DNA of 64,000 nucleotides from an uncultured Gammaproteobacteria bacterium (GTDB taxonomy: Bacteria > Pseudomonadota > Gammaproteobacteria > Nitrosococcales > Methylophagaceae), in contig CAJIZI010000001.1 of the NCBI GenBank assembly GCA_905181885.1, positions 699,765 through 763,764 of the forward strand, written 5' to 3'. A program made the translations under genes and the position numbers. Below, in pieces: positions 1 to 64,000 of this stretch (positions within the stretch are counted from its first letter, which is position 1; each line of letters starts with the position of its first letter). The notes under the pieces were generated by a model that was given only the letters and a program-made list of their open reading frames with translations, had not been told where the DNA came from and searched no databases.

Positions 1-1
1 G

Positions 2-508
2 TACATTAACAATAAAACAGGCGCGGAGATGGTGCTTTGGCAGGGCTATTGCGTTGTGCACGATGAATTCAAGCTAAATGAACTTGAATTATTGATGACT
101 CGGTATCCCGAGGCCGAGGTTTTAGTTCACCCAGAATCACCTGAAGGGGTCATCGCTAAAGCAGACTTTGTCGGCTCAACTAAACAAATTATTGCGGCTG
201 GTCAGCGTTCTGAGTCAGAGACTTTAATTATTGCGACAGATCACGGTTTATTTTATAAGATGAACCAAGCAGCGCCTAATAAGCGATTGATTCCAGCACC
301 CACTGGGGATAAGAGTGCGACCTGTAAAAGCTGTGCTCATTGCCCATGGATGGCTATGAATACACTAATTAATTTATATGAAGCACTTCGTGATCAAACA
401 AACGTGATAGAAGTTGATGAGGTTATGAGACAACGAGCATTGGTTCCGCTTAATAGAATGCTGACTTTCTCTCGTGCTCATGGCATTTTAACTGCGGGCG
501 ATGCCTAA
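2..508 (+). CDS. nadA: Quinolinate synthase NadA, C-terminal part
   Basis: NadA condenses iminoaspartate with dihydroxyacetone phosphate to make quinolinate in NAD synthesis. The gene enters from the left edge, so only the last 168 codons are present; the reading frame is open from base 2. The segment carries the NadA motif GAEMVLWQG, the HPE segment and the C-X2-C-X2-C cluster (CKSCAHCPW) that supplies a 4Fe-4S ligand. It ends normally with TAA and converges on yacG two bases away. Identification is by family motifs and is firm; the start lies outside the window. Confidence 0.95.
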   Translation, partial: YINNKTGAEMVLWQGYCVVHDEFKLNELELLMTRYPEAEVLVHPESPEGVIAKADFVGSTKQIIAAGQRSESETLIIATDHGLFYKMNQAAPNKRLIPAPTGDKSATCKSCAHCPWMAMNTLINLYEALRDQTNVIEVDEVMRQRALVPLNRMLTFSRAHGILTAGDA

Positions 509-509
509 C

Positions 510-707
510 TTAGTGATAATCTGTAAAGCTATCTGTGTCCTCAGAGTCATTATTGACCTCTGATTTACCTGCGATTTTATGGTTTCCCTCTGCCCAGTCG
601 CCTAAGTCAATGAGCTTGCAACGTTCAGTACAAAAAGGTTTCCACTCAGCATTCACATCCCAAGTAACGTCTTTCTGACACTGTGGACACTTAACAATAG
701 TAACCAT
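510..707 (-). CDS. yacG: DNA gyrase inhibitor YacG, zinc-binding
   Basis: YacG is a small zinc protein reported to bind GyrB and inhibit gyrase. The protein is 65 residues from the preferred start at MVTIVKCPQC; an upstream ATG at 734 would add nine residues and is less likely. It shows the family zinc site: CPQC near the N-terminus and CTERC followed by the signature LIDLGDWA. The C-terminus is acidic and low-complexity, as in relatives. It follows zapD, whose stop lies about 15 bases upstream of this start, in the conserved coaE-zapD-yacG order. Confidence 0.93.
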   Translation of the reverse strand: MVTIVKCPQCQKDVTWDVNAEWKPFCTERCKLIDLGDWAEGNHKIAGKSEVNNDSEDTDSFTDYH

Positions 708-721
708 TTCAGTAATAAGGA

Positions 722-1498
722 CTATATTGAACAACAGCTAAGAGAAAATTTAATTTCCTCATTTGCTTGTTGCGAACGACTTTCAATATCAAAGTGCATA
801 AATCGGACAGTAAAGCGGTGTTTCCCAGCACTTATTTCTGGAAAATAGTTAGCCTCCGAAGGAATTTGAATACGAATTAACTGGTTGGGTTGGTTGCCAT
901 CTAAATTATGGTGATAGAAGCCTGAAACAGCGATGGCTGGGGAAAACACAGTACTTTTTCTAATGAGGTGTAAGGTCGTGATGATGGCATCATGGATATG
1001 GGAAAGCTGGCCTGACCATGTTATAAGCTGTCGCTTTCTAGTGGCAAAATCAACATGGTGTAGCCAGAAATGATAACTAGGTAAATCAAAAGCGCAGGTA
1101 CCACCGGGAATACTTGAACGTTGGCTGATTCCAGATAAAAAATCACTATCGCGTAATTGTTGTCCAAGTGCCATTTTATTGATATGTAGGCTATCAATAA
1201 TCTGGTCTAATTCGAACAATAGTTTTTCAAGCATTTCGCTATCGACCCCAGGGCTGCCCTCAAGTACTGAAAGAGCTAAAAGAAGACGTTCTAGTTCTTT
1301 GATGATCTCTGACTTGAGGTCATTGCGTTCAAAAACCGAGAGAATACTCAGCAAGTTATCGACAACATCTCTATTTTCTTGTTCAGAGTCACCCAATAGA
1401 GCTTTATTAATTCGCAAGAAAAGGAATTCTAACCTGAGAAAAGTGCGTATACGCTCATTTAGTGGTTGTTCGTAGATAATATGATTGGCTGCAGTCAT
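722..1498 (-). CDS. zapD: Cell division protein ZapD
   Basis: ZapD (YacF) is a cytoplasmic FtsZ-bundling protein that stabilises the Z ring. The 258-residue product has the usual family length. It opens with the recognisable NHIIYEQPLNERIRTFLRLE segment, and the middle carries the PGGTCAFDLPSYHFWLH motif. It sits between coaE and yacG, the standard neighbourhood, with about 70 bases separating it from coaE. Nothing is unusual. Confidence 0.95.
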   Translation of the reverse strand: MTAANHIIYEQPLNERIRTFLRLEFLFLRINKALLGDSEQENRDVVDNLLSILSVFERNDLKSEIIKELERLLLALSVLEGSPGVDSEMLEKLLFELDQIIDSLHINKMALGQQLRDSDFLSGISQRSSIPGGTCAFDLPSYHFWLHHVDFATRKRQLITWSGQLSHIHDAIITTLHLIRKSTVFSPAIAVSGFYHHNLDGNQPNQLIRIQIPSEANYFPEISAGKHRFTVRFMHFDIESRSQQANEEIKFSLSCCSI

Positions 1499-1570
1499 TA
1501 AAACTAGTGAACCTTATTAGCAAGAGTGTCATTCTCCATGACAAAGTTACGGCTGGCAACTATCTAATAA

Positions 1571-2164
1571 TCAATCTGCTATTTCAAGGTAAGTTTCATG
1601 GAGTAGTCTGATGGAGTTTTCTAGCTTCTGAATACCAGTATTATTGGATATTACATCATCGGCCATGGCTAATAGTTGTAAGCGGCTAGACTGTTGATGA
1701 ATCATACAATTGGCTAATTTTGGCGCAAGATGGTCTCTTTCACATAGACGGGCAAGCTGATTTTTTTCTGTAATATCAATCATAAGGATGCGATCAATAG
1801 CAGCATCCATATTAGTTTCAATCAGCAGTGGAACTGCTAAAATGCAATAGGCAGACTTAACTTTCTGGCTACGCTCAATAAGTTCTTGGCGTATGGAGGG
1901 GTGTAGGATTGCTTCTAGTTTTTGTTTAGCTACATGGTCAGAAAAAATCAATTGGCGTAGTTTAGAACGATCAAGCTGTTGGTTTTTCGATAGAAACTCT
2001 GTACCAAAAATATCAATAATATTTAGATAACAAGGCTTACCAATCTCAACGAGATCACGTGCAATTTCATCTGCATCTATAACGGCAATACCTAGTTGTG
2101 AAAAAACCGTGCAGGCAGTTGACTTGCCGCTTGCAACACCACCAGTAAGTCCTATTTTGAGCAT
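1571..2164 (-). CDS. coaE: Dephospho-CoA kinase
   Basis: CoaE phosphorylates the ribose 3'-hydroxyl of dephospho-CoA, the last step of coenzyme A synthesis. The 197-residue protein starts with the P-loop GLTGGVASGKST (residues 5-16), followed by the DADEIARDLV substrate motif near residue 30, and has the LLIETN segment in the lid region. Length is normal. It is the first gene of a leftward coaE-zapD-yacG group; pilD, often upstream of coaE, is absent here. Confidence 0.95.
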   Translation of the reverse strand: MLKIGLTGGVASGKSTACTVFSQLGIAVIDADEIARDLVEIGKPCYLNIIDIFGTEFLSKNQQLDRSKLRQLIFSDHVAKQKLEAILHPSIRQELIERSQKVKSAYCILAVPLLIETNMDAAIDRILMIDITEKNQLARLCERDHLAPKLANCMIHQQSSRLQLLAMADDVISNNTGIQKLENSIRLLHETYLEIAD

Positions 2165-2406
2165 AACGTCTAAGCGACCTCAGGCTGAATAAAACAAGTC
2201 ATATTAAGGTGCCTTTCCAATTTAAAGTGAAGCTTATATCTACTCATAATATCCGAAAGTTGATTCTCATGGTTGGCCAACCTCAAAATTTATTTATTAA
2301 TCGAGTTGAAGAGTGATAAAAAAGAATTTCCTGAATGCAAGTAAATAGCGTCTTAAACTATTAATCGCTATACTGCCTTGGAGAACTAATTATAAGAGTA
2401 AAATGA

Positions 2407-2541
2407 ATGCAAAAATTCAATTATTATACGGTGTTATTGGCGTTTATCCTGCTAGTAGGCCTGACTGGTGGCTGTGGACAAAAAGGCAACTTATATTTGC
2501 CAGATACTACAGTCATTGAACTGGGTCCGTTGGTGAATTAA
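2407..2541 (+). CDS. lptM: Small lipoprotein LptM (YifL-like)
   Basis: This 44-residue ORF begins MQKFNYYTVLLAFIL and reaches a cysteine at residue 23, then GQKGNLYLPD. The C-G-x-K-G-x-L-Y-x-P block is the hallmark of LptM/YifL/LppL, a lipoprotein that helps LptD mature in the outer membrane. It ends two bases before the lysA start, matching the conserved lptM-lysA-dapF order. The lipobox reads LTGGC, with one more glycine than the usual LTGC, so the -3 position is Thr. The ATG at 2403 is in another frame and gives no such protein. An AAGAG ribosome-binding site lies about ten bases upstream. Confidence 0.85.
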   Translation: MQKFNYYTVLLAFILLVGLTGGCGQKGNLYLPDTTVIELGPLVN

Positions 2542-2543
2542 AG

Positions 2544-3794
2544 ATGGACTATTTTCATTATCAGTCAGATGAGTTGTTTGCCGAAGGCGTAGCCTTATCA
2601 GATGTGGCTAAGGAGTTCGGTACTCCAAGTTATGTCTATTCGAGAGCAACGGTTGAGCGTCATTGGCTGGCCTTTGATGAGGCCTTTTCATCATTACCAC
2701 ATTGCGTATGTTATGCCGTGAAAGCCAATTCTAACATAGCAATACTTAATGTGCTCGCACGTCTTGGATCAGGTTTTGATATCGTTTCAGGTGGTGAATT
2801 AACACGTGTATTGGCCGCTGGTGGACGCGCAGATAAGATAGTTTTTTCTGGCGTCGGGAAAACCGTTACAGAAATCAATTTCGCGCTACAAGAAGGTATC
2901 CGTTGTTTTAATGTTGAATCTATATCTGAACTGTTACGGATTAATAAAGTGGCTTCTGAGCTAAATTGTAAAGCACCAGTTTCCATAAGGGTTAACCCAG
3001 ATGTTGATGCGCAAACACACCCTTACATTTCAACTGGATTAAAAGAAAATAAGTTTGGCATTGCGATTGATGAGGCTGAAGAGGCCTATCTTCAAGCAAA
3101 AGAAATGACTCACATCAACATTATAGGGGTTGATTGTCATATAGGGTCGCAATTAACGACGGTGGAACCATTTGTCGATGCATTGCAACGTATTTTAACT
3201 CTCATTGACCGTTTGACAGAACTCGGGATTCATCTAAGTCATTTAGATATTGGAGGCGGACTAGGTATTACCTATAAAGAAGAAGTGCCTCCAACTCCCA
3301 GTGAATATGCTGAGGCGTTAACGGGATTATTAATTGATAGAAAATTAGAGATTTTGATGGAGCCTGGTCGGGCAATAGTTGGTAATGCAGGAGTGCTATT
3401 AACTCGAGTTGAGTATCTAAAAGCGACAGAGGATCGGCAGTTTGCGATTGTTGACGCCGGAATGAATGATTTATTACGTCCCGCTTTGTATCAATCTTGG
3501 CAGGCTATTCAATCGGTAAAAATCAATCAAAATATTGCCGATCAGAAATACGACATAGTTGGGCCTGTTTGTGAAACGGGTGATTTTCTAGGAAAAGATC
3601 GTGTCTTAGCACTTCAAGAGAATGATTTACTTGCTGTTAAATCAGCCGGTGCCTATGGTTTCACTATGAGTTCAAATTATAATTCACGGCCACGTGCTGC
3701 AGAAATTATGATTGACGGTGAGAATATGCACTGTATCCGTGAGCGCGAAACGCTGGCCTCGCTTTTTGTGGGTGAACAGGTTTTGCCAAAATGA
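2544..3794 (+). CDS. lysA: Diaminopimelate decarboxylase
   Basis: LysA decarboxylates meso-diaminopimelate to lysine using pyridoxal phosphate. The 416-residue protein has the PLP lysine in YAVKAN (K60), the phosphate-binding DIGGGLG loop, the EPGRAIVGNAG motif and the active-site cysteine motif GPVCETGDFLG, all in order. It is second in the lptM-lysA-dapF-DUF484-xerC operon, starting two bases after lptM and overlapping dapF by four bases (ATGA). Length and motifs are typical. Confidence 0.97.
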   Translation: MDYFHYQSDELFAEGVALSDVAKEFGTPSYVYSRATVERHWLAFDEAFSSLPHCVCYAVKANSNIAILNVLARLGSGFDIVSGGELTRVLAAGGRADKIVFSGVGKTVTEINFALQEGIRCFNVESISELLRINKVASELNCKAPVSIRVNPDVDAQTHPYISTGLKENKFGIAIDEAEEAYLQAKEMTHINIIGVDCHIGSQLTTVEPFVDALQRILTLIDRLTELGIHLSHLDIGGGLGITYKEEVPPTPSEYAEALTGLLIDRKLEILMEPGRAIVGNAGVLLTRVEYLKATEDRQFAIVDAGMNDLLRPALYQSWQAIQSVKINQNIADQKYDIVGPVCETGDFLGKDRVLALQENDLLAVKSAGAYGFTMSSNYNSRPRAAEIMIDGENMHCIRERETLASLFVGEQVLPK

Positions 3795-4654
3795 GTGCAA
3801 TGCTTTTATTTAGTAAAATGCATGGCTTAGGTAACGATTTTATTGTTATTGATAGATTGAGTCAAAAGTTTCCGGACCTAACAATATCTCAGCGTCGTTT
3901 TCTTGCTAATCGACACAGAGGTATTGGATGTGATCAGCTATTGATGGTGGAAGAGTCAAAGACAGAGGGTATTGATTTCAAATATCGTATCTTTAACTCA
4001 GATGGGGGGGAAGTTAGCCAATGTGGTAACGGCGCTCGCTGTTTTGCACGTTTTGTTTATAGTAAAGGTTTGACGCAGAAAAAGGTGATCGTCGTCGAAA
4101 CGAGTTCTGGCATCATCACCCTTACAATTGAAGATGTTGGGGAAACTGTCACTGTTGAGATGGGCCCCCCCGACTTCGATCCAAAACAAATACCCTTTGA
4201 AGTTGAGCACCAAGTTAAAGTTTATGACTTAACATTGTCTGATGATCGAAAAGTTTGTCTGGGTGTGCTGTCGATGGGTAACCCACATGCCGTTATGGTA
4301 GTTAATGATATTAACGCCACGGATGTAGCTCTTTTGGGGCCTATGATTGAAAGCCATACGAATTTTCCAGAACGCGTGAATGTGGGGTTTATGCAAGTTT
4401 TGAATAAAAGTGAGGTTATAGTTCGCGTTTATGAGCGTGGTGTAGGTGAAACACAAGCTTGCGGCACAGGCGCATGTGCTGCGGTAGTCCACGGTATACA
4501 GGTTGGTTTATTGGGTTCCAAAGTAAAAGTTAATTTAACTGGTGGTGAACTTGATATAGTGTGGATGGGTCAACAAGCACCTGTATGGATGTCAGGGCCA
4601 GCAATGCATGTATTTGATGGGGAGATCGAATGGGCGACGTTAAGCAGCCAATAG
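3791..4654 (+). CDS. dapF: Diaminopimelate epimerase
   Basis: DapF converts LL- to meso-diaminopimelate for lysine and peptidoglycan. The 287-residue protein shows KMHGLGNDFIVID at the N-terminus and the two catalytic cysteines, C78 in QCGNGARC and C224 in ACGTGAC. The annotated start overlaps the lysA stop as ATGA; a second ATG three codons on is also possible. The gene contains a run of seven G near 4004 and seven C near 4165, both in frame. It overlaps the next gene by 25 bases. Confidence 0.97.
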   Translation: MSAMLLFSKMHGLGNDFIVIDRLSQKFPDLTISQRRFLANRHRGIGCDQLLMVEESKTEGIDFKYRIFNSDGGEVSQCGNGARCFARFVYSKGLTQKKVIVVETSSGIITLTIEDVGETVTVEMGPPDFDPKQIPFEVEHQVKVYDLTLSDDRKVCLGVLSMGNPHAVMVVNDINATDVALLGPMIESHTNFPERVNVGFMQVLNKSEVIVRVYERGVGETQACGTGACAAVVHGIQVGLLGSKVKVNLTGGELDIVWMGQQAPVWMSGPAMHVFDGEIEWATLSSQ

Positions 4655-5337
4655 AAGTAGAAGAGGTGTTAGCTTATTTAGAGGCGAATCCTGAGTTTTT
4701 TTTACATCATCCCGATGGACTAGAACATTTAATTCTTTCGTCTGCACCGATAGGTACAATTTCTTTAGCTCAACGCCAAACAGCGAGACTGCAGGCTCGT
4801 AATAATAAGTTGCAAGAACAGTTACACTCCTTGATTGACACAGCGCGTCAAAATACCGAGCTGGAAGCGAAAGTCCATGAGCTCTGTTTAAGGTTACTAG
4901 ACACTACTGATTTTAACTCGCTATTACATCTATTGGTGACAGAACTTAAACAGCAATTCAATGCTGACGAAATAGGGTTACGACTTTTTTACAGCGAGTC
5001 TGAATACGTATTACCTGAAGGGACAGAAAATATAACACAATGTCATATTGATGATGAAAGCCTGATAGTCTTCGATAAAGTTCTTGATAGGCATGTGCCT
5101 GTCTGTGGACGACTATCTAACGCACAAAAAGCAGTTCTATTTGCTGAAGTAAAAAGCGAAGTGAAATCGATTGCGTGCATACCAATAGGTCATGATCCTT
5201 GCTGTGGATTATTAGCAATTGCCAGTTACGACCAAGATCGCTTTCATTCCGATATGGGAACTGACTATCTTGCATTTTTAGGAGAAGTTTTGATGCGTTT
5301 AATTAGAATGCATAAACAAGTTAACAATGACGAGTGA
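4630..5337 (+). CDS. DUF484 family protein (GAF-like)
   Basis: This 235-residue soluble protein belongs to the DUF484 family, nearly always found between dapF and xerC in gammaproteobacteria. The N-terminus has the family pattern VLAYLEANPEFFLHHPD. Residues 50-90 look like a coiled coil (QARNNKLQEQLHSL), and the rest is a GAF-like fold. The biochemical role is not established. It overlaps dapF by 25 bases and xerC by 11, so it is translationally coupled. A GGGGAG ribosome-binding site precedes the chosen ATG. Confidence 0.9.
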   Translation: MGDVKQPIEVEEVLAYLEANPEFFLHHPDGLEHLILSSAPIGTISLAQRQTARLQARNNKLQEQLHSLIDTARQNTELEAKVHELCLRLLDTTDFNSLLHLLVTELKQQFNADEIGLRLFYSESEYVLPEGTENITQCHIDDESLIVFDKVLDRHVPVCGRLSNAQKAVLFAEVKSEVKSIACIPIGHDPCCGLLAIASYDQDRFHSDMGTDYLAFLGEVLMRLIRMHKQVNNDE

Positions 5338-6229
5338 GTTAACAGTAGATGTAAAAGATTTTGTGCTGCATCTTGAGCAGGAACGAAGGATGTCTATCCA
5401 TACAGTATCAGCTTATCAACGTGATTTAAATCGATGTATTGTTTTTATGGAAGAGGGTGACCTGTCAAGCTGGTATGGGCTAAAAACTAAGCAAATTCGT
5501 TTGTTTATTGCCCAACTTAATCGTGAAGGTTTGTCTGGAAGATCAATTCAACGACATTTATCTTCACTGCGTAGTTTTTACCGTTATCTAATTCGGGAAG
5601 GGAAAGTATTAACGAATCCTGCTCAAGTAGTGCAAGCTCCTAAAGTGGGGAAAAGGTTGCCTTCGACTCTAGATGTAGATCAAGTGACTGGTTTACTTGA
5701 TCACGTGGAGCAAAAATCGTTTTTAGGGTGTCGAGACAGAGCAATGATGGAATTATTTTATTCGTCTGGCTTGCGGTTAGCAGAATTAGCGAGGTTAGAT
5801 TGTCGAGATATCGATCTGGCTGATAAGTTAGTTTATGTCACAGGAAAAGGGAATAAGGCAAGAGTGTTACCAATAGGTGGCGAAGCATTGAAAGCTATCC
5901 AAATATGGTTAGCAAACAGAGATAAAGAAGGTCTTTTTGAGGCAGCAGCGTTATTTATCACTAAAGGAGGAGGAAGGCTAGGTGTGCGATCAATTCAGCA
6001 ACGCTTAAACTTTTGGGGTAAGAAACAGGGCCTTTCTGATCATGTTCACCCACATAGATTAAGACATGCTTTTGCATCACATATGCTTGAGGCTACGGGT
6101 GATTTGCGCGCTGTGCAGGAGCTATTGGGGCATGCAGATATATCAACAACCCAGGTCTATACTCACGTTGATTTTCAACATTTAGCTAAGGTTTATGACC
6201 GTGCACACCCTCGAGCAAAGAATAAATAA
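5327..6229 (+). CDS. xerC: Tyrosine recombinase XerC
   Basis: XerC, with XerD, resolves chromosome dimers at dif. The 300-residue protein has an N-terminal SAM-like DNA-binding domain (about 1-95) and a catalytic domain with the complete set R150 (SSGLRLAEL), K174 (TGKGNKARVLP), H243 and R246 (HPHRLRH), H269 (LLGHADIST) and the nucleophile Y278. It is last in the lptM-lysA operon and converges on polA 15 bases away. A phage integrase is excluded by context and motif spacing. Confidence 0.95.
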   Translation: MTSELTVDVKDFVLHLEQERRMSIHTVSAYQRDLNRCIVFMEEGDLSSWYGLKTKQIRLFIAQLNREGLSGRSIQRHLSSLRSFYRYLIREGKVLTNPAQVVQAPKVGKRLPSTLDVDQVTGLLDHVEQKSFLGCRDRAMMELFYSSGLRLAELARLDCRDIDLADKLVYVTGKGNKARVLPIGGEALKAIQIWLANRDKEGLFEAAALFITKGGGRLGVRSIQQRLNFWGKKQGLSDHVHPHRLRHAFASHMLEATGDLRAVQELLGHADISTTQVYTHVDFQHLAKVYDRAHPRAKNK

Positions 6230-6244
6230 TATTACGGGAATAAT

Positions 6245-8989
6245 TTAGTGGGCTACTTCCCAATTTAAGCCATTGCCAATACCTACTTCTAGTGGAACGG
6301 ATAGGTCCGCGGCTTGAACCATAAAGCCTTCAATAATTTTCTCTGCTCTATCGAGTTGTTCTGTTGGGATCTCGAACACTAATTCATCATGAACTTGCAT
6401 AATCATACGGATATCTGCAGGTTCAGAGTTTAGCCAGTTCTGAATAGAGTTCATCGCAAGCTTGATAATATCAGCTGCTGTGCCTTGCATAGGAGCGTTA
6501 ATTGCAGTTCTTTCCGCATATTGACGTCGCATACCATTACTAGCATTAATTTCAGGTAAATATAGGCGGCGGCCAAATAAGGTTTCAACATAACCATCTA
6601 TTTTTGCTTGATCACGAGTACTATTCATATAATTTTTAACGCCTGGGTAACGCTCAAAATAGGTGTTCATGTAGTTTACCGCTTGCCCACGTTCGATATT
6701 CAATTGTTTAGATAAGCCATGAGCTGACATGCCATAAATTAGACCAAAGTTTATCGCTTTGGCGCTTCGCCTTTGATCGCTAGTGACATTATCAAGGCTA
6801 ACCCCAAAAATTTCTGCAGCAGTATGGCAGTGAATATCTTCTCTGGCAGCAAAGGCTTTCAATAGACCTATATCTTGAGATAAATGAGCCATGATACGGA
6901 GTTCTATTTGAGAATAATCTGCTGCTAGAATTGTGTAGCCTTCGGGAGCTACAAAAGCTTCACGAATTTTACGTCCTTCTTCACTTCGAATTGGAATATT
7001 CTGTAAGTTAGGATCAGACGAAGATAAACGTCCGGTCGCTGTGACGGCCTGATGATAAGAAGTATGTACGCGACCGGTCGACTTATTCACTTGTTCTGGT
7101 AAGCGATCGGTATACGTTGACTTTAGTTTACTGAGGCTCCGAAATGACATAATAACTCTTGGTAGTTCATAACCATCATCAGCCAAGTCTTGCAGCACTG
7201 ATTCAGCAGTGGAGGGCTGTCCTTTAGGTGTTTTTTTAAGGATCGGTAACTTAAGCTTTTCGTATAAAATTGTACCGAGCTGTTTGGGGGAGCCCAAATT
7301 AAATTCTTCTTCTGCGATGTTCCAAGCTTGTTGTTCAAAATTCACAATTTTTTGCGACAATTCATCACTCTGCTGTTGTAGCATCCATATATCAATATTG
7401 ACGCCGTTACGTTCTAATGCATTAAGGACCGGTAACAAGGGTATTTCTAATGATTGATATAGACTTTGTAAGTTGGGTATATCCTTAAGTTGTGGCCAGA
7501 GAGTTTGATGCAGCTGTAAAGTGATATCGGCATCTTCTGCAGCATAAGGTGCAGCTTGCTCAATTTCAATCTCGTTAAACGTCAATTGTTTTTTGCCTTT
7601 ACCAGCGACATCTTCAAAATGTATAGTGGTACGGCCTAAGTATTTTTCTGCTAATGAGTTCATATCATGTCGACTGGCAGTGCTATCAAGCACATAAGAC
7701 TGCAACATTGTGTCGTGTTCAATACCATGCAAAACGATACCATGGTTTAGCATAATATGACGGTCATATTTTAAGTTATGCCCTACTTTATGCTGTTGAG
7801 GATCCTCTAATAAGGGCTTAAATAAGGATAAAACCCGCTCAAAATTTAGTTGTGTTGGCGCTCCAGGGTAATCATGATTAAGTGGTAAGTAAGCTGCAGT
7901 TCCTATTTCAATCGCAAACGATAACCCGACGATACGAGCATCTAAGTAATCAAGACTTGTAGTTTCGGTATCAAAGGCGAATAGGGATGATGATTTTAAT
8001 GCACTAAGCCAGTGCTGCAAACGTTCCTCCGTTAAAATAGTTTCATAGTTCTGCTCAACGACAGTCTGTAATGGCTTCGAAATATCGCTCTTTTTAGGGG
8101 AGGCAGTGGAGGTAATGTTACCGGAGTTGTTTTTTTGAACTAATTCAGCGGTCCAGGTTTTAAATTCTAAGTGCTGGAATAAACCTAATAAGGTTTCATA
8201 TTGCAGGCCTTGGGCGATTAAATTGTTTGGTGTGTCGCCCTCTAAATCCACATCTAATTTAATCGTTGCTAGCTCATAAGATAAGGGAAGCTGTGGAGCT
8301 GTTTCACGCAGTTTTTCTCCCATTTTACCTTTCACTTCATCTGCGTGCGCAATCACGCCGTTCAAGCTGTCGTATTGTTGCAATAACTTAGTGGCTGTTT
8401 TAGGGCCGACACTCGGAACGCCAGGAATGTTGTCGACTTTATCACCCATCAATGCCAGATAATCAATAATACGATTGGGAGCGATGCCATATTTCTTATG
8501 TACAGCTGATACATCAGTTAAGGTATTACTCATGGTGTTAATCAAGGTTACATGCTGATTGACCAATTGGGCCATATCTTTATCGCCGGTTGATATCACA
8601 GTTTTAATGCTTTGCTCGGTAGCCTGTTGTGCCAAAGTGCCAATAACATCATCCGCTTCAACACCATCAACCATCAATAGTGGTAAACCCATTGCTCTGA
8701 CAATCGCGTGGATGGGTTCTATTTGCTCGCGCAAATCATCTGGCATCGGTGGGCGGTTGGCTTTATATTCGGGAAACATTTCATCTCTAAATGTTTTACC
8801 TTTTGCGTCGAAGACTACCGCGATATGGCTGGGTTGGTAGTCGCGTAATAATTTGCGCAACATATTAACGACCCCATAAATCGTGCCAGTAGACTGGCCC
8901 TTACTATTAGTAAGTTCGGGCATAGCATGATAGGCCCGGTAGAGGTAGGACGAACCGTCAACAAGAACAAAAGGTCTAGACTCATTCAT
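6245..8989 (-). CDS. polA: DNA polymerase I
   Basis: PolA processes Okazaki fragments and fills repair gaps. The 914-residue protein has all three domains. The 5'-nuclease (about 1-290) carries STGDKDMAQL and GDKVDNIPG. The 3'-5' exonuclease (about 310-520) is apparently active, with DTET at 340-343, GHNLKYD and AAEDAD. The polymerase (about 520-914) has ADYSQIELR, RRSAKAINFGLIYG and QVHDELVFE. It is divergent from the DUF2782 gene and lies next to thrB, as in Pseudomonas. Confidence 0.98.
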   Translation of the reverse strand: MNESRPFVLVDGSSYLYRAYHAMPELTNSKGQSTGTIYGVVNMLRKLLRDYQPSHIAVVFDAKGKTFRDEMFPEYKANRPPMPDDLREQIEPIHAIVRAMGLPLLMVDGVEADDVIGTLAQQATEQSIKTVISTGDKDMAQLVNQHVTLINTMSNTLTDVSAVHKKYGIAPNRIIDYLALMGDKVDNIPGVPSVGPKTATKLLQQYDSLNGVIAHADEVKGKMGEKLRETAPQLPLSYELATIKLDVDLEGDTPNNLIAQGLQYETLLGLFQHLEFKTWTAELVQKNNSGNITSTASPKKSDISKPLQTVVEQNYETILTEERLQHWLSALKSSSLFAFDTETTSLDYLDARIVGLSFAIEIGTAAYLPLNHDYPGAPTQLNFERVLSLFKPLLEDPQQHKVGHNLKYDRHIMLNHGIVLHGIEHDTMLQSYVLDSTASRHDMNSLAEKYLGRTTIHFEDVAGKGKKQLTFNEIEIEQAAPYAAEDADITLQLHQTLWPQLKDIPNLQSLYQSLEIPLLPVLNALERNGVNIDIWMLQQQSDELSQKIVNFEQQAWNIAEEEFNLGSPKQLGTILYEKLKLPILKKTPKGQPSTAESVLQDLADDGYELPRVIMSFRSLSKLKSTYTDRLPEQVNKSTGRVHTSYHQAVTATGRLSSSDPNLQNIPIRSEEGRKIREAFVAPEGYTILAADYSQIELRIMAHLSQDIGLLKAFAAREDIHCHTAAEIFGVSLDNVTSDQRRSAKAINFGLIYGMSAHGLSKQLNIERGQAVNYMNTYFERYPGVKNYMNSTRDQAKIDGYVETLFGRRLYLPEINASNGMRRQYAERTAINAPMQGTAADIIKLAMNSIQNWLNSEPADIRMIMQVHDELVFEIPTEQLDRAEKIIEGFMVQAADLSVPLEVGIGNGLNWEVAH

Positions 8990-9082
8990 AGGGTTATGTC
9001 TTCAATAATATAGTTAAGTGGATTTGCTTTAATCATAGCATCGAAAATGCTATCGTTATGTGAAAGGATGAGGAACACTAAT

Positions 9083-9412
9083 ATGTTTAATAAGTCGGTT
9101 ATTGTATGCGTAGTTGGATTATTAATGTCATCTAATGTCAGTACGGCTGAGGAGAAGATAAAGCAACCGATCATCCCTGGGGCATTAATGGATGGTCAAA
9201 CTATTGAACCTGACGTTAATATTATCCAAAAAAAAGACCGTACAATCAAAGAATATCGCCTATATGGTAGGCTCTACATGATAAAAATAACTCCAACCTT
9301 AGGTTTTCCATACTTCTTAACCGATACTGATGGCGATGGTTCTCTCGAGACTACACAACACGAACTTGATTCTGGATTGTTGGTTCCGAGCTGGGTCTTG
9401 CTTAAGTGGTAA
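9083..9412 (+). CDS. DUF2782 family exported protein
   Basis: A 109-residue protein with a signal-like N-terminus (MFNKSVIVCVVGLLMSSNVSTA, likely cleaved after about residue 22) and the DUF2782 pattern EYRLYGRLYMIKITP...GFPYFLTDTDGDG. Its function is unknown; it is presumably periplasmic. The start at 9083 is preferred over 9047 because AGGA lies eight bases upstream and the signal peptide begins there. The family is regularly found beside polA and thrB. A Ca-binding-like DTDGDG loop is visible, but I infer nothing from it. Confidence 0.85.
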   Translation: MFNKSVIVCVVGLLMSSNVSTAEEKIKQPIIPGALMDGQTIEPDVNIIQKKDRTIKEYRLYGRLYMIKITPTLGFPYFLTDTDGDGSLETTQHELDSGLLVPSWVLLKW

Positions 9413-9435
9413 GAAAGTAAAGATACTAACTTTTT

Positions 9436-10384
9436 ATGTCGGTTTATACAGAAGTCACCCATATAGATTTGCTCGCATTTTTGAGCGATTATTCAGTGGG
9501 AAAGTTATTGTCTTACGAGGGCATTAGCGATGGTATAGAAAATACCAATTATTTTGTTACGACTGAACAAGGTAAATTTGTTTTAACCTTATTCGAACAG
9601 CATGAATTCGATGAAATGGGGTATTTTCTCGATGTTATGACTTTCTTTTTCGAGCATGGCATTCCCTCTGCACACCCTAAATCTGATAAACAAGGTCGTT
9701 ACCTTAAAAAGCTATCAAATAAACCTGCAGCCCTAGTCCAACGACTTGATGGCCGAGGTGTATGCGATGTCGCAAGTGTTGGCCAATGTCGGGAAATTGG
9801 AACAGTACTGGGACGGATGCATGTTGCAGGGCTTCAGTTTGGAAGACCACATGCTACTCAACGCGGTGCACAGTGGAGACAGCAGATAGCGGAAAAGCTG
9901 CTACCTATGTTAGATAGTACCTCGGCTAAAATAATGCGTGATGAACTTCATTTTCAAGCTGGCTACGGAGAATTAAATTTACCTTTTGGCCTTACTCATT
10001 CTGACTTATTTCGGGATAATGCTTTATTTGATGGTGATGAACTAAAAGGCATCATCGATTTTTACTATGCTTGTGATGAGTACTTAATATATGACCTAGC
10101 GGTTAGTATTAACGATTGGTGTATAGATGAAACAGGTCTATTAGAGGCGTCACGTTACCAAGCTATGATGGCTTGCTTATATTCAGCAGAGATCCTTAAC
10201 CGATGCAGAAAAAACGCACTGGAATTTGGTGCTGCGAGCGGCAGCGCTCCGTTTCTGGTTGTCGCGGTTACAAGATAAGTATTTTCCGCGCGAGGGGGAG
10301 CTGACCCAAATTAAAGATCCAAATGCGTTTTTAATGATCTTGCGGCAGCATCAAGAGCTGCCTTTAATTGTTGCAGTAGCATAA
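9436..10384 (+). pseudogene. thrB: Homoserine kinase ThrB (APH-type), frameshifted
   Basis: ThrB phosphorylates homoserine for threonine synthesis; this is the choline-kinase-like type found in Pseudomonas. The open frame gives 280 residues, with the N-terminal lobe and the catalytic LTHSDLFRDNALF and GIIDFYYAC motifs intact. From about 10170 the real C-terminus continues in the +2 frame (LAYIQQRSLTDAEK, then LRAAALRFWLSRL, then FPREGELTQIKDP) to a stop at 10384. Removing one base near 10165-10172 gives 315 residues, the family length. As read, the last 30 or so residues are nonsense. A sequencing error is as likely as a real mutation. The repaired end lies three bases before waaC. Confidence 0.85.
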
Positions 10385-10387
10385 ATA

Positions 10388-11427
10388 ATGCGAGTTTTAA
10401 TTATCAAGCTCACCTCAATGGGTGACCTTATGCATGCCTTGCCGGCATTAACGGATGCTGTTAAAGCAATTCCAGATATAGAGTTTGACTGGGTTGTCGA
10501 TAAGACTTTTTCTGAAGTCCCTCTCTGGCATCCTGCAGTTAAAAATGTAATTACCACAGCACACAGGCAGTGGAAAAAAAATGTTATTCAATCATGGCGG
10601 GAGGGTCTGTTTAGTCAATTCAACCAAAAGTTGAATAAGCACGACTACGATTTGGTTATTGACCTCCAAAATAACATGAAAAGTGCAACGGTATCTTGGC
10701 TCTACAAAGGTGATGTGCACGGTTTTGATAAGGGCTACTGCCGCGAAAGATTTGCCTACAAGGCCTATAAGCATCGCTATGCTATTCCTGAAAACCAGCA
10801 TGCAATAAAGAGGATCAGACAAATCCTGTCCCAGGCCTTGGCTTATCCCTCTAGTTGATACAGCCACCCGACTATGGCGCTAACTTTGAGCAATATGACC
10901 TGCCTAGGTTAAACTTTGTGCTGCCAGAAAAATATTTGATCTTTGTTCATAATGCCAGCTGGTTAAGCAAAATTTGGCCACTTGCCTCCTGGCAGGGTTT
11001 GATAAATAAGGTAGTTGAGCATGGCTACTCCGTTTTATTACCCTCTGGTAATGATGAAGAACATCAGCGCGCGCAACAGATTGCTGCTGTAAATAAGCGG
11101 GCTCATGCGCTACCTAGGCTTACACTAAATGAAATTGCCGCTTTAACATATCGTGCCGATGGTGCTATGTGTAGTGATACAGGACTTGCCCACCTGGCAG
11201 CGGTTGCTGGTATCCCAGCTCAAACAATTTATGGGGCAACCGATAGGGATTTGATTGGAACAGTGGGTCAATATCAACACCATATTGTTAGTGAAATGAA
11301 TTGTGCACCCTGTTACAAAAGGATCTGCCCAAGGCCAGAAGCGATTAATGGGGAGCCTGTATGTATGGATGAGATATCAATCGAAACAGCTTGGGATAGA
11401 CTCAAAGCCATTTTACCCGCACAATAA
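10388..11427 (+). pseudogene. waaC: LPS heptosyltransferase I (WaaC), frameshifted
   Basis: WaaC adds the first L-glycero-D-manno-heptose to Kdo of lipid A-Kdo. The first frame (10388-10858, 156 residues) starts RVLIIKLTSMGDLMHALPALTDA, a GT9 N-terminal domain very like WaaC. The second (10855-11427, 190 residues from a TTG) holds the C-terminal domain with SDTGLAHLAA, YGATDRDLIG and the CAPCYKRICP cysteine cluster. The frames meet at about 10845-10858. The second frame has a TAG just before the TTG, so a single missing base explains the break. Repaired length is about 346 residues. Reinitiation at the TTGA overlap is conceivable, but no good ribosome-binding site is seen. Confidence 0.85.
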
Positions 11428-11477
11428 GCCTATATAATCATCTCATAACTACGCTTGAGCAAGTAAAACGGACCTTT

Positions 11478-12926
11478 ATGAAACCTATTTTCCCCAATCT
11501 TCAGGGTAAGCAAATACTAGTTATCGGTGACTTGATGTTAGATAGTTTCTATCATGGTAAAGTCAAACGAATTTCACCGGAAGCCCCTGTCCCTATTATC
11601 GATATTGAGCGTATAGAAGACTTGCCCGGCGGCGCGGCTAATGTCGCTATGAATATAGCTTCTCTAGGTGCCAAGTGTAAAATTTGTGGCATTACAGGCC
11701 AAGACTCGGCAGCTGATATATTAAAACAACGGCTTAATGCGGTCGGTGTTGACTGTTTACTTCACCATGCAATGACCAATACCATTATCAAGCGTCGTGT
11801 GATTAGTAATCACCAGCAATTATTAAGAATGGACTTTGAAACGCAATTCCTACCCAATGAATGGCAAGCCTTAAAACCTCTCGTGGAGGATGTCATCACT
11901 GATACTGCAGTGATGATACTGTCTGATTACAATAAAGGAACACTGGCTTCTCCTCAGTATTGGATTCAATTGGCAAAGCAACATGGAATACCTGTATTGG
12001 TTGATCCCAAAGGTGATGACTTTAGTAAATACAAGGGTGCCGACATGATCACTCCCAATATGACAGAGTTTGAAGCTATTGTTGGTTCGGTAGAGTCGGA
12101 ATCAGATTTGATTGAAAAAGCAAAAAAATTGATTGCAAAACTAAATATTAAGGCGCTATTGATCACGCGTAGTGAATATGGAATGTCACTTATTCGGTCC
12201 AATGAGGCTGTATTTCACTTGCCGGCCATTGCTAAAGAAGTATCTGATGTTACGGGAGCAGGCGATACTGTTATTTCAACACTCGCGGCTGTGTTAGCAG
12301 CAGGTGAGGAAATTGAAACGGCAGTTACTTTAGCCAATGTAGCAGCTAGTATTGCAGTGAGTAAGCTAGGAACTGCGACGGTCAGCGAACCTGAACTTAG
12401 GGCTGAATATGAACGGCACCAAGGTGATAATAATACTGACCATAGTATCGCTGGTGTTGTTACAGTCGAACAACTCAAACTATCACTACAACAGGCCAAG
12501 AAACGGGGTGAAAAAGTGGTGTTCACTAATGGCTGTTTTGATATTCTTCATGCTGGGCATGTAAGCTATCTAGAGCAAGCTCGTGCACAAGGCGATCGTT
12601 TGGTTCTGGCTATAAATTCTGATGAGTCTGTGTCTAAACTTAAAGGGCAGGGCCGACCGATAAACTCGGTAGATAGAAGATTAGCTGTCTTAGCTGGTTT
12701 AGCTTCTGTAGATTGGGTCACTTGCTTTGAAGGCGACACACCTGAGGCCTTATTAAAAGAAATTCAGCCAGACATTCTAGTTAAAGGTGGTGATTATGAT
12801 AAAACGGGTGTTGTGGGTTGGGAGATTGTCGAAGGTTATGGTGGTGAGGTTAGAGTAATGGGATTGGTAGATAATTGTTCTACTACGGCAATTGTTGAGA
12901 AGATTGGAAGAGAACAAATAACATAA
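11478..12926 (+). CDS. hldE: Bifunctional heptose kinase/adenylyltransferase HldE
   Basis: HldE phosphorylates D-glycero-beta-D-manno-heptose 7-phosphate at C1 and later adenylylates it, giving the ADP-heptose precursor of the LPS inner core. The 482-residue fusion has a PfkB/ribokinase domain (about 1-320; GDLMLDSFYHG, LPGGAANVA, VTGAGDTV) and a nucleotidyltransferase domain (about 345-482; FTNGCFDILHAGH). Both active sites look intact. It follows waaC by 50 bases and converges on the aldo/keto reductase. gmhB and hldD are not in the window. Confidence 0.97.
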   Translation: MKPIFPNLQGKQILVIGDLMLDSFYHGKVKRISPEAPVPIIDIERIEDLPGGAANVAMNIASLGAKCKICGITGQDSAADILKQRLNAVGVDCLLHHAMTNTIIKRRVISNHQQLLRMDFETQFLPNEWQALKPLVEDVITDTAVMILSDYNKGTLASPQYWIQLAKQHGIPVLVDPKGDDFSKYKGADMITPNMTEFEAIVGSVESESDLIEKAKKLIAKLNIKALLITRSEYGMSLIRSNEAVFHLPAIAKEVSDVTGAGDTVISTLAAVLAAGEEIETAVTLANVAASIAVSKLGTATVSEPELRAEYERHQGDNNTDHSIAGVVTVEQLKLSLQQAKKRGEKVVFTNGCFDILHAGHVSYLEQARAQGDRLVLAINSDESVSKLKGQGRPINSVDRRLAVLAGLASVDWVTCFEGDTPEALLKEIQPDILVKGGDYDKTGVVGWEIVEGYGGEVRVMGLVDNCSTTAIVEKIGREQIT

Positions 12927-12980
12927 AGCATTGCTCTTTTTGACTCGCTCTAAAGGGGGGGGCTATTTGCTATTGCAAAG

Positions 12981-13826
12981 TTAAAGAATTGTTCCAACAG
13001 TATGGTTGTCATTCACTTTTTCCAGTGCTTTGACTGCTTTACTCACGTTACTTGTAAGGTGACTGGGTGTTATCGTACCAATAACAATGCTTGTGACTGC
13101 TGGGTTTTGATAAATAGTGTCAAAACTAGCTTGCACAGGGTCGGTAACAGAAGAAGAGCTAGCTAAATGTCCACTGTTTAGGGCCTTTTTAATAAAAATC
13201 GCCTTGTTACTGGTTGCTGCTTGGTCAAGAACTGCCTGTTCATCCTGATAGCCTGAATTATGCATAACCATAGCAATATCAGACTGTTGAAGTGATAAGA
13301 GCCCCCCAGCGACTGTCTTCGTGGACATGCCAGTTGCACGAATAAGCCCTTGCTGTTTCAAATCATTTAAGATCTCTAATACACCGAGGTGCTCAATAAT
13401 ATGCTGGTCATTACCATCTGAATGAATTAATACAATATCTAGCACCTCACGTCGTAAGTTTTTGAGACTTTGCTCAACGCTTTGCTTAATGAATTCTGCC
13501 GTGTAGTTATAATGAGACTGAGCTAAATCAGCATTAAAGAGTTCTCCAACCTTAGTCGCAATTACCCATTCTCTGTTGAGCTTGGGGAGGAGTTGTCCAA
13601 GACGTTGCTCACTATTACCGTATGCAGGTGCAGTATCAATAAGGTTGATGCCTAACTCTGAAGCCTGTGAAAGTAATTTTAGGGTTTGCACATCATCAGG
13701 GATTTTAAATGAGCCAGGATATTTCACACCTGCTGTACGTCCCAACTTTACAGTGCCTAGTCCAAGTGGTGAAACAGCAAGGCCCGTCTCTGCAATATTT
13801 TTTCGCCGTGTTAAATATTCGCTCAC
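12981..13826 (-). CDS. Aldo/keto reductase
   Basis: An NADPH-dependent aldo/keto reductase of 281 residues. The catalytic tetrad is complete: D64 and Y69 (NLIDTAPAYGNSEQRLG), K92 (IATKVGE) and H135 (VLIHSDG). The substrate is unknown. I chose the GTG at 13826 because it overlaps the upstream stop as GTGA; a TTG at 13844 would add six residues. It is the third gene of a leftward gmhA-oxidoreductase-AKR group inside the LPS locus, so a sugar-related carbonyl substrate is possible, but this is inference. Confidence 0.85.
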   Translation of the reverse strand: MSEYLTRRKNIAETGLAVSPLGLGTVKLGRTAGVKYPGSFKIPDDVQTLKLLSQASELGINLIDTAPAYGNSEQRLGQLLPKLNREWVIATKVGELFNADLAQSHYNYTAEFIKQSVEQSLKNLRREVLDIVLIHSDGNDQHIIEHLGVLEILNDLKQQGLIRATGMSTKTVAGGLLSLQQSDIAMVMHNSGYQDEQAVLDQAATSNKAIFIKKALNSGHLASSSSVTDPVQASFDTIYQNPAVTSIVIGTITPSHLTSNVSKAVKALEKVNDNHTVGTIL

Positions 13827-15022
13827 TTGAAAGCAGTATTCCAAAGGGTTTCACCAATGACAGCGGGGCTTAATTTAATAGTGGTTTTGTGAGTTTTAGG
13901 TTGTAAATTTTGTTTTGTGAGTTGTTTTATGACTTGATCAGCCAAATCGGGTGCAAGCGCTAATTTTGTAGGCCAAGCAATATGGACGTTATGTTTAGAG
14001 TCTACAAATGCACTGTCAGGTCGAGTGAGACTTGATTGTTTTGGCTCTGCTCGATTAACAGAGTGTCCAGCCCATAAAAGTTCAGGAAGTTTATACCAGG
14101 GCATAATCTCTGCTAAGAGCTTCTCTGCTTCAGCGCTGAGTTGGGATATAGGTTTGTTCATGCCTTCTTCAGCAATATTGCCACCGATATACCAAATAAT
14201 ATTACCTCCATCATCAGCATGACTTGAGATCGTGGCTATTGGTTTTGAACCTGACCCAAGGCTATGAGCGTAGATGGCTGGCAACGAGTTATTTTTGTCT
14301 TTTGCCTTGCATAACACCATTTGTAGTGGCCTGCGTTGCATATCGGGCTTTGAAAAATTAAGTGTTCGCAGAATTTCTTCAATACCTTCACCTGCCGTGA
14401 GGACAAAGTGTTGTGCTTTGATGATGGTATCGTCACCTAATTGGATAGATTGTATAGTTTTACCTTCGTGATGCCATGTTATTGGCCAGTCTTTTGGGTA
14501 CTGGAGAATACGTTCTTTATAGGGTTTTGCGAGACATTTTAAAACACTAAGAATGTCTAAAACTGGCTCATCAAGCTGATAAAGTGTACCTTTAAAATCA
14601 GCATGCTGGAATAAGTTAGGGCGTTCCGATTTGGGGACAGTTTGCATTCTACTGGCTAGAGCTTTGCTGGCAAAAAAAGACAGTAATTTAGATGATAGTT
14701 TATCTTTTGACCACATCAGCTGGTGCTTAGCAAGAATCTTAACTCCGGTTAAATCAACATCTCCTTTGCCTGCTAGACAAGCTTGCCAGCGAGCGGGCAT
14801 ATCGCCTATCGCTTGTGTGGCTTTAGATAATATGCCATTGAGTGCATATTTAGCTCCACCATGGATAATGCCCTGAGAACTTAAGGTTTGAGCGTTTCCA
14901 ATGGTATCATTTTCTAATAATATAGCGTGAAACCCCATTTGGTTTAGACGGTTATGTAGCCATAAACCGGCGATACCGGCGCCAATGATGACGACATCTG
15001 ATGAGATTATTTGAGGTGTCAT
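13823..15022 (-). CDS. FAD-dependent oxidoreductase (DAO family)
   Basis: A 399-residue protein with the FAD dinucleotide-binding motif GAGIAGL (residues 14-20) after a beta strand, an acidic residue at the end of the second strand (ILLEND), and SSQGIIHGGAKYAL typical of the D-amino-acid oxidase/glycerol-3-phosphate dehydrogenase fold. The substrate cannot be read from the sequence. It lies seven bases after gmhA and overlaps the aldo/keto reductase by four, so all three are probably one transcript. Confidence 0.8.
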   Translation of the reverse strand: MTPQIISSDVVIIGAGIAGLWLHNRLNQMGFHAILLENDTIGNAQTLSSQGIIHGGAKYALNGILSKATQAIGDMPARWQACLAGKGDVDLTGVKILAKHQLMWSKDKLSSKLLSFFASKALASRMQTVPKSERPNLFQHADFKGTLYQLDEPVLDILSVLKCLAKPYKERILQYPKDWPITWHHEGKTIQSIQLGDDTIIKAQHFVLTAGEGIEEILRTLNFSKPDMQRRPLQMVLCKAKDKNNSLPAIYAHSLGSGSKPIATISSHADDGGNIIWYIGGNIAEEGMNKPISQLSAEAEKLLAEIMPWYKLPELLWAGHSVNRAEPKQSSLTRPDSAFVDSKHNVHIAWPTKLALAPDLADQVIKQLTKQNLQPKTHKTTIKLSPAVIGETLWNTAFK

Positions 15023-15029
15023 ATATATC

Positions 15030-15593
15030 CTAATCAGCGCCTATGCGCTGATCTAAGGCTTCGCACAACCAATGGCCAATAATGATATGGCCTTCTTGAA
15101 CGCGTGCTGTTTCATCAGTAGGAACTTGAATGCAACTATCTACACTATCAAGTAGTTCCCCCCCAGATTTACCAGTAAAAGCACAGGTCCAACAGCCCGA
15201 ATTTTTGGCAGTGCTAAGACCATTAATGACATTAGTACTGTTACCTGAAGTTGATAAGCCAATGGCAATATCTCCTGGTTTTGCGAGAGCTTGTATTTGT
15301 CGATCAAAGATAGTGTCGAAACTGTAATCATTTGCGTGAGCGGTCAAAATAGAGGTATCAGTGGTTAACGCAATAGCTGCGAGTGGCGCGCGCTGATTGT
15401 AATAGCGCACCACAAACTCAGCGGCTATGTGCTGAGCATCAGAAGCACTGCCTCCATTACCAAAAAATAATACTTTATTTCCATCAGCAAGGGTGGTTTC
15501 AACTTTATCAACAAGATCATTAATTTGTTGCTCAAGAGAAAAGAGACCTTCAACCATATTTTGGTGGCGAATAACAGTAGATTTAAATGACAC
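15030..15593 (-). CDS. gmhA: Phosphoheptose isomerase GmhA
   Basis: GmhA isomerises sedoheptulose 7-phosphate to D-glycero-D-manno-heptose 7-phosphate, the first committed step of LPS heptose synthesis. The 187-residue SIS-domain protein has the family motifs GNGGSASDAQHIAAEF, LSTSGNS and the C-terminal histidine motif QEGHIIIGHWLCE. It could be confused with DiaA, but its place beside hldE, waaC and waaF favours GmhA. It is divergent from the triple-kinase gene and is the first gene of its operon. Confidence 0.9.
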   Translation of the reverse strand: MSFKSTVIRHQNMVEGLFSLEQQINDLVDKVETTLADGNKVLFFGNGGSASDAQHIAAEFVVRYYNQRAPLAAIALTTDTSILTAHANDYSFDTIFDRQIQALAKPGDIAIGLSTSGNSTNVINGLSTAKNSGCWTCAFTGKSGGELLDSVDSCIQVPTDETARVQEGHIIIGHWLCEALDQRIGAD

Positions 15594-15715
15594 GATTTAC
15601 CTCTTTATACTGGTCTGATGGTATTATTTAGTACTGAATATAGATTATATAATATATGTTGTGTAATAAGCTCGCAGCATAATTTTTAAATAACAGAGAC
15701 TTTGCCTAAAATACA

Positions 15716-17938
15716 ATGAAGTTATCGGATATTTACCTTCGGTTGGACCTAGGAAAGTTATGGGGAGGAGAAGACGTTTTCTCCGCGGTACAGCAGTTAA
15801 AAGGTGATGTTTTTCGCCACAAAGAAGGCCGAAGAACATTACGATTTGAAGTTGCCGGGAAAAGTTATTTTCTTAAATACCATCAGGGTGTAGGTTGGCT
15901 AGAAATCGTCAAAAATTTATTACAACTTCGTAAGCCAATTATCAGTGCAAAAAATGAATGGCAGGCTATTAAATTCTTAGAAAAGAATGATATTGATACC
16001 ATGACTTTAGCGGGGTATGGAAAGCGAGGCTTTAACCCTGCGGAGATAGAATCATTTGTCATTACCGATGATTTAATTGATACCGTCAGTCTTGAGGATC
16101 TTGGACAGTATTGGACTGAAAAACCACCGACTTTTAATACTAAAAAGGCTTTGATTGAGAGGTTGGCTCTCACAAGCAAAAACATGCATGAAAATGGTAT
16201 GAATCACCGAGATTATTATCTTTGTCACTTTCTGCTAGATAAAGGCTTTGTTGAGCATAATACGTTTACTGCTGATACAAAATTATTTCTGATTGATTTA
16301 CACAGAGCGATACTTCGGCAGACAGGAAGAGTTGAGCAACGATGGCTAGTTAAAGATATAGGCGCTTTATATTTTTCTGCAATGGATGTTCCTTTAACGA
16401 GTCGTGACTTAATTCGTTTTGCAAAAACATACTCAGGACTTAATTTGCATGACATTATTTCTAAACAGGGTAGCTTTTGGACTAAAGTTAAGCTTCGAGC
16501 CAATAAAATGCGCTCTGCAAATGATGCTGCAATCAATCAAGAACTCAACCCAGTCAGGAGCTTTTTACAAGGGCAAAAAAACCTTATTGTGCCCTTTACG
16601 ATCCAAGCATTTGAACAATCATTTGAATGTCAAAAAGTCTTACGCTTATTACCGGGCAAGCGGCTAGTTGTTGAGGCCAAATCAAAGCGACATCACGTTG
16701 TGATTAAGTTATTTGCATCAGCAAAAAAGGGACAACGCGAATTAGATCGTGAATATCAAGGTTATCAGCTAGCAAAACAAGCGGGAGTATTGGTTCCTGA
16801 AAGATTATTTTCAGGTTATAACCAGCAGGGCTGTTTGATGATTGCTTACCAGTTTTGCAACAATGGGGAAACATTATTACAACTTGATGATACCCGTCGC
16901 AATGAGCAGCTGGGCGCTTTATTCAGCTGCATTAGTAAGTTACATGCCTATGGAGCTTATCAAGATGATATTCATTTGGACAATTTCTTATTAGCGGATA
17001 GTAAGCTGTACTTAATAGATTTAGGGTCAATAAAAAAACATCGCCCTGGTCAAAGCTTAAATGAGATAACAAGCCTGAACAATATAGCGCGATTGATTGC
17101 ACAGTTTACATTTGATGAGAGAGGTTTATTACGCCCTCATTTAGAACAATATTATCGAGAACGAGGTTCTGGCTATAACAATACAGCGCGTGCACGCCTT
17201 GCTAACCTAACAAATAAGGCATGGCAGAAACGTAAAAACAACTTCCTAAAAAAATGTTTCAGAAATTGTACAGATACAATTTATCATAAGAGTGCGAGCC
17301 AACAGTGGGCCTTTAATAGTGACTTCCTAAGTGGTGAGGCTGAGTCTTTTGTATTAGATATTGAAAAAATTGTTGCTGCAGGTGAATTCTTAAAAGAAGG
17401 TAAGTCGGCAACTGTAGTTCGGGCAGAAGTAGCAGGGGTGCAGCTGGTTATTAAGCGCTATAATATAAAAAACAAATGGCATTTCGTACGCCGTTGTTTT
17501 AGAGCAAGTCGAGCAGCGGCCTCATGGGAAAATGCCAATCTATTAAAGTTTATGGGTATATCAACAGCTCAACCAATTGGGTTTATTGAAAATAGAATTA
17601 TGGGGTTACGACATACCGCATATTTTATTTGTGAATATATACCCGCCAAGGAATTGTCGTCTATTTATGAGCAGCGAGTCCCAACTGATGATGAGTTGAA
17701 ACAGTTTCAACATATTTTTAGTTGTTTAAGAGAGTCAAAAGTGAGTCATGGCGACTTGAAAGCCAGCAACTTTTTAATTGGTGATAGTGGAAAAATAACA
17801 TTAATTGACTTGGATGCGATGAAGCAACATCGATATAAACTTACTTTTGAAAAAGCATTTTTTAAAGATCAGGTTCGCTTCGTAGCAAATTGGCGAGACG
17901 TTACGATAAAAAAAATTCTTGGGTCAATTATTTTTTAG
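15716..17938 (+). CDS. Three-domain LPS core kinase (RfaP + two kinase domains)
   Basis: A single open frame of 740 residues contains three kinase-like domains. Domain 1 (about 1-270) is RfaP/WaaP-like: LWGGEDVFSAVQQLKGDVFR, K54, HRDYYLCHFLL (D166) and LIDLHRA (D194). Domain 2 (about 285-500) has K331, the loop QDDIHLDNFLL (D418, N423) and LIDLGS (D435). Domain 3 (about 530-735) has K580, SHGDLKASNFL (D680, N685) and LIDLDAM (D698). WaaP phosphorylates O4 of heptose I. In Pseudomonas the corresponding kinases are separate genes. Domains 2 and 3 may act on other core positions; that is inference. It is cytoplasmic with no membrane segment. Confidence 0.88.
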   Translation: MKLSDIYLRLDLGKLWGGEDVFSAVQQLKGDVFRHKEGRRTLRFEVAGKSYFLKYHQGVGWLEIVKNLLQLRKPIISAKNEWQAIKFLEKNDIDTMTLAGYGKRGFNPAEIESFVITDDLIDTVSLEDLGQYWTEKPPTFNTKKALIERLALTSKNMHENGMNHRDYYLCHFLLDKGFVEHNTFTADTKLFLIDLHRAILRQTGRVEQRWLVKDIGALYFSAMDVPLTSRDLIRFAKTYSGLNLHDIISKQGSFWTKVKLRANKMRSANDAAINQELNPVRSFLQGQKNLIVPFTIQAFEQSFECQKVLRLLPGKRLVVEAKSKRHHVVIKLFASAKKGQRELDREYQGYQLAKQAGVLVPERLFSGYNQQGCLMIAYQFCNNGETLLQLDDTRRNEQLGALFSCISKLHAYGAYQDDIHLDNFLLADSKLYLIDLGSIKKHRPGQSLNEITSLNNIARLIAQFTFDERGLLRPHLEQYYRERGSGYNNTARARLANLTNKAWQKRKNNFLKKCFRNCTDTIYHKSASQQWAFNSDFLSGEAESFVLDIEKIVAAGEFLKEGKSATVVRAEVAGVQLVIKRYNIKNKWHFVRRCFRASRAAASWENANLLKFMGISTAQPIGFIENRIMGLRHTAYFICEYIPAKELSSIYEQRVPTDDELKQFQHIFSCLRESKVSHGDLKASNFLIGDSGKITLIDLDAMKQHRYKLTFEKAFFKDQVRFVANWRDVTIKKILGSIIF

Positions 17939-18860
17939 CTGAACTTTTTATAAGCACATCATTTTTTAAAAAACTTACAATGAACCTTTTAAGCCGAGAA
18001 ACTTTAAGCAAAGCTCGCTTATCAGTCTTAACGGCTGTTAAATACCACTTTCGACTTTGCCTATATTGACCAGCACGAAAGGCTAAGCCTGATAATGAAA
18101 GGCATCTTTTCACGTAATAGCGTTGCTTAAATTTCTGGAGTTCTGGTTGGAGCGTTAAGGGTTCAAAGATACTGTTAACTAATGCCATACCAACGTTGTC
18201 AGCATGATAGTAATTATGCCTTAGGCTATCATCGTGTTTATGAATTTTAGCCAAAGTTTTTGCTATAAATACTGTATCAAATAATGCTAATAGTTGTGCA
18301 TAAAAAGGTATATCCTCAGTACTCCGGAGTTCTTCTGGGAATTTAATCCTATTAAAAACAGAGTGGTGTATTGCGATTGCACCAGCAGAAATTGAAACCT
18401 TTCCGAATAAATAGGCTGCGAATAATTGTTCTTTTCCTTCTATTCTCAGGTCTTGTGGTGTACTTTTTTTGAGCACTCCTGTTGTCGTCTGGGTGACATG
18501 CTCCCCAATAAAAACATGTTTTTTGGGGTGGGTATCGATCATTCTTTGGTATTCGTGAAGGGTTTCGTAAAGTAACTCATCATCAGCATCAAGAAAGATT
18601 ATATATTGACCTATACTTTTAGCCACACCTAAATTACGGGCTGCAGCAGGGCCTTTGTTTTCTTGATAGTAGTAGTGAAGATTGGGGTGTTGCGAGGTCA
18701 ATTGCTGTGAAATAGGGCGTGTGTTATCAGTTGAGCCGTCATCAACAATTAGAATCTCGTAGTTGCCATTTGTTTGCTGATGTATAGAAGAGATAGCTCT
18801 TGATAAATAGTGTGCATAATTAAAGCTGGGAATAATGATGCTAAAGGTTATCTCAGACAA
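17928..18860 (-). CDS. Glycosyltransferase family 2
   Basis: A GT-A fold glycosyltransferase of 310 residues. The N-terminus reads FSIIIPSFNYAHYLSRAISS, followed by EILIVDDGSTDNT and the metal-binding DADDE segment (IIFLDADDEL). The C-terminal third is basic and may associate with the membrane. The sugar donor and acceptor cannot be inferred. It overlaps the 3' end of the triple-kinase gene by 11 bases on the opposite strand and is divergent from waaG. LPS outer-core or O-chain assembly is the likely pathway from context. Confidence 0.88.
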   Translation of the reverse strand: MSEITFSIIIPSFNYAHYLSRAISSIHQQTNGNYEILIVDDGSTDNTRPISQQLTSQHPNLHYYYQENKGPAAARNLGVAKSIGQYIIFLDADDELLYETLHEYQRMIDTHPKKHVFIGEHVTQTTTGVLKKSTPQDLRIEGKEQLFAAYLFGKVSISAGAIAIHHSVFNRIKFPEELRSTEDIPFYAQLLALFDTVFIAKTLAKIHKHDDSLRHNYYHADNVGMALVNSIFEPLTLQPELQKFKQRYYVKRCLSLSGLAFRAGQYRQSRKWYLTAVKTDKRALLKVSRLKRFIVSFLKNDVLIKSSAKK

Positions 18861-18983
18861 ATTTAATCTCTAAATTTTATTAAATGTTAGTAATTGATGA
18901 TAACGGAAAGTGATAAAAATATCTTATGTATTATCTATTGAAAAGAATAGATACAATGATGCCGTGATAAGAGAGAATATTGT

Positions 18984-20144
18984 ATGAAATTAGCTGTTTG
19001 CTTGTATAAGTACTTCCCGTATGGAGGTTTGGCGCGTGACTTCGTCAGTATACTGAGTATTTGTCGCGATCATGGCTATCAGATTGATGTTTTTGTGATG
19101 GAGAGCCAAGGGGGGGTGCCCGAAGGCTTTAATATCGAAGTAATTCAGACTCAAGGGCGAAGCAATCATAGTAGAGTTGCTAGCTATATTGAACAATTAA
19201 AGCCAAAATTATTAGACGAGAGTTATGACTTAGTGATTGGCTTTAATAAAATTCCAGATCTAGATATTTATTATGCCGCTGATCCTTGTTATTTAGATCG
19301 GGTCAAAAATCAGCGAGATTACTGGTTGGCAAAATTTAGTCCTCGGGTGAAGTTTTATTCAAAGTGTGAAAGTAGAGTATTTAGCAACAGCAGCCATACC
19401 GTATCATTAATGATTTCTGACATTCAACGAGACCTGTTTAAAAAACATTATGATACGCCTGATGAAAGGCTAATTATGTTGCCTCCAGGCATCAATGATA
19501 ATAGGCGGAGACCAGATGACTGGCAGCACCAGAGACAGCATTTTCGCCAGCAGTTCTCCATAGCTGACAACGAGTTATTGATGTTGGCAGTTGGTACAGG
19601 GTTTAAAACGAAAGGCATAGACCGGTCAATTCAAGCGTTAGCCAATTTGCCATCAAATCTACGGATAAGAACACGCTTATTTATTATAGGCGAAGGCGAT
19701 AACAGTCCTTATCAAAAAGAAGCAAACCGATTAGCCATTGCTGACCAAGTGCAATTTTTTGGTGGTCGGGATGACATACCACAGTTTTTACTTGGTGCAG
19801 ACTTGTTATTACACCCTGCACGTAAAGAAAATACTGGCACAGTGATTTTAGAGGCAGTGGCCGCAGGTTTGCCCGTTCTGGTAGCAGGTGAGTGTGGCTA
19901 TGCTAAACATGTTAATAAGGCAAGAGCAGGCTTAGTGACAGATAGGCCTTTTAATCAAAATGAATTCGAACTTAAGCTACTAACGATGCTCGATAACGTG
20001 CGATTAAAGGATTGCTCCAAGAATGCTTTGGCTTATGCAGAGCAAGAAGATTTATATAGTATGCCGATAAAAGCAGCTGCTATCATTGAGCAGATGGCAA
20101 AAGCAAAGAAAAACAGTGAGAATACTAGGGAGAGGCAGAATTAA
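18984..20144 (+). CDS. waaG: LPS core glucosyltransferase WaaG
   Basis: WaaG adds the first outer-core hexose to heptose II. The 386-residue GT4 (GT-B) protein begins LAVCLYKYFPYGGLARDF, almost the E. coli WaaG start, and carries VIGFNKIPDLDIYYAADPCY. The donor-site region has TKGIDRSI, GEGDN and HPARKENTGTVILEA with the catalytic E-X7-E pattern. The gene includes a seven-G run near 19112, in frame. It overlaps or abuts galE and is divergent from the GT2. Confidence 0.93.
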   Translation: MKLAVCLYKYFPYGGLARDFVSILSICRDHGYQIDVFVMESQGGVPEGFNIEVIQTQGRSNHSRVASYIEQLKPKLLDESYDLVIGFNKIPDLDIYYAADPCYLDRVKNQRDYWLAKFSPRVKFYSKCESRVFSNSSHTVSLMISDIQRDLFKKHYDTPDERLIMLPPGINDNRRRPDDWQHQRQHFRQQFSIADNELLMLAVGTGFKTKGIDRSIQALANLPSNLRIRTRLFIIGEGDNSPYQKEANRLAIADQVQFFGGRDDIPQFLLGADLLLHPARKENTGTVILEAVAAGLPVLVAGECGYAKHVNKARAGLVTDRPFNQNEFELKLLTMLDNVRLKDCSKNALAYAEQEDLYSMPIKAAAIIEQMAKAKKNSENTRERQN

Positions 20145-21168
20145 GACTGTATTAGTGACGGGTGGTGCAGGTTATATAGGCAGCCATATCTGTGTAGAGC
20201 TCCTTGATGCTGGGCTTGAGGTAATAGTGGTTGATAATTTATCTAATAGTTCTCAAGAAGCATTAAACAGGGTTGAGAAAATAGCTGGAAAGACAGTGTT
20301 GTTTTATCAAATAGACTTACAAGATAAAGCTAGAGTGAAGACAGTCTTTGAAACGCATACAATTGATGCCGTTATCCATCTGGCAGGGCTGAAATCGGTG
20401 GGAGATTCTGGCAGACTACCATTGAAGTATTATCAAAATAATATATATTCAACTCTGGTATTACTTGAGATGCTAGAGCAGTTTTCAGTTAAAAACATTG
20501 TGTTCAGTTCATCGGCTACAGTTTATGGTGATCCTGCTACAGTTCCAGTTACAGAGCAGTTCCCTCTTAGAGCGACCAATCCGTATGGCCGCACAAAATT
20601 AATGATTGAAGAGATACTGAGAGATGTTGCTAATTCATCTCATATACAAGTTGTGCTATTGAGATACTTTAATCCAATAGGTGCACATGAGAGTGGTTTA
20701 ATTGGTGAGGCCCCTAATGGCAGCCCAAACAATTTATTGCCTTATGTTTCTCAAGTGGCAATGGGTCAAAGAGACAAAGTCCTCATTTTTGGTGGTGACT
20801 ACCCGACTATTGATGGAACTGGTGTTCGTGATTATATTCATGTTGTAGATCTGGCAAAAGGCCATATTAGAGCACTACAAAAAATTGCAGAAAATGAGGG
20901 TAAGGGAGAAAGATGCCAAGCTTATAATTTGGGTACGGGGCATGGGCATAGCGTCATAGAAGTGATTAATGCTTTCGAGGAGGCCTGTGGTCATAAAATC
21001 ACTTATAAAATAGTTGATAGAAGATCTGGTGATATAGCTGAATGTTACGCAAACCCTAATCTTGCCAATCAAAAGTTGAACTGGCGAGCAGAAAAAACAT
21101 TGCCCGAAATGATGAAGGATACTTGGCGTTGGCAAACAAAAAATCCAAAAGGTTATAAAAGTGATTGA
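20116..21168 (+). CDS. galE: UDP-glucose 4-epimerase GalE
   Basis: GalE interconverts UDP-glucose and UDP-galactose (or the N-acetyl forms) for polysaccharide synthesis. The Rossmann motif TGGAGYIGSH, the SSSATVYGDP serine and the Y-X3-K pair in NPYGRTKLMIEE are present, as is YNLGTG. The start is uncertain. Relatives begin MKTVLVTGG; here the matching codon at 20140 is ATT, with a good GGGAGAGG site five bases before it, while in-frame GTG (20116) and TTG (20086) lie upstream. I list GTG provisionally. It overlaps waaG and yrbL, indicating a waaG-galE-yrbL operon. Confidence 0.92.
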   Translation: MRILGRGRIKTVLVTGGAGYIGSHICVELLDAGLEVIVVDNLSNSSQEALNRVEKIAGKTVLFYQIDLQDKARVKTVFETHTIDAVIHLAGLKSVGDSGRLPLKYYQNNIYSTLVLLEMLEQFSVKNIVFSSSATVYGDPATVPVTEQFPLRATNPYGRTKLMIEEILRDVANSSHIQVVLLRYFNPIGAHESGLIGEAPNGSPNNLLPYVSQVAMGQRDKVLIFGGDYPTIDGTGVRDYIHVVDLAKGHIRALQKIAENEGKGERCQAYNLGTGHGHSVIEVINAFEEACGHKITYKIVDRRSGDIAECYANPNLANQKLNWRAEKTLPEMMKDTWRWQTKNPKGYKSD

Positions 21169-21772
21169 ACTTAAAACGGAAATGATGATTGGAAAAGGCT
21201 TACATAGGGAGTGCTACATTCACCCATATAATGCTGATCGTTGCATCAAAGTCGTCGTTTTACGTGGAGAGGAAGAAACAAGGAGAGAACAAGCATATTA
21301 TCAGTTTCTACAAAAACGTCAGATTGGCTGGGAAATGTTGCCAAAGTTTTATGGGGTTGAAGAGACTTCAATGGGAGCTGGAGCGATCTTTGACTTAGTT
21401 AGAGATGCTGATGGGGAAGTGGGAAAAACTTTTGAAGTTTATTTCGGCTCCTCTGTACTGACTGAGCAAAACCTCCAGGGTCTAATCAAATCTTTGCAAG
21501 CGTTAAAAGTGTATTTATTTCGGCATAACATTATCACTATGTCTATTAAGCCTAAAAATATTATATATCAGCGTCAAGATGAGCAGAATGGTGTCGCAGT
21601 TATCATTGATAATATTGGTAACTCTGACGTTATCCCAATTAGCAGTTATTACCGCTATTTCGGTAAAATTAAAATGACTCGAAAATGGAATAAATTTATA
21701 GCATTGTTGAAAAAAGACTACCCAGAAAATAGTCTATTACAAAGTCAATTAATGCACTTACTATCTAAATAA
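21161..21772 (+). CDS. yrbL: YrbL family protein
   Basis: A 203-residue protein of the YrbL family, named from a PhoP-regulated E. coli gene and related to protein-kinase-like folds. It matches YrbL along its length: GKGLHRECYIHP, RCIKVVVLRG, and in the loop region NIITMSIKPKNIIYQ followed by IIDNIGNSDVIPI. The usual catalytic Asp of the HxD loop is replaced (MSIKPKN). It starts with a GTG overlapping the galE stop. Its role in LPS is unproven, but its presence among LPS kinases suggests a core-modification or regulatory job. Confidence 0.82.
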   Translation: MIELKTEMMIGKGLHRECYIHPYNADRCIKVVVLRGEEETRREQAYYQFLQKRQIGWEMLPKFYGVEETSMGAGAIFDLVRDADGEVGKTFEVYFGSSVLTEQNLQGLIKSLQALKVYLFRHNIITMSIKPKNIIYQRQDEQNGVAVIIDNIGNSDVIPISSYYRYFGKIKMTRKWNKFIALLKKDYPENSLLQSQLMHLLSK

Positions 21773-21869
21773 TACATAGAAGATCGAGGTTTAATTACTG
21801 AAGGCTTGATTTATGGACTCTAGTTTGGCCTTGAATATCTGTTGGGTGATAAATGCTCACAGTTGAAGA

Positions 21870-23595
21870 CTATTCTTTAGTAACTAATATGTCTTCCATT
21901 ACCAAATATTCAAGATCTGAGCCATAAAACATCTTTAAAGCATCAGTCGGGCTGCATACCATCGGTTCGCCACGTCGGTTGAGTGATGTATTCAGTAGCA
22001 CACCATTTCCCGTAAGCTTTTCCATTTCTTGTAAGAGTTCATAGTAACGAGGATTAGTGGCTTTAGTGACAATTTGAGCGCGAGCCGTACCATCTTCATG
22101 GACTACTTCGGGTATACGTGATTTCCATTCTTCAGCAACATCGAAAGTGAACGTCATATAGGGACTAGGATGTTCTGTTTGTAAAATCTCAGATGCAGAA
22201 GTATCTATAATACTCGGGCAAAATGGACGCCAGCGTTCTCGATATTTAATTTGGGCATTAATACGGTCAGCGACGCCAGAATGATTTGGGCTGCCTAAAA
22301 TACTTCGATTACCTAATGCTCGAGGCCCAAATTCCATACGGCCTTGAAACCAAGAAATAGGGTTACCGTCATGGAGAAGTTTTGCTGTTTCTTTGCAAAC
22401 ATCTTCTAGCCTTGTCCATTTAGTGTCTTTTGCATAGGCCTCACAAGCATCGATACACTCTTGAGTGGTATAAGAAGGACCTAAATAGACATGTTCCATT
22501 TTTTCAACAGGCACCCCAGCCGCATTGAGATGCGAAACTGGCAGCACCAATGGCTGTACCAGCATCACTAGCTGCTGGCTGAACGAAGAGTTCTTTGACG
22601 CCCTCCATTGCAATAATACGCTGGTTTAACTTTACATTCAGGGCGACGCCTCCGGCAAAACAAACTTTGCCAGTTTCGCGAATAATATCACCAAGGTGAT
22701 ACTCAATTAGATGGAGTGCTGTTTTTTCTAATAAGTCTTGAATGCTAGCGGCATAATCGATATAGGGATCATCAATCTCATCGCCATCACGCATTGGTCC
22801 TAGCCATTCTAATAGTTTTTTACTAAAAAAATAACCCTTACCATCTTTTTTATACCGTCTTGTGCCTAGGGTGTTTACAAGCTCAGTATTGACTTTAAAC
22901 TCACCATCACCAAATTCAATGAGCTGTGAAAAGTCGAAGCGAGTCGCATCACCGTATGGTGCCATTCCCATAACTTTAAACTCACCATCCAACATTTCAA
23001 AGCCAAGGAACTCAGTTAGAGCACCGTACATTCCGCCTAGAGAATCTGGGTCATAAAACTCTTTAATTTTATGGATCTTGCCATTTTCACCGTAACCAAA
23101 AAAAGTCGTGGCATACTCACCCTTACCATCAATGCCGATAATGGCTGTTTTTTCTTTAAAACCACTTAAATGGTATGCACTACTTGCATGAGCTAAGTGG
23201 TGTTCAACAGGCACAAACTTAACACGATCGCTACCGATACCTAGGTCATCGAGCAATTTCATAACACTCTTGTGATTGCGTTTATAGCGTCTATTACCAT
23301 TAAAAATCGCTGTTAAACCTCGATCAGGTGCGTACCAGTAACGCTTGGCATAGTGCCAGCGAGCGGGGGATTTCAGATCTATTTCTGAATATGGAAAAGC
23401 TACGACGTCAATATCTTTAGGTGAAATCCCTGCTTGTTTGATACAAAATTGAGTAGCATGGTAAGCCATCCTCCCTCTAGCATGCTTATCTCGGAGGAAA
23501 CGTTCTTCCTCAGCAGCAGCAATCAATTTTCCATCAATATAAAGTGCTGCTGAAGCATCGTGATTTACAGCACCGGATAAGCCTAATACGATCAT
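21870..23595 (-). pseudogene. Carbamoyltransferase (NodU/CmcH family), frameshifted
   Basis: The family transfers a carbamoyl group from carbamoyl phosphate to a sugar hydroxyl; in Pseudomonas a homologue carbamoylates LPS heptose II. The first frame (23595-22504, 363 residues) has GLSGAVNHDASAAL, the HHLAHASSAYHLSGF histidines and CFAGGVALNVKLN. The second frame (through 21870) carries the C-terminal domain with WFQGRMEFGPRALGNRSIL and LLNTSLNRRGEPMVCSP. The coding sense passes from one frame to the other at about 22524-22545. Removing one base restores about 574 residues (GAASFAS-NAAGVPVEKM). Sequence error or real mutation cannot be told apart here. Confidence 0.85.
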
Positions 23596-23666
23596 AAAGA
23601 GAGTCTTTTATTATAAGTAATGCCACTGAAAGTAGCGACAGTATAGCAAGGGATAAAAAGCTTAGA

Positions 23667-24443
23667 CTATTTTGATTTTTTCAGGATGCGATTTTTAATT
23701 TGAGACCAGAGCTTTTTAGATTTTATCGATAGCTTCGCTTCATTGACATATGCCTTGAAAAAGGTGATTTGTTCTTTGTCAGTCAATTCGGTCATTTGAC
23801 GTCGTAAAGTCGCTAAGTCCCTGAGAGATGCTGTCTGTTTAAAAACACGACGCTTCGCTGTTTCCAAATCAATAATTCTTATATCCCAATTATCACCAAG
23901 TGGCTTAGCAAAAATATGCTTGGGATGAAGACTATTATGTTGTATGCGATGTTGATGCATATGATAAAGGACTTTAGCTGTTTCCTTGAATAAAGCTTGC
24001 CGATGTTTAGATCCAATTATCATACTAGAGCCTGATTTATGTAGTAAGACATTCAGTGGTTGATAACCTACAAGCTCTTTAGTTGCAATTATTGCTTGCG
24101 GCTTACCATTATTTGAGCGTGCACCAAAATAAACTAATTCTGGTGTCGGAATATCATACTTATGGAAAAGCCTTAAATTGTTGTATTCTCTAATAAATGT
24201 AGCCGCACCTTTAATGGGGTGACGCCAAGTACGACTTAGATGATTTTCTTGCCTTTTTATAAAAATAAACACAGGGTCATCATTAGTTTGTTTTAAGGAG
24301 ACTTTGACAACTCCACTCCATCCGCCGCGGCGAATGTTTGGCTCTTCAAACCAATCTGCTTTTAACCGCCATAAAGATCCATAAGTCGCCAAGTTGTTTT
24401 TACTTAATAGGGTTTGCCACCCCTCTCCCAAATAATCTGTCAT
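23667..24443 (-). CDS. InaA-type lipopolysaccharide kinase
   Basis: A 258-residue member of the LPS kinase (Kdo/WaaP, InaA) family. It shows the nucleotide-lobe lysine in FIFIKRQENHLSRTWRHP, the helix KGAATFIREYNNL with a conserved glutamate, the loop HNSLHPKHIF where the usual HxD aspartate is replaced, and the metal-binding IIDLETAK. InaA relatives also have a PKHIF loop without that aspartate, so this may be family-typical. It lies four bases upstream of the membrane glycosyltransferase start region's neighbour on the same strand, inside the core locus. Confidence 0.82.
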   Translation of the reverse strand: MTDYLGEGWQTLLSKNNLATYGSLWRLKADWFEEPNIRRGGWSGVVKVSLKQTNDDPVFIFIKRQENHLSRTWRHPIKGAATFIREYNNLRLFHKYDIPTPELVYFGARSNNGKPQAIIATKELVGYQPLNVLLHKSGSSMIIGSKHRQALFKETAKVLYHMHQHRIQHNSLHPKHIFAKPLGDNWDIRIIDLETAKRRVFKQTASLRDLATLRRQMTELTDKEQITFFKAYVNEAKLSIKSKKLWSQIKNRILKKSK

Positions 24444-24446
24444 AGT

Positions 24447-26004
24447 TTATTTAATCACTTTATAGACGGATGCACCATCGTTTAGATGAGTATTCTCTTG
24501 ATAGTAAATTTGCTTTAAGTTAAGGGTTTTTAAAAAAGAAATCAACTTAGGGTGACGTTCTTTTTCAACGACAAGGATATAGTCGTAAGAATTGTAGTCA
24601 TTGGCTTTTTCTGCTGCACAGAAGTCTTTGTTCAAAGATGCGTTGTTCTCATACCTAATAGTAAATGCTGTTTTTTGTAATATATTTTTAACACATACAA
24701 TAGACGTCGGTTGTTCACGGTTAAAATAATAGTGCATAAATTGGTCATCAGTCATTATTAAGCTATTGGGTGGTAAATGGTTTGCTGCCCAAATAGCAGT
24801 ATCTTTAATATATTTTTTTGAACTTGATGTAGTCGACATGTCTGCAACATTATAGAAAAGAGCTAGAGCAATAACTGACAGCAATAATTTATTCTTGGCT
24901 AACCATAATCTCTCTATACCATCAGTTACATTGTGCATCACGAGAAGTAATAATGCTATTAATGCCATTGATGCGTATCGAACAGAAATAAAATATTCTT
25001 TGAAGAGAAACGCAAGAAGTAATAGGGCATTGAGAGCTAAAAAATACAGAAGTAAATGCTGGATATTTTTTGCGTGAGGCTGAAGGTTTCGTGAAGCCGT
25101 TATGAAATAAATTACAAGGTAACTGATGGAAAAACCTTTTAATATTTTATACATAAACATTGCCAGCATCCCAGTTATGAGAATAAAAGCAGCGTAGTCT
25201 TCTGAATATTTATTTAAGACTTGATCTTGCATGATGCTAGTTTGGACAGAGAGGGTGGTTGCATAGCTGCTCAAGTCCAAATAATTAAAAACACTTATGA
25301 ATTTTACCAAAGGTAGAGACTAAGTCTGGCTGATTGAGCAGTGGTGTTATGGCTGAAGTTATGCCAATAACTAAGAGGTAAGAGGATTGAGCAACCTGTT
25401 TTAGTCCTTCGATAGGTTTTCTGATAAATAATAAGTAAAGTGGTAAGCCTAATAAAAGTAGGCTTCCCTCTACTCGGAAAAGAATGGCAATAGTCATAAA
25501 AGCTTGCCAGAGTGTTGCAGCTTTAAAGCTTGGCGAATTAAGAAATAAAATAAAGTGGTAGAGCGCAAGGCTAGTGAATGCCCAGTAACCAGGATCACGA
25601 ATAATAAAGTCGCGAAACTCATTGATAGGTGCAAACCCGAGAATTAAAATAGCTGCAATTATTAACTGCCGTGGTGTTACCACAAGGAGACTACTTATTA
25701 AGACAAGCGCATCGGTTAATAATATAAATAACAAGCCGTTTAAAACAAAGCCTGCCGTTTCTAGCGAGAGTGATGTTAATTGATGGACCCAGGATATAAG
25801 TATTGAAAAAAAGGGCCAATTTAAAAGACCTTGAGTTGCATAAAGGCCCTCTGCCATAAAAAGCTCAGCTGTTTGCAGGTACAAGATACCATCACGATTA
25901 ATTAAGTCGTCAAAATAAACCGTTTGAAGAGAGAATATTAGGCTTATAAAAGCCGTGAAAATTCTGACTCTACTGAGGTTTTGGAGGCTACTGTGAGTAT
26001 TCAT
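24447..26004 (-). pseudogene. Multi-spanning membrane protein, GT39-like, frameshifted
   Basis: Two adjacent frames make one protein. The N-terminal frame (26004-25285, 239 residues) has FDDLINRDGILYLQTAELF, resembling the acidic first loop of GT-C (GT39/ArnT-like) glycosyltransferases, then several hydrophobic helices. The C-terminal frame (25310-24447, 287 residues) has more helices and a soluble end with SLIMTDDQFMHYYFNR and DYILVVEKERH. They join at about 25306-25322 after removal of one base (PDLSLPLVKFISVF), giving about 518 residues, normal for the fold. The sugar is unknown; a role in LPS decoration is inferred from position. Family assignment is tentative. Confidence 0.65.
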
Positions 26005-26029
26005 TTATAGTCATGTTGGTCAACGGCAG

Positions 26030-27058
26030 TTACTGAGAAGTTATTTTTTCAATTAAGGGTAGCACCATTGGCCCTGAGATTTCTTTCATGCATTTATGAT
26101 GCCGCTCGGGACAGGTTCTTTGGAAACAAGGACCGCATTCTACTTCAAGCTGCACAAGTTGAGCCTTATTCGACAAAGGAGGTGTGAAGTTGGGTGAAGT
26201 TGGACCATAAATAGCGACTAAGGGTCTTTGTAATGCCGCGGTGATATGCATCAACCCAGAATCATTAGAGATAACAGCATCTGCTGTTGCGAGTATGTCG
26301 ATAGCATCCTCTAGCTGAGTTTTACCGCATAAATTATAAACGTCTGATTGCCGATCTGCTGATATAGCATTCACTAAAGCTACACCAGTTTCGTTGTCTG
26401 CTTGAGAACCAAGGATTAACACTTGCCATCCTTGGACTAGTAAAGGTTCGGCAACCTCGGCGTAAGAACTTGCCGGCCATTGTTTGGCGGGGCCAAATTC
26501 AGCGCCGGGACACAATATTAAACGCTTTTGCTTTGTTTGTAATGATGGAAGATTGAAGGCTACTTGTTTTGCAATCATCTTAGGAAAGGGGTAGCTATGA
26601 GCGACATGGGCTTTCTTAGCAGAATATGCTAAAGAAACAAATCGTTGAACCATGAGTGGTAAAGAGGTTTTATCTAGTACCCGTAAATCATTTAAAAGAC
26701 CATAACGGGCCTCTCCTTTCCAGCCCGTACGTATGGGAATTTTGGCGAACCAAGGAATCAGTGCGGACTTCCATGAGTTAGGAAGAACGATGGCTTGATT
26801 ATATTTAGAAACTCGGAGGCTTCTTCCAATCTTCAGGCGCATTTTTAATCCAAAAACACCATGACTGATAGGCATAGCAATCGCTTGGTTTACTTCAGGC
26901 ATCCGTTTTAATAAGGGAGCGGTCGAGGCTAACGTTAAAACATCAATAATAGCATCAGGCCTGAGGGTTTTGAGTGCGATAAAGAGAGACTGAGCCATAA
27001 CCATGTCACCTACCCAGGAAGGGGCGACAATCAAGACTTTAAAAGGCGCTGGTGGCAT
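26030..27058 (-). CDS. waaF: LPS heptosyltransferase II WaaF
   Basis: WaaF adds the second heptose of the LPS inner core from ADP-heptose. The 342-residue GT9 protein has VLIVAPSWVGDMVMAQSLF at the start, VLPNSWKSALIPW, and the donor-site motifs CPGAEFGPAKQWP, ISNDSGLMHITAAL and YGPTSPNFTPPL. The C-terminal cysteine cluster CGPCFQRTCPERHHKC is family-typical. It is the start of the leftward part of the locus (waaF, membrane GT, InaA kinase, carbamoyltransferase). Confidence 0.95.
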   Translation of the reverse strand: MPPAPFKVLIVAPSWVGDMVMAQSLFIALKTLRPDAIIDVLTLASTAPLLKRMPEVNQAIAMPISHGVFGLKMRLKIGRSLRVSKYNQAIVLPNSWKSALIPWFAKIPIRTGWKGEARYGLLNDLRVLDKTSLPLMVQRFVSLAYSAKKAHVAHSYPFPKMIAKQVAFNLPSLQTKQKRLILCPGAEFGPAKQWPASSYAEVAEPLLVQGWQVLILGSQADNETGVALVNAISADRQSDVYNLCGKTQLEDAIDILATADAVISNDSGLMHITAALQRPLVAIYGPTSPNFTPPLSNKAQLVQLEVECGPCFQRTCPERHHKCMKEISGPMVLPLIEKITSQ

Positions 27059-27060
27059 GC

Positions 27061-27855
27061 CTAATGCAATGTGTTGTGAGTAATAAAGATAAAGATAGTA
27101 CCAGCTGCGATCAGTAGAACCTGGTAAAAGGTCTCAGAAGGTTTAACTTTATTATGCAGACCGGGAATAAGATCGGCTACAGCAATATAGATAAAGCTGG
27201 ATGCTGCAATAATCAAAATATAAGGCAGGACATGCTGCATATCACTAAGAGCAAAGTAGGCTATCAAGGCACCTACAACTGTTCCAAGACTAGAAAGAAT
27301 ATTATAAAAAAGCGCTTTTTTACGAGTAAAACCGCTATGGAGAAGGATGATAAAATCGCCTAGTTCTTGTGGAATTTCATGAGCTGCAATGGCAAGCGCG
27401 GTTACGATGCCTAAGTGAATATCCGTCATGAAAGCGGCAGCAATCAAAATACCATCAACAAAATTATGAATGGTGTCACCGACCAGTATTAGTGTTCCTG
27501 CTGCTTGGTTACGGTTGTGTGAATGCTGTAATTTATTGTCAGGTAAATGACCGTCGCAATGGTCATGGTGACAATGGCGCCACAAAACTAATTTCTCTAA
27601 GAGGAAAAATGCGAGTAAACCTAGTAAAAGAGTAAGGCCGACATCATGGGCATCTACATGAAATTTATGCTCTAGTGCGTGGGGTATTAATCCTAAAAAA
27701 GAAGCCCCAAGGAGAGCACCAACTGCAAAGCTAACGAGGTGAGGAACAGCCACAGCTCTTGTGTTTTCTGACAAAAGCAGAAAGCTTGATGCCAGCATGA
27801 CACTGGCTAGTCCGCCAAGGAGGCTGAAACCGATTATCCAGAACAATAATTCCAT
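27061..27855 (-). CDS. ZIP family divalent metal transporter
   Basis: An inner-membrane transporter of 264 residues with about seven or eight predicted helices. The ZIP metal site is clear: HNFVDG in one helix and HEIPQELGDF in the next. A histidine-rich cytoplasmic loop (RHCHHDHCDGH) near residue 95 is typical of zinc transporters. The likely cargo is zinc or iron, though specificity cannot be read. It ends two bases before waaF begins and may share its transcript, although there is no functional link to LPS. Confidence 0.9.
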   Translation of the reverse strand: MELLFWIIGFSLLGGLASVMLASSFLLLSENTRAVAVPHLVSFAVGALLGASFLGLIPHALEHKFHVDAHDVGLTLLLGLLAFFLLEKLVLWRHCHHDHCDGHLPDNKLQHSHNRNQAAGTLILVGDTIHNFVDGILIAAAFMTDIHLGIVTALAIAAHEIPQELGDFIILLHSGFTRKKALFYNILSSLGTVVGALIAYFALSDMQHVLPYILIIAASSFIYIAVADLIPGLHNKVKPSETFYQVLLIAAGTIFIFITHNTLH

Positions 27856-27954
27856 AATTACTCATGTTCTCCATATTAAATATTTGATCATACCGCAATT
27901 TATACTAGGCATAACTTAATTTCATTTCAACACTTATGCAAGTCAACGTTTGAC

Positions 27955-28692
27955 TCAGTGTGGTTGTATCCATATGACAGAGGCCATTCTGCCAGTTACG
28001 TTATCTCGGCGATAAGAAAAGAAGCGTGTAGGATCATTAACGGTGCAAAATTGGCCTCCATAAATATTTGTGACGCCTAAAGCCCTGAGGCGCTGACGAG
28101 CTAACAAATAGATATCAGCATTATAATGGGTATCATCAGTTTGTTTGAATGCTTGCTTTGCAATAACATCGTGCTGGACAAAGTTATTAACAACATCTTG
28201 TCCAACTTCAAAGTTTTCGGGCCCAATAGCTGGCCCAAGCCAAGCCATGATGTTTTGCTTGTTAAGGTCAAAGCTTGCGATAGCATTTTCAACGATGCCG
28301 TTAGCTAATCCACGCCAACCAGCATGGACAGCAGCAATTCTGTCACCTTGCTGATTGCATAACAAAATAGGTAGGCAGTCTGCAGTCAAAACAGGACAGA
28401 CATGATTAAAAGTATTAGTGACGATACCATCGGCACACTCCCCAGCGGACCAATGCAAGCTTTCGACAACTCGACATCCATGCTGCTGGGATAACCAGCG
28501 AGGGGATTCCGGTAACTCGTTACTATTGAGTAAAACCTCTCGGTTTTGTTTTACTATGAGGGGTGCGTCACCTACATGGTCACCCAAGTTCAGAGAATTA
28601 AATGGAGCTACGCTTAAACCACCAGAGCGAACGGTCGTGAAAGCTTTAATGTGTTGCGGCGCAGGCCAGTTGGGATAAATAACTTCGCTCAT
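27955..28692 (-). CDS. pgeF: Laccase-domain protein PgeF (YfiH)
   Basis: The family was called polyphenol oxidase; E. coli PgeF edits peptidoglycan precursors, and others act as purine nucleoside phosphorylases. The 245-residue protein has TTVRSGGLSVAPFNSLNLG at the start, the metal-site TADCLPILLCN and AAVHAGWRGLANGI, and a C-terminal FFSYRRD. Length is normal. rluD, its usual neighbour, is not upstream here. It is divergent from rsmE across 246 bases. Confidence 0.93.
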   Translation of the reverse strand: MSEVIYPNWPAPQHIKAFTTVRSGGLSVAPFNSLNLGDHVGDAPLIVKQNREVLLNSNELPESPRWLSQQHGCRVVESLHWSAGECADGIVTNTFNHVCPVLTADCLPILLCNQQGDRIAAVHAGWRGLANGIVENAIASFDLNKQNIMAWLGPAIGPENFEVGQDVVNNFVQHDVIAKQAFKQTDDTHYNADIYLLARQRLRALGVTNIYGGQFCTVNDPTRFFSYRRDNVTGRMASVIWIQPH

Positions 28693-28938
28693 GTGTTGAT
28701 GAGGCGTTTCTTCACCATAATATTTTTTGCGATATTGGCTGATGAGGAATATTGAAGTTTTGTTGGTTTAAACTGTGATAAAAGATGTGTATGAGTCCCT
28801 GAAATAACAACGTATGTAACACCTTTGATATTAATATTCATGACTAGAGTATAAAACTTACGGCGGTACTTATTCAAACTACAAGCAGTAGCCTGTTAGA
28901 CTGGAAGATGATAATTATATTTAAATGACCTATTTTCA

Positions 28939-29667
28939 ATGCGAATACCTAGATTTTATTACCCTGAACTAACAGGGGATGAAGAGGAAATAAAATTACC
29001 TCTCGCTATCCACCGCCATGCTGTGCAAGTTTTAAGGCTTAAATCAGGAGGTGTGCTGAGGTTATTTAACGGGGCCGGACTGGAAATAGAGGCTGTCATG
29101 GATTCGGTTAGTAAACGGGAGTCAACGGCAAAGCTGCTGATGGTGGTGCAGAATGATATTGAATCTCCTTTATCACTTACTTTGATACAAGGTGTTTCCC
29201 GCGGTGACCGTATGGACTATACCCTACAGAAAGCGGTTGAGTTGGGGGTTAATAAGATAGTTCCGGTCACAACTGAGCGCTGTAATGTTCAACTTTCTGG
29301 GCAACGTGCTCAAAAAAAGATGGACCATTGGCAAGGTGTGATTATTAGTGCAAGTGAACAAAGTGGCCGGTGTAAGTTACCAATATTATGCCCTATTATG
29401 TTATTTGACGAGATGGTAGCAAAGTTTAATATTGGCTCGCGCCTGATATTAGAACCAACAGCAGCCCTAGGGTTTAAATCTTTACCGGTGCAAATGGAAA
29501 CCAGCTTGTTAATTGGGCCTGAAGGTGGATTTAGTGATGAGGAAGTCCATACAGCAGTGAAGCAGGGTTTTCAGGCGATTAAATTCGGTCCAAGAATATT
29601 ACGTACTGAAACTGCGGCAGTATCAGCATTGGCGGTACTGCAAGCAATGTGGGGAGATTTGGGCTGA
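28939..29667 (+). CDS. rsmE: 16S rRNA (uracil1498-N3)-methyltransferase RsmE
   Basis: RsmE methylates U1498 of 16S rRNA. The 242-residue SPOUT protein starts MRIPRFYYPE with an N-terminal PUA-like domain (HRHAVQVLRLKSGG), followed by the KAVELGVNKIVP region and the C-terminal SAM-knot motifs LLIGPEGGFSDEEV and FGPRILRTETAA. It overlaps the DUF3301 gene by one base (TGATG) and is divergent from pgeF. Confidence 0.95.
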   Translation: MRIPRFYYPELTGDEEEIKLPLAIHRHAVQVLRLKSGGVLRLFNGAGLEIEAVMDSVSKRESTAKLLMVVQNDIESPLSLTLIQGVSRGDRMDYTLQKAVELGVNKIVPVTTERCNVQLSGQRAQKKMDHWQGVIISASEQSGRCKLPILCPIMLFDEMVAKFNIGSRLILEPTAALGFKSLPVQMETSLLIGPEGGFSDEEVHTAVKQGFQAIKFGPRILRTETAAVSALAVLQAMWGDLG

Positions 29668-29975
29668 TGGATAATGGAATCACATTGTTGTTAATTATAT
29701 TGTTACTGTGGTTTTGGTGGGACAGTCGAGGTGTTGCAGAAAAGGCGATTCAAGCGGCTAAAAAAAACTGTGAGCAAGCGGGTTTAACTTTTTTGAATGA
29801 TACGGTTGGCTGGAAGAAGATAAGGCTTAAGCGAAATCGTTTAGGGCGAGTCCAAATTCAGAGAACCTATTTTTTTGAGTTTGCTAGTGATATGTCACAA
29901 CGTTACAAGGGTGAGGTGACCATGTTAGGGCAAGGTGTGAGTAAAATAACATTAGACGTATACAGGATAGGGTGA
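29667..29975 (+). CDS. DUF3301 family membrane-anchored protein
   Basis: A 102-residue protein with one N-terminal membrane helix (ITLLLIILLLWFWWDSR) and a cytoplasmic domain carrying CEQAGLTFLNDTV and the RTYFFEF segment that define DUF3301. Its function is unknown. The start at 29667 overlaps the rsmE stop as TGATG and is preferred over the upstream start at 29649, which would lie inside rsmE. The family often sits beside rsmE or biotin/adenosylmethionine genes in gammaproteobacteria. Confidence 0.88.
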   Translation: MDNGITLLLIILLLWFWWDSRGVAEKAIQAAKKNCEQAGLTFLNDTVGWKKIRLKRNRLGRVQIQRTYFFEFASDMSQRYKGEVTMLGQGVSKITLDVYRIG

Positions 29976-30063
29976 AGAGGAAATGTGTAAGAGTTTTATG
30001 ATAAAGGTTAATACGATGAGTTTAGTTATTTTCAGCTTCTCATAAAGCTGACATGCTATTTCA

Positions 30064-30894
30064 ATGAACATTACACAAGCCATTGAGAAAGGACGACAGT
30101 GCTTATCTGAATCTGATAGTCCGGTTACTGATAGTCAATACATGCTGTGCTATGTATTAGCTTGTAAGATAACCTATTTACATACATGGCCTGAAAAAAA
30201 CCTAAGTGAACAACAAGGTACCGATTATGAAGCTCTTCTTTTTAAGCGAAAAGCAGGCATGCCTGTTGCTTATCTTATCGGACAGCAAAGTTTCTGGTCG
30301 TTAGAGCTAGATGTCAATGCCAAAACATTAATTCCAAGGCCGGATACTGAAATATTAGTTGCTATGGCATTAGAAAAAATACAATTAGGTATGGTAGTAG
30401 CTGACTTGGGGACAGGAAGTGGTGCTATTGGTTTAGCATTAGCGTCAGAAAATAAGGGTGTTCAGTTTCTGGCGATGGACCGCTCCCAAGCTGCTTTAAA
30501 AGTTGCACAAGCTAATGCAAAAAAACACAAAATAACGAATATTATGTTTTGGCAAGGGGATTGGTTGTCTTCTATTGCCAAGAACACATTAGATATGATT
30601 GTTAGTAACCCGCCTTATATCGCTTCTAATGATCCTCACTTGAAAAGAGGTGATCTCCGTTTTGAACCATCGATAGCACTAGTGTCTGGTCAGGATGGCC
30701 TGAAGGATATTAGGCTAATTGTTAAACAAGCTAGACTCGTCCTGAAGTCAAAATCGTGGTTATTAATAGAGCATGGTTACGAGCAGGCAAATGAGGTCAA
30801 TATGCTTTTTCAACAGGCAGGTTTTGAACAAGTGCAGTGCGCCAAAGATTACGGTGATAATGAGCGCGTTACTCTAGGACAACAGCCGTTATAA
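30064..30894 (+). CDS. prmC: Release factor glutamine methyltransferase PrmC
   Basis: PrmC methylates the glutamine of the GGQ motif in release factors RF1 and RF2. The 276-residue protein has an N-terminal helical domain and the methyltransferase core with LIPRPDTEILV, the SAM-binding VADLGTGSGAIGLALA and the catalytic NPPYIAS. Length is normal. prfA, usually just upstream, is not in the window. It is followed 30 bases later by moeB, a common order. Confidence 0.95.
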   Translation: MNITQAIEKGRQCLSESDSPVTDSQYMLCYVLACKITYLHTWPEKNLSEQQGTDYEALLFKRKAGMPVAYLIGQQSFWSLELDVNAKTLIPRPDTEILVAMALEKIQLGMVVADLGTGSGAIGLALASENKGVQFLAMDRSQAALKVAQANAKKHKITNIMFWQGDWLSSIAKNTLDMIVSNPPYIASNDPHLKRGDLRFEPSIALVSGQDGLKDIRLIVKQARLVLKSKSWLLIEHGYEQANEVNMLFQQAGFEQVQCAKDYGDNERVTLGQQPL

Positions 30895-30924
30895 TGATCT
30901 AATTGAGATGTGAGTGCCAGACCA

Positions 30925-31665
30925 ATGAATGATGAACAGCTATTGAGGTACAGTCGGCAAATATTATTACCGAAGGTTGATTTCGAGGGACAAGAACGGC
31001 TCTTAAATAGTCATGTCCTAATTGTCGGGATGGGGGGCTTGGGTTCTCCAGTAGCACTTTATTTAACAGCGGCAGGTGTAGGTAACTTCACAATTGTTGA
31101 TGATGATGTCGTTGAATTGTCAAATTTACAGCGCCAAATCATTCATACGGAAGAGGATATAGGAAGGGCTAAGGTATTGTCCGCAGCTGATAGCATGACT
31201 GCGATCAATAGCGAGGTAAAACTTGATGTAAGAACTCACCGTATGGAAAAAGAGGAGCTTAATAAGGTGGTAGAAAAAGTAGATGTAGTTGTGGATTGCA
31301 GTGATAATCTTGCTACACGGTTTTTACTAAACGAGGTGACGCAAAAGCAGGGCAAACCTCTAGTTTCTGGCGCAGCAATTAGAATGGAAGGTCAAGTGAC
31401 GGTTTATGATTCAAGGCAACCTGGGAATGGTTGCTATCAGTGCTTATATCAAGACAAAAGTGAATTACAGGAGACCTGTTCTCAAACAGGTGTTTTATCG
31501 CCTTTATTAGGAATTATTGGTAGTATTCAGGCTGTTGAAACGGTCAAACTGATCACGCAAACTGGTAAATCATTAGTGAGCCGTTTATTGTTATTAGATG
31601 CTAGCACCATGCAATGGCGTGAAATTAGATTAAAGCCAAATAAAAACTGTCCAATCTGCCAGTGA
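30925..31665 (+). CDS. moeB: Molybdopterin-synthase adenylyltransferase MoeB
   Basis: MoeB adenylylates the C-terminus of MoaD (or ThiS if it acts as ThiF). The 246-residue protein begins NDEQLLRYSRQILLP, then the nucleotide loop GMGGLGSPVALYLTAAGVG, and keeps the catalytic DLATRFLLNE-like arginines (DNLATRFLLNE). The zinc cysteines are in GCYQC and NCPIC. There is no rhodanese extension. I prefer the ATG at 30925; a GTG at 30910 is possible. ThiF is the alternative, but its place after prmC favours MoeB. Confidence 0.9.
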   Translation: MNDEQLLRYSRQILLPKVDFEGQERLLNSHVLIVGMGGLGSPVALYLTAAGVGNFTIVDDDVVELSNLQRQIIHTEEDIGRAKVLSAADSMTAINSEVKLDVRTHRMEKEELNKVVEKVDVVVDCSDNLATRFLLNEVTQKQGKPLVSGAAIRMEGQVTVYDSRQPGNGCYQCLYQDKSELQETCSQTGVLSPLLGIIGSIQAVETVKLITQTGKSLVSRLLLLDASTMQWREIRLKPNKNCPICQ

Positions 31666-31699
31666 GCAAGGTTATTTAAGTTAAAAGGTCATTAAAAGA

Positions 31700-33028
31700 A
31701 TGAATATAGTTGAAGAGAGAGCGGCATTAATACAGGCAGCAGAGATAGGATTGGAAGAAGCAAAAAAACAAGGCGCATCGTCAGCCGAAGCTGGTGCTAG
31801 TCATAGCACAGGGCTATCAGTAACTGTAAGACAGGGCGAAGTTGAGACTCTAGAATACAACAATGATACTAGCCTGGGCTTAACAGTCTATTTTGGTCAA
31901 AGTAAGGCATCGGCGAGTACTTCTGATTTGTCATTACAGGCAATTCGCGATGCAGTAACGGCAGCCTGTGGAATAGCCAAACATACGCAAGCGGATGAGG
32001 CTGCAGGATTAGCTGATAAAGCTTTAATGGCCAGAGAGTTTCCAGATTTATCAACGTATCACCCATGGCAAATAGACGCTGAGAGTGCAATAGAAATTGC
32101 GACAGAGTGTGAGCAGGCGGGATTTGATCTTGATAAACGTATCAGTAACTCTGAAGGCGCTAGTATTTCGAGTCATGAAGGGGATAGGATCTATGCTAAT
32201 AGTCATGGCTTTTTAGGCCAAAGCCGAAGTACACGACACAGTTTATCATGTACTCTAATTAGCAATGATGCTAAGGGTATGCAACGAGACTATTGGTATG
32301 ATGTTGCAAGGGATGCGCGGGATTTAGCTTCAGCTGAAATTATAGGTCAGCGGGCTGCTGAGAATACACTAGGTCGTCTGAATGGGCGAAGGGTTAAAAC
32401 TGGAAGTTATCCTGTTATTTTTGCAGCTGATATAGCGCCATCGTTATTTGGACAGCTAATTTCAGCCATTCGTGGCGGTGCTTTATATCGAGAGTCTTCT
32501 TTTTTAGTCGATCACTTAGGTAAAAAGATCTTTCCTGATTTTATGCATATTCATGAGCAGCCAATGTTATTAAAGGGACTGGGTAGTGCGGCATTTGATA
32601 GCGAGGGTGTTGCCACACAAACACGCGATATTGTGGGTGAGGGTGTGTTACAAGGTTATGTTCTTGATAGTTATTCTGCGCGCAGGCTTAAAATGACGAC
32701 TACTGGCAACGCTGGTGGTGTCCATAATTTAACAGTTGAACATAATAACGTGGAATTTTCTGAGTTACTCAAGCAAATGGGCTCAGGAATACTGGTGACA
32801 GAGATTATGGGTATGGGGATCAATACTGTGACCGGTGATTATTCTCAAGGTGCTGCAGGTTTTTGGGTAGAAAATGGCGAAATACTCTATGCGGTGGATG
32901 AGTTTACGATAGCCAGTAATTTACGAGACATGTTTCTAGGGATACAGGCTATTGCTAACAATGTTGAAACAAGAGGTAATATTAGAACTGGAGCAGTCTG
33001 GATAGATAATATGATGGTGGCAGGTTAA
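31700..33028 (+). CDS. pmbA: Metalloprotease subunit PmbA/TldE
   Basis: PmbA (TldE) forms a heterodimer with TldD that degrades unfolded or modified peptides and matures microcin B17. The 442-residue protein has SVTVRQGEVETLEYNNDTSLGLTVYFG, the long central segment with GASISSHEGDRIYANSHGF, and the C-terminal GNAGGVHNLTVE and GMGINTVTGDYSQGAAGFWVENGE. As in TldE, the TldD HEXXXH zinc motif is absent. tldD is elsewhere. It follows moeB after 34 bases. Confidence 0.94.
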   Translation: MNIVEERAALIQAAEIGLEEAKKQGASSAEAGASHSTGLSVTVRQGEVETLEYNNDTSLGLTVYFGQSKASASTSDLSLQAIRDAVTAACGIAKHTQADEAAGLADKALMAREFPDLSTYHPWQIDAESAIEIATECEQAGFDLDKRISNSEGASISSHEGDRIYANSHGFLGQSRSTRHSLSCTLISNDAKGMQRDYWYDVARDARDLASAEIIGQRAAENTLGRLNGRRVKTGSYPVIFAADIAPSLFGQLISAIRGGALYRESSFLVDHLGKKIFPDFMHIHEQPMLLKGLGSAAFDSEGVATQTRDIVGEGVLQGYVLDSYSARRLKMTTTGNAGGVHNLTVEHNNVEFSELLKQMGSGILVTEIMGMGINTVTGDYSQGAAGFWVENGEILYAVDEFTIASNLRDMFLGIQAIANNVETRGNIRTGAVWIDNMMVAG

Positions 33029-33041
33029 TAGCGATTGAATA

Positions 33042-33314
33042 TTAACGTGAATGATATTCAGCTGGTGTAAAAGCTTTAATACTTAGTGCGTGAATGTCAG
33101 ATTTCATTAACGAGCTAGCAGCCTCGTAAACTAAGCGATGTCGTTTAAGTAGTGATAAACCGTCAAAAGCTTCACTAACAATTGTCAGAGAAAAGTGCCC
33201 TCCACCGGTATTTCCTGCATGGCCCACGTGGAGTGCGCTGTCATCTTGAATATCAAGGTGAATGGAAGCTAGAGGAAAAAGAGCTGTTTTTAATCGTTTA
33301 ATAGTGTGGCTCAT
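33042..33314 (-). CDS. bolA: BolA family protein
   Basis: BolA proteins bind monothiol glutaredoxins and participate in iron-sulphur handling and stress morphology. The 90-residue product has the characteristic HVGHAGNTGGGHFSLTIVSEAF and LLKRHRLVYEAASSLM motifs, with an invariant histidine. It overlaps yciI by four bases and is the last gene of the leftward yciB-yciI-bolA operon, a regular gammaproteobacterial trio. It converges on pmbA. Confidence 0.92.
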   Translation of the reverse strand: MSHTIKRLKTALFPLASIHLDIQDDSALHVGHAGNTGGGHFSLTIVSEAFDGLSLLKRHRLVYEAASSLMKSDIHALSIKAFTPAEYHSR

Positions 33315-33610
33315 GGTAAAACTTGCTTAAATGGTTTTATTGTAACTTTAGAATACACCCCTGCTTTCATATAAGGATCAGCATTAGCCCATGATTCGGC
33401 ATCAGAAAGGCTTGAAAACTCAGCCACAATCAAACTACCGGTAAATCCTTGTGCTCCAGGCTCAGGGTTATCAATAGCGGGGTGGGGTCCAGCAAGGATT
33501 AATTGGCCTTCATTTAGCATGGTTTGCAGGCGAGCAATATGTGCTGGCCTAGCTTGCAACCGGAGTGGCAAGCTATTATCAATATCTTCGCTTATGATGG
33601 CATAGAGCAT
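33311..33610 (-). CDS. yciI: YciI family protein
   Basis: A small ferredoxin-like-fold protein of 99 residues. YciI from Haemophilus has a catalytic-looking His/Asp pair, but no reaction is firmly known. Here AGPHPAIDNPEPGAQGFTGSLIVAEF holds the conserved H and D, and SWANADPYMKAGVYSKVTIKPFK ends the domain. It overlaps yciB by one base and bolA by four, so it is translationally coupled to both. Confidence 0.93.
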   Translation of the reverse strand: MLYAIISEDIDNSLPLRLQARPAHIARLQTMLNEGQLILAGPHPAIDNPEPGAQGFTGSLIVAEFSSLSDAESWANADPYMKAGVYSKVTIKPFKQVLP

Positions 33611-34206
33611 TAAACCTTGTCCTCATTAGACTCGATGGGTTCAATGATATGCCTACCGAGGTAGAGGGACTGACCTATAATAAACAGGATAGTTAAACCT
33701 AATAAACCAAATAATTTGAAGTTTACCCAAGTTGCTTCATCATAGTTAAAGGCGACATATAAATTGGCAACGCCTGAAAGAATAAAGAAGATGACCCAAG
33801 CAAAATTTAAGCGAGTCCAAATAAAGCCAGGAAGCTTAATATGCTCGGACATCATTCTTTCCAAAAGAGATTGTTGAGTAAAGAGTTGCGCGCCAAGGAA
33901 TCCAGCGGCAAAGAGCCAATTCACAACAGTAGGCTTCCACATAATAAAATTCGGGTTTTGTAGCCAGAGCGTCGCACCACCCAGAATAACAACGAATATT
34001 AGTGTAATGAGATGAGAGTTTTCGAGCTTGCCATAACGAAACCAATTGTAAGCATTCTGGAAAATTGTAGCCACTATCATGACCGCGGTTGCAATATATA
34101 TTCCTTTTATATCATATGCTTGCCCCTCCCATAAGTAAGTACCCCCACCAAACTTATAAGCGATAAAAAATAGAGCGATAGGTAAAAAGTCAAAAAATAG
34201 TTTCAT
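33610..34206 (-). CDS. yciB: Inner-membrane septation protein YciB
   Basis: YciB (IspZ, septation protein A family) is an inner-membrane protein of 198 residues with about five or six helices. It influences envelope integrity and septum formation in enterics. Typical stretches are MKLFFDFLPIALFFIAYK, NAYNWFRYGKLENSHLI and WKPTVVNWLFAAGFLG. It heads the yciB-yciI-bolA operon and is divergent from rnm, similar to the E. coli yciB/rnm/yciO surroundings. Confidence 0.93.
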   Translation of the reverse strand: MKLFFDFLPIALFFIAYKFGGGTYLWEGQAYDIKGIYIATAVMIVATIFQNAYNWFRYGKLENSHLITLIFVVILGGATLWLQNPNFIMWKPTVVNWLFAAGFLGAQLFTQQSLLERMMSEHIKLPGFIWTRLNFAWVIFFILSGVANLYVAFNYDEATWVNFKLFGLLGLTILFIIGQSLYLGRHIIEPIESNEDKV

Positions 34207-34259
34207 GTGGATCCGAGCTAATAGAGTAATAGTCCTTATTCTAACGTAAAATAATATTT

Positions 34260-35087
34260 ATGACTTGTTATGACTTACATAGCCACTCGACAGTATCGGA
34301 CGGCAGCTTATCTCCAGAACACCTAGTTGCAAGAGCTATTGATCAGGGCGTTGATGTTCTGGCACTCACTGATCACGATGGTACAGAGGGCATAATTGCT
34401 GCTCAAGCAGCTGCTCAAGGTACAAAGTTGTCACTGGTGACAGGTGTTGAGATTTCTGTGACGTGGGGCAGTAGTACCATACACATACTGGGTTTAAAGG
34501 TAGATCATAAAAACGCAGCCTTACAAAAAGGGCTGGAGAAAATACGTGATTACCGCAAAGAGCGAGCAGTTAAGATAGCCGAACGTCTTGAGAAGTCAGG
34601 GATATCAGGTGCGTATGAAGGTGCGAGTCAATATGCTTCTCCCGTAATGTTAGGTAGAGTCCATTTTGCAAAGTTTTTAGTTGATAAAGGTCACGCAAAA
34701 AATATCAATGATGTTTTTAAGCGCTATTTAGTTAGGAATAAGCCTGGATATGTATCAGGTGAATGGGCAACTTTAGCACAGGCAGTGAACTGGATTAATG
34801 GAGCTGGTGGACAGGCTGTGATTGCTCACCCCGCACGTTACAAAATGACTGCTACTAAGTTGAGAAGACTAATAACAGAGTTTAAAGAATTAGGAGGCGT
34901 TGGTCTTGAGGTTGTATCTGGTCGGCAACATCCGGAAGAAATTAAAACTTTGGCAAAGTTAGCTAACGATTTTAATTTATTGGCATCTTGTGGCTCTGAC
35001 TTCCACTCCCCGGATAACACATGGGTCGAACTAGGGCGTCTTCCAGAATTACCCTCATCAGTAAATCCAATATGGAAAAAATGGTGA
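34260..35087 (+). CDS. rnm: PHP-domain 5'-3' exoribonuclease RNase AM (YciV)
   Basis: RNase AM trims the 5' ends of rRNA precursors. The 275-residue PHP-family protein has the metal motifs DLHSHSTVSDGSL, ALTDHDGTEG, the glutamate in TGVEIS, VIAHPARY and CGSDFHSP. These histidines and aspartates form a three-metal site. It is divergent from yciB and followed by a hairpin terminator at 35110-35131 and then yciO, a long-known neighbour. A TrpH-style nucleoside 3',5'-bisphosphatase activity is also described for this family. Confidence 0.92.
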   Translation: MTCYDLHSHSTVSDGSLSPEHLVARAIDQGVDVLALTDHDGTEGIIAAQAAAQGTKLSLVTGVEISVTWGSSTIHILGLKVDHKNAALQKGLEKIRDYRKERAVKIAERLEKSGISGAYEGASQYASPVMLGRVHFAKFLVDKGHAKNINDVFKRYLVRNKPGYVSGEWATLAQAVNWINGAGGQAVIAHPARYKMTATKLRRLITEFKELGGVGLEVVSGRQHPEEIKTLAKLANDFNLLASCGSDFHSPDNTWVELGRLPELPSSVNPIWKKW

Positions 35088-35109
35088 ACTTTTGTTGTTC
35101 TCGGACTTT

Positions 35110-35131
35110 AAGCCCATTCAAGGGCTTTTTT
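35110..35131 (+). terminator. Intrinsic terminator after rnm
   Basis: A 6-bp stem AAGCCC/GGGCTT with a six-base loop is followed by a run of T. It sits just after the rnm stop and about 50 bases before yciO, suggesting partial or complete termination between them. Seen directly; strength is not measured. Confidence 0.7.
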
Positions 35132-35178
35132 ATCAGACATATTCATTTCGAATTATTACCTAAAAGAAAAAGTAAGCT

Positions 35179-35802
35179 ATGAGCCAGCGTTTTTATATCC
35201 ATGCGCTCAATCCACAAAAAAGATTGATAAGGCAGGCGTGCGATATCATTCGCGGTGGTGGGTTAGTGATTTACCCAACTGACTCTGGCTACGCCATAGG
35301 CTGTCATATTGGTGATAAAAAGGCGATGGATAAAATCCGGAGCATAAGACAACTTGATGATGAGCATAACTTCACCTTGGTCTGTCGTGACCTTTCGGAA
35401 ATATCACTTTATGCTAAAGTTAACAATGCCGTATTTAGGAGTATTAAAGCTAATACGCCAGGTGCTTATACTTTTATTTTACCGGCTACAAAAGAGGTGC
35501 CGCGACGACTCCAGCACGCCAAAAGGAAAACTATCGGTTTACGTATTCCTGATAATAAAATAGCGCTGGCACTACTAGAAGAGTTAGATGAACCGATAAT
35601 GAGTTCCACTTTTATCATGCCCGGCGAAGACTTACCAATGAGTGATGTTGATGACATTGTGGAACGGGTCGGCATGCATGTTGCACTTATTATAGATGGT
35701 GGGTATAGCGGTAGTGAACCGACCACAGTGGTTGAGTTTATCGATGATATCCCAGAAATAATGCGTTCTGGATTGGGTGACTTGACTCCCTTTGAGGTGT
35801 AA
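35179..35802 (+). CDS. yciO: YciO (Sua5/YrdC/TsaC-like protein)
   Basis: A YrdC-fold protein of 207 residues, paralogous to TsaC, which makes threonylcarbamoyl-AMP for tRNA t6A. YciO family members show weaker or unclear activity and are thought to have another role. Motifs include GGLVIYPTDSGYAIGC, TLVCRDLSEISLYAKV, PGAYTFILPATKEVPRR and STFIMPGED. It begins after the rnm terminator and is followed two bases later by the acyltransferase-like gene. Confidence 0.9.
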   Translation: MSQRFYIHALNPQKRLIRQACDIIRGGGLVIYPTDSGYAIGCHIGDKKAMDKIRSIRQLDDEHNFTLVCRDLSEISLYAKVNNAVFRSIKANTPGAYTFILPATKEVPRRLQHAKRKTIGLRIPDNKIALALLEELDEPIMSSTFIMPGEDLPMSDVDDIVERVGMHVALIIDGGYSGSEPTTVVEFIDDIPEIMRSGLGDLTPFEV

Positions 35803-35804
35803 TC

Positions 35805-36479
35805 GTGCTTTGGTTTCTCATATTGTTTTTTGTCATACCTATTGGACTGATTTATATGGGACAAAAAGCGACAGTAGCTGACTGGGGCAGTAGAAGGATC
35901 AACTGGATTGATGGCTTAATCCGCATACTGTGTCGTTATGTTCATGGTTTAGATGATAAAAATAATATTCCTTTACCCGTTACAGGGCCGGCAATTGTAG
36001 TTGCCAATCACATTTCTGGACTAGATCCTTTTTTATTAGTATCTGCTTGTAAAAGGCCTTTGCGGTTTTTGATTGCACGTGAAGAGTACGAACGCCCCCT
36101 ATTAAATTGGCTTTTTAGAGCAGCAGGTTGTATTCCTGTTGATCGAACTGGGAGACCAGAAAAAGCATTGAGAGAGGCTTTGAATGCTTTACAAGAAGGT
36201 GAAGTTGTAGCCTTGTTCCCCCATGGAAGGATACTGTTAGATAAGGAACTGCCATACAAAATAAAAGGTGGGGTAGCTCGGCTAGCAATATGGTCAGAGG
36301 CAACTATTTACCCTGTCAGGATCGACGGTGTTAGTGGAGAAGGCCTCGTCGCTTTGGCACCTATTATTCCTAGTAAAGTCATACTTAGCATGGGAAGTCC
36401 CCTTAAGTGTCAAGCAATCGAAATGAAAGCTTGTTTAGCTAGCATCACGTTAGACATCGGTCCTCAGCATAAAACTTAA
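35805..36479 (+). CDS. Lysophospholipid acyltransferase family protein (PlsC-like)
   Basis: A 224-residue PlsC-family protein with one N-terminal membrane helix. Block I is NHISGLDPF, the catalytic NHX4D. The block III position reads FPHGR rather than FPEGT, so the usual glutamate is replaced by histidine; substrate binding may differ. It starts with GTG two bases after yciO. A role in phospholipid or ornithine-lipid acylation is likely from the family; the acceptor is unknown. Confidence 0.82.
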   Translation: MLWFLILFFVIPIGLIYMGQKATVADWGSRRINWIDGLIRILCRYVHGLDDKNNIPLPVTGPAIVVANHISGLDPFLLVSACKRPLRFLIAREEYERPLLNWLFRAAGCIPVDRTGRPEKALREALNALQEGEVVALFPHGRILLDKELPYKIKGGVARLAIWSEATIYPVRIDGVSGEGLVALAPIIPSKVILSMGSPLKCQAIEMKACLASITLDIGPQHKT

Positions 36480-36507
36480 TTAGATAGCGACTTGGATTAA
36501 ATTACTA

Positions 36508-37338
36508 TTAACCATCGGAAACCTTACGTAAAACCCAATCTAAACAACGATGAGGTAATAGACGTTTTAAGGTTGCAAGCAAATATGTGGGGAAGGTGAC
36601 GTAATAACGTATCTTTGGCCGCGGACTTTCAATAGCGTGCAAAAGCTTATTAATCACGGCTTCAGGTGGGAGGGTGAAGGGTGCTGCAGGACCTACCTTA
36701 GTCAGCCTAGCTTCCATCCCTTTATAAGTATGTTGATGAGCACTAGACTTTTTATCTATGTGCTGTTGAAATTTAGAAAAAGCATTAGCCCTAAATTGAC
36801 TAGTAATTGGACCGGGTTCAATGAGGCTGATATGAATGTTAGTATTAAACAACTCCAATCTCAAAGTGTCTGCAAGACCCTCAATCGCATATTTACTGGC
36901 ATTGTATGCTCCACGGTAAGGGAGAGAAATAATTCCCAAGATGGAACTATTGTAAATGATACGACCCTGGCCTTGCTTTCGCATCATAGCAATGACAAGG
37001 TTAGTTAATTCTTGGGTTCCAAAGACATTGGTTTCAAACTGCTCCCGCAACACGGAGCGCTTAAGGTCTTCGACAGCCCCCGGCTGTCCATAAGCTGCAT
37101 TATTGAATAAAACATCAATTTTCCCATTAAAGTAGTCATTAGCATACGAAATAGCTTCGATAATGCTTTGACTATCATTAAGATCTAAATTTACACAGCT
37201 TATACCAAGATCCTGCAGAGGTTTAGCATCTATTACCTTCCTAGTTGTTGCTAGGACGTTATAGCCTTTTGCATGTAGTGTGCAAGCTGCAGAGTAACCA
37301 ATACCGCTCGAGCAACCAGTGATAACGACATTTTTCAT
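36508..37338 (-). CDS. Short-chain dehydrogenase/reductase
   Basis: A classical SDR of 276 residues. It has TGCSSGIG for cofactor binding, NNAAYG, the catalytic serine in NSSILGII, the YNASK tyrosine-lysine pair and PGPITSQF. The cofactor and substrate cannot be deduced; the C-terminal tail is longer than minimal SDRs and basic. The start at 37338 has GGAAGA nine bases upstream; a TTG at 37353 is less likely. It converges on the PlsC-like gene. Confidence 0.88.
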   Translation of the reverse strand: MKNVVITGCSSGIGYSAACTLHAKGYNVLATTRKVIDAKPLQDLGISCVNLDLNDSQSIIEAISYANDYFNGKIDVLFNNAAYGQPGAVEDLKRSVLREQFETNVFGTQELTNLVIAMMRKQGQGRIIYNSSILGIISLPYRGAYNASKYAIEGLADTLRLELFNTNIHISLIEPGPITSQFRANAFSKFQQHIDKKSSAHQHTYKGMEARLTKVGPAAPFTLPPEAVINKLLHAIESPRPKIRYYVTFPTYLLATLKRLLPHRCLDWVLRKVSDG

Positions 37339-37577
37339 AGTCTGTTCTTCCAAGGGAAATAATTATTATCTCTTAAGCTGAGAGATAGAGGAAAGCTGTT
37401 TTTCTAATATTCTTAAATTATCATTTATGATTCTGTCTGTCAGAAACAAAATAGTAACTGGGTGGGTATAAAGAAGACCAGTAATAAGATTTTTTATATA
37501 AAGGACATAGGTTAAGGTTAATACTGCTGAGCCAGTTTGTTATAGTGATTGATTTGATGGCTGTCAGTGGTGCTAAG

Positions 37578-38336
37578 ATGATGACCCGAACAAAATGTTT
37601 ATCTTACCTTGAGACCTTATTAGAACCAGGTCGGTTCCAAGATTATTGTCCAAATGGGTTACAAGTTGCTGGTAAAGAGCAGATTGATACCCTAATGACA
37701 GGGGTTACTGCGAGCCAGGATTTAATCGATGCGGCGCTAGATATGAGAGCTGATGCAATTTTAGTTCATCATGGTTTTTTTTGGCGTGGAGAAGACCCCC
37801 GAGTTATTGGTGTTAAACAGCGGCGATTAAAACAGTTGTTAATTAATGATATTAATTTGATTGTCTATCATTTGCCTCTTGATGCGCACCCAACGCTAGG
37901 AAATAATGCACAATTAGCAAGACTGTTGGGTCTGAAATCCGATAGCACGATTTTAGGGACAGGTGAACCTGCAATAGGCCTGTCAGGCCATTTTTCTTCA
38001 CCAAAGACAATACCTGAATTTGTTAGTGAATTAAACCAGAGCTTGGGGCGTACTCCGCTTGTCATTAAAGGACATGACCGACCGATGAAAACAATTGGTT
38101 GGTGCACTGGAGCGGCACAAGGCTATATTGAACAAGCTGCAGCGATGGGACTAGATGCTTACTTAAGTGGTGAGGTATCAGAACAAACCACTCATTTGGC
38201 ACGTGAACTGGGAATTAACTATTTTGCGGCAGGACACCATGCAACAGAACGATATGGGGTTGCGGCTCTTGGCGCTCACTTGTCTGATAAATTTGATATA
38301 CAACATCAGTTTATTGATATTGATAATCCAGTATAG
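37578..38336 (+). CDS. NIF3-like dinuclear metal protein (YbgI)
   Basis: A NIF3/YbgI family protein of about 252 residues, forming a ring-shaped hexamer with two metals per subunit in characterised members. Metal-binding features are VHHGFFWRG, the YHLPLDAHPTLGNNAQLA stretch and the C-terminal AGHHATE. GTP cyclohydrolase-like and DNA-repair roles have been proposed but not settled. I place the start at the ATG near 37578; earlier starts to 37545 are possible. It is often linked to the petABC genes, not seen here. Confidence 0.9.
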   Translation: MMTRTKCLSYLETLLEPGRFQDYCPNGLQVAGKEQIDTLMTGVTASQDLIDAALDMRADAILVHHGFFWRGEDPRVIGVKQRRLKQLLINDINLIVYHLPLDAHPTLGNNAQLARLLGLKSDSTILGTGEPAIGLSGHFSSPKTIPEFVSELNQSLGRTPLVIKGHDRPMKTIGWCTGAAQGYIEQAAAMGLDAYLSGEVSEQTTHLARELGINYFAAGHHATERYGVAALGAHLSDKFDIQHQFIDIDNPV

Positions 38337-38490
38337 TACAGAGAATCTGTAGTAACTAAATAGACTAAAAAGTGACAATAAAATTGATGAACAAAAAGAA
38401 ATCATTTTTTCAAATAACTTTATTGCTAGGAAAAGGATTATCCATGAGTGAACTAAACTTTTGTAACGAAGTGTCAAGGACAGACTAAAA

Positions 38491-39711
38491 ATGGCTGAGG
38501 AGATCTTAGCGGGAAAAAAAATTGTTTTGGGAGTTTCTGGGAGCATCGCAGCCTATAAAGCCGCTGAGATAATTCGCCTTTGTCGAAAAGTGGGGGCGGA
38601 GGTGAAAGTTGTAATGACGGAGGGTGCGTGTGAATTTATCACGCCACTTACTTTGCAGACTTTAAGTGGAAGCCCCGTTGCGATAGATTTATTAGATGCA
38701 GATGAAGAATCAGCCATGGGGCATATAAAGCTGGCTAGATGGGCAGATTGGGTGCTTATTGCACCTGCCAGTGCCAATACAATGGCTAGGTTAGTTCAGG
38801 GAAGAACCGAAGATATTCTATCAGCACTATGTTTAGCAACAGAAGCACCTATTGCCCTTGCACCTGCGATGAATAACAAAATGTGGACTCACGAAGCGAC
38901 GCAACAAAATTTGGCTGTTTTAATAGGAAGAGGAAATTATATTCTTGGTCCAGATAGTGGCGATCAAGCCTGTGGGGAGCAGGGTAAAGGTCGATTATTA
39001 GAACCTGAACAGATTATTGCTTTGTTATCACAGTTGATGGTGCCAAAGAGATTAAGTGGTAAGCGAGTTGTTGTTACTGCAGGCCCCACCCACGAACCAA
39101 TTGACCCAGTTAGGTATATTGGTAACAGGAGCTCTGGCAAGATGGGGTTTGAATTAGCTAGCGCGGCTGCTGAAGCTGGTGCTGAAGTTATATTAATCAC
39201 TGGGCCCGTTCATTTGACAACGCCTTCAGCCGTATGTCGTATTGATGTTGAAACAGCAGAGCAAATGTATGATGTTGTCATGGATATCAGCGATGCTGAT
39301 ATTGTGATTGGCTGCGCTGCTGTTGCTGACCATAGGCCCGCGAAATACCACAAAAAAAAGATTAAAAAATCAGACTCAGAGAGTTCATCACTAGCGTTAA
39401 TAAAAAATCGCGACATCATTACTGCAGTTTCGCTGCGTAAAGAGAGGCCCTTTGTCGTGGGATTTGCTGCTGAGACAGAGAATATGGCTGAATATGCTAA
39501 GGGTAAAATGAAAGCTAAAAACCTAGATATGGTGGCTGCTAACCAGGTAGGTAAAGATTTGGTCTTTGGGGCAGATATAAATGCATTACATGTGTTTTGG
39601 TCTGAAGGAGATCAGACAATGGCAACTGCATTCAAAAGCCACTTGGCAAGAGAGTTAATGACACTTATTATTGAGCGATATGATGCAAAAAATTCAACTA
39701 AAAATTCTTGA
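38491..39711 (+). CDS. coaBC: Phosphopantothenoylcysteine synthetase/decarboxylase CoaBC
   Basis: CoaBC joins cysteine to 4'-phosphopantothenate and decarboxylates the product for CoA. The 406-residue protein has the flavin-dependent CoaC domain (about 1-185; [22 protein letters not shown], and the [13 protein letters not shown] substrate clamp) and the CoaB domain (about 190-406; [24 protein letters not shown]). It overlaps dut by about 29 bases. With coaE at 2 kb, two CoA steps are in this window. Confidence 0.96.
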
Positions 39712-40138
39712 CCCGAGACTGGGCGATACAATTGAGCTGCCCGATTACGCAACTACTGGGTCTGCCGGATTAGATCTACGTGCTTGTCTTGAGAGTAAAA
39801 TCACAATTTCTCCACAACAAACTGTGCTAATACCGACAGGGCTTGCCATACATATTAGTGACCCAACATTAGCTGCTGTATTACTACCTAGATCTGGGTT
39901 AGGTCATAAACACGGTATTGTTTTAGGTAATTTAGTGGGGTTGATTGATAGTGACTATCAGGGGCAAGTTTTTGTATCCTGTTGGAATCGTGGACAAACT
40001 TCATTTGAAATAGGTATCGGCGATAGAATTGCACAAATGGTTTTTGTACCAGTTGCACAAGTTGTATTTGAACATGTGGAAGATTTTACGAATTCAGAGC
40101 GGGGCGAGGGTGGTTTTGGACACACAGGCAAAAAATAA
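39683..40138 (+). CDS. dut: dUTP diphosphatase
   Basis: Dut hydrolyses dUTP to dUMP, protecting DNA from uracil. The 151-residue protein has the five trimeric motifs: [36 protein letters not shown], the GDRIAQMVF segment and the C-terminal [12 protein letters not shown]-loop-like tail. The start at 39683 aligns with MKKIDVKILDPR of E. coli; the ATG three bases earlier is an alternative. It overlaps coaBC and touches algC. Confidence 0.95.
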
Positions 40139-41544
40139 TGAAAGGTTTAGCTAATCAGCCCAAGGTTGAATTGACTCCTGACATTTTTAAGGCATACGAT
40201 ATTCGTGGCATTGTAGGTGAAACGATTGGTGAGGAGATCTTTAGGACGATTGGGCAAGTAATAGGGAGTGAGGCGCTCGACCAAGGGCAGTCTTCTTTGG
40301 TTGTAGGTAGGGATGGCCGTTTGTCCAGTGAAAGTTTATGTGATGCTTTGATCGAAGGTATTCTTGATAGTGGCTGTAAAGTAATAAATATTGGTCAAGT
40401 ACCTACTCCTATACTTTATTTTGCTTGTGAGCATTTGCACACGAGATCCGGAGTAATGGTAACGGGCAGTCACAACCCAGCAAACTACAACGGTTTGAAA
40501 ATTTTAATAGCTGGTAAGTCAGTATTTGGAGAAAAGTTACAAAAAATTTATCAACGTATTTTGCAGGATAAGTTTTATTCGGGTCAGGGCGAGTATCGGA
40601 CTGTTGATTTGATTGATAAGTATATTGCTCAAGTGAGCGGAGATATCCATTTAACACGGCCATTCAAAGTGGTTGTGGACTGTGGTAATGGGGTCGGAGG
40701 GTTGGTTGTGCCCGAGTTACTATCAAGACTAGGCTGCGAAGTGATTGAGCTGTATTGCGATGTTGATGGTGAGTTTCCAAACCATCACCCTAATCCGAGT
40801 GATCCTTCGAATTTACAAGACTTGATTTTGGCAGTGCAGAATTCTGGTGCTGAGCTTGGTTTAGCATTTGATGGTGATAGTGATAGGCTAGGGGTAGTTG
40901 ATACAAAAGGCAATATTGTTTGGGCGGATCGTCTGCTCATTTTATTTGCACAAGATATTTTATCTACATTACCTGGTGCTATGGTGATCTATGATGTTAA
41001 ATGTAGTAATTTATTAGAAGATGCTATCTTAAGAGCTGGTGGAAAAGCATTAATGTCAGCATCAGGATACGCTGTGATAAGAGATAAAGTGGAAGAAACA
41101 GGAGCTCCGTTGGCAGGTGAAATGAGCGGCCATATTTTCTTCAATGACCGTTGGTACGGCTTTGATGATGCGATTTATAGCGCCTGCCGGCTGCTAGAAG
41201 TATTGTCAAAAGATCAGTTTGAGCGGAGTCCGACAGAAGTTTTTTCTGCAATCCCTAATCAGGAAAGTACACCGGAAATAGTAGTGGAAATGGATGAGCT
41301 TGAAAGTCGTGAGTTTATTCAACGATTCATGATTGAAGCTGAGTTTCCTGGTGGAAAAAAAATGACAGTTGATGGCTTGAGAGTCAATTACCCTGAGGGA
41401 TGGGGTTTAGTGAGGGCATCCAATACATTGCCCGGCCTTGTTCTTCGTTTCGAAGCTAAAACAGAAGAAAACCTTCAAGATATCAAGCTACAGTTTAAGC
41501 AACAGATGCTTAAAGTCAAACCGACAATAACCCTACTTTTTTAA
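40138..41544 (+). CDS. algC: Phosphomannomutase/phosphoglucomutase AlgC
   Basis: AlgC interconverts the 1- and 6-phosphates of mannose and glucose for nucleotide sugars, including LPS-core precursors. The 468-residue protein has IFKAYDIRGIVG, the phosphoserine loop TGSHNPANYNG, the metal site AFDGDSDRLGVVD and the sugar loop GEMSGHIFF. It overlaps the dut stop by one base and is followed by argB, the Pseudomonas dut-algC-argB order. Confidence 0.94.
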   Translation: MKGLANQPKVELTPDIFKAYDIRGIVGETIGEEIFRTIGQVIGSEALDQGQSSLVVGRDGRLSSESLCDALIEGILDSGCKVINIGQVPTPILYFACEHLHTRSGVMVTGSHNPANYNGLKILIAGKSVFGEKLQKIYQRILQDKFYSGQGEYRTVDLIDKYIAQVSGDIHLTRPFKVVVDCGNGVGGLVVPELLSRLGCEVIELYCDVDGEFPNHHPNPSDPSNLQDLILAVQNSGAELGLAFDGDSDRLGVVDTKGNIVWADRLLILFAQDILSTLPGAMVIYDVKCSNLLEDAILRAGGKALMSASGYAVIRDKVEETGAPLAGEMSGHIFFNDRWYGFDDAIYSACRLLEVLSKDQFERSPTEVFSAIPNQESTPEIVVEMDELESREFIQRFMIEAEFPGGKKMTVDGLRVNYPEGWGLVRASNTLPGLVLRFEAKTEENLQDIKLQFKQQMLKVKPTITLLF

Positions 41545-41556
41545 AAAGATAATTAA

Positions 41557-42462
<906 letters not shown>

Positions 42463-43080
42463 ATGACAGAAGAAGAAAAGCAAACACGGGCAGAAGTTAA
42501 AACGTCACGGCGACAAGCAATTCTTGAGGCTTTGGCTACAGAATTAGAGCATAACCCGGGGGAGCGTATTACCACGGCACAGTTGGCAAAAAGTTTAGGT
42601 GTTTCGGAAGCTGCACTTTATCGTCACTTCCCTAGCAAGGCGCGGATGTTTGAAGGGTTAATTGAGTTTGCGGAAGACACTGTTTTTAGCTTGATTAATC
42701 GAATTTTACAACAAGAAGCCTGTACTGTGGTCCGTTGTGAAAAAATTATTTTATTATTGCTACAGTTTAGCGTTAAAAACCCTGGTATTAGTAGTATCTT
42801 AGTAGGGACAGCCCTGACAGGAGAAACAGAACGTCTAAGAAATCGTGTGAACCAGTTTTTTGAACGGTTAGAAACACAATTTAGGCAGATATTACGCGAA
42901 AAAGAATTGACGCTCCCGCAGGCAGGGGGGCAGCCAGTCAATGAACTAGCTTGCTTATTACTGGCGGTCGTTGAAGGCCATATGCAACAGTTTGTCCGCC
43001 GCGGTTTTAGTCACTCCCCACTTACAACTTGGGAAAAAGAATGGCAGTTATTGGCTCCTTCACTAAAGGCTTACATGTGA
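42463..43080 (+). CDS. slmA: Nucleoid occlusion factor SlmA
   Basis: SlmA is a TetR-family DNA-binding protein that blocks Z-ring assembly over the nucleoid. The 205-residue protein has the helix-turn-helix ITTAQLAKSLGVSEAALYRHFPSKARMF near residues 40-65 (motif ITTAQLAKSLGVSEAALYR) and the family core ending in LLLAVVEGHMQQFVRRGF. Its gene starts immediately after the argB stop. dut-slmA-pyrE is the E. coli order; here the following gene is convergent pyrF. Confidence 0.94.
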   Translation: MTEEEKQTRAEVKTSRRQAILEALATELEHNPGERITTAQLAKSLGVSEAALYRHFPSKARMFEGLIEFAEDTVFSLINRILQQEACTVVRCEKIILLLLQFSVKNPGISSILVGTALTGETERLRNRVNQFFERLETQFRQILREKELTLPQAGGQPVNELACLLLAVVEGHMQQFVRRGFSHSPLTTWEKEWQLLAPSLKAYM

Positions 43081-43145
43081 TTTTAGCTCAGAGAATGGCG
43101 TACTTAAGGGCAAAGTTTTAAAAACGAAACTTCCTCGGGAATTTT

Positions 43146-43838
43146 TTACCTTAGTGTCTTCTCGATGGCTTCAAGTGCTTGCATTGGATTTGTTGCATTT
43201 GTAATCGGTCTTCCAATAACAAGATAATTGCTGCCTGCTTCAATAGCCTGTAGAGGGGTCATTATTCGATGCTGGTCATCACCTTTACTATTAGCAGGCC
43301 GAATCCCAGGCGTAACTAATTGAAAGTTTTTCGTATGCTTGGTGCGTAGCAGCTTGGTCTCTAATGGGGAACAAACGACACCATCTAAACCACTTTTATG
43401 AGCTAAATCAGCCAACTTTATAACGGCACTTTCGATAGTGCCTACTAAGCCAATTTTCTGAAATGTCTCTTCAGTCATACTAGTTAAAAGCGTGACACCA
43501 ATTAATAAGGGTCGTTGCGGTTTATTGCTGATTGCTTCACGTGCGGCAATCATCATATCTTGGCCGCCTAAGGTATGAACATTGATCATCCAAACACCAA
43601 GATCGGCGGCAACTTGGCAAGCTTTAGCTACTGTGTTGGGGATGTCATGATATTTTAAATCTAAGAAAACATCGAAGCCCTTGGCAGTGAGTTTTTCAAT
43701 GACTTGTGGGCCCGAGCATGTAAATAATTCTTTGCCTACTTTTACTTTACACCTATCTGGATCAAGTTGATTAGCAAGAGAAATGGCCGAGGCCATTGTC
43801 GGGTAATCTAGAGCAACAATGATTTTAGAGTCAGACAT
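43146..43838 (-). CDS. pyrF: Orotidine 5'-phosphate decarboxylase
   Basis: PyrF decarboxylates OMP to UMP. The 230-residue TIM-barrel protein has IIVALDYPTM at the start, the catalytic VFLDLKYHDIPNTV tetrad, and the phosphate loop TPGIRP followed by DDQHRIMTPLQAI and LVIGRPIT. It converges on slmA over a short gap and is divergent from tgt. All catalytic residues are present. Confidence 0.96.
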   Translation of the reverse strand: MSDSKIIVALDYPTMASAISLANQLDPDRCKVKVGKELFTCSGPQVIEKLTAKGFDVFLDLKYHDIPNTVAKACQVAADLGVWMINVHTLGGQDMMIAAREAISNKPQRPLLIGVTLLTSMTEETFQKIGLVGTIESAVIKLADLAHKSGLDGVVCSPLETKLLRTKHTKNFQLVTPGIRPANSKGDDQHRIMTPLQAIEAGSNYLVIGRPITNATNPMQALEAIEKTLR

Positions 43839-43959
43839 TATGTTTCCCAGCGTTATCTCAATTGCATAGATCCTACCTGAACTGTTTGTTAGGGATCGGA
43901 ATTTTTGCTTTTACTCTGTTGATAAATGATATTCTGTGGCTGAGTTTTTTCAGGAATAA

Positions 43960-45054
<1,095 letters not shown>

Positions 45055-45152
45055 TAGGGAAGTTGAAATAGACTCAATCAACTATCGTGGCCAGTAACGC
45101 TGTGTCATAATCGCACTCCTTTTTGAAACAACACGCTCGGTATTGAGGAATT

Positions 45153-45482
45153 ATGATGGATTTTTTTATTTCGCCAGCATTCGCTGAAGGTGGACAAGTT
45201 GGAAGCGCAGGTTTATTAGACTTTATCTTTCCAGTTGCTTTATTAGTATTATTTTATTTTATGCTGGTGAGGCCGCAATCTAAACGTGCTAAAGAACATC
45301 GTGAAATGCAATCAGCATTAGCGAAAGGTGATGAGGTAGTGACTGATGGTGGTTTGATGGGGAAAATTGTCGATATCGGTGATCATGCGATCCTAGTACA
45401 ATTCGCGGATAACCTAGAAGTAAAGGTTCGTCGTGAAGCTATTAGCTCGGTGTTACCAAAAGGCACACTGAAAAAATTATAG
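45153..45482 (+). CDS. yajC: Preprotein translocase accessory subunit YajC
   Basis: YajC joins SecD and SecF at the inner membrane to help protein export. The 109-residue protein has one N-terminal membrane helix (FIFPVALLVLFYFMLV) followed by RPQSKRAKEHREM and a cytoplasmic domain with DEVVTDGGLMGKIV. It lies between tgt and secD; a hairpin terminator at 45507 follows it, so secDF expression may be reduced relative to yajC. Confidence 0.95.
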   Translation: MMDFFISPAFAEGGQVGSAGLLDFIFPVALLVLFYFMLVRPQSKRAKEHREMQSALAKGDEVVTDGGLMGKIVDIGDHAILVQFADNLEVKVRREAISSVLPKGTLKKL

Positions 45483-45506
45483 TACAGGTGGTTAGCTTCA
45501 AAGAAT

Positions 45507-45527
45507 AAACGCTATAGAGCGTTTTTT
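45507..45527 (+). terminator. Attenuator-like hairpin between yajC and secD
   Basis: A 7-bp perfect stem AAACGCT/AGCGTTT with loop ATAG runs into six T. It lies inside the tgt-yajC-secDF operon, 13 bases before secD. It has the form of an intrinsic terminator and may attenuate secDF transcription; its effect is not measured. Confidence 0.6.
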
Positions 45528-45539
45528 AGGATATTTAAT

Positions 45540-47393
45540 ATGAACCGTAACCCCATGTGGAAAAACGTACTGGTCATCGCAGTCATATTCTTAGGTGGCT
45601 TTTTTGCGATGCCAAACCTATATGATAAAGATGCTGCAGTACAAGTATCAGCAGGCCGCTATGGTAAAGTTGATTTAGCGTTGATGAGTAAGGTTGAGTT
45701 GGCTTTGAAGGCTCAGTCGGTAGCTTATATAGGTGCTGAGTTACAAGGCGATAGACTGCTTGTGCGATTGGCTGATTCGACCACACAACTTAAAGCAAAA
45801 AAAATTCTTGATGAGACTATTAAGGGTGACTATACGATTGCCTTAAACTTGGCTTCTACGACACCATCATGGTTATCAGGTATGGGTGCAGAGGCGATGA
45901 ATTTAGGCTTGGATCTTCGTGGGGGTGTGCATTTCCTGATGGATGTTGATATGGATGCAGCCATCAAGAAAGCATTAGAAGGCCTAGCTAGTGAGTTTCG
46001 TGGCTTATTAAGAGATGAAAAAATACGTTACAAGAGAATTCAGACTGAAGCTGACCAAGTGATTATTGGTTTTCGCAATAGTGAACACCGTGACATGGCA
46101 TTAGCTAAAATTTCTAGCGAATATAAAGATCTAGTTGTTGAGGCCCAGAATATGGGTACTACACCCTCACTAGTTATCCGTCTTACAGAAGTTACTATTC
46201 GAGAAACTAAGACTACGGCTCTACAGCAGAATATAATCACTCTGCGTAATAGAATTAATGAACTGGGTGTTGCAGAACCGACAGTGCAACAACAAGGTGA
46301 CAGTCGAATTGTTGTACAGCTGCCTGGTGTACAAGATACGGCACAGGCCAAAAAGATACTGGGGGGGACTGCTACTCTAGAGTTTCGTTTAGTGGACTTT
46401 GAACATGATGTACAAGACGCTGTTAAAGGCCGTGTCCCTGCGACCTCAAAAATTTATTACCACCGAGATGGAAGACCTTATCTATTGCAAAAGCGGGTTA
46501 TGCTCACCGGTGATCATATTATCAACTCGGGGTCGACATTAGATTCAGAGACTGGTACACCAACTGTTTCCGTAACACTTGATGGGAAAGGGGCTCGTAT
46601 TTTTAGCAAGGTCACAGGAGATAATATTGGTAACCCGATGGCTGTTGTTCTGATTGAATCCAAAACAGAGGTGCGCAAAGTAGGTGGGAAACTGACGAAG
46701 GTCAAACGCACAGATGCAAAAATTATTAGTGTAGCTACGATTCGTGATCAACTCAGTAAAAAGTTTCAAATTACAGGTTTAGACTCGGGAGCAGAAGCTA
46801 GCGAACTTGCTCTATTATTACGCGCCGGTGCCCTTGCTGCACCGATTGAAATTGTTGAAGAGCGAACGGTGGGGCCAAGTTTAGGTCAAGACAATATTGA
46901 TAAGGGTTTTCAGTCTGTCATGATTGGCTTTGCTTTTGTGCTGGTATTCATGGTGATTTGGTATCGTGTGTTTGGTGCCGTGGCTAATATTGCTTTAACA
47001 GCGAATTTAATCCTTATTGTAGCATTACTGTCTTTACTGCAAGCCACGTTAACACTGCCTGGCATAGCTGGGATAGTACTAACAGTAGGCATGGCAGTAG
47101 ATGCTAATGTACTTATTTTTGAACGTATTCGTGAAGAACTTCGTCTTGGTAATAGCCCTCAGGCAAGTATTGACGTGGGTTACAGTAAGGCCTTCTCCAC
47201 AATTGCTGATGCAAATATAACGACATTAATAGCGGCTGTCGTCCTTTTTGGGTTTGGTACTGGTTCGATAAAAGGTTTTGCTGTGACCTTGTCGTTGGGT
47301 ATATTGACCTCGATGTTCACGGCGATCATGGGAACCCGTGCTGTTGTTAACAGTCTTTATGGTGGAAAGCACCGTCCTAAATTGTCAATTTAA
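45540..47393 (+). CDS. secD: Protein translocase subunit SecD
   Basis: SecD, with SecF, uses proton-motive force to pull secreted proteins through SecYEG. The 617-residue protein has an N-terminal membrane helix, a large periplasmic region (P1 head; GLDLRGGVHFLMDVD, RIVVQLPGVQD) and five C-terminal helices with AGIVLTVGMAVDANVLIFERIREE. The gene contains an in-frame seven-G run near 46361. It is followed nine bases later by secF. Confidence 0.96.
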   Translation: MNRNPMWKNVLVIAVIFLGGFFAMPNLYDKDAAVQVSAGRYGKVDLALMSKVELALKAQSVAYIGAELQGDRLLVRLADSTTQLKAKKILDETIKGDYTIALNLASTTPSWLSGMGAEAMNLGLDLRGGVHFLMDVDMDAAIKKALEGLASEFRGLLRDEKIRYKRIQTEADQVIIGFRNSEHRDMALAKISSEYKDLVVEAQNMGTTPSLVIRLTEVTIRETKTTALQQNIITLRNRINELGVAEPTVQQQGDSRIVVQLPGVQDTAQAKKILGGTATLEFRLVDFEHDVQDAVKGRVPATSKIYYHRDGRPYLLQKRVMLTGDHIINSGSTLDSETGTPTVSVTLDGKGARIFSKVTGDNIGNPMAVVLIESKTEVRKVGGKLTKVKRTDAKIISVATIRDQLSKKFQITGLDSGAEASELALLLRAGALAAPIEIVEERTVGPSLGQDNIDKGFQSVMIGFAFVLVFMVIWYRVFGAVANIALTANLILIVALLSLLQATLTLPGIAGIVLTVGMAVDANVLIFERIREELRLGNSPQASIDVGYSKAFSTIADANITTLIAAVVLFGFGTGSIKGFAVTLSLGILTSMFTAIMGTRAVVNSLYGGKHRPKLSI

Positions 47394-47402
47394 GGTTAAG
47401 TC

Positions 47403-48353
47403 ATGCAAATTTTGGATAAAAAAACTGATTTTAATTTCATGTCAAAACGGAAGATCGCAGCCGTTTTCTCTATCTTATTACTACTAAGCTCAATTACCTC
47501 CTTACTAATGCAAGGCCTTAATTTTGGCATTGATTTTACTGGAGGCACGATGATAGAGCTTTCATATAAAGAGGAAGTAAAATTAGAGAGTATCCGGTCA
47601 ACATTAGAAAAAAATGGCTATGGTGATGCGATTGTACAAAATTTTGGTTCGATACATGATGTCTTAATCCGCTTGCCTATATTAGAAACTGAAAATATGG
47701 CGGAACTTAGCAATGAGATCGTGGCAACATTACAATCAGGGAATGAGTCAAAGATTGATGTTCGTAGGGTCGAGTTCGTAGGCCCACAAGTGGGCGAAGA
47801 ATTAACAGAGCAAGGTGGATTAGCAATGCTTTATGCGTTGATAGGTATTTTGATTTATGTCTCTTTACGATTCGAATATCGCTTTGCGATTGGTTCGGTC
47901 GTAGCCTTGGTGCATGATGTACTCTTAACACTCGGTTTTTTCTCTATCTTACAACTAGAATTCGACTTAACGGTATTGGCTGCAATTCTAGCTATTATAG
48001 GCTACTCGCTTAATGACACGATCGTTGTTTTTGACCGGATTAGGGAAACCTTCCTCAAAATGCGTAAAGGTACTTCAGAAGTGATTGTCAACAGAGCTTT
48101 AAACGATACATTGAGCCGTACATTAATGACATCAGCGACGACTTTATTGGTAGTCACATCATTATTTTTCTTTGGTGGTGAAGTGATTCATGCTTTCTCT
48201 ATTGCCCTAATGTTAGGTATTGTGGTGGGTACTTATTCATCAGTCTATATTGCCAGTAATACAATCTTATCAATGGGCGTAAGCAAAGCCGATCTGATGC
48301 CTCCTGAGAAAGAAGGTGATCAGGATATTAATGAAGATGGTAGTCAAGTTTAA
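47403..48353 (+). CDS. secF: Protein translocase subunit SecF
   Basis: SecF is the partner of SecD. The 316-residue inner-membrane protein has an N-terminal helix, the LNFGIDFTGGTMIEL signature, a shorter periplasmic domain (VRRVEFVGPQVGEEL) and five helices with IIGYSLNDTIVVFDRIRE. Length is normal. It ends a four-gene tgt-yajC-secD-secF group and is followed by about 450 bases without a gene. Confidence 0.96.
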   Translation: MQILDKKTDFNFMSKRKIAAVFSILLLLSSITSLLMQGLNFGIDFTGGTMIELSYKEEVKLESIRSTLEKNGYGDAIVQNFGSIHDVLIRLPILETENMAELSNEIVATLQSGNESKIDVRRVEFVGPQVGEELTEQGGLAMLYALIGILIYVSLRFEYRFAIGSVVALVHDVLLTLGFFSILQLEFDLTVLAAILAIIGYSLNDTIVVFDRIRETFLKMRKGTSEVIVNRALNDTLSRTLMTSATTLLVVTSLFFFGGEVIHAFSIALMLGIVVGTYSSVYIASNTILSMGVSKADLMPPEKEGDQDINEDGSQV

Positions 48354-48802
48354 TTTAGGTGAGCAAGGTATAAAAAACTAAACTCAATCCTTTTAATATT
48401 ATACTTTGCAGCTACTAGCTCGCCACTTTATTGGCCAACCTCAGTTTCTTAAGAGTCTTAGGGCTTAAATGACTAATATGGTACAGCTGATTATTTTACT
48501 CACTTTTATACGCGCACTAAGATTATTAGCCTGACCAAATTGAAAGCTGTCATTAATAATAAACTCGTGTCACGTTTGTACAATATCTAACTAATAAAGC
48601 TATTCTCCTTTGCTATTCAATAAGTCTATGAATAGAATCGTTTCGTCATCTAATGTTCGGATAATTCAGTTGTTCATAAACAAACTTTATTTAAGGTGTT
48701 ATTGTATGAATATAGAGGCTTGAGTTGTAGTTATGTCGTTCTGTTTACTTTATTATCAAAGCCATGGCTATCATGTTCTAAACGGTAGAAAATAGTAATA
48801 AT
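48354..48802. other. 449-bp intergenic region between secF and mpl
   Basis: I see no credible gene here on either strand; the longest ATG-started stretches are about 20 residues and show no family motif. The sequence is AT-rich and repeatedly interrupted. It presumably holds the secF 3' region and the mpl promoter, but I cannot identify either with confidence. Confidence 0.5.
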
Positions 48803-50161
48803 ATGCATATACATATACTAGGAATTTGCGGAACATTTATGGGGGGAGTTGCCTTATTGGCTCGCTCACTTGGAATGAAGGTATCAGGTTCCGATGCGAA
48901 CGTGTATCCGCCAATGAGTGATCAGCTCAAAGCTGCAGGAATTGAACTTCAAGAAGGCTATCTTGCTGAGCATATGAACCCAAAACCAGACTTAGTGGTG
49001 ATTGGCAACGCTATGTCCCGAGGCAACCCGGCGGTTGAATATGTATTAAATGAGGGCTTGGCGTATACTTCAGGGCCTCAGTGGCTGGCAAACAATGTTT
49101 TGAAAGATCGATGGGTCCTTGCTGTATCAGGAACACATGGCAAAACAACAACGAGTAGTTTACTAGCTTGGATATTAGAAGATGCAGGATTGGCACCAGG
49201 TTTTTTAATCGGTGGCGTACCAGGTAATTTCGGTGAAGCAGCACGCTTAGGTGATACGCCATTTTTTGTGATTGAAGCTGATGAATATGACACCGCTTTT
49301 TTTGATAAACGCTCTAAATTTGTTCATTATCATCCGCGAACTTTAGTTGTTAATAACCTAGAGTTTGATCACGCTGACATCTTTGATGATTTAGCTGCGA
49401 TTCAAAAGCAATTTCACTATCTAATCAGAACGGTACCTTCAGAAGGGCTGATTATCATTCCGCCTGATGAAGTTGATATTGATGAGACTCTTTCTATGGG
49501 TTGTTGGTCAAAAAAGCAAACAGTGGGATTAGAGGCTGGAGACTTGCAAGCTACTGAAGTGAGTGCTGACGGAAGTGAATTTAAGGTACAGTACCAAGGA
49601 AAATTTCAAGCCAATGTCAATTGGCAGATGTTAGGTCGGCATAATGTCAGTAATGCATTAGCAGCAATTGCAGCAGCAAGACATGTTGGCGTCAATATTT
49701 CTCAGGCTTGTGAGGCTTTGGCAGCTTTTAAAGGTATCAAACGTCGTATGGAGCTATATGGCGAAGTCAAAGGGATCCGAGTTTACGATGACTTTGCCCA
49801 CCATCCTACCGCCATCGAGTCGACAATAAAGGGATTGAAAGCAAATATTGGCGAAAGAAAATTAATTGCTATTTTAGAACTACGTTCCAATACGATGAGA
49901 ATGGGAATTCATAAGGAGAGTCTTGCCAATTGCTTGCAAGTAGCAGATCGTGTGATATTGTTTAACCAGTCGGATATGAATTGGTCGTTATCAACTGTAC
50001 AACAACAGCTGGGCGAGAAGGCTACTATTGAGGTGAGCATCGATGATATTGTAGGTTTAATTCGTGATGAAGCGATGCGGGGTGATGAAATATTGATTAT
50101 GAGTAATGGTGGTTTTTGTGGCATTCACGAAAAAATTCTTACGGTATTGGCAAAACGATGA
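48803..50161 (+). CDS. mpl: Murein tripeptide ligase Mpl
   Basis: Mpl reattaches the recycled tripeptide L-Ala-gamma-D-Glu-meso-DAP to UDP-MurNAc. The 452-residue Mur-ligase protein has HILGICGTFMGGVALLARSLG, the P-loop SGTHGKTTTSSLLAWI, the EADEYDTAFFDKRSKFVHY segment that separates Mpl from MurC, and YDDFAHHPTAI. It overlaps ubiX as ATGA. The amino-acid signature and context make it Mpl rather than MurC. Confidence 0.95.
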   Translation: MHIHILGICGTFMGGVALLARSLGMKVSGSDANVYPPMSDQLKAAGIELQEGYLAEHMNPKPDLVVIGNAMSRGNPAVEYVLNEGLAYTSGPQWLANNVLKDRWVLAVSGTHGKTTTSSLLAWILEDAGLAPGFLIGGVPGNFGEAARLGDTPFFVIEADEYDTAFFDKRSKFVHYHPRTLVVNNLEFDHADIFDDLAAIQKQFHYLIRTVPSEGLIIIPPDEVDIDETLSMGCWSKKQTVGLEAGDLQATEVSADGSEFKVQYQGKFQANVNWQMLGRHNVSNALAAIAAARHVGVNISQACEALAAFKGIKRRMELYGEVKGIRVYDDFAHHPTAIESTIKGLKANIGERKLIAILELRSNTMRMGIHKESLANCLQVADRVILFNQSDMNWSLSTVQQQLGEKATIEVSIDDIVGLIRDEAMRGDEILIMSNGGFCGIHEKILTVLAKR

Positions 50162-50781
50162 TAGATAATAAACAGATTGCAATTGCGTTGACTGGTGCAT
50201 CAGGTGCTGTTTATAGCCAGCGACTACTAGAGATAACACTAGGCCAAGGCTTTACTGTTCACTTGATGGTATCTGCAGCTGCAAGGATCTTATTTTCTGA
50301 TGAATTGGGTTGGAAATTACCTTCCAGAGCTAGTGATGTACACAAATTTATAGTAGGTGAATTTAGGTGTGATCCTGAGCAGATTAAAGTCTATGGTGAG
50401 CAACAGTGGAGCTCACCATTGGCAAGTGGCTCGCACTCGGTCGGAGTCATGATTGTTTGCCCTTGCACTATGGGGACGCTCTCTTCTATTGCCTGCGGTA
50501 GCAGCGACAACCTCATCAATCGGGCAGCTGATGTCATGATAAAAGAAAACAGGCAGCTTATTATTGTGCCGAGAGAAACGCCTTTTTCGGCGATTCATCT
50601 TGAGAATATGCTGAAACTGGCGCGATTAGGCGTCTGTATTTTGCCTCCAAACCCAGGGTTTTACTTTAAACCAACGCAGTTAAGCGAAATTGTCGACTTT
50701 GTCGTTGCGAAAATATTAGATCAAGCCGGCATTGAGCATAATATTGCACCGCGCTGGGGAGAAGAATCAGTTTCAAACTAG
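50158..50781 (+). CDS. ubiX: Flavin prenyltransferase UbiX
   Basis: UbiX makes the prenylated FMN cofactor needed by the UbiD decarboxylase in ubiquinone synthesis. The 207-residue flavoprotein starts [19 protein letters not shown] and has [50 protein letters not shown] (motif VPRETPFS) and the C-terminal PGFYFKP. The ATG at 50158 overlaps the mpl stop (ATGA). mpl-ubiX is a recurrent pair in Pseudomonas-like genomes. Confidence 0.94.
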
Positions 50782-50824
50782 GCTTAAGTATCATCAAAAC
50801 ATTACAATGGGTCGGAAACCGGAT

Positions 50825-52495
50825 ATGTCAGATATAGAAATTGCACAACAAGCCGTGATAACGGATATTACGACATTAGCAGAAAAAAAATTAGGATTAA
50901 AACCTGATAAATTAGAGAGCTATGGTCGTTATAAAGCCAAGGTGGCACTAGATGTTTTAGATGATCTATCTGCACAACCCGACGGAAAGTTGATTTTAGT
51001 TACGGCTATTAGCCCAACCCCCGCCGGCGAGGGTAAAACCACCACAACTATTGGCCTCAGCGATGCATTGAATCGTATTGGGAAAAAGTCGATAGTGTGT
51101 ATTCGAGAGCCTGCAATGGGCCCATGCTTTGGAATGAAAGGAGGGGCTGCTGGAGGTGGTTATGCTCAGGTAATTCCGATGGAAGATATTAATTTACATT
51201 TCACCGGCGATTTACATGCAATCAGTGCAGCCCACAATTTACTCTCAGCAATGATCGATAATCATATCCATCATGGGAACACATTGGATCTAGATGTCAG
51301 ACGCATTACCTGGGGGCGTGTCATTGACATGAATGATCGCTCATTGAGAGATATTACGGTGGGTTTGGGTGGAAATTCTAATGGTTTCCCACGTCAAGAT
51401 GGTTTTGATATTGTGGTTGCGTCTGAAGTTATGGCAATTTTGTGCTTATCTAATTCCCTGAGTGAATTAAAAAAGAAGATTAGTAATATTTTGATTGGTT
51501 ATTCTCGCGATGGTACTGCTCGTTTTGCCGAAGACTTGGATGCTCATGGCGCGATGGCAGCGTTATTAAAGGATGCTATAAAGCCAAATCTAGTACAAAC
51601 ATTAGAAAATAATCCTGCCTTTGTTCATGGTGGGCCATTTGCCAACATTGCTCACGGTTGTAATTCAGTGATTGCCACTAAAATGGCCTTAAAGTTGAGT
51701 GATTATGTGGTGACAGAAGCCGGGTTTGGTGCAGACCTTGGGGCAGAGAAATTTATTAATATTAAATGCCGAAAATCTGGTTTAAAACCGGATATGGCTA
51801 TTATTGTTGCAACAGTGAAAGCCCTGAAATACCACGGTGGTGTTGATGCAGCAGACTTGGCTAAGGAAAATATCAAAGCTTTAGAAAAAGGCATGGCGAA
51901 CCTAGAGCGTCACCTCGATAATTTACAACAGCACTTTGGTTTACGCTGTATTGTTGGCATCAATCATTTCTCTCAGGATACGGATGATGAATTAATGCTG
52001 ATTAAAAATGCCGTTGAGGCTTTAGGAGCTGAAGCCGTTATTGCTAGACATTGGGCCAATGGTGGCGAGGGGGCAGAGGAGTTAGCGCACCGAGTTGTCT
52101 CTATGCTTGATGAGGATAATGATAGCTTTCATTATCTTTATGAAAATAATGAGTCATTGTGGGAGAAAATCACTACCGTTGCTACTAAAATTTATCAAGC
52201 TGGTGAGGTGGTTGCGGATAAAAGGGTCCACGATAAATTAGCCGCTTTTAGCGAAACTCATAGTCACATTCCTGTCTGTATGGCCAAAACACCCTACTCT
52301 TTTAGTAGCGATCCAAACCAGCGTGGTGCGGTGTCAAACCACACTATGACTATTCGAGATGTTCGCTTATCTAGAGGCGCAGAGTTCCTTGTGGTTTTCT
52401 GTGGAGATATCATGACGATGCCGGGTTTACCTAAGCGACCCGCAAGTGAACGTATAGACATTGATGATGATGGAGTGGTCAGTGGCTTGTTTTAA
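50825..52495 (+). CDS. fhs: Formate-tetrahydrofolate ligase
   Basis: Fhs activates formate with ATP to 10-formyl-tetrahydrofolate. The 556-residue enzyme has the P-loop [40 protein letters not shown] (motif [14 protein letters not shown]), [12 protein letters not shown] and the C-terminal [14 protein letters not shown]. Length is normal. The ATG at 50825 (SDIEIAQQ) is preferred to upstream starts. The enzyme suits C1 or formate metabolism, but its presence alone does not prove methylotrophy. It has an eight-A run in the N-terminal coding part. Confidence 0.96.
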
Positions 52496-52562
52496 TCCTT
52501 TACCTTCCATAGCAGATTAGGCTACTCTTAGCCGTTAATTTAATTAATTAAGGGGTTACGCT

Positions 52563-53333
52563 GTGTTTAAATACGCCGCCGATCGTCTGCCTGTTGCAAT
52601 TATTCTTTTGTTCAGCGTGGTCGATTTCAGTTTATATTTCCTAGTTGAGAATGTGTGGCTATTAGCGCTATTTTGGATAGTGATGATAGTACCCAAGGGT
52701 AAAATTTGTGGGTGGAACCATCACCACCAACACACTCTTACGTTTAAACAACGTGGGTTAAATCGAATATTAGAATTTTTCTATGCACTGCACACAGGGG
52801 TTACCACTAACCTATGGATGCTGCATCACGTGTTGGGTCATCATCCAAACTTTATGGATCAAACCAAAGATGAAAGTCGGTGGACGACTGATGCTGGTGA
52901 GAAAATGGGCGAACTTGAATACACCTTCAGCGTAGCAAAGACGGCCTATTCCCGAGGTTATGAAGTCGGTAAGCGCTACCCTAAGCTGCAACAGATATAC
53001 GTGCTGTACACAACAATCACATTTTTTGCCGTTGCAGTGTTAGCCTATTTTAACCCAATAGCTACGCTGTTTCTTTTCATCTTACCAATGATTGGGGGGT
53101 TATTACTCACAGCCTGGGCAACGTATGATCATCATGCGGGCTTGAGTACCGAGAATGAGTTTGAGGCTTCAAGAAACAACCTTAACCGGTTTTTTAATAT
53201 CACAACAGGTAATCTGGGCTACCATACTGCACACCACCATGAGCAAGGAGTGCATTGGTCGTTGTTACCTGAGCTTCATGAAAAAATAAAACATAAAATA
53301 CCGCCACATTTAATCTACTATGCAGCATTATAG
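52563..53333 (+). CDS. Fatty acid desaturase-like membrane protein
   Basis: A 256-residue membrane protein with about four helices and three histidine-rich boxes: WNHHHQH, the HHVLGHHP pair, and YHTAHHHEQGVHW. This is the di-iron pattern of the fatty acid desaturase/hydroxylase superfamily. The substrate and position of oxidation are unknown. It begins with GTG. It is not near fatty acid genes, and the box spacing suggests a desaturase- or hydroxylase-like enzyme rather than an alkane hydroxylase. Confidence 0.8.
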   Translation: MFKYAADRLPVAIILLFSVVDFSLYFLVENVWLLALFWIVMIVPKGKICGWNHHHQHTLTFKQRGLNRILEFFYALHTGVTTNLWMLHHVLGHHPNFMDQTKDESRWTTDAGEKMGELEYTFSVAKTAYSRGYEVGKRYPKLQQIYVLYTTITFFAVAVLAYFNPIATLFLFILPMIGGLLLTAWATYDHHAGLSTENEFEASRNNLNRFFNITTGNLGYHTAHHHEQGVHWSLLPELHEKIKHKIPPHLIYYAAL

Positions 53334-53584
53334 TCTCGCTAATAAAAAATATGAGTACAAATAGAGATGGAAAGTCGCATAAGATATTACGAAACAACCA
53401 GAAATCGAGCATGGTCGCATGGGCCATATCAGAACGAAGCAGTTAAATTGAATTCACTGTTCGAAAACTGTTTGAATCTAGTCAGAGCTGGTTATTGATT
53501 CTCTTAGTAATAGTGAGGTTTAAATGAAGCAATGCTTGAGAAGTTTTTTTTCGCCTATTTTAAGTGTTTTTGAAAAGGGTAGTG

Positions 53585-53803
53585 ATGTCGTATGCGTATA
53601 AGCCACTTAATAGAAAAATTCTCATTTTTATGGGTTCTGTTTTTTCTGGATTAACGGTTTTAGTTTTAAATTTTATCCCAGAGGGGATCGGTATTAGTTT
53701 TTTGATACCCGTCTTTGTATTTGGCTTGTTAGCCTCAGTTACTCTAGTTGTGGGTATCTTGGGCAATGAGCGCGCAGTGAGTAAAATTTGGGGTGACCGT
53801 TAA
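53585..53803 (+). CDS. Small two-helix membrane protein, unknown
   Basis: A 72-residue product that I do not recognise. It has a basic N-terminus (SYAYKPLNRK) and two hydrophobic helices (ILIFMGSVFSGLTVLVLNF and ISFLIPVFVFGLLASVTLVVGIL), then a short tail. An AAAAGGG site precedes the ATG. It lies between the desaturase-like gene and convergent djlA. Function unknown; coding status is moderately supported by the ribosome site and helices. Confidence 0.55.
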   Translation: MSYAYKPLNRKILIFMGSVFSGLTVLVLNFIPEGIGISFLIPVFVFGLLASVTLVVGILGNERAVSKIWGDR

Positions 53804-53804
53804 T

Positions 53805-54584
53805 TTAAGACTTGTCTCGATGTTTCTTAATTAAATCATAGGCGACTTGTATTTCTTGAGCTTGCTCCGTGGCAACTTTTATCATATCTTCCGGTATGCC
53901 CTGACCAATTAATTTATCGGGATGATACTGGCTCATGAGTTTTCTGTATGCGCGTTTAATTTCTTGATCTGTTTGTTCGGCTGTCACGCCTATTGCTTTA
54001 TATGCACCCTCTATGGAAGAAGCTGAAACTGGACTATCCTGACCAAAGTGTGATTGATTTAGTACCATATCAAGCATTTGTCTAAATTCAGAATCGCTAT
54101 AACCTAAACGATTAGCAACTTGTTTTAGAAAAACTTCTTCTTGTGAATCAACTTGACCATCTGCGGCGGCCATGACGATTAAGTACATCAATAGCACTTG
54201 TTTTAAATGCAATGTTTTCCCACAATTTTCCATGAAATTGTTTAGGGTGGCATCAATGTGAAAGTTAGTGTCGGAACCTAATTTAAACTGGCTTATCGCT
54301 TCTTGTCTATTTTCAGCCGACATACCCATTTTTTGGATAAAATCTTCAACATGGTTAACTTCATCCTTGGATATATGTCCATCGACTTTGGCTAATTTTC
54401 CCATCAGAAGGAAAGTGGTTTCAAGGAAAACTAGTTTTCGCTGACCAGTTGCTAGTGGATTGATGGCACCGAGGCCAAGCTCTTTGGCACGATCTATACC
54501 GCCACCAATGAAGTAACCAAAGAAAGTGAGTATAAAACTTCCAGTGAAATAATAAGTTGCAAAAGCAATAATATATTTAAACAC
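53805..54584 (-). CDS. djlA: DnaJ-domain co-chaperone DjlA
   Basis: DjlA is a membrane-anchored DnaJ protein that recruits DnaK. The 259-residue product has an N-terminal membrane helix (AFATYYFTGSFILTFFGYFIGG), a TerB-like central domain (LLMGKLAKVDGHISKDE and AAADGQVDSQEE) and a C-terminal J domain (YKAIGVTAEQTDQEIKRAYRKL; YHPDK is the HPD motif). It is read leftward, just after ubiB. Confidence 0.93.
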   Translation of the reverse strand: MFKYIIAFATYYFTGSFILTFFGYFIGGGIDRAKELGLGAINPLATGQRKLVFLETTFLLMGKLAKVDGHISKDEVNHVEDFIQKMGMSAENRQEAISQFKLGSDTNFHIDATLNNFMENCGKTLHLKQVLLMYLIVMAAADGQVDSQEEVFLKQVANRLGYSDSEFRQMLDMVLNQSHFGQDSPVSASSIEGAYKAIGVTAEQTDQEIKRAYRKLMSQYHPDKLIGQGIPEDMIKVATEQAQEIQVAYDLIKKHRDKS

Positions 54585-54613
54585 GATAGGCCTTGATCAA
54601 ATTAAGTGATGGT

Positions 54614-56278
54614 TTAGTGCTTTTTAAAGCTGGATAACAATAATAGAAGACCTGAAAGCCCTAATAGGTAACTGAGAAGAGGAATTTCAGCGAACATTGT
54701 GGCTTCACCGCCATCGAGGGCTTTGATAATTGCTGCAGCAATGATAAATGCTGCACCACTGATCGTCATCGTAGTGCGTTGGCTTGACGTTCTAATCTCT
54801 TGTTGTATCTTCTCAAGATCTTTAGAAGACAGCTGCATTTTGAGTTTGCCTCCCTGAACTTGCTGGCCAATATCTTGAATTAGTCGGGGAAGTGTCGGAA
54901 GTGTATGTAGCCAATTTGGGGCTTCTTGTTGTAAGGTTTTGAATGCGGCTTGTGGACTCGCCTTTTCCTTCATCCATTGCTCAAGAATTGGTTTTGCAGT
55001 TTGCCAGAGGTCCAAATCTGGATATAGCTGACGGCCTAAGCCTTCAATATTTAATAAGGTTTTTTGCAATAAGACCAATTGAGGCTGCACTTCCATATTA
55101 AAGCGGCGTGCTGTTTGAAAAAGACGTAATAGCAATTGTCCGAACGAAATCTCTTTCAAAGGTTTTGCAAAGATGGGTTCGCATACACTTCGAATAGCGG
55201 CTTCAAATTCATCAAGGCGTGTTCCCGCAGGTACCCAGCCCGATTGGATGTGTAATTCAGCGACACGGCGATAATCATGATTAAAAAAAGCTAAAAAATT
55301 ATCAGCTAAGTAGCGCTGGTCGTCAGGAGCTAAAGTGCCCATAATGCCAAAATCGATTGCAATATATTTAGGGTTATCTGGATCGGTCGCATCAACCATA
55401 ATGTTACCGGGATGCATATCAGCATGAAAAAAACTATGTTTAAATATTTGGGTAAAAAAGATTTCAACGCCAATTTCTGCTAGTCGGGCTAAGTTGACAT
55501 TCTTAGCCTTTAGGGCCTCAATATCACCAATTGGAATACCGTAAACCCGTTCTTGAACCAGCAACTTACTTTTGGTTAAGGACCAGTTAATATCAGGAAT
55601 ATATAGAATATCAGTATCTTCGAAATTGCGTTTTAGCTGAGATGCGGACGATGCTTCACGCAGCATATCGAGTTCATCTAAAAGGTTCTTTTCGAGTTCA
55701 GCTACGACCTCTGTGGGCCTGAGACGTTTGCCTTCTGACCAAAAGCGTTCAGCAAGAGCTGCGATGGTATAGAGTAAACCTACATCATGTCTAATAGTGT
55801 TTTCAATGTTAGGCCTAACCAATTTTAGGATAACTTCAGATCCATCGATTAATTGTCCAGCATGGACTTGTGCAATGGAGGCCGAGGCTAAAGGGTGTTC
55901 ATCAATATGAGAAAAAAATTGGCTTATATTTTCCTCACCATAAGCTTCTTTGATTAAAGCTAGGGCTTTAGCGTTACTAAAGGGTGCTACCTGATCTTGT
56001 AACTTAGCCAGAGAATCAGCAATATCATCTGGTAATAAGTCTCGGCGAGTTGACAGTAATTGTCCAAACTTAACAAAGATAGGGCCAAGTTCTTCCAATG
56101 CTAAACGAAGTCGTTCACCACGAGGTACTTTGTTGCTATGAGTGAGGCGATAGGGTGATAAATAACTAAGGTATCGCAGTGGCCTTATCAAATGAGTCGT
56201 TTGAATTATGTCATCTAAACGATGCTTAGATAACACATGATTAATTTGAATAAGCCTGAAGACTTGGCGTATTTTCAT
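54614..56278 (-). CDS. ubiB: Ubiquinone biosynthesis kinase-like protein UbiB
   Basis: UbiB is an atypical ADCK-family kinase/ATPase required for ubiquinone synthesis at the membrane. The 554-residue protein has the KxGQ-type motif FVKFGQLLSTRRDLLPD, ASIAQVHAG, the catalytic HADMHPGNIMVD and AIDFGIMG, and two C-terminal membrane helices. It overlaps ubiJ by four bases, as the third gene of ubiE-ubiJ-ubiB. Confidence 0.96.
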   Translation of the reverse strand: MKIRQVFRLIQINHVLSKHRLDDIIQTTHLIRPLRYLSYLSPYRLTHSNKVPRGERLRLALEELGPIFVKFGQLLSTRRDLLPDDIADSLAKLQDQVAPFSNAKALALIKEAYGEENISQFFSHIDEHPLASASIAQVHAGQLIDGSEVILKLVRPNIENTIRHDVGLLYTIAALAERFWSEGKRLRPTEVVAELEKNLLDELDMLREASSASQLKRNFEDTDILYIPDINWSLTKSKLLVQERVYGIPIGDIEALKAKNVNLARLAEIGVEIFFTQIFKHSFFHADMHPGNIMVDATDPDNPKYIAIDFGIMGTLAPDDQRYLADNFLAFFNHDYRRVAELHIQSGWVPAGTRLDEFEAAIRSVCEPIFAKPLKEISFGQLLLRLFQTARRFNMEVQPQLVLLQKTLLNIEGLGRQLYPDLDLWQTAKPILEQWMKEKASPQAAFKTLQQEAPNWLHTLPTLPRLIQDIGQQVQGGKLKMQLSSKDLEKIQQEIRTSSQRTTMTISGAAFIIAAAIIKALDGGEATMFAEIPLLSYLLGLSGLLLLLSSFKKH

Positions 56279-56869
56279 GGTTTTTTACCGGACAATCGAT
56301 TAATGCGAGCGGTTAACCTGTCAGTATCAGCCCGCAAGGTGTCGATATCAGAGAGGTACTCTTTGATCTGGGATTGATCGGGTAAAATCTGTGACTCTTC
56401 ACGTAAGTATTCTGCGACATTCAATTGTACTGATTGGTGACTATTTTTTACCCAGTTATTGAGTTGGCGAATACTATGTGCAAGCGGGTATGCAAGGGTA
56501 TCACCGGTGACTCGGGCTAATTGCTGTTCCCAATCAAAATCAAAGCCTTCTACTAAGTCACGCAATTGTTTTGCAAACTGTACATCCCCATGAATTTCAA
56601 TATCAGCTGAAAACAAACTGTCGGGGTCGCTGCCTAGCTTTATAAGTGTCAACGCCTGACCAGTAATGGTCAAGTCTGCTGGCTGCTCCTGAGTTGGGGT
56701 TAACTTTAGCTGTTCTTGTTGAACCAAGACAAAAATAGTTTTATTAAGATCACTGATTTCAATCGCAATGCTTCGTTGAGAAAAAGCTGCGAACTTAGCC
56801 TGCGTTTCTGTGATCTTGAGCCAAAGCAGCATTGATTGCTAATTCAAACGGTTTAAATAAATTAGTCAT
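56275..56869 (-). pseudogene. ubiJ: Ubiquinone biosynthesis accessory factor UbiJ, frameshifted
   Basis: UbiJ is an SCP2-domain factor that organises late ubiquinone steps. The long frame (56832-56275, 185 residues) has FAAFSQRSIAIEI, DLTITGQALTLIKLG, IHGDVQFAKQLRDL, and a coiled C-terminus. The true start is probably ATG at 56869, three bases after the ubiE stop, coding MTNLFKPFELAINAALAQD in another frame. That matches the family N-terminus. Removal of one base at about 56808-56814 joins AQD-PETQAKF and gives about 197 residues. As read, that start would stop after 24 codons, so either an internal ATG is used or the sequence has an error. Confidence 0.82.
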
Positions 56870-56872
56870 TGT

Positions 56873-57619
56873 TTAAAACTTATAACCGCGGTGCAATGCG
56901 ACAATGCCAGCAGTCATATTATGATAATCACAGCGTTCAAAACCAGCATCAGTCATCATTTTTTTGAGTGATGCTTGGTCAGGATGCATACGTATGGACT
57001 CAGCCAAGTAACGATAGCTTTCTTCATCATTTGACACAACACTTCCAATTTTTGGCAATAACTTAAAGGAATATAAATCGTAAATAGGGGCTAACCAATC
57101 TGCAGGTTTGGAAAATTCTAGCACGAGCAATTGGCCGCCAGGTCTGAGTACTCGGTACATGGAGCGAAGAGCAGCATCTTTATCCGTGACATTTCGTAAG
57201 CCAAAAGCGATAGTAATACAGTCAAAACTATCATCAGGAAAAGGTAGTGACTCTGCATTTGCTTGAACGTATTCGATATTGCCAACGGCACCTTCATCTG
57301 TTAATCGGTCACGGCCAACATTAAGCATGCTAGCATTGATATCAGCTAATACCACTTGACCAGAACTCCCGACCATTCTAGAAAACTTCAATGCCAAGTC
57401 ACCGGTACCCCCTGCAATATCGAGCACTTTAGCGCCGGGGCGGACATTGCTAGCTTGAAGAGTGAAGCGTTTCCACAAACGATGGACACCCATAGACATT
57501 AGATCATTCATTACATCATATTTACTGGCAACAGAATGAAAAACACCTGCGACATGTTGCTCTTTCTCTTTGACAGGGACTTCTTTATAACCAAAATGCG
57601 TAGTTTGCTTTTTATCCAA
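56873..57619 (-). CDS. ubiE: Ubiquinone/menaquinone C-methyltransferase UbiE
   Basis: UbiE methylates demethoxyubiquinol-type (and menaquinone) precursors on carbon. The 248-residue SAM-dependent protein has [28 protein letters not shown] for SAM binding, [13 protein letters not shown] and the C-terminal [16 protein letters not shown]. The start is TTG at 57619: an AAGGA lies seven bases upstream, and the protein then matches E. coli UbiE from the second residue. Longer starts to 57727 run inside the DUF971 gene and are unlikely. Confidence 0.95.
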
Positions 57620-57990
57620 AATGATGTCCTTATTAGTTGCCGATGATAACCGGCTTTTGCTAAACGGTCGAGATAGTGTTGCCAGCGCGGGACTTGCTCT
57701 GTTGAAAGGACACGCAAATAGTCCCATGTAAATAAACCACTATCATGCCCATCATCGAAGTAAATTTTAATTGCATAGTGGCCTATAGGCTCAAGTTGCG
57801 TAATTCCAACTTTCTCTTTGTTTATTTGTAAAACTTCTTGCCCAGGACCATGGCCTTGAACCTCTGCAGAAGGTGAGGAGACTCGTAAATACTCTGCAGG
57901 TAAAGTATATGAATCATCAGCATAAACCAATTCGAGTGATTTAGACTGTTGATGCAAAATGATATTATTAGGTGGGGACCCATTGGACAT
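57511..57990 (-). CDS. DUF971 (GBBH-like) family protein
   Basis: A DUF971 protein related to the N-terminal domain of gamma-butyrobetaine hydroxylase; its function is unknown. The core is residues 1-117 ([46 protein letters not shown]). The open frame then runs 42 more residues, overlapping ubiE by 109 bases. In the neighbouring frame a tandem TAATAA occurs at 57635-57630, right after the core, so a one-base shift near the end is possible. The usual upstream hslVU is absent. Confidence 0.8.
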
Positions 57991-58469
57991 GAAGTGAATT
58001 TAACCTTGTATTAATCATAAAAATTAGAGTAAAAAGCTTTTGTATGAAGAAAGTAAACAATTGTGCTGCTCGCAGTTAGGATTAGTAGTTATTTTACGCT
58101 AATGTTGTATATAAGCATTCTATCGTGCGGAAAGTTTGTACTTTAAACAACTCCTAGTCTATTAGTATTACCCCCTGAATCATAATCACCAAAGCTAAAT
58201 GAGTTATTTAAACGAATTTATAGGCTTGGCCATGCTGACGGTATGGAGCGATAATATTATCTTTATAGTTTTTCATTGCATAAACTTTTACACAACTTTT
58301 TATAGTAAATAATGTAGACAAGATAGTATACTATGCGCTGTTTATGTACGCAGTGATTATTGAAAAAACCCATTGCTAGTCATGAATGAGGCTGGCAATC
58401 AGATTTGTTTTGGTTATTGTTTAATGGTTGACAGCGGACACTATTTTCCGAATAATGTCCTGTTTTCGT
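57991..58469. other. Intergenic region upstream of the tRNA-tuf operon
   Basis: About 480 AT-rich bases separate divergent DUF971 from the tRNA genes. I see no gene. The right end holds a strong promoter for the tRNAs (58428-58456). A weaker TTTACA-N17-TAATGT pair lies near 58290-58320. Confidence 0.6.
58428..58456 (+). promoter_or_regulatory. Sigma-70 promoter for tRNA-tuf operon
   Basis: The -35 box is a perfect TTGACA (58428-58433); after exactly 17 bases comes AATAAT (58451-58456), one mismatch from TATAAT. Transcription would start near 58463, a few bases before tRNA-Tyr. Expected for a highly expressed stable-RNA operon. Seen directly; activity not measured. Confidence 0.85.
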
Positions 58470-58554
58470 GGAGGGGTTCCCGAGTGGCCAAAGGGATCAG
58501 ACTGTAAATCTGACGGCTCAGCCTTCGGAGGTTCGAATCCTCCTCCCTCCACCA
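58470..58554 (+). tRNA. tRNA-Tyr (GTA)
   Basis: An 85-base class II tRNA with a 7-bp acceptor (GGAGGGG with TCCCTCC, one G-U), long variable arm, T-loop GTTCGAATC, anticodon GTA (58504-58506), discriminator A and encoded CCA. First tRNA of the tyr-gly-thr-tuf group, as in E. coli upstream of tufB. Confidence 0.97.
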
Positions 58555-58589
58555 TGAAATTAATATAGAGGTGGTACTTAAAGTTAAAT

Positions 58590-58663
58590 GCGGGTGTAGT
58601 TCAATGGTAGAACTCCAGCCTTCCAAGCTGATCACGTGGGTTCGATTCCCATCACCCGCTCCA
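58590..58663 (+). tRNA. tRNA-Gly (TCC)
   Basis: A 74-base tRNA. Acceptor GCGGGTG pairs with the 3' side before TCCA, T-loop GTTCGATTC, anticodon TCC (58622-58624), encoded CCA. Second in the tRNA group; the E. coli equivalent is glyT. Confidence 0.97.
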
Positions 58664-58682
58664 TAATTTGTTTGGGAACAGG

Positions 58683-58758
58683 GCCCGCATAGCTCAGATG
58701 GTAGAGCGCATCCATGGTAAGGATGAGGTCATCAGTTCGATTCTGATTGTGGGCTCCA
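58683..58758 (+). tRNA. tRNA-Thr (GGT)
   Basis: A 76-base tRNA. Acceptor GCCCGCA pairs with TGTGGGC, D-loop AGCTCAGATGGTAGAGC, anticodon GGT (58716-58718), T-loop AGTTCGATTCTG, encoded CCA. It is followed by a terminator-like hairpin and then tuf. Confidence 0.97.
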
Positions 58759-58785
58759 TACTGCCTTATGTTTTTAAATTGATTT

Positions 58786-58810
58786 AGACAGGGTTTGTTC
58801 TGTCTTTTTT
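58786..58810 (+). terminator. Terminator/attenuator hairpin before tuf
   Basis: A 6-bp perfect stem AGACAG/CTGTCT with an eight-base loop and six T follows tRNA-Thr. It may end part of the tRNA transcript. A possible separate tuf promoter (TATAAA near 58819) begins just after it, though its -35 is weak. Confidence 0.6.
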
Positions 58811-58853
58811 GTTTTTGTTATAAACTGATAATACTGACGAGGAGACTCTAGTC

Positions 58854-60044
58854 ATGTCCAAAGAAAAATTTGAAAGAACGAAGCCGCATGTCAACGTAGG
58901 AACGATTGGTCACGTTGACCATGGTAAGACGACATTGACAGCAGCAATTACAAAAGTAATGGCGGAAGCTCAAGGTGGAGAATCAAAGTCATTTGCAGAT
59001 ATTGATAACGCTCCTGAAGAAAGAGAGCGCGGCATTACGATCTCAACCTCACATGTAGAGTATGAAACAGTAAATCGTCACTACGCTCACGTAGATTGTC
59101 CGGGCCATGCTGATTATGTAAAAAACATGATCACAGGTGCTGCACAAATGGACGGTGCGATACTAGTCGTTAATGCAGCAGATGGTCCAATGCCTCAAAC
59201 ACGTGAGCATATTTTGCTATCACGTCAGGTCGGTGTTCCATATATTGTAGTTTTCATGAATAAAGCTGACATGGTTGATGATGAAGAGCTCATCGAGTTA
59301 GTTGAAATGGAAATCCGCGAGTTACTAGATAAATATGAATTCCCAGGCGATGACACACCAATTATTGTTGGTAGTGCATTGAAAGCTTTGGAAGGCGACA
59401 CAAGTGATATTGGTGTTCCATCAATTCTTAAACTTGGCGAAGCTATGGATACATACTTCCCATTACCAGAGCGTGCGGTCGATGGTGCATTCTTAATGCC
59501 GATTGAAGATGTATTCTCAATTTCAGGTCGTGGCACAGTTGTTACAGGTCGTGTTGAGCGCGGTATCGTAAAAGTCGGCGAAGAGTTAGAAATCGTTGGT
59601 ATTAAAGATACTCAAAAGACAACATGTACCGGCGTTGAAATGTTCCGTAAATTGCTAGATGAAGGTCAAGCCGGTGATAACGTGGGTGTTTTACTACGCG
59701 GAACTAAGCGTGAAGATGTAGATCGTGGACAAGTATTATCACATCCAGGCACAATTAATCCGCATACTAAATTTGAAGCAGAAGTATACATTTTGTCGAA
59801 AGACGAAGGTGGACGTCATACTCCTTTCTTTAATGGTTACCGTCCTCAGTTCTACTTTAGAACTACTGACGTAACAGGTGCATGTGAATTACCGAAAGGT
59901 ATTGAAATGGTTATGCCTGGTGACAATGTAAAAATGGACGTAACCCTAATCGCACCGATCGCGATGGAAGATGGATTACGTTTTGCTATTCGTGAAGGCG
60001 GCCGCACAGTTGGTGCTGGTGTCGTTAGTAAAATCACAGAGTAG
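58854..60044 (+). CDS. tuf: Elongation factor Tu
   Basis: EF-Tu carries aminoacyl-tRNA to the ribosome with GTP. The 396-residue protein has GHVDHGKT (residues 19-26), the effector region with [26 protein letters not shown] and the C-terminal domains 2 and 3 ending [11 protein letters not shown]. Codon choice is that of a highly expressed gene. It is the tufB-type copy, between tRNA-Thr and tRNA-Trp; a second copy would be expected near rpsG-fusA elsewhere. Confidence 0.98.
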
Positions 60045-60055
60045 CTAGAATGCCT

Positions 60056-60089
60056 TAGTGGGAAGCTTTGGAGTTCCCGCTAAATTTTT
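60056..60089 (+). terminator. Hairpin terminator after tuf
   Basis: A 9-bp stem TAGTGGGAA/TTCCCGCTA with one G-U and a nine-base loop is followed by AAATTTTT. It lies between tuf and tRNA-Trp and probably ends the tuf transcript or acts as a processing point. Confidence 0.65.
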
Positions 60090-60101
60090 GGCATATATGT
60101 T

Positions 60102-60177
60102 AGGCCAGTAGCTCAATTGGCAGAGCGACGGTCTCCAAAACCGTAGGTTGGGGGTTCGATTCCCTCCTGGCCTGCCA
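60102..60177 (+). tRNA. tRNA-Trp (CCA)
   Basis: A 76-base tRNA. Acceptor AGGCCAG pairs with the 3' CTGGCCT side, anticodon CCA (60135-60137), T-loop GTTCGATTC, discriminator G and encoded CCA. It lies between tuf and secE, the standard order. Confidence 0.97.
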
Positions 60178-60216
60178 TTTTGTCTTCTTCGAGATTATAT
60201 AAGATAACGAATAAGC

Positions 60217-60555
60217 ATGGCAGATAATATTAAACTGATAGTTGCAGTTATCATGATGGTAATTGCTATTACCTTGTTTTACACTTACTCAGAGTATTCA
60301 ACTTTGCTTAGAGTGCTTGGGCTACTTTTAGTAGCGGGTTTGGCGGTGTTTCTTGCGTCACGTACAGTTGTGGGTGGAAGTATGCTGGGTTACATCGGTG
60401 CAACGCAAGTGGAAGTGCGCAAAGTAGTTTGGCCTACCCGCCAAGAAACATTGCAAACAACAATGATTGTATTACTAATGGTCATGTTGGTAGCTTTGTT
60501 ACTATGGGCTTTTGACTCGCTGTTAGGTTGGGCTGTACGCTCGCTAATGCTATAA
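60217..60555 (+). CDS. secE: Preprotein translocase subunit SecE
   Basis: SecE clamps SecY in the export channel. The 112-residue protein has three hydrophobic segments ([47 protein letters not shown]) and the conserved cytoplasmic [17 protein letters not shown] (motif [11 protein letters not shown]). It is slightly shorter than E. coli SecE. It starts 39 bases after tRNA-Trp and precedes nusG by 14 bases. Confidence 0.95.
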
Positions 60556-60569
60556 GGAAGAGATTGAAT

Positions 60570-61103
60570 ATGAGTAAACGCTGGTATGTGATTCAAGCTT
60601 TTTCTGGCTATGAAGGGCAAGTGAAAAGATCGCTAGAAGAGCGTATAGTACGTTTTGGTCTAGAAGAAAGATTTGGCGAAGTACTGGTTCCAACTGAAGA
60701 AGTGGTTGAAATGCGTGAAGGTCAAAAACGTAAAAGTGAGCGTAAATTTTTCCCTGGCTATGTATTAGTCAACATGGAAATGGATGACGAGACATGGCAT
60801 GTGGTGAACGATATACCGCGTGTTTTACGTTTTATAGGAGGCTCGGGAGTTCGCCCTGCACCTATTACCGATGCGGAAGCGGAACAAATATTGCAACGCG
60901 TTCAAGAAGGTGTGGAAAGTCCACGTCCGAAAGTCTTGTTTGAGCCAGGGGAAGTTATTCGCGTGACGGATGGCCCATTTAATGACTTTACTGGTGTCGT
61001 AGAAGAAGTTAACTACGAAAAAAGTAAGATTCGCGTCGAAGTTGTTATATTTGGACGTTCAACACCTGTTGAATTAGAGTTTAGTCAGGTTGCAAAAGGT
61101 TAA
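60570..61103 (+). CDS. nusG: Transcription termination/antitermination factor NusG
   Basis: NusG binds RNA polymerase, links it to ribosomes and stimulates Rho. The 177-residue protein starts [20 protein letters not shown] with the NGN domain, [19 protein letters not shown], and a C-terminal KOW domain ([24 protein letters not shown]). The ATG at 60570 has AAGGAAGAG upstream; an earlier in-frame start lies inside secE and is rejected. Confidence 0.97.
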
Positions 61104-61171
61104 TTTATCCAGCTAAAACTGGTTTGTTGTAGGGGAGCTGAAAAGCGCTTGTACCCATAGAGGAGAAACAA

Positions 61172-61606
61172 ATGGCTAAGAAAATTGATGCCTATATTAA
61201 ATTGCAAGTTCCCGCGGGCGCTGCAAACCCGAGCCCGCCAGTTGGTCCTGCATTAGGACAGCACGGGGTGAATATTATGGAATTTTGTAAAGCATTCAAT
61301 GCTAAGACACAAAGTATGGAATCAGGCCTACCTATTCCAGTTGTCATTACAGTATTCAATGATAAAAGCTTCACTTTCATTACGAAAACACCACCAGCAT
61401 CTGTTTTGCTTAAGAAGGCAGCAGGTTTGAAAAGTGGTAGTGGTCGTCCAAACACAGAGAAAGTTGGCACAGTAAATCGTTCGCAACTAGAAGAGATTGC
61501 GACAACAAAAATGCCTGATCTATCGGCTAACGATATGAATGCAGCAGTGAGAACGATAGCTGGGACTGCACGTAGTATGGGCTTAGATACAAAGGGCGTA
61601 GAATAA
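61172..61606 (+). CDS. rplK: 50S ribosomal protein L11
   Basis: L11 binds 23S rRNA at the GTPase-associated centre. The 144-residue protein has [29 protein letters not shown] and the C-terminal RNA-binding region with [10 protein letters not shown]. It precedes rplA, overlapping by one base (TAATG), so L11 and L1 synthesis are coupled. In E. coli L1 represses both from the rplK leader; no comparable element was examined in detail here. Confidence 0.98.
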
Positions 61607-62298
61607 TGGCTACTATCGGCAAAAGAACACGTGCTATTCGTGAAAAACTGGAAGAAGGTAAATTATACCCAGTGGGTGCAGCATTAACATTTGTTAAAGA
61701 GAATGCATCAGCGAAGTTTGTTGAATCAATCGATGTAGCAATCAACTTAGGTGTTGATCCTCGTAAATCTGACCAAGTAGTTCGCAGTTCAACTGTGTTA
61801 CCAAATGGAACAGGTAAAACGGTTCGAGTTGCTGTCTTTGCTCAAGGTGCTAATGCTGATGCCGCTAAAGAAGCTGGAGCTGATATTGTTGGTTTTGAAG
61901 ATTTAGCTGAATCAATAAAGGCGGGGAATATGGACTTTGATGTCGTAATCGCCTCTCCCGATGCAATGCGGGTAGTTGGTACATTAGGTCAAGTATTAGG
62001 TCCACGCGGTCTAATGCCTAACCCAAAAGTTGGAACGGTTACACCTAATGTTGCCCAAGCAGTTATAAATGCTAAAGCAGGCCAAGTGCGTTATCGCACA
62101 GATAAAGCGGGTATAATTCACTGCCCAATTGGTAATGCAAGTTTTGAAGTGGAAGCGTTAGAACAAAACTTGACAGCATTAATAGAAGACTTAAACAAAT
62201 TAAAACCTAGCTCAGCGAAAGGGATTTATTTAAAGCGCGTCAGTATTTCCAGCACTATGGGTGCTAGTGTGACATTAGACAAAGCTTTCTTAGATTAA
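61606..62298 (+). CDS. rplA: 50S ribosomal protein L1
   Basis: L1 forms the L1 stalk of the ribosome and represses its own operon in E. coli. The 230-residue protein has [50 protein letters not shown] and the terminal [11 protein letters not shown]. It overlaps rplK by one base and is followed by the L10 leader. Confidence 0.98.
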
Positions 62299-62520
62299 AT
62301 AAGATTAATTTTAAAAGAATTTGGACCGCCTGGTTTCGGCCGGGTCGTCTAAGACCGTAGGTATAACAATTTAATTGATCACCTTGAGTGATTGGCCTAC
62401 GCAGACGGGTTCAGCTGCAGAATATTTCAGCGTTGAACACCGTAAATGGTGGAAGGGGTAACTCTTCTTTTTATTAGCAACTTCGCTATCGTTGGATAGT
62501 GTCCTAAGGAGGTAACTTAG
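62299..62520 (+). promoter_or_regulatory. L10 leader (rplJ autoregulatory region)
   Basis: The 222-base gap between rplA and rplJ has structured segments resembling the gammaproteobacterial L10 leader, including GACCGTAGG, GCCTACGCAGACGG and GTTCAGC blocks. In E. coli L10 with L7/L12 binds this leader to repress rplJL translation, and a promoter also lies here. It ends in an exceptionally strong ribosome-binding site, AAGGAGGT (62506-62513). I identify it from position and motifs, not from a covariance model. Confidence 0.72.
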
Positions 62521-63048
62521 GTGGCTCTAAATCTGGAAGGAAAAAAAGCTGTCGTTGCTGAGGTCGCAGAAATTGCGTCTACAGCATATTCTGCAGTTGC
62601 TGCAGAATATGATGGGTTGACTGTTTCTGACATGACAGTATTACGTAATGCAGCACGAGAACAAAATGTTCATATTCGTGTGATTCGTAATACGCTAGCA
62701 CGTCGTGCTGTTGAAGGAACTGATTTCGCCTGCATGCAGGAAGGAATGACGGGACCTTTAGTATTTGGTTTTTCTATGGAAGATCCAGGTGCTGTAGCAC
62801 GAGTCATGGGTGAATTTTCGAAAGAAAATGAAAAGTTAGAAGTCAAAATGGTTTCTCTAGGTGGTAAATTATTGCCAGCTACAGACATCACTCGGCTAGC
62901 CAAAATGCCTACTAAGGACCAAGCAATTGGTATTCTTATGGGTACGATGAAGGCACCAATTGAGAAGTTGGTTCGAACTTTGGTTGCACCGACTAGCAAG
63001 ATGGTTCGTACGCTCGCGGCTGTTCGCGATGCGAAAGAGGCAGCTTAG
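62521..63048 (+). CDS. rplJ: 50S ribosomal protein L10
   Basis: L10 anchors the L7/L12 dimers and is the operon's translational repressor in E. coli. The 175-residue protein has LEGKKAVVAEVAEIAS, RNTLARRAVEGTDF and a C-terminal helix KLVRTLVAPTSKMVRTLAAVRD that binds L7/L12. It starts with GTG behind AAGGAGGT, seven bases away. Start choice is firm. Confidence 0.97.
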   Translation: MALNLEGKKAVVAEVAEIASTAYSAVAAEYDGLTVSDMTVLRNAAREQNVHIRVIRNTLARRAVEGTDFACMQEGMTGPLVFGFSMEDPGAVARVMGEFSKENEKLEVKMVSLGGKLLPATDITRLAKMPTKDQAIGILMGTMKAPIEKLVRTLVAPTSKMVRTLAAVRDAKEAA

Positions 63049-63105
63049 TCCTTAGGGATTGAGTTGCACTATATTAATTCTGTAAGCTTGAAATAGGAAA
63101 ATAAC

Positions 63106-63483
63106 ATGGCTGTATCTAAAGACGATATTTTGGAAGCGATTTCCAATATGACAGTTGTTGAGGTCGTAGACTTGATCGAAGCAATGGAAGAAAAATTTGG
63201 CGTAACTGCAGCAGCTCCCGTTGCTGCAGCTGCAGCTGCAGGTGCTGCAGGTGGTGAAGCCGCTGCAGAACAAACAGAGTTTGATGTTGTAATGACTAGC
63301 TTTGGTGCTAATAAAGTTAGCGTTATCAAAGCTGTACGTGCTATTACAGGTCTTGGCTTAAAAGAAGCTAAAGACATGGTTGAAGGCGTACCTGCAACTA
63401 TTAAAGAAGCTGCTGAAAAAGCCGAAGCTGAAGAAGTTGTTAAGCAACTTACTGAAGCGGGTGCAACTGCTGAACTTAAATAA
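63106..63483 (+). CDS. rplL: 50S ribosomal protein L7/L12
   Basis: L7/L12 forms the multi-copy stalk that recruits translation factors. The 125-residue protein has the N-terminal dimerisation helix ([28 protein letters not shown]), an alanine-rich hinge (residues about 35-55) and the C-terminal domain with [25 protein letters not shown] and ATAELK. Alanine-rich repeats in the hinge are family-typical. Confidence 0.98.
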
Positions 63484-63495
63484 GTTAGCATTTCA

Positions 63496-63520
63496 TCATA
63501 GTAGCTTTTCGCTACTGTGA
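63496..63520 (+). other. Hairpin after rplL, possible RNase III site
   Basis: A 10-bp stem TCATAGTAGC/GCTACTGTGA (one G-U) with a TTTTC loop lies just after the rplL stop. In E. coli an RNase III cleavage site separates rplL and rpoB; position suits that role, but cleavage is inferred. Confidence 0.55.
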
Positions 63521-63530
63521 TAAAGAGATT

Positions 63531-63558
63531 GGCTGGTGATTTTATCACCGGCCTTTTT
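63531..63558 (+). terminator. rplL-rpoB attenuator
   Basis: A 10-bp stem GGCTGGTGAT/ATCACCGGCC (one G-U) with a three-base loop is followed by five T. It sits between rplL and rpoB, where E. coli has a partial terminator that lowers rpoBC transcription relative to ribosomal protein genes. Confidence 0.75.
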
Positions 63559-63662
63559 CTGTTACTGGCCGATCGCAATGAGATTGGCTGACTGAATAAA
63601 TACAAATATGACATTCCGACTTAGCCTTTGCTAAGTAAAGGGTGCTACTTGAGGTGTAATAG

Positions 63663-64000
63663 ATGGCTTATACGTTTACCGAGAAAAAACGGATTCGTAA
63701 GGATTTTGGAAAGCGTCCAAGTGTTTTGAGCGTGCCTAATTTGCTTGCAACCCAGGTTAATTCGTATCAGGACTTTTTACAACAGAGCACTGCTCCAGAT
63801 GATCGCTTATCGAAAGGTTTGCATGCTGCATTTGATTCTGTGTTCCCAATCAAAAGTCATACAGGTATGGCTGAGCTACAATATGTAAGCTATCGTCTCG
63901 GTACGCCATCTTTCGATGTTAAAGAATGTCAATTGCGTGGCGTAACCTATGCTGCACCATTACGCGTGACAATGCGTCTTGTTATTTACGATAAAGACGC
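63663..64000 (+). CDS. rpoB: RNA polymerase beta subunit, N-terminal part
   Basis: Only the first 112 codons of RpoB are present; the gene runs off the right edge. The start [27 protein letters not shown] and the segment [10 protein letters not shown] are typical of beta subunits. The stretch up to [36 protein letters not shown] is open and normal. It is separated from rplL by the hairpin attenuator. Confidence 0.97.

Follow-up and report, generated by a model that had tools for sequence, protein, structure and literature searches.

Positions 15716-17938 of the forward strand of the window, by which we mean the whole stretch of 64,000 nucleotides that was analysed, hold a genuine and conserved fusion of two known neighbours, waaP and a gene of the PA5006 type. 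The organism is a relative of the methylotroph Methylophaga and very likely belongs to the Methylophagaceae, the family referred to below. The frame runs from ATG to stop over 740 codons with zero internal stops, which by length corresponds to a chain of ~84 kDa. As the preliminary description had proposed, it encodes a single chain of three consecutive kinase-type domains, the first of which is WaaP, and this intact frame recurs in 7 further genomes. The same description regarded the protein as a joining of three kinases that are separate genes in Pseudomonas; this part has to be abandoned, since domains 2 and 3 already constitute one gene of the PA5006 type, in Pseudomonas too. No account of a chain combining WaaP with a PA5006-type protein was found in a literature search that covered titles and the beginnings of abstracts, with subscription papers outside its reach. 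Such a chain is also absent from the available parts of five papers (PMC8005017, PMC6147952, PMC8707732, PMC8982409 and PMC5348532), and what is cited from them below refers to those parts. The features of the gene are as follows.

15716..17938 (+): tri-kinase gene (WaaP plus PA5006-type two-kinase module), 740 aa; open frame; 7 other genomes also have this architecture in an open frame
15716..16525 (+): domain 1 (residues ~1-270), heptose(I) kinase WaaP/RfaP by family; matches to NF011703, PF06293 and 6dfl
16526..16555 (+): linker (residues ~271-280); alike in 8 fused genomes, pLDDT dip to 60
16556..17257 (+): domain 2 (residues ~281-514), PA5006-type N-terminal kinase domain; conserved catalytic residues, fold, and profile match to the other core kinases
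17258..17935 (+): domain 3 (residues ~515-740), PA5006-type C-terminal kinase domain; PF06293, fold matches and motifs

Domain 1 is a member of the WaaP family

Domain 1 is by family a WaaP/RfaP heptose(I) kinase, for which phosphate transfer to HepI is predicted. It scores 337.5 bits against NF011703, the NCBIfam equivalog model of RfaP (cut-off 170), and thus falls within the curated family. The Kdo/WaaP profile PF06293 (cut-off 21.3) matches the whole protein at 186 bits and domain 1 alone at 149 bits, while the sequence match of domain 1 to PDB entry 6dfl has an E value of 2.4e-68, the next solved match of the protein being at 0.0097. The residues K54, E81, H164-R165-D166, H171 and D194-L195-H196 form a motif that is invariant in 25/25 WaaP rows and reproduces the pattern of Lys, alpha-C Glu, HRD, metal-binding His and DLH of P. 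aeruginosa WaaP (PMC6147952, available text).

The Asp pairs singled out beforehand (D166/D194, D418/D435 and D680/D698) are indeed the catalytic-loop and metal-binding aspartates of three kinase cores. Of the full motif set that had been ascribed to every domain, the Lys and Asp residues are present throughout, but the Asn is missing from domain 1, where His171 takes the second metal position. A His at this position is normal for WaaP, being H168 in the P. aeruginosa protein (PMC6147952, available text).

Domains 2 and 3 carry two further kinase cores

Comparison with kinase profiles, which had been suggested as a check, gave a divided answer: domain 3 alone exceeds the PF06293 cut-off of 21.3 with 33 bits, whereas domain 2 alone stays under it with 15.7 bits, and both have kinase folds. 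Matches of the two domains to the NCBIfam models of RfaY, KdkA and Bud32 lie far under the cut-offs. Domain 2 alone reaches 23 bits against RfaY/WaaY (NF007684, cut-off 248) and domain 3 alone 36 bits against KdkA (NF002475, cut-off 142; 35 bits in the genome search), so that neither is a member of the family in question by these models. Domain 3 alone also scores 30.5 bits against Pkinase, just under the cut-off. In a profile comparison, domain 2 matched the other core kinases, and domain 3 was closest to a WapP-like set (E 2.6e-19) that had been gathered via our own domain profiles, which favours this match.

Catalytic residues were counted in a 61-row alignment of two-kinase proteins, which includes named Pseudomonas, Stutzerimonas and Azomonas rows. 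In domain 2 they are K331, E346, Q416-x-D418-x-H420-x-x-N423 and D435; of these, K331, D418, H420, N423 and D435 are conserved in 61/61 rows, E346 in 58/61 and Q416 in 59/61. In domain 2 the His of HRD is replaced by Gln416, a departure from the HxD-type loop expected of each domain. The QDDIHLDN loop had been described as unusual; it is instead a family signature, with the Gln in 59 of the 61 rows, that of the window included. Domain 3 possesses K580, H678-G679-D680-x-K682-x-x-N685 and D698-L699-D700, with K580, H678, G679, K682, N685 and D698 found in every row and D680 in 60/61. The alpha-C Glu position of this domain, as placed by our alignment, is S603 here and S, A or T in 61/61 rows. 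Hence, the protein contains both domains in order with the Q-x-D-x-H-x-x-N and H-G-D-x-K-x-x-N loops that characterise the 61 rows. Domains 2 and 3 are presumably active as kinases on the heptose region of the core, although the lack of the alpha-C Glu in domain 3 and the Gln in place of the HRD His in domain 2 mean that either of them may have a weak or non-catalytic role.

Two other origins for these domains were considered and set aside. A recent tandem duplication of one kinase does not agree with the profile comparison, in which the three domains show no more than a remote relationship to one another. A defence-system kinase was considered because of PADLOC matches (best MkoA, 41.5 bits; PD-T4-6, 32.8 bits); these lie around the kinase motifs and were taken as generic kinase similarity.

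Predicted structure

The two-domain part (463 residues) was modelled from the 61-row alignment with a mean pLDDT of 95.1 and a pTM of 0.91, and its fold was compared by means of a Foldseek list followed by alignment of 999 chains. The model of domain 3 superimposes on PRPK (Z 18.1, 3.1 Å, 192 residues) and on WaaP 6dfl (Z 15.8, 3.0 Å, 193 residues), and that of domain 2 on Bud32 (Z 15.4, 3.3 Å, 174 residues) and Rio1 (Z 15.2, 3.5 Å, 188 residues). The model of the whole chain, whose best fold match is 6dfl_A (E 9.4e-23), has a pLDDT of 93.0 and a pTM of 0.65, with pLDDT falling to 60 in block 271-280. The models thus predict three folded domains, with a WaaP domain that would be loosely placed against the two-kinase module, as the pTM of 0.65 suggests.

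Fused and split forms in the genus and family

A homologue search in 59 genomes (that of the window included) returned matches at E <= 0.001 in 28, some of them merely weak. In 7 genomes of the genus besides that of the window, the full chain forms a single open frame (741-768 residues), with a linker that is alike in all 8 fused genomes and of the SANDAAINQELNP / NADNAVVIESLNP type. An assembly error, which had been named as a possible source of the fused frame, is dismissed by this survey, in which 7 other assemblies have the frame open as well, even though other genes of the window are broken.

WaaP itself is present in 42 of the 57 family genomes, in frames of more than 700 residues in 8 and in frames of 266-330 residues in 34. 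In all 14 split genomes that were examined, out of the 34 with a short waaP, the two-kinase gene lies directly beside waaP; the next gene was read directly in 12 of these and taken from the search table for G031 and G034. In G027, G015 and G033, waaP and the two-kinase gene even share one reading frame, separated by nothing but stop codons. Read-through of the stop in split genomes was rejected as an explanation, since in G027 the stop is followed by one codon and then an ATG. As the two-kinase gene is already a separate neighbour of waaP in the split relatives, domains 2 and 3 were one gene before the fusion, and the event is a single fusion of two genes, waaP and PA5006. A tree of 32 two-kinase proteins places the 8 fused rows in one clade inside the family (support 95/96), which points to one origin of the fusion within the genus. 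Like the recurrence of the architecture, the dN/dS values speak against chance and for selection: between the two closest genomes (G000 and G022), linker aside, they are 0.149 in domain 1, 0.151 in domain 2 and 0.314 in domain 3; the other four pairs had dS >1 or were saturated.

Other fusions of core enzymes

Outside the family, WaaP, domain 2 and domain 3 share one frame of 817 aa in G382 and one of 728 aa in G175, and WaaP is joined to domain 3 in one frame in G056, G118, G150, G266 and G365. Domain 3 is also found by itself next to WaaP. In the tree, G382 and G175 fall outside the family on long branches and with unsure placement, and the starred branches require no more than a single change among the ten triple-fused rows. 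A separate origin of the triple fusion outside the family is therefore likely, with a single origin still compatible with the tree.

Further arrangements of core enzymes were also seen. Locus L171 encodes, at 2603-4771 (+), a WapP-like domain followed by domains 2 and 3 (723 residues), after a 653-residue frame that ends in WaaP. A GT4 glycosyltransferase and WaaP share one frame in G398 and G183 (L073 4878-6827 (+), 650 aa; L074 1143-3293 (-), 717 aa). Close to the tri-kinase gene, several relatives encode a protein of 745-757 residues (L076 3957-6194, and similarly in L077, L078, L079 and L081); it has a C-terminal Kdo-family kinase domain preceded by ~500 residues that gave no Pfam match in the one protein tested, and it likely has a counterpart, in two frames, on C3 in the genome of the window. 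Taken together, the triple fusions, the frames of WaaP plus domain 3, the L171 protein and the frames of GT4 plus WaaP indicate that the joining of core enzymes is not rare, and that the triple of the window is one of several forms.

PA5006-type identity of domains 2 and 3 and co-occurrence with WaaP

In PAO1 the gene order is waaP, wapP, wapQ, PA5006 (PMC8005017), and PA5006, which ends at residue 493, is part of an operon with waaP, wapP and wapQ (PMC8707732); the available text of both papers calls it a putative kinase. For the position of the two-kinase gene we relied on G201 and 25 named loci as stand-ins for PAO1, the scanned neighbourhoods being 40 from a class sample and the best 80 of at least 574 confirmed named loci. 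In G201, a WaaP that is 79% identical to that of P. aeruginosa is followed by a WapP-like protein, an InaA/WapQ-like protein and a two-kinase protein of 496 aa. Of 25 named loci of Pseudomonas, Stutzerimonas, Azomonas or Halopseudomonas, 24 share a common layout, in which waaP is followed by two single kinases (12 loci) or by one detected single kinase (12 loci) and then by the two-kinase gene; the remaining locus is ended by a contig edge. By position, the two-kinase gene is thus a member of the LPS core cluster, close to waaP. Its place in the gene order and its PA5006-like length identify domains 2 and 3 as PA5006-type, at 28-35% identity to the Pseudomonadaceae proteins. The WapP-like and WapQ-like proteins are encoded by genes other than that of domains 2 and 3. 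A fusion of waaP, wapP and wapQ was accordingly discarded, given the PA5006 type of domains 2 and 3 and the single-kinase genes that intervene before waaP in Pseudomonas-type loci. PA5006 also appears in a table of LPS phosphorylation genes, as 4.3- and 4.8-fold up in two samples, which has no bearing on mechanism.

In the class sample of 369 genomes, 50 have a two-kinase match at E <= 1e-15 and 45 a WaaP over the curated cut-off. At these thresholds a PA5006-type match is found in 40/45 WaaP genomes as against 10/324 others (Fisher p 1.6e-38), and the full two-domain form, judged to span both domains in 30 genomes, in 28/45 as against 2/324 (p 5e-28), p values that overstate independence because the sampled genomes are related. 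Five WaaP genomes are without a PA5006-type match at E 1e-15, and ten matches are without WaaP.

Gene neighbourhood and the rest of the genome

The following genes flank the fusion in the window.

15030..15593 (-): gmhA-like phosphoheptose isomerase, upstream neighbour; NF010546 190.8 bits, under the cut-off of 276; same position in 10/10 neighbourhoods
18984..20144 (+): GT4 glycosyltransferase, downstream neighbour; PF00534; in 10/10 neighbourhoods
21870..23595 (-): carbamoyltransferase-like, in two frames here; NodU matches of 37 and 124 bits, under cut-off
23667..24443 (-): InaA/WapQ-type Kdo-family protein; PF06293 128 bits; NF007383 74 bits, under the cut-off of 235

Fused and split neighbourhoods are alike: in 10/10, gmhA, an FAD oxidoreductase and an aldo/keto reductase lie on one side and GT4, galE and yrbL on the other. 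The carbamoyltransferase is found in 9/10, open there as 578-604 aa, and the InaA-like protein in 8/10. By its position, and following the naming in the available text of PMC8005017, the carbamoyltransferase-like gene may be termed WapO-like. Upstream, the window contains hldE (673 bits, cut-off 521) and waaC in two pieces. The score of galE is over its cut-off. An Rfam scan of the window gave four matches, all of them tRNAs at 58-60 kb.

Some genes of the window are broken: waaC (10388-11427) and the carbamoyltransferase (21870-23595) each consist of two overlapping frames, and thrB (9436-10278) falls short of its length in G022, a close relative in which the waaC, carbamoyltransferase and thrB frames are whole (346, 578 and 317 aa). 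These are either sequencing indels or recent pseudogenes.

The genome of the window has four Kdo-family matches, namely two in the tri-kinase, the InaA-like protein at 23667-24443 and the broken gene on C3, none of which we read as WapP-type. The catalytic Asp of the InaA/WapQ-type protein is replaced (HNSLHPKH). Proteins of the same kind occur in L067, L070, L079 and L159, and in one sorted set of such rows 30 of 46 have Cys, Ser or Ala for the HRD Asp; column counts suggest that the 16 rows with Asp are mostly WapP-like strays. To judge from these replacements, InaA/WapQ-type proteins may be pseudokinases. Since the remaining Kdo-family matches are an InaA-like protein lacking the catalytic Asp and a broken gene, the tri-kinase may carry the whole of heptose phosphorylation in this organism.

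Proposed function and alternatives

The first heptose is the target of WaaP, whose step seems to be a prerequisite for the phosphates that the core receives later (PMC6147952, available text). P. aeruginosa depends on inner-core phosphates for its viability, and these phosphates lend support to the outer membrane (PMC8005017 and PMC6147952, available parts). Probably, the protein is a WaaP with a tethered PA5006-type module, which provides the HepI phosphate and then further inner-core phosphates on the same molecule, with domains 2 and 3 active. Domain 1 would phosphorylate heptose(I) of lipid A-core on the inner side of the inner membrane. Domains 2 and 3, as two further ATP-dependent kinases of the Kdo/WaaP-RIO-Bud32 superfamily, would then add phosphate to the inner core, either on other heptose hydroxyls or on existing phosphates. 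The single chain would allow sequential action on one LPS molecule and would fix the kinases at a 1:1 ratio. The catalytic activity of domains 2 and 3, the heptose region as their substrate and the sequence of the steps are all inferred; a coupling of several heptose phosphorylations through the fusion, as was proposed at the outset, is plausible.

A more specific version is a three-step line, in which the HepI phosphate set by WaaP is extended by the two PA5006-type domains to the di- and triphosphates of Pseudomonas-type cores. We consider this improbable; if true, the fusions would reveal the function of PA5006. To our knowledge, the enzymes that make these di- and triphosphates are unassigned. 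The core of P. syringae pv. phaseolicola has phosphates at HepI 2 and 4 and at HepII 6, those of P. aeruginosa and DC3000 also have di- and triphosphates, and Pseudomonas cores have mono-, di- and triphosphates (PMC8005017, available text). In the main, broader reading, the PA5006-type module would supply some of these phosphates once WaaP has acted, and in the window's protein it would do so in cis. The literature search found no core structure for Methylophaga.

The conservation pattern of the module also fits a different division of labour, in which domain 1 and one other domain are active and the remaining one, for example domain 3, is a pseudokinase for regulation, docking or dimerisation. 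The alpha-C Glu is lacking from domain 3 in 61/61 rows and the HRD His of domain 2 is Gln in 59/61, and InaA/WapQ-type proteins of the same clusters, which lack the catalytic Asp, suggest that pseudokinases may exist in this system. Furthermore, in two-hybrid assays PA5006 self-associates, and its residues 300-493, the fragment within which domain 3 falls by length, bound the EamA-like transporter PA2576 (PMC8707732, available text). This binding to a membrane transporter makes a docking role of domain 3 a serious rival. However, both domains keep the Lys, catalytic Asp, Asn and metal Asp almost without exception, and domain 3 is also found alone beside WaaP or fused to it, and we judge a pseudokinase in the module to be rather unlikely. 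It is improbable that the module phosphorylates Kdo or a core-assembly protein instead of heptose. The best NCBIfam model of domain 3 alone is the Kdo kinase KdkA, at 36 bits and far under 142, with Pkinase at 30.5 bits; in the genome of the window no gene exceeds the KdkA cut-off, and domain 3 is the best of five matches. Against such a target, the module is tied to the heptose kinase WaaP by neighbourhood, fusion and co-occurrence, and the WapP-like set is the nearest match to the profile of domain 3 (E 2.6e-19), allowing for the bias of that set toward our domain profiles.

Further phosphorylation of the heptose region by domains 2 and 3 is hence the reading that we retain. The genus and two distant genomes have PA5006-type kinases fused to WaaP, and kinases of this type are largely confined to WaaP-bearing genomes; this amounts to a functional link of the fusion type. 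The value of the fusion lies in this link to PA5006, a putative core kinase whose job becomes testable.

Comparison with known systems

The protein resembles P. aeruginosa WaaP (PDB 6dfl) and other WaaP/RfaP proteins in its domain 1, which is over the NCBIfam cut-off and has the HRD, the DLH and the His-for-Asn exchange, but unlike these it is extended by ~470 residues that contain two more kinase cores, the separate WaaP frames of the family being 266-330 residues long. With KdkA, RfaY, Bud32/PRPK and the RIO kinases, domains 2 and 3 share the fold, the catalytic scheme and weak profile matches, whereas their scores are far under the curated NCBIfam cut-offs and their partners are others. The frames of G382 and G175 and those of WaaP plus domain 3 have the same domain order in one frame; they come from other families of the class and have other linkers or are without domain 2. 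The closest counterpart of the module is the PA5006-type kinase of the Pseudomonas core cluster, which has the two domains, their order, the catalytic signatures and the cluster in common with it at 28-35% identity, but which in Pseudomonas is a separate gene of putative activity, set apart from waaP by one or two single-kinase genes.
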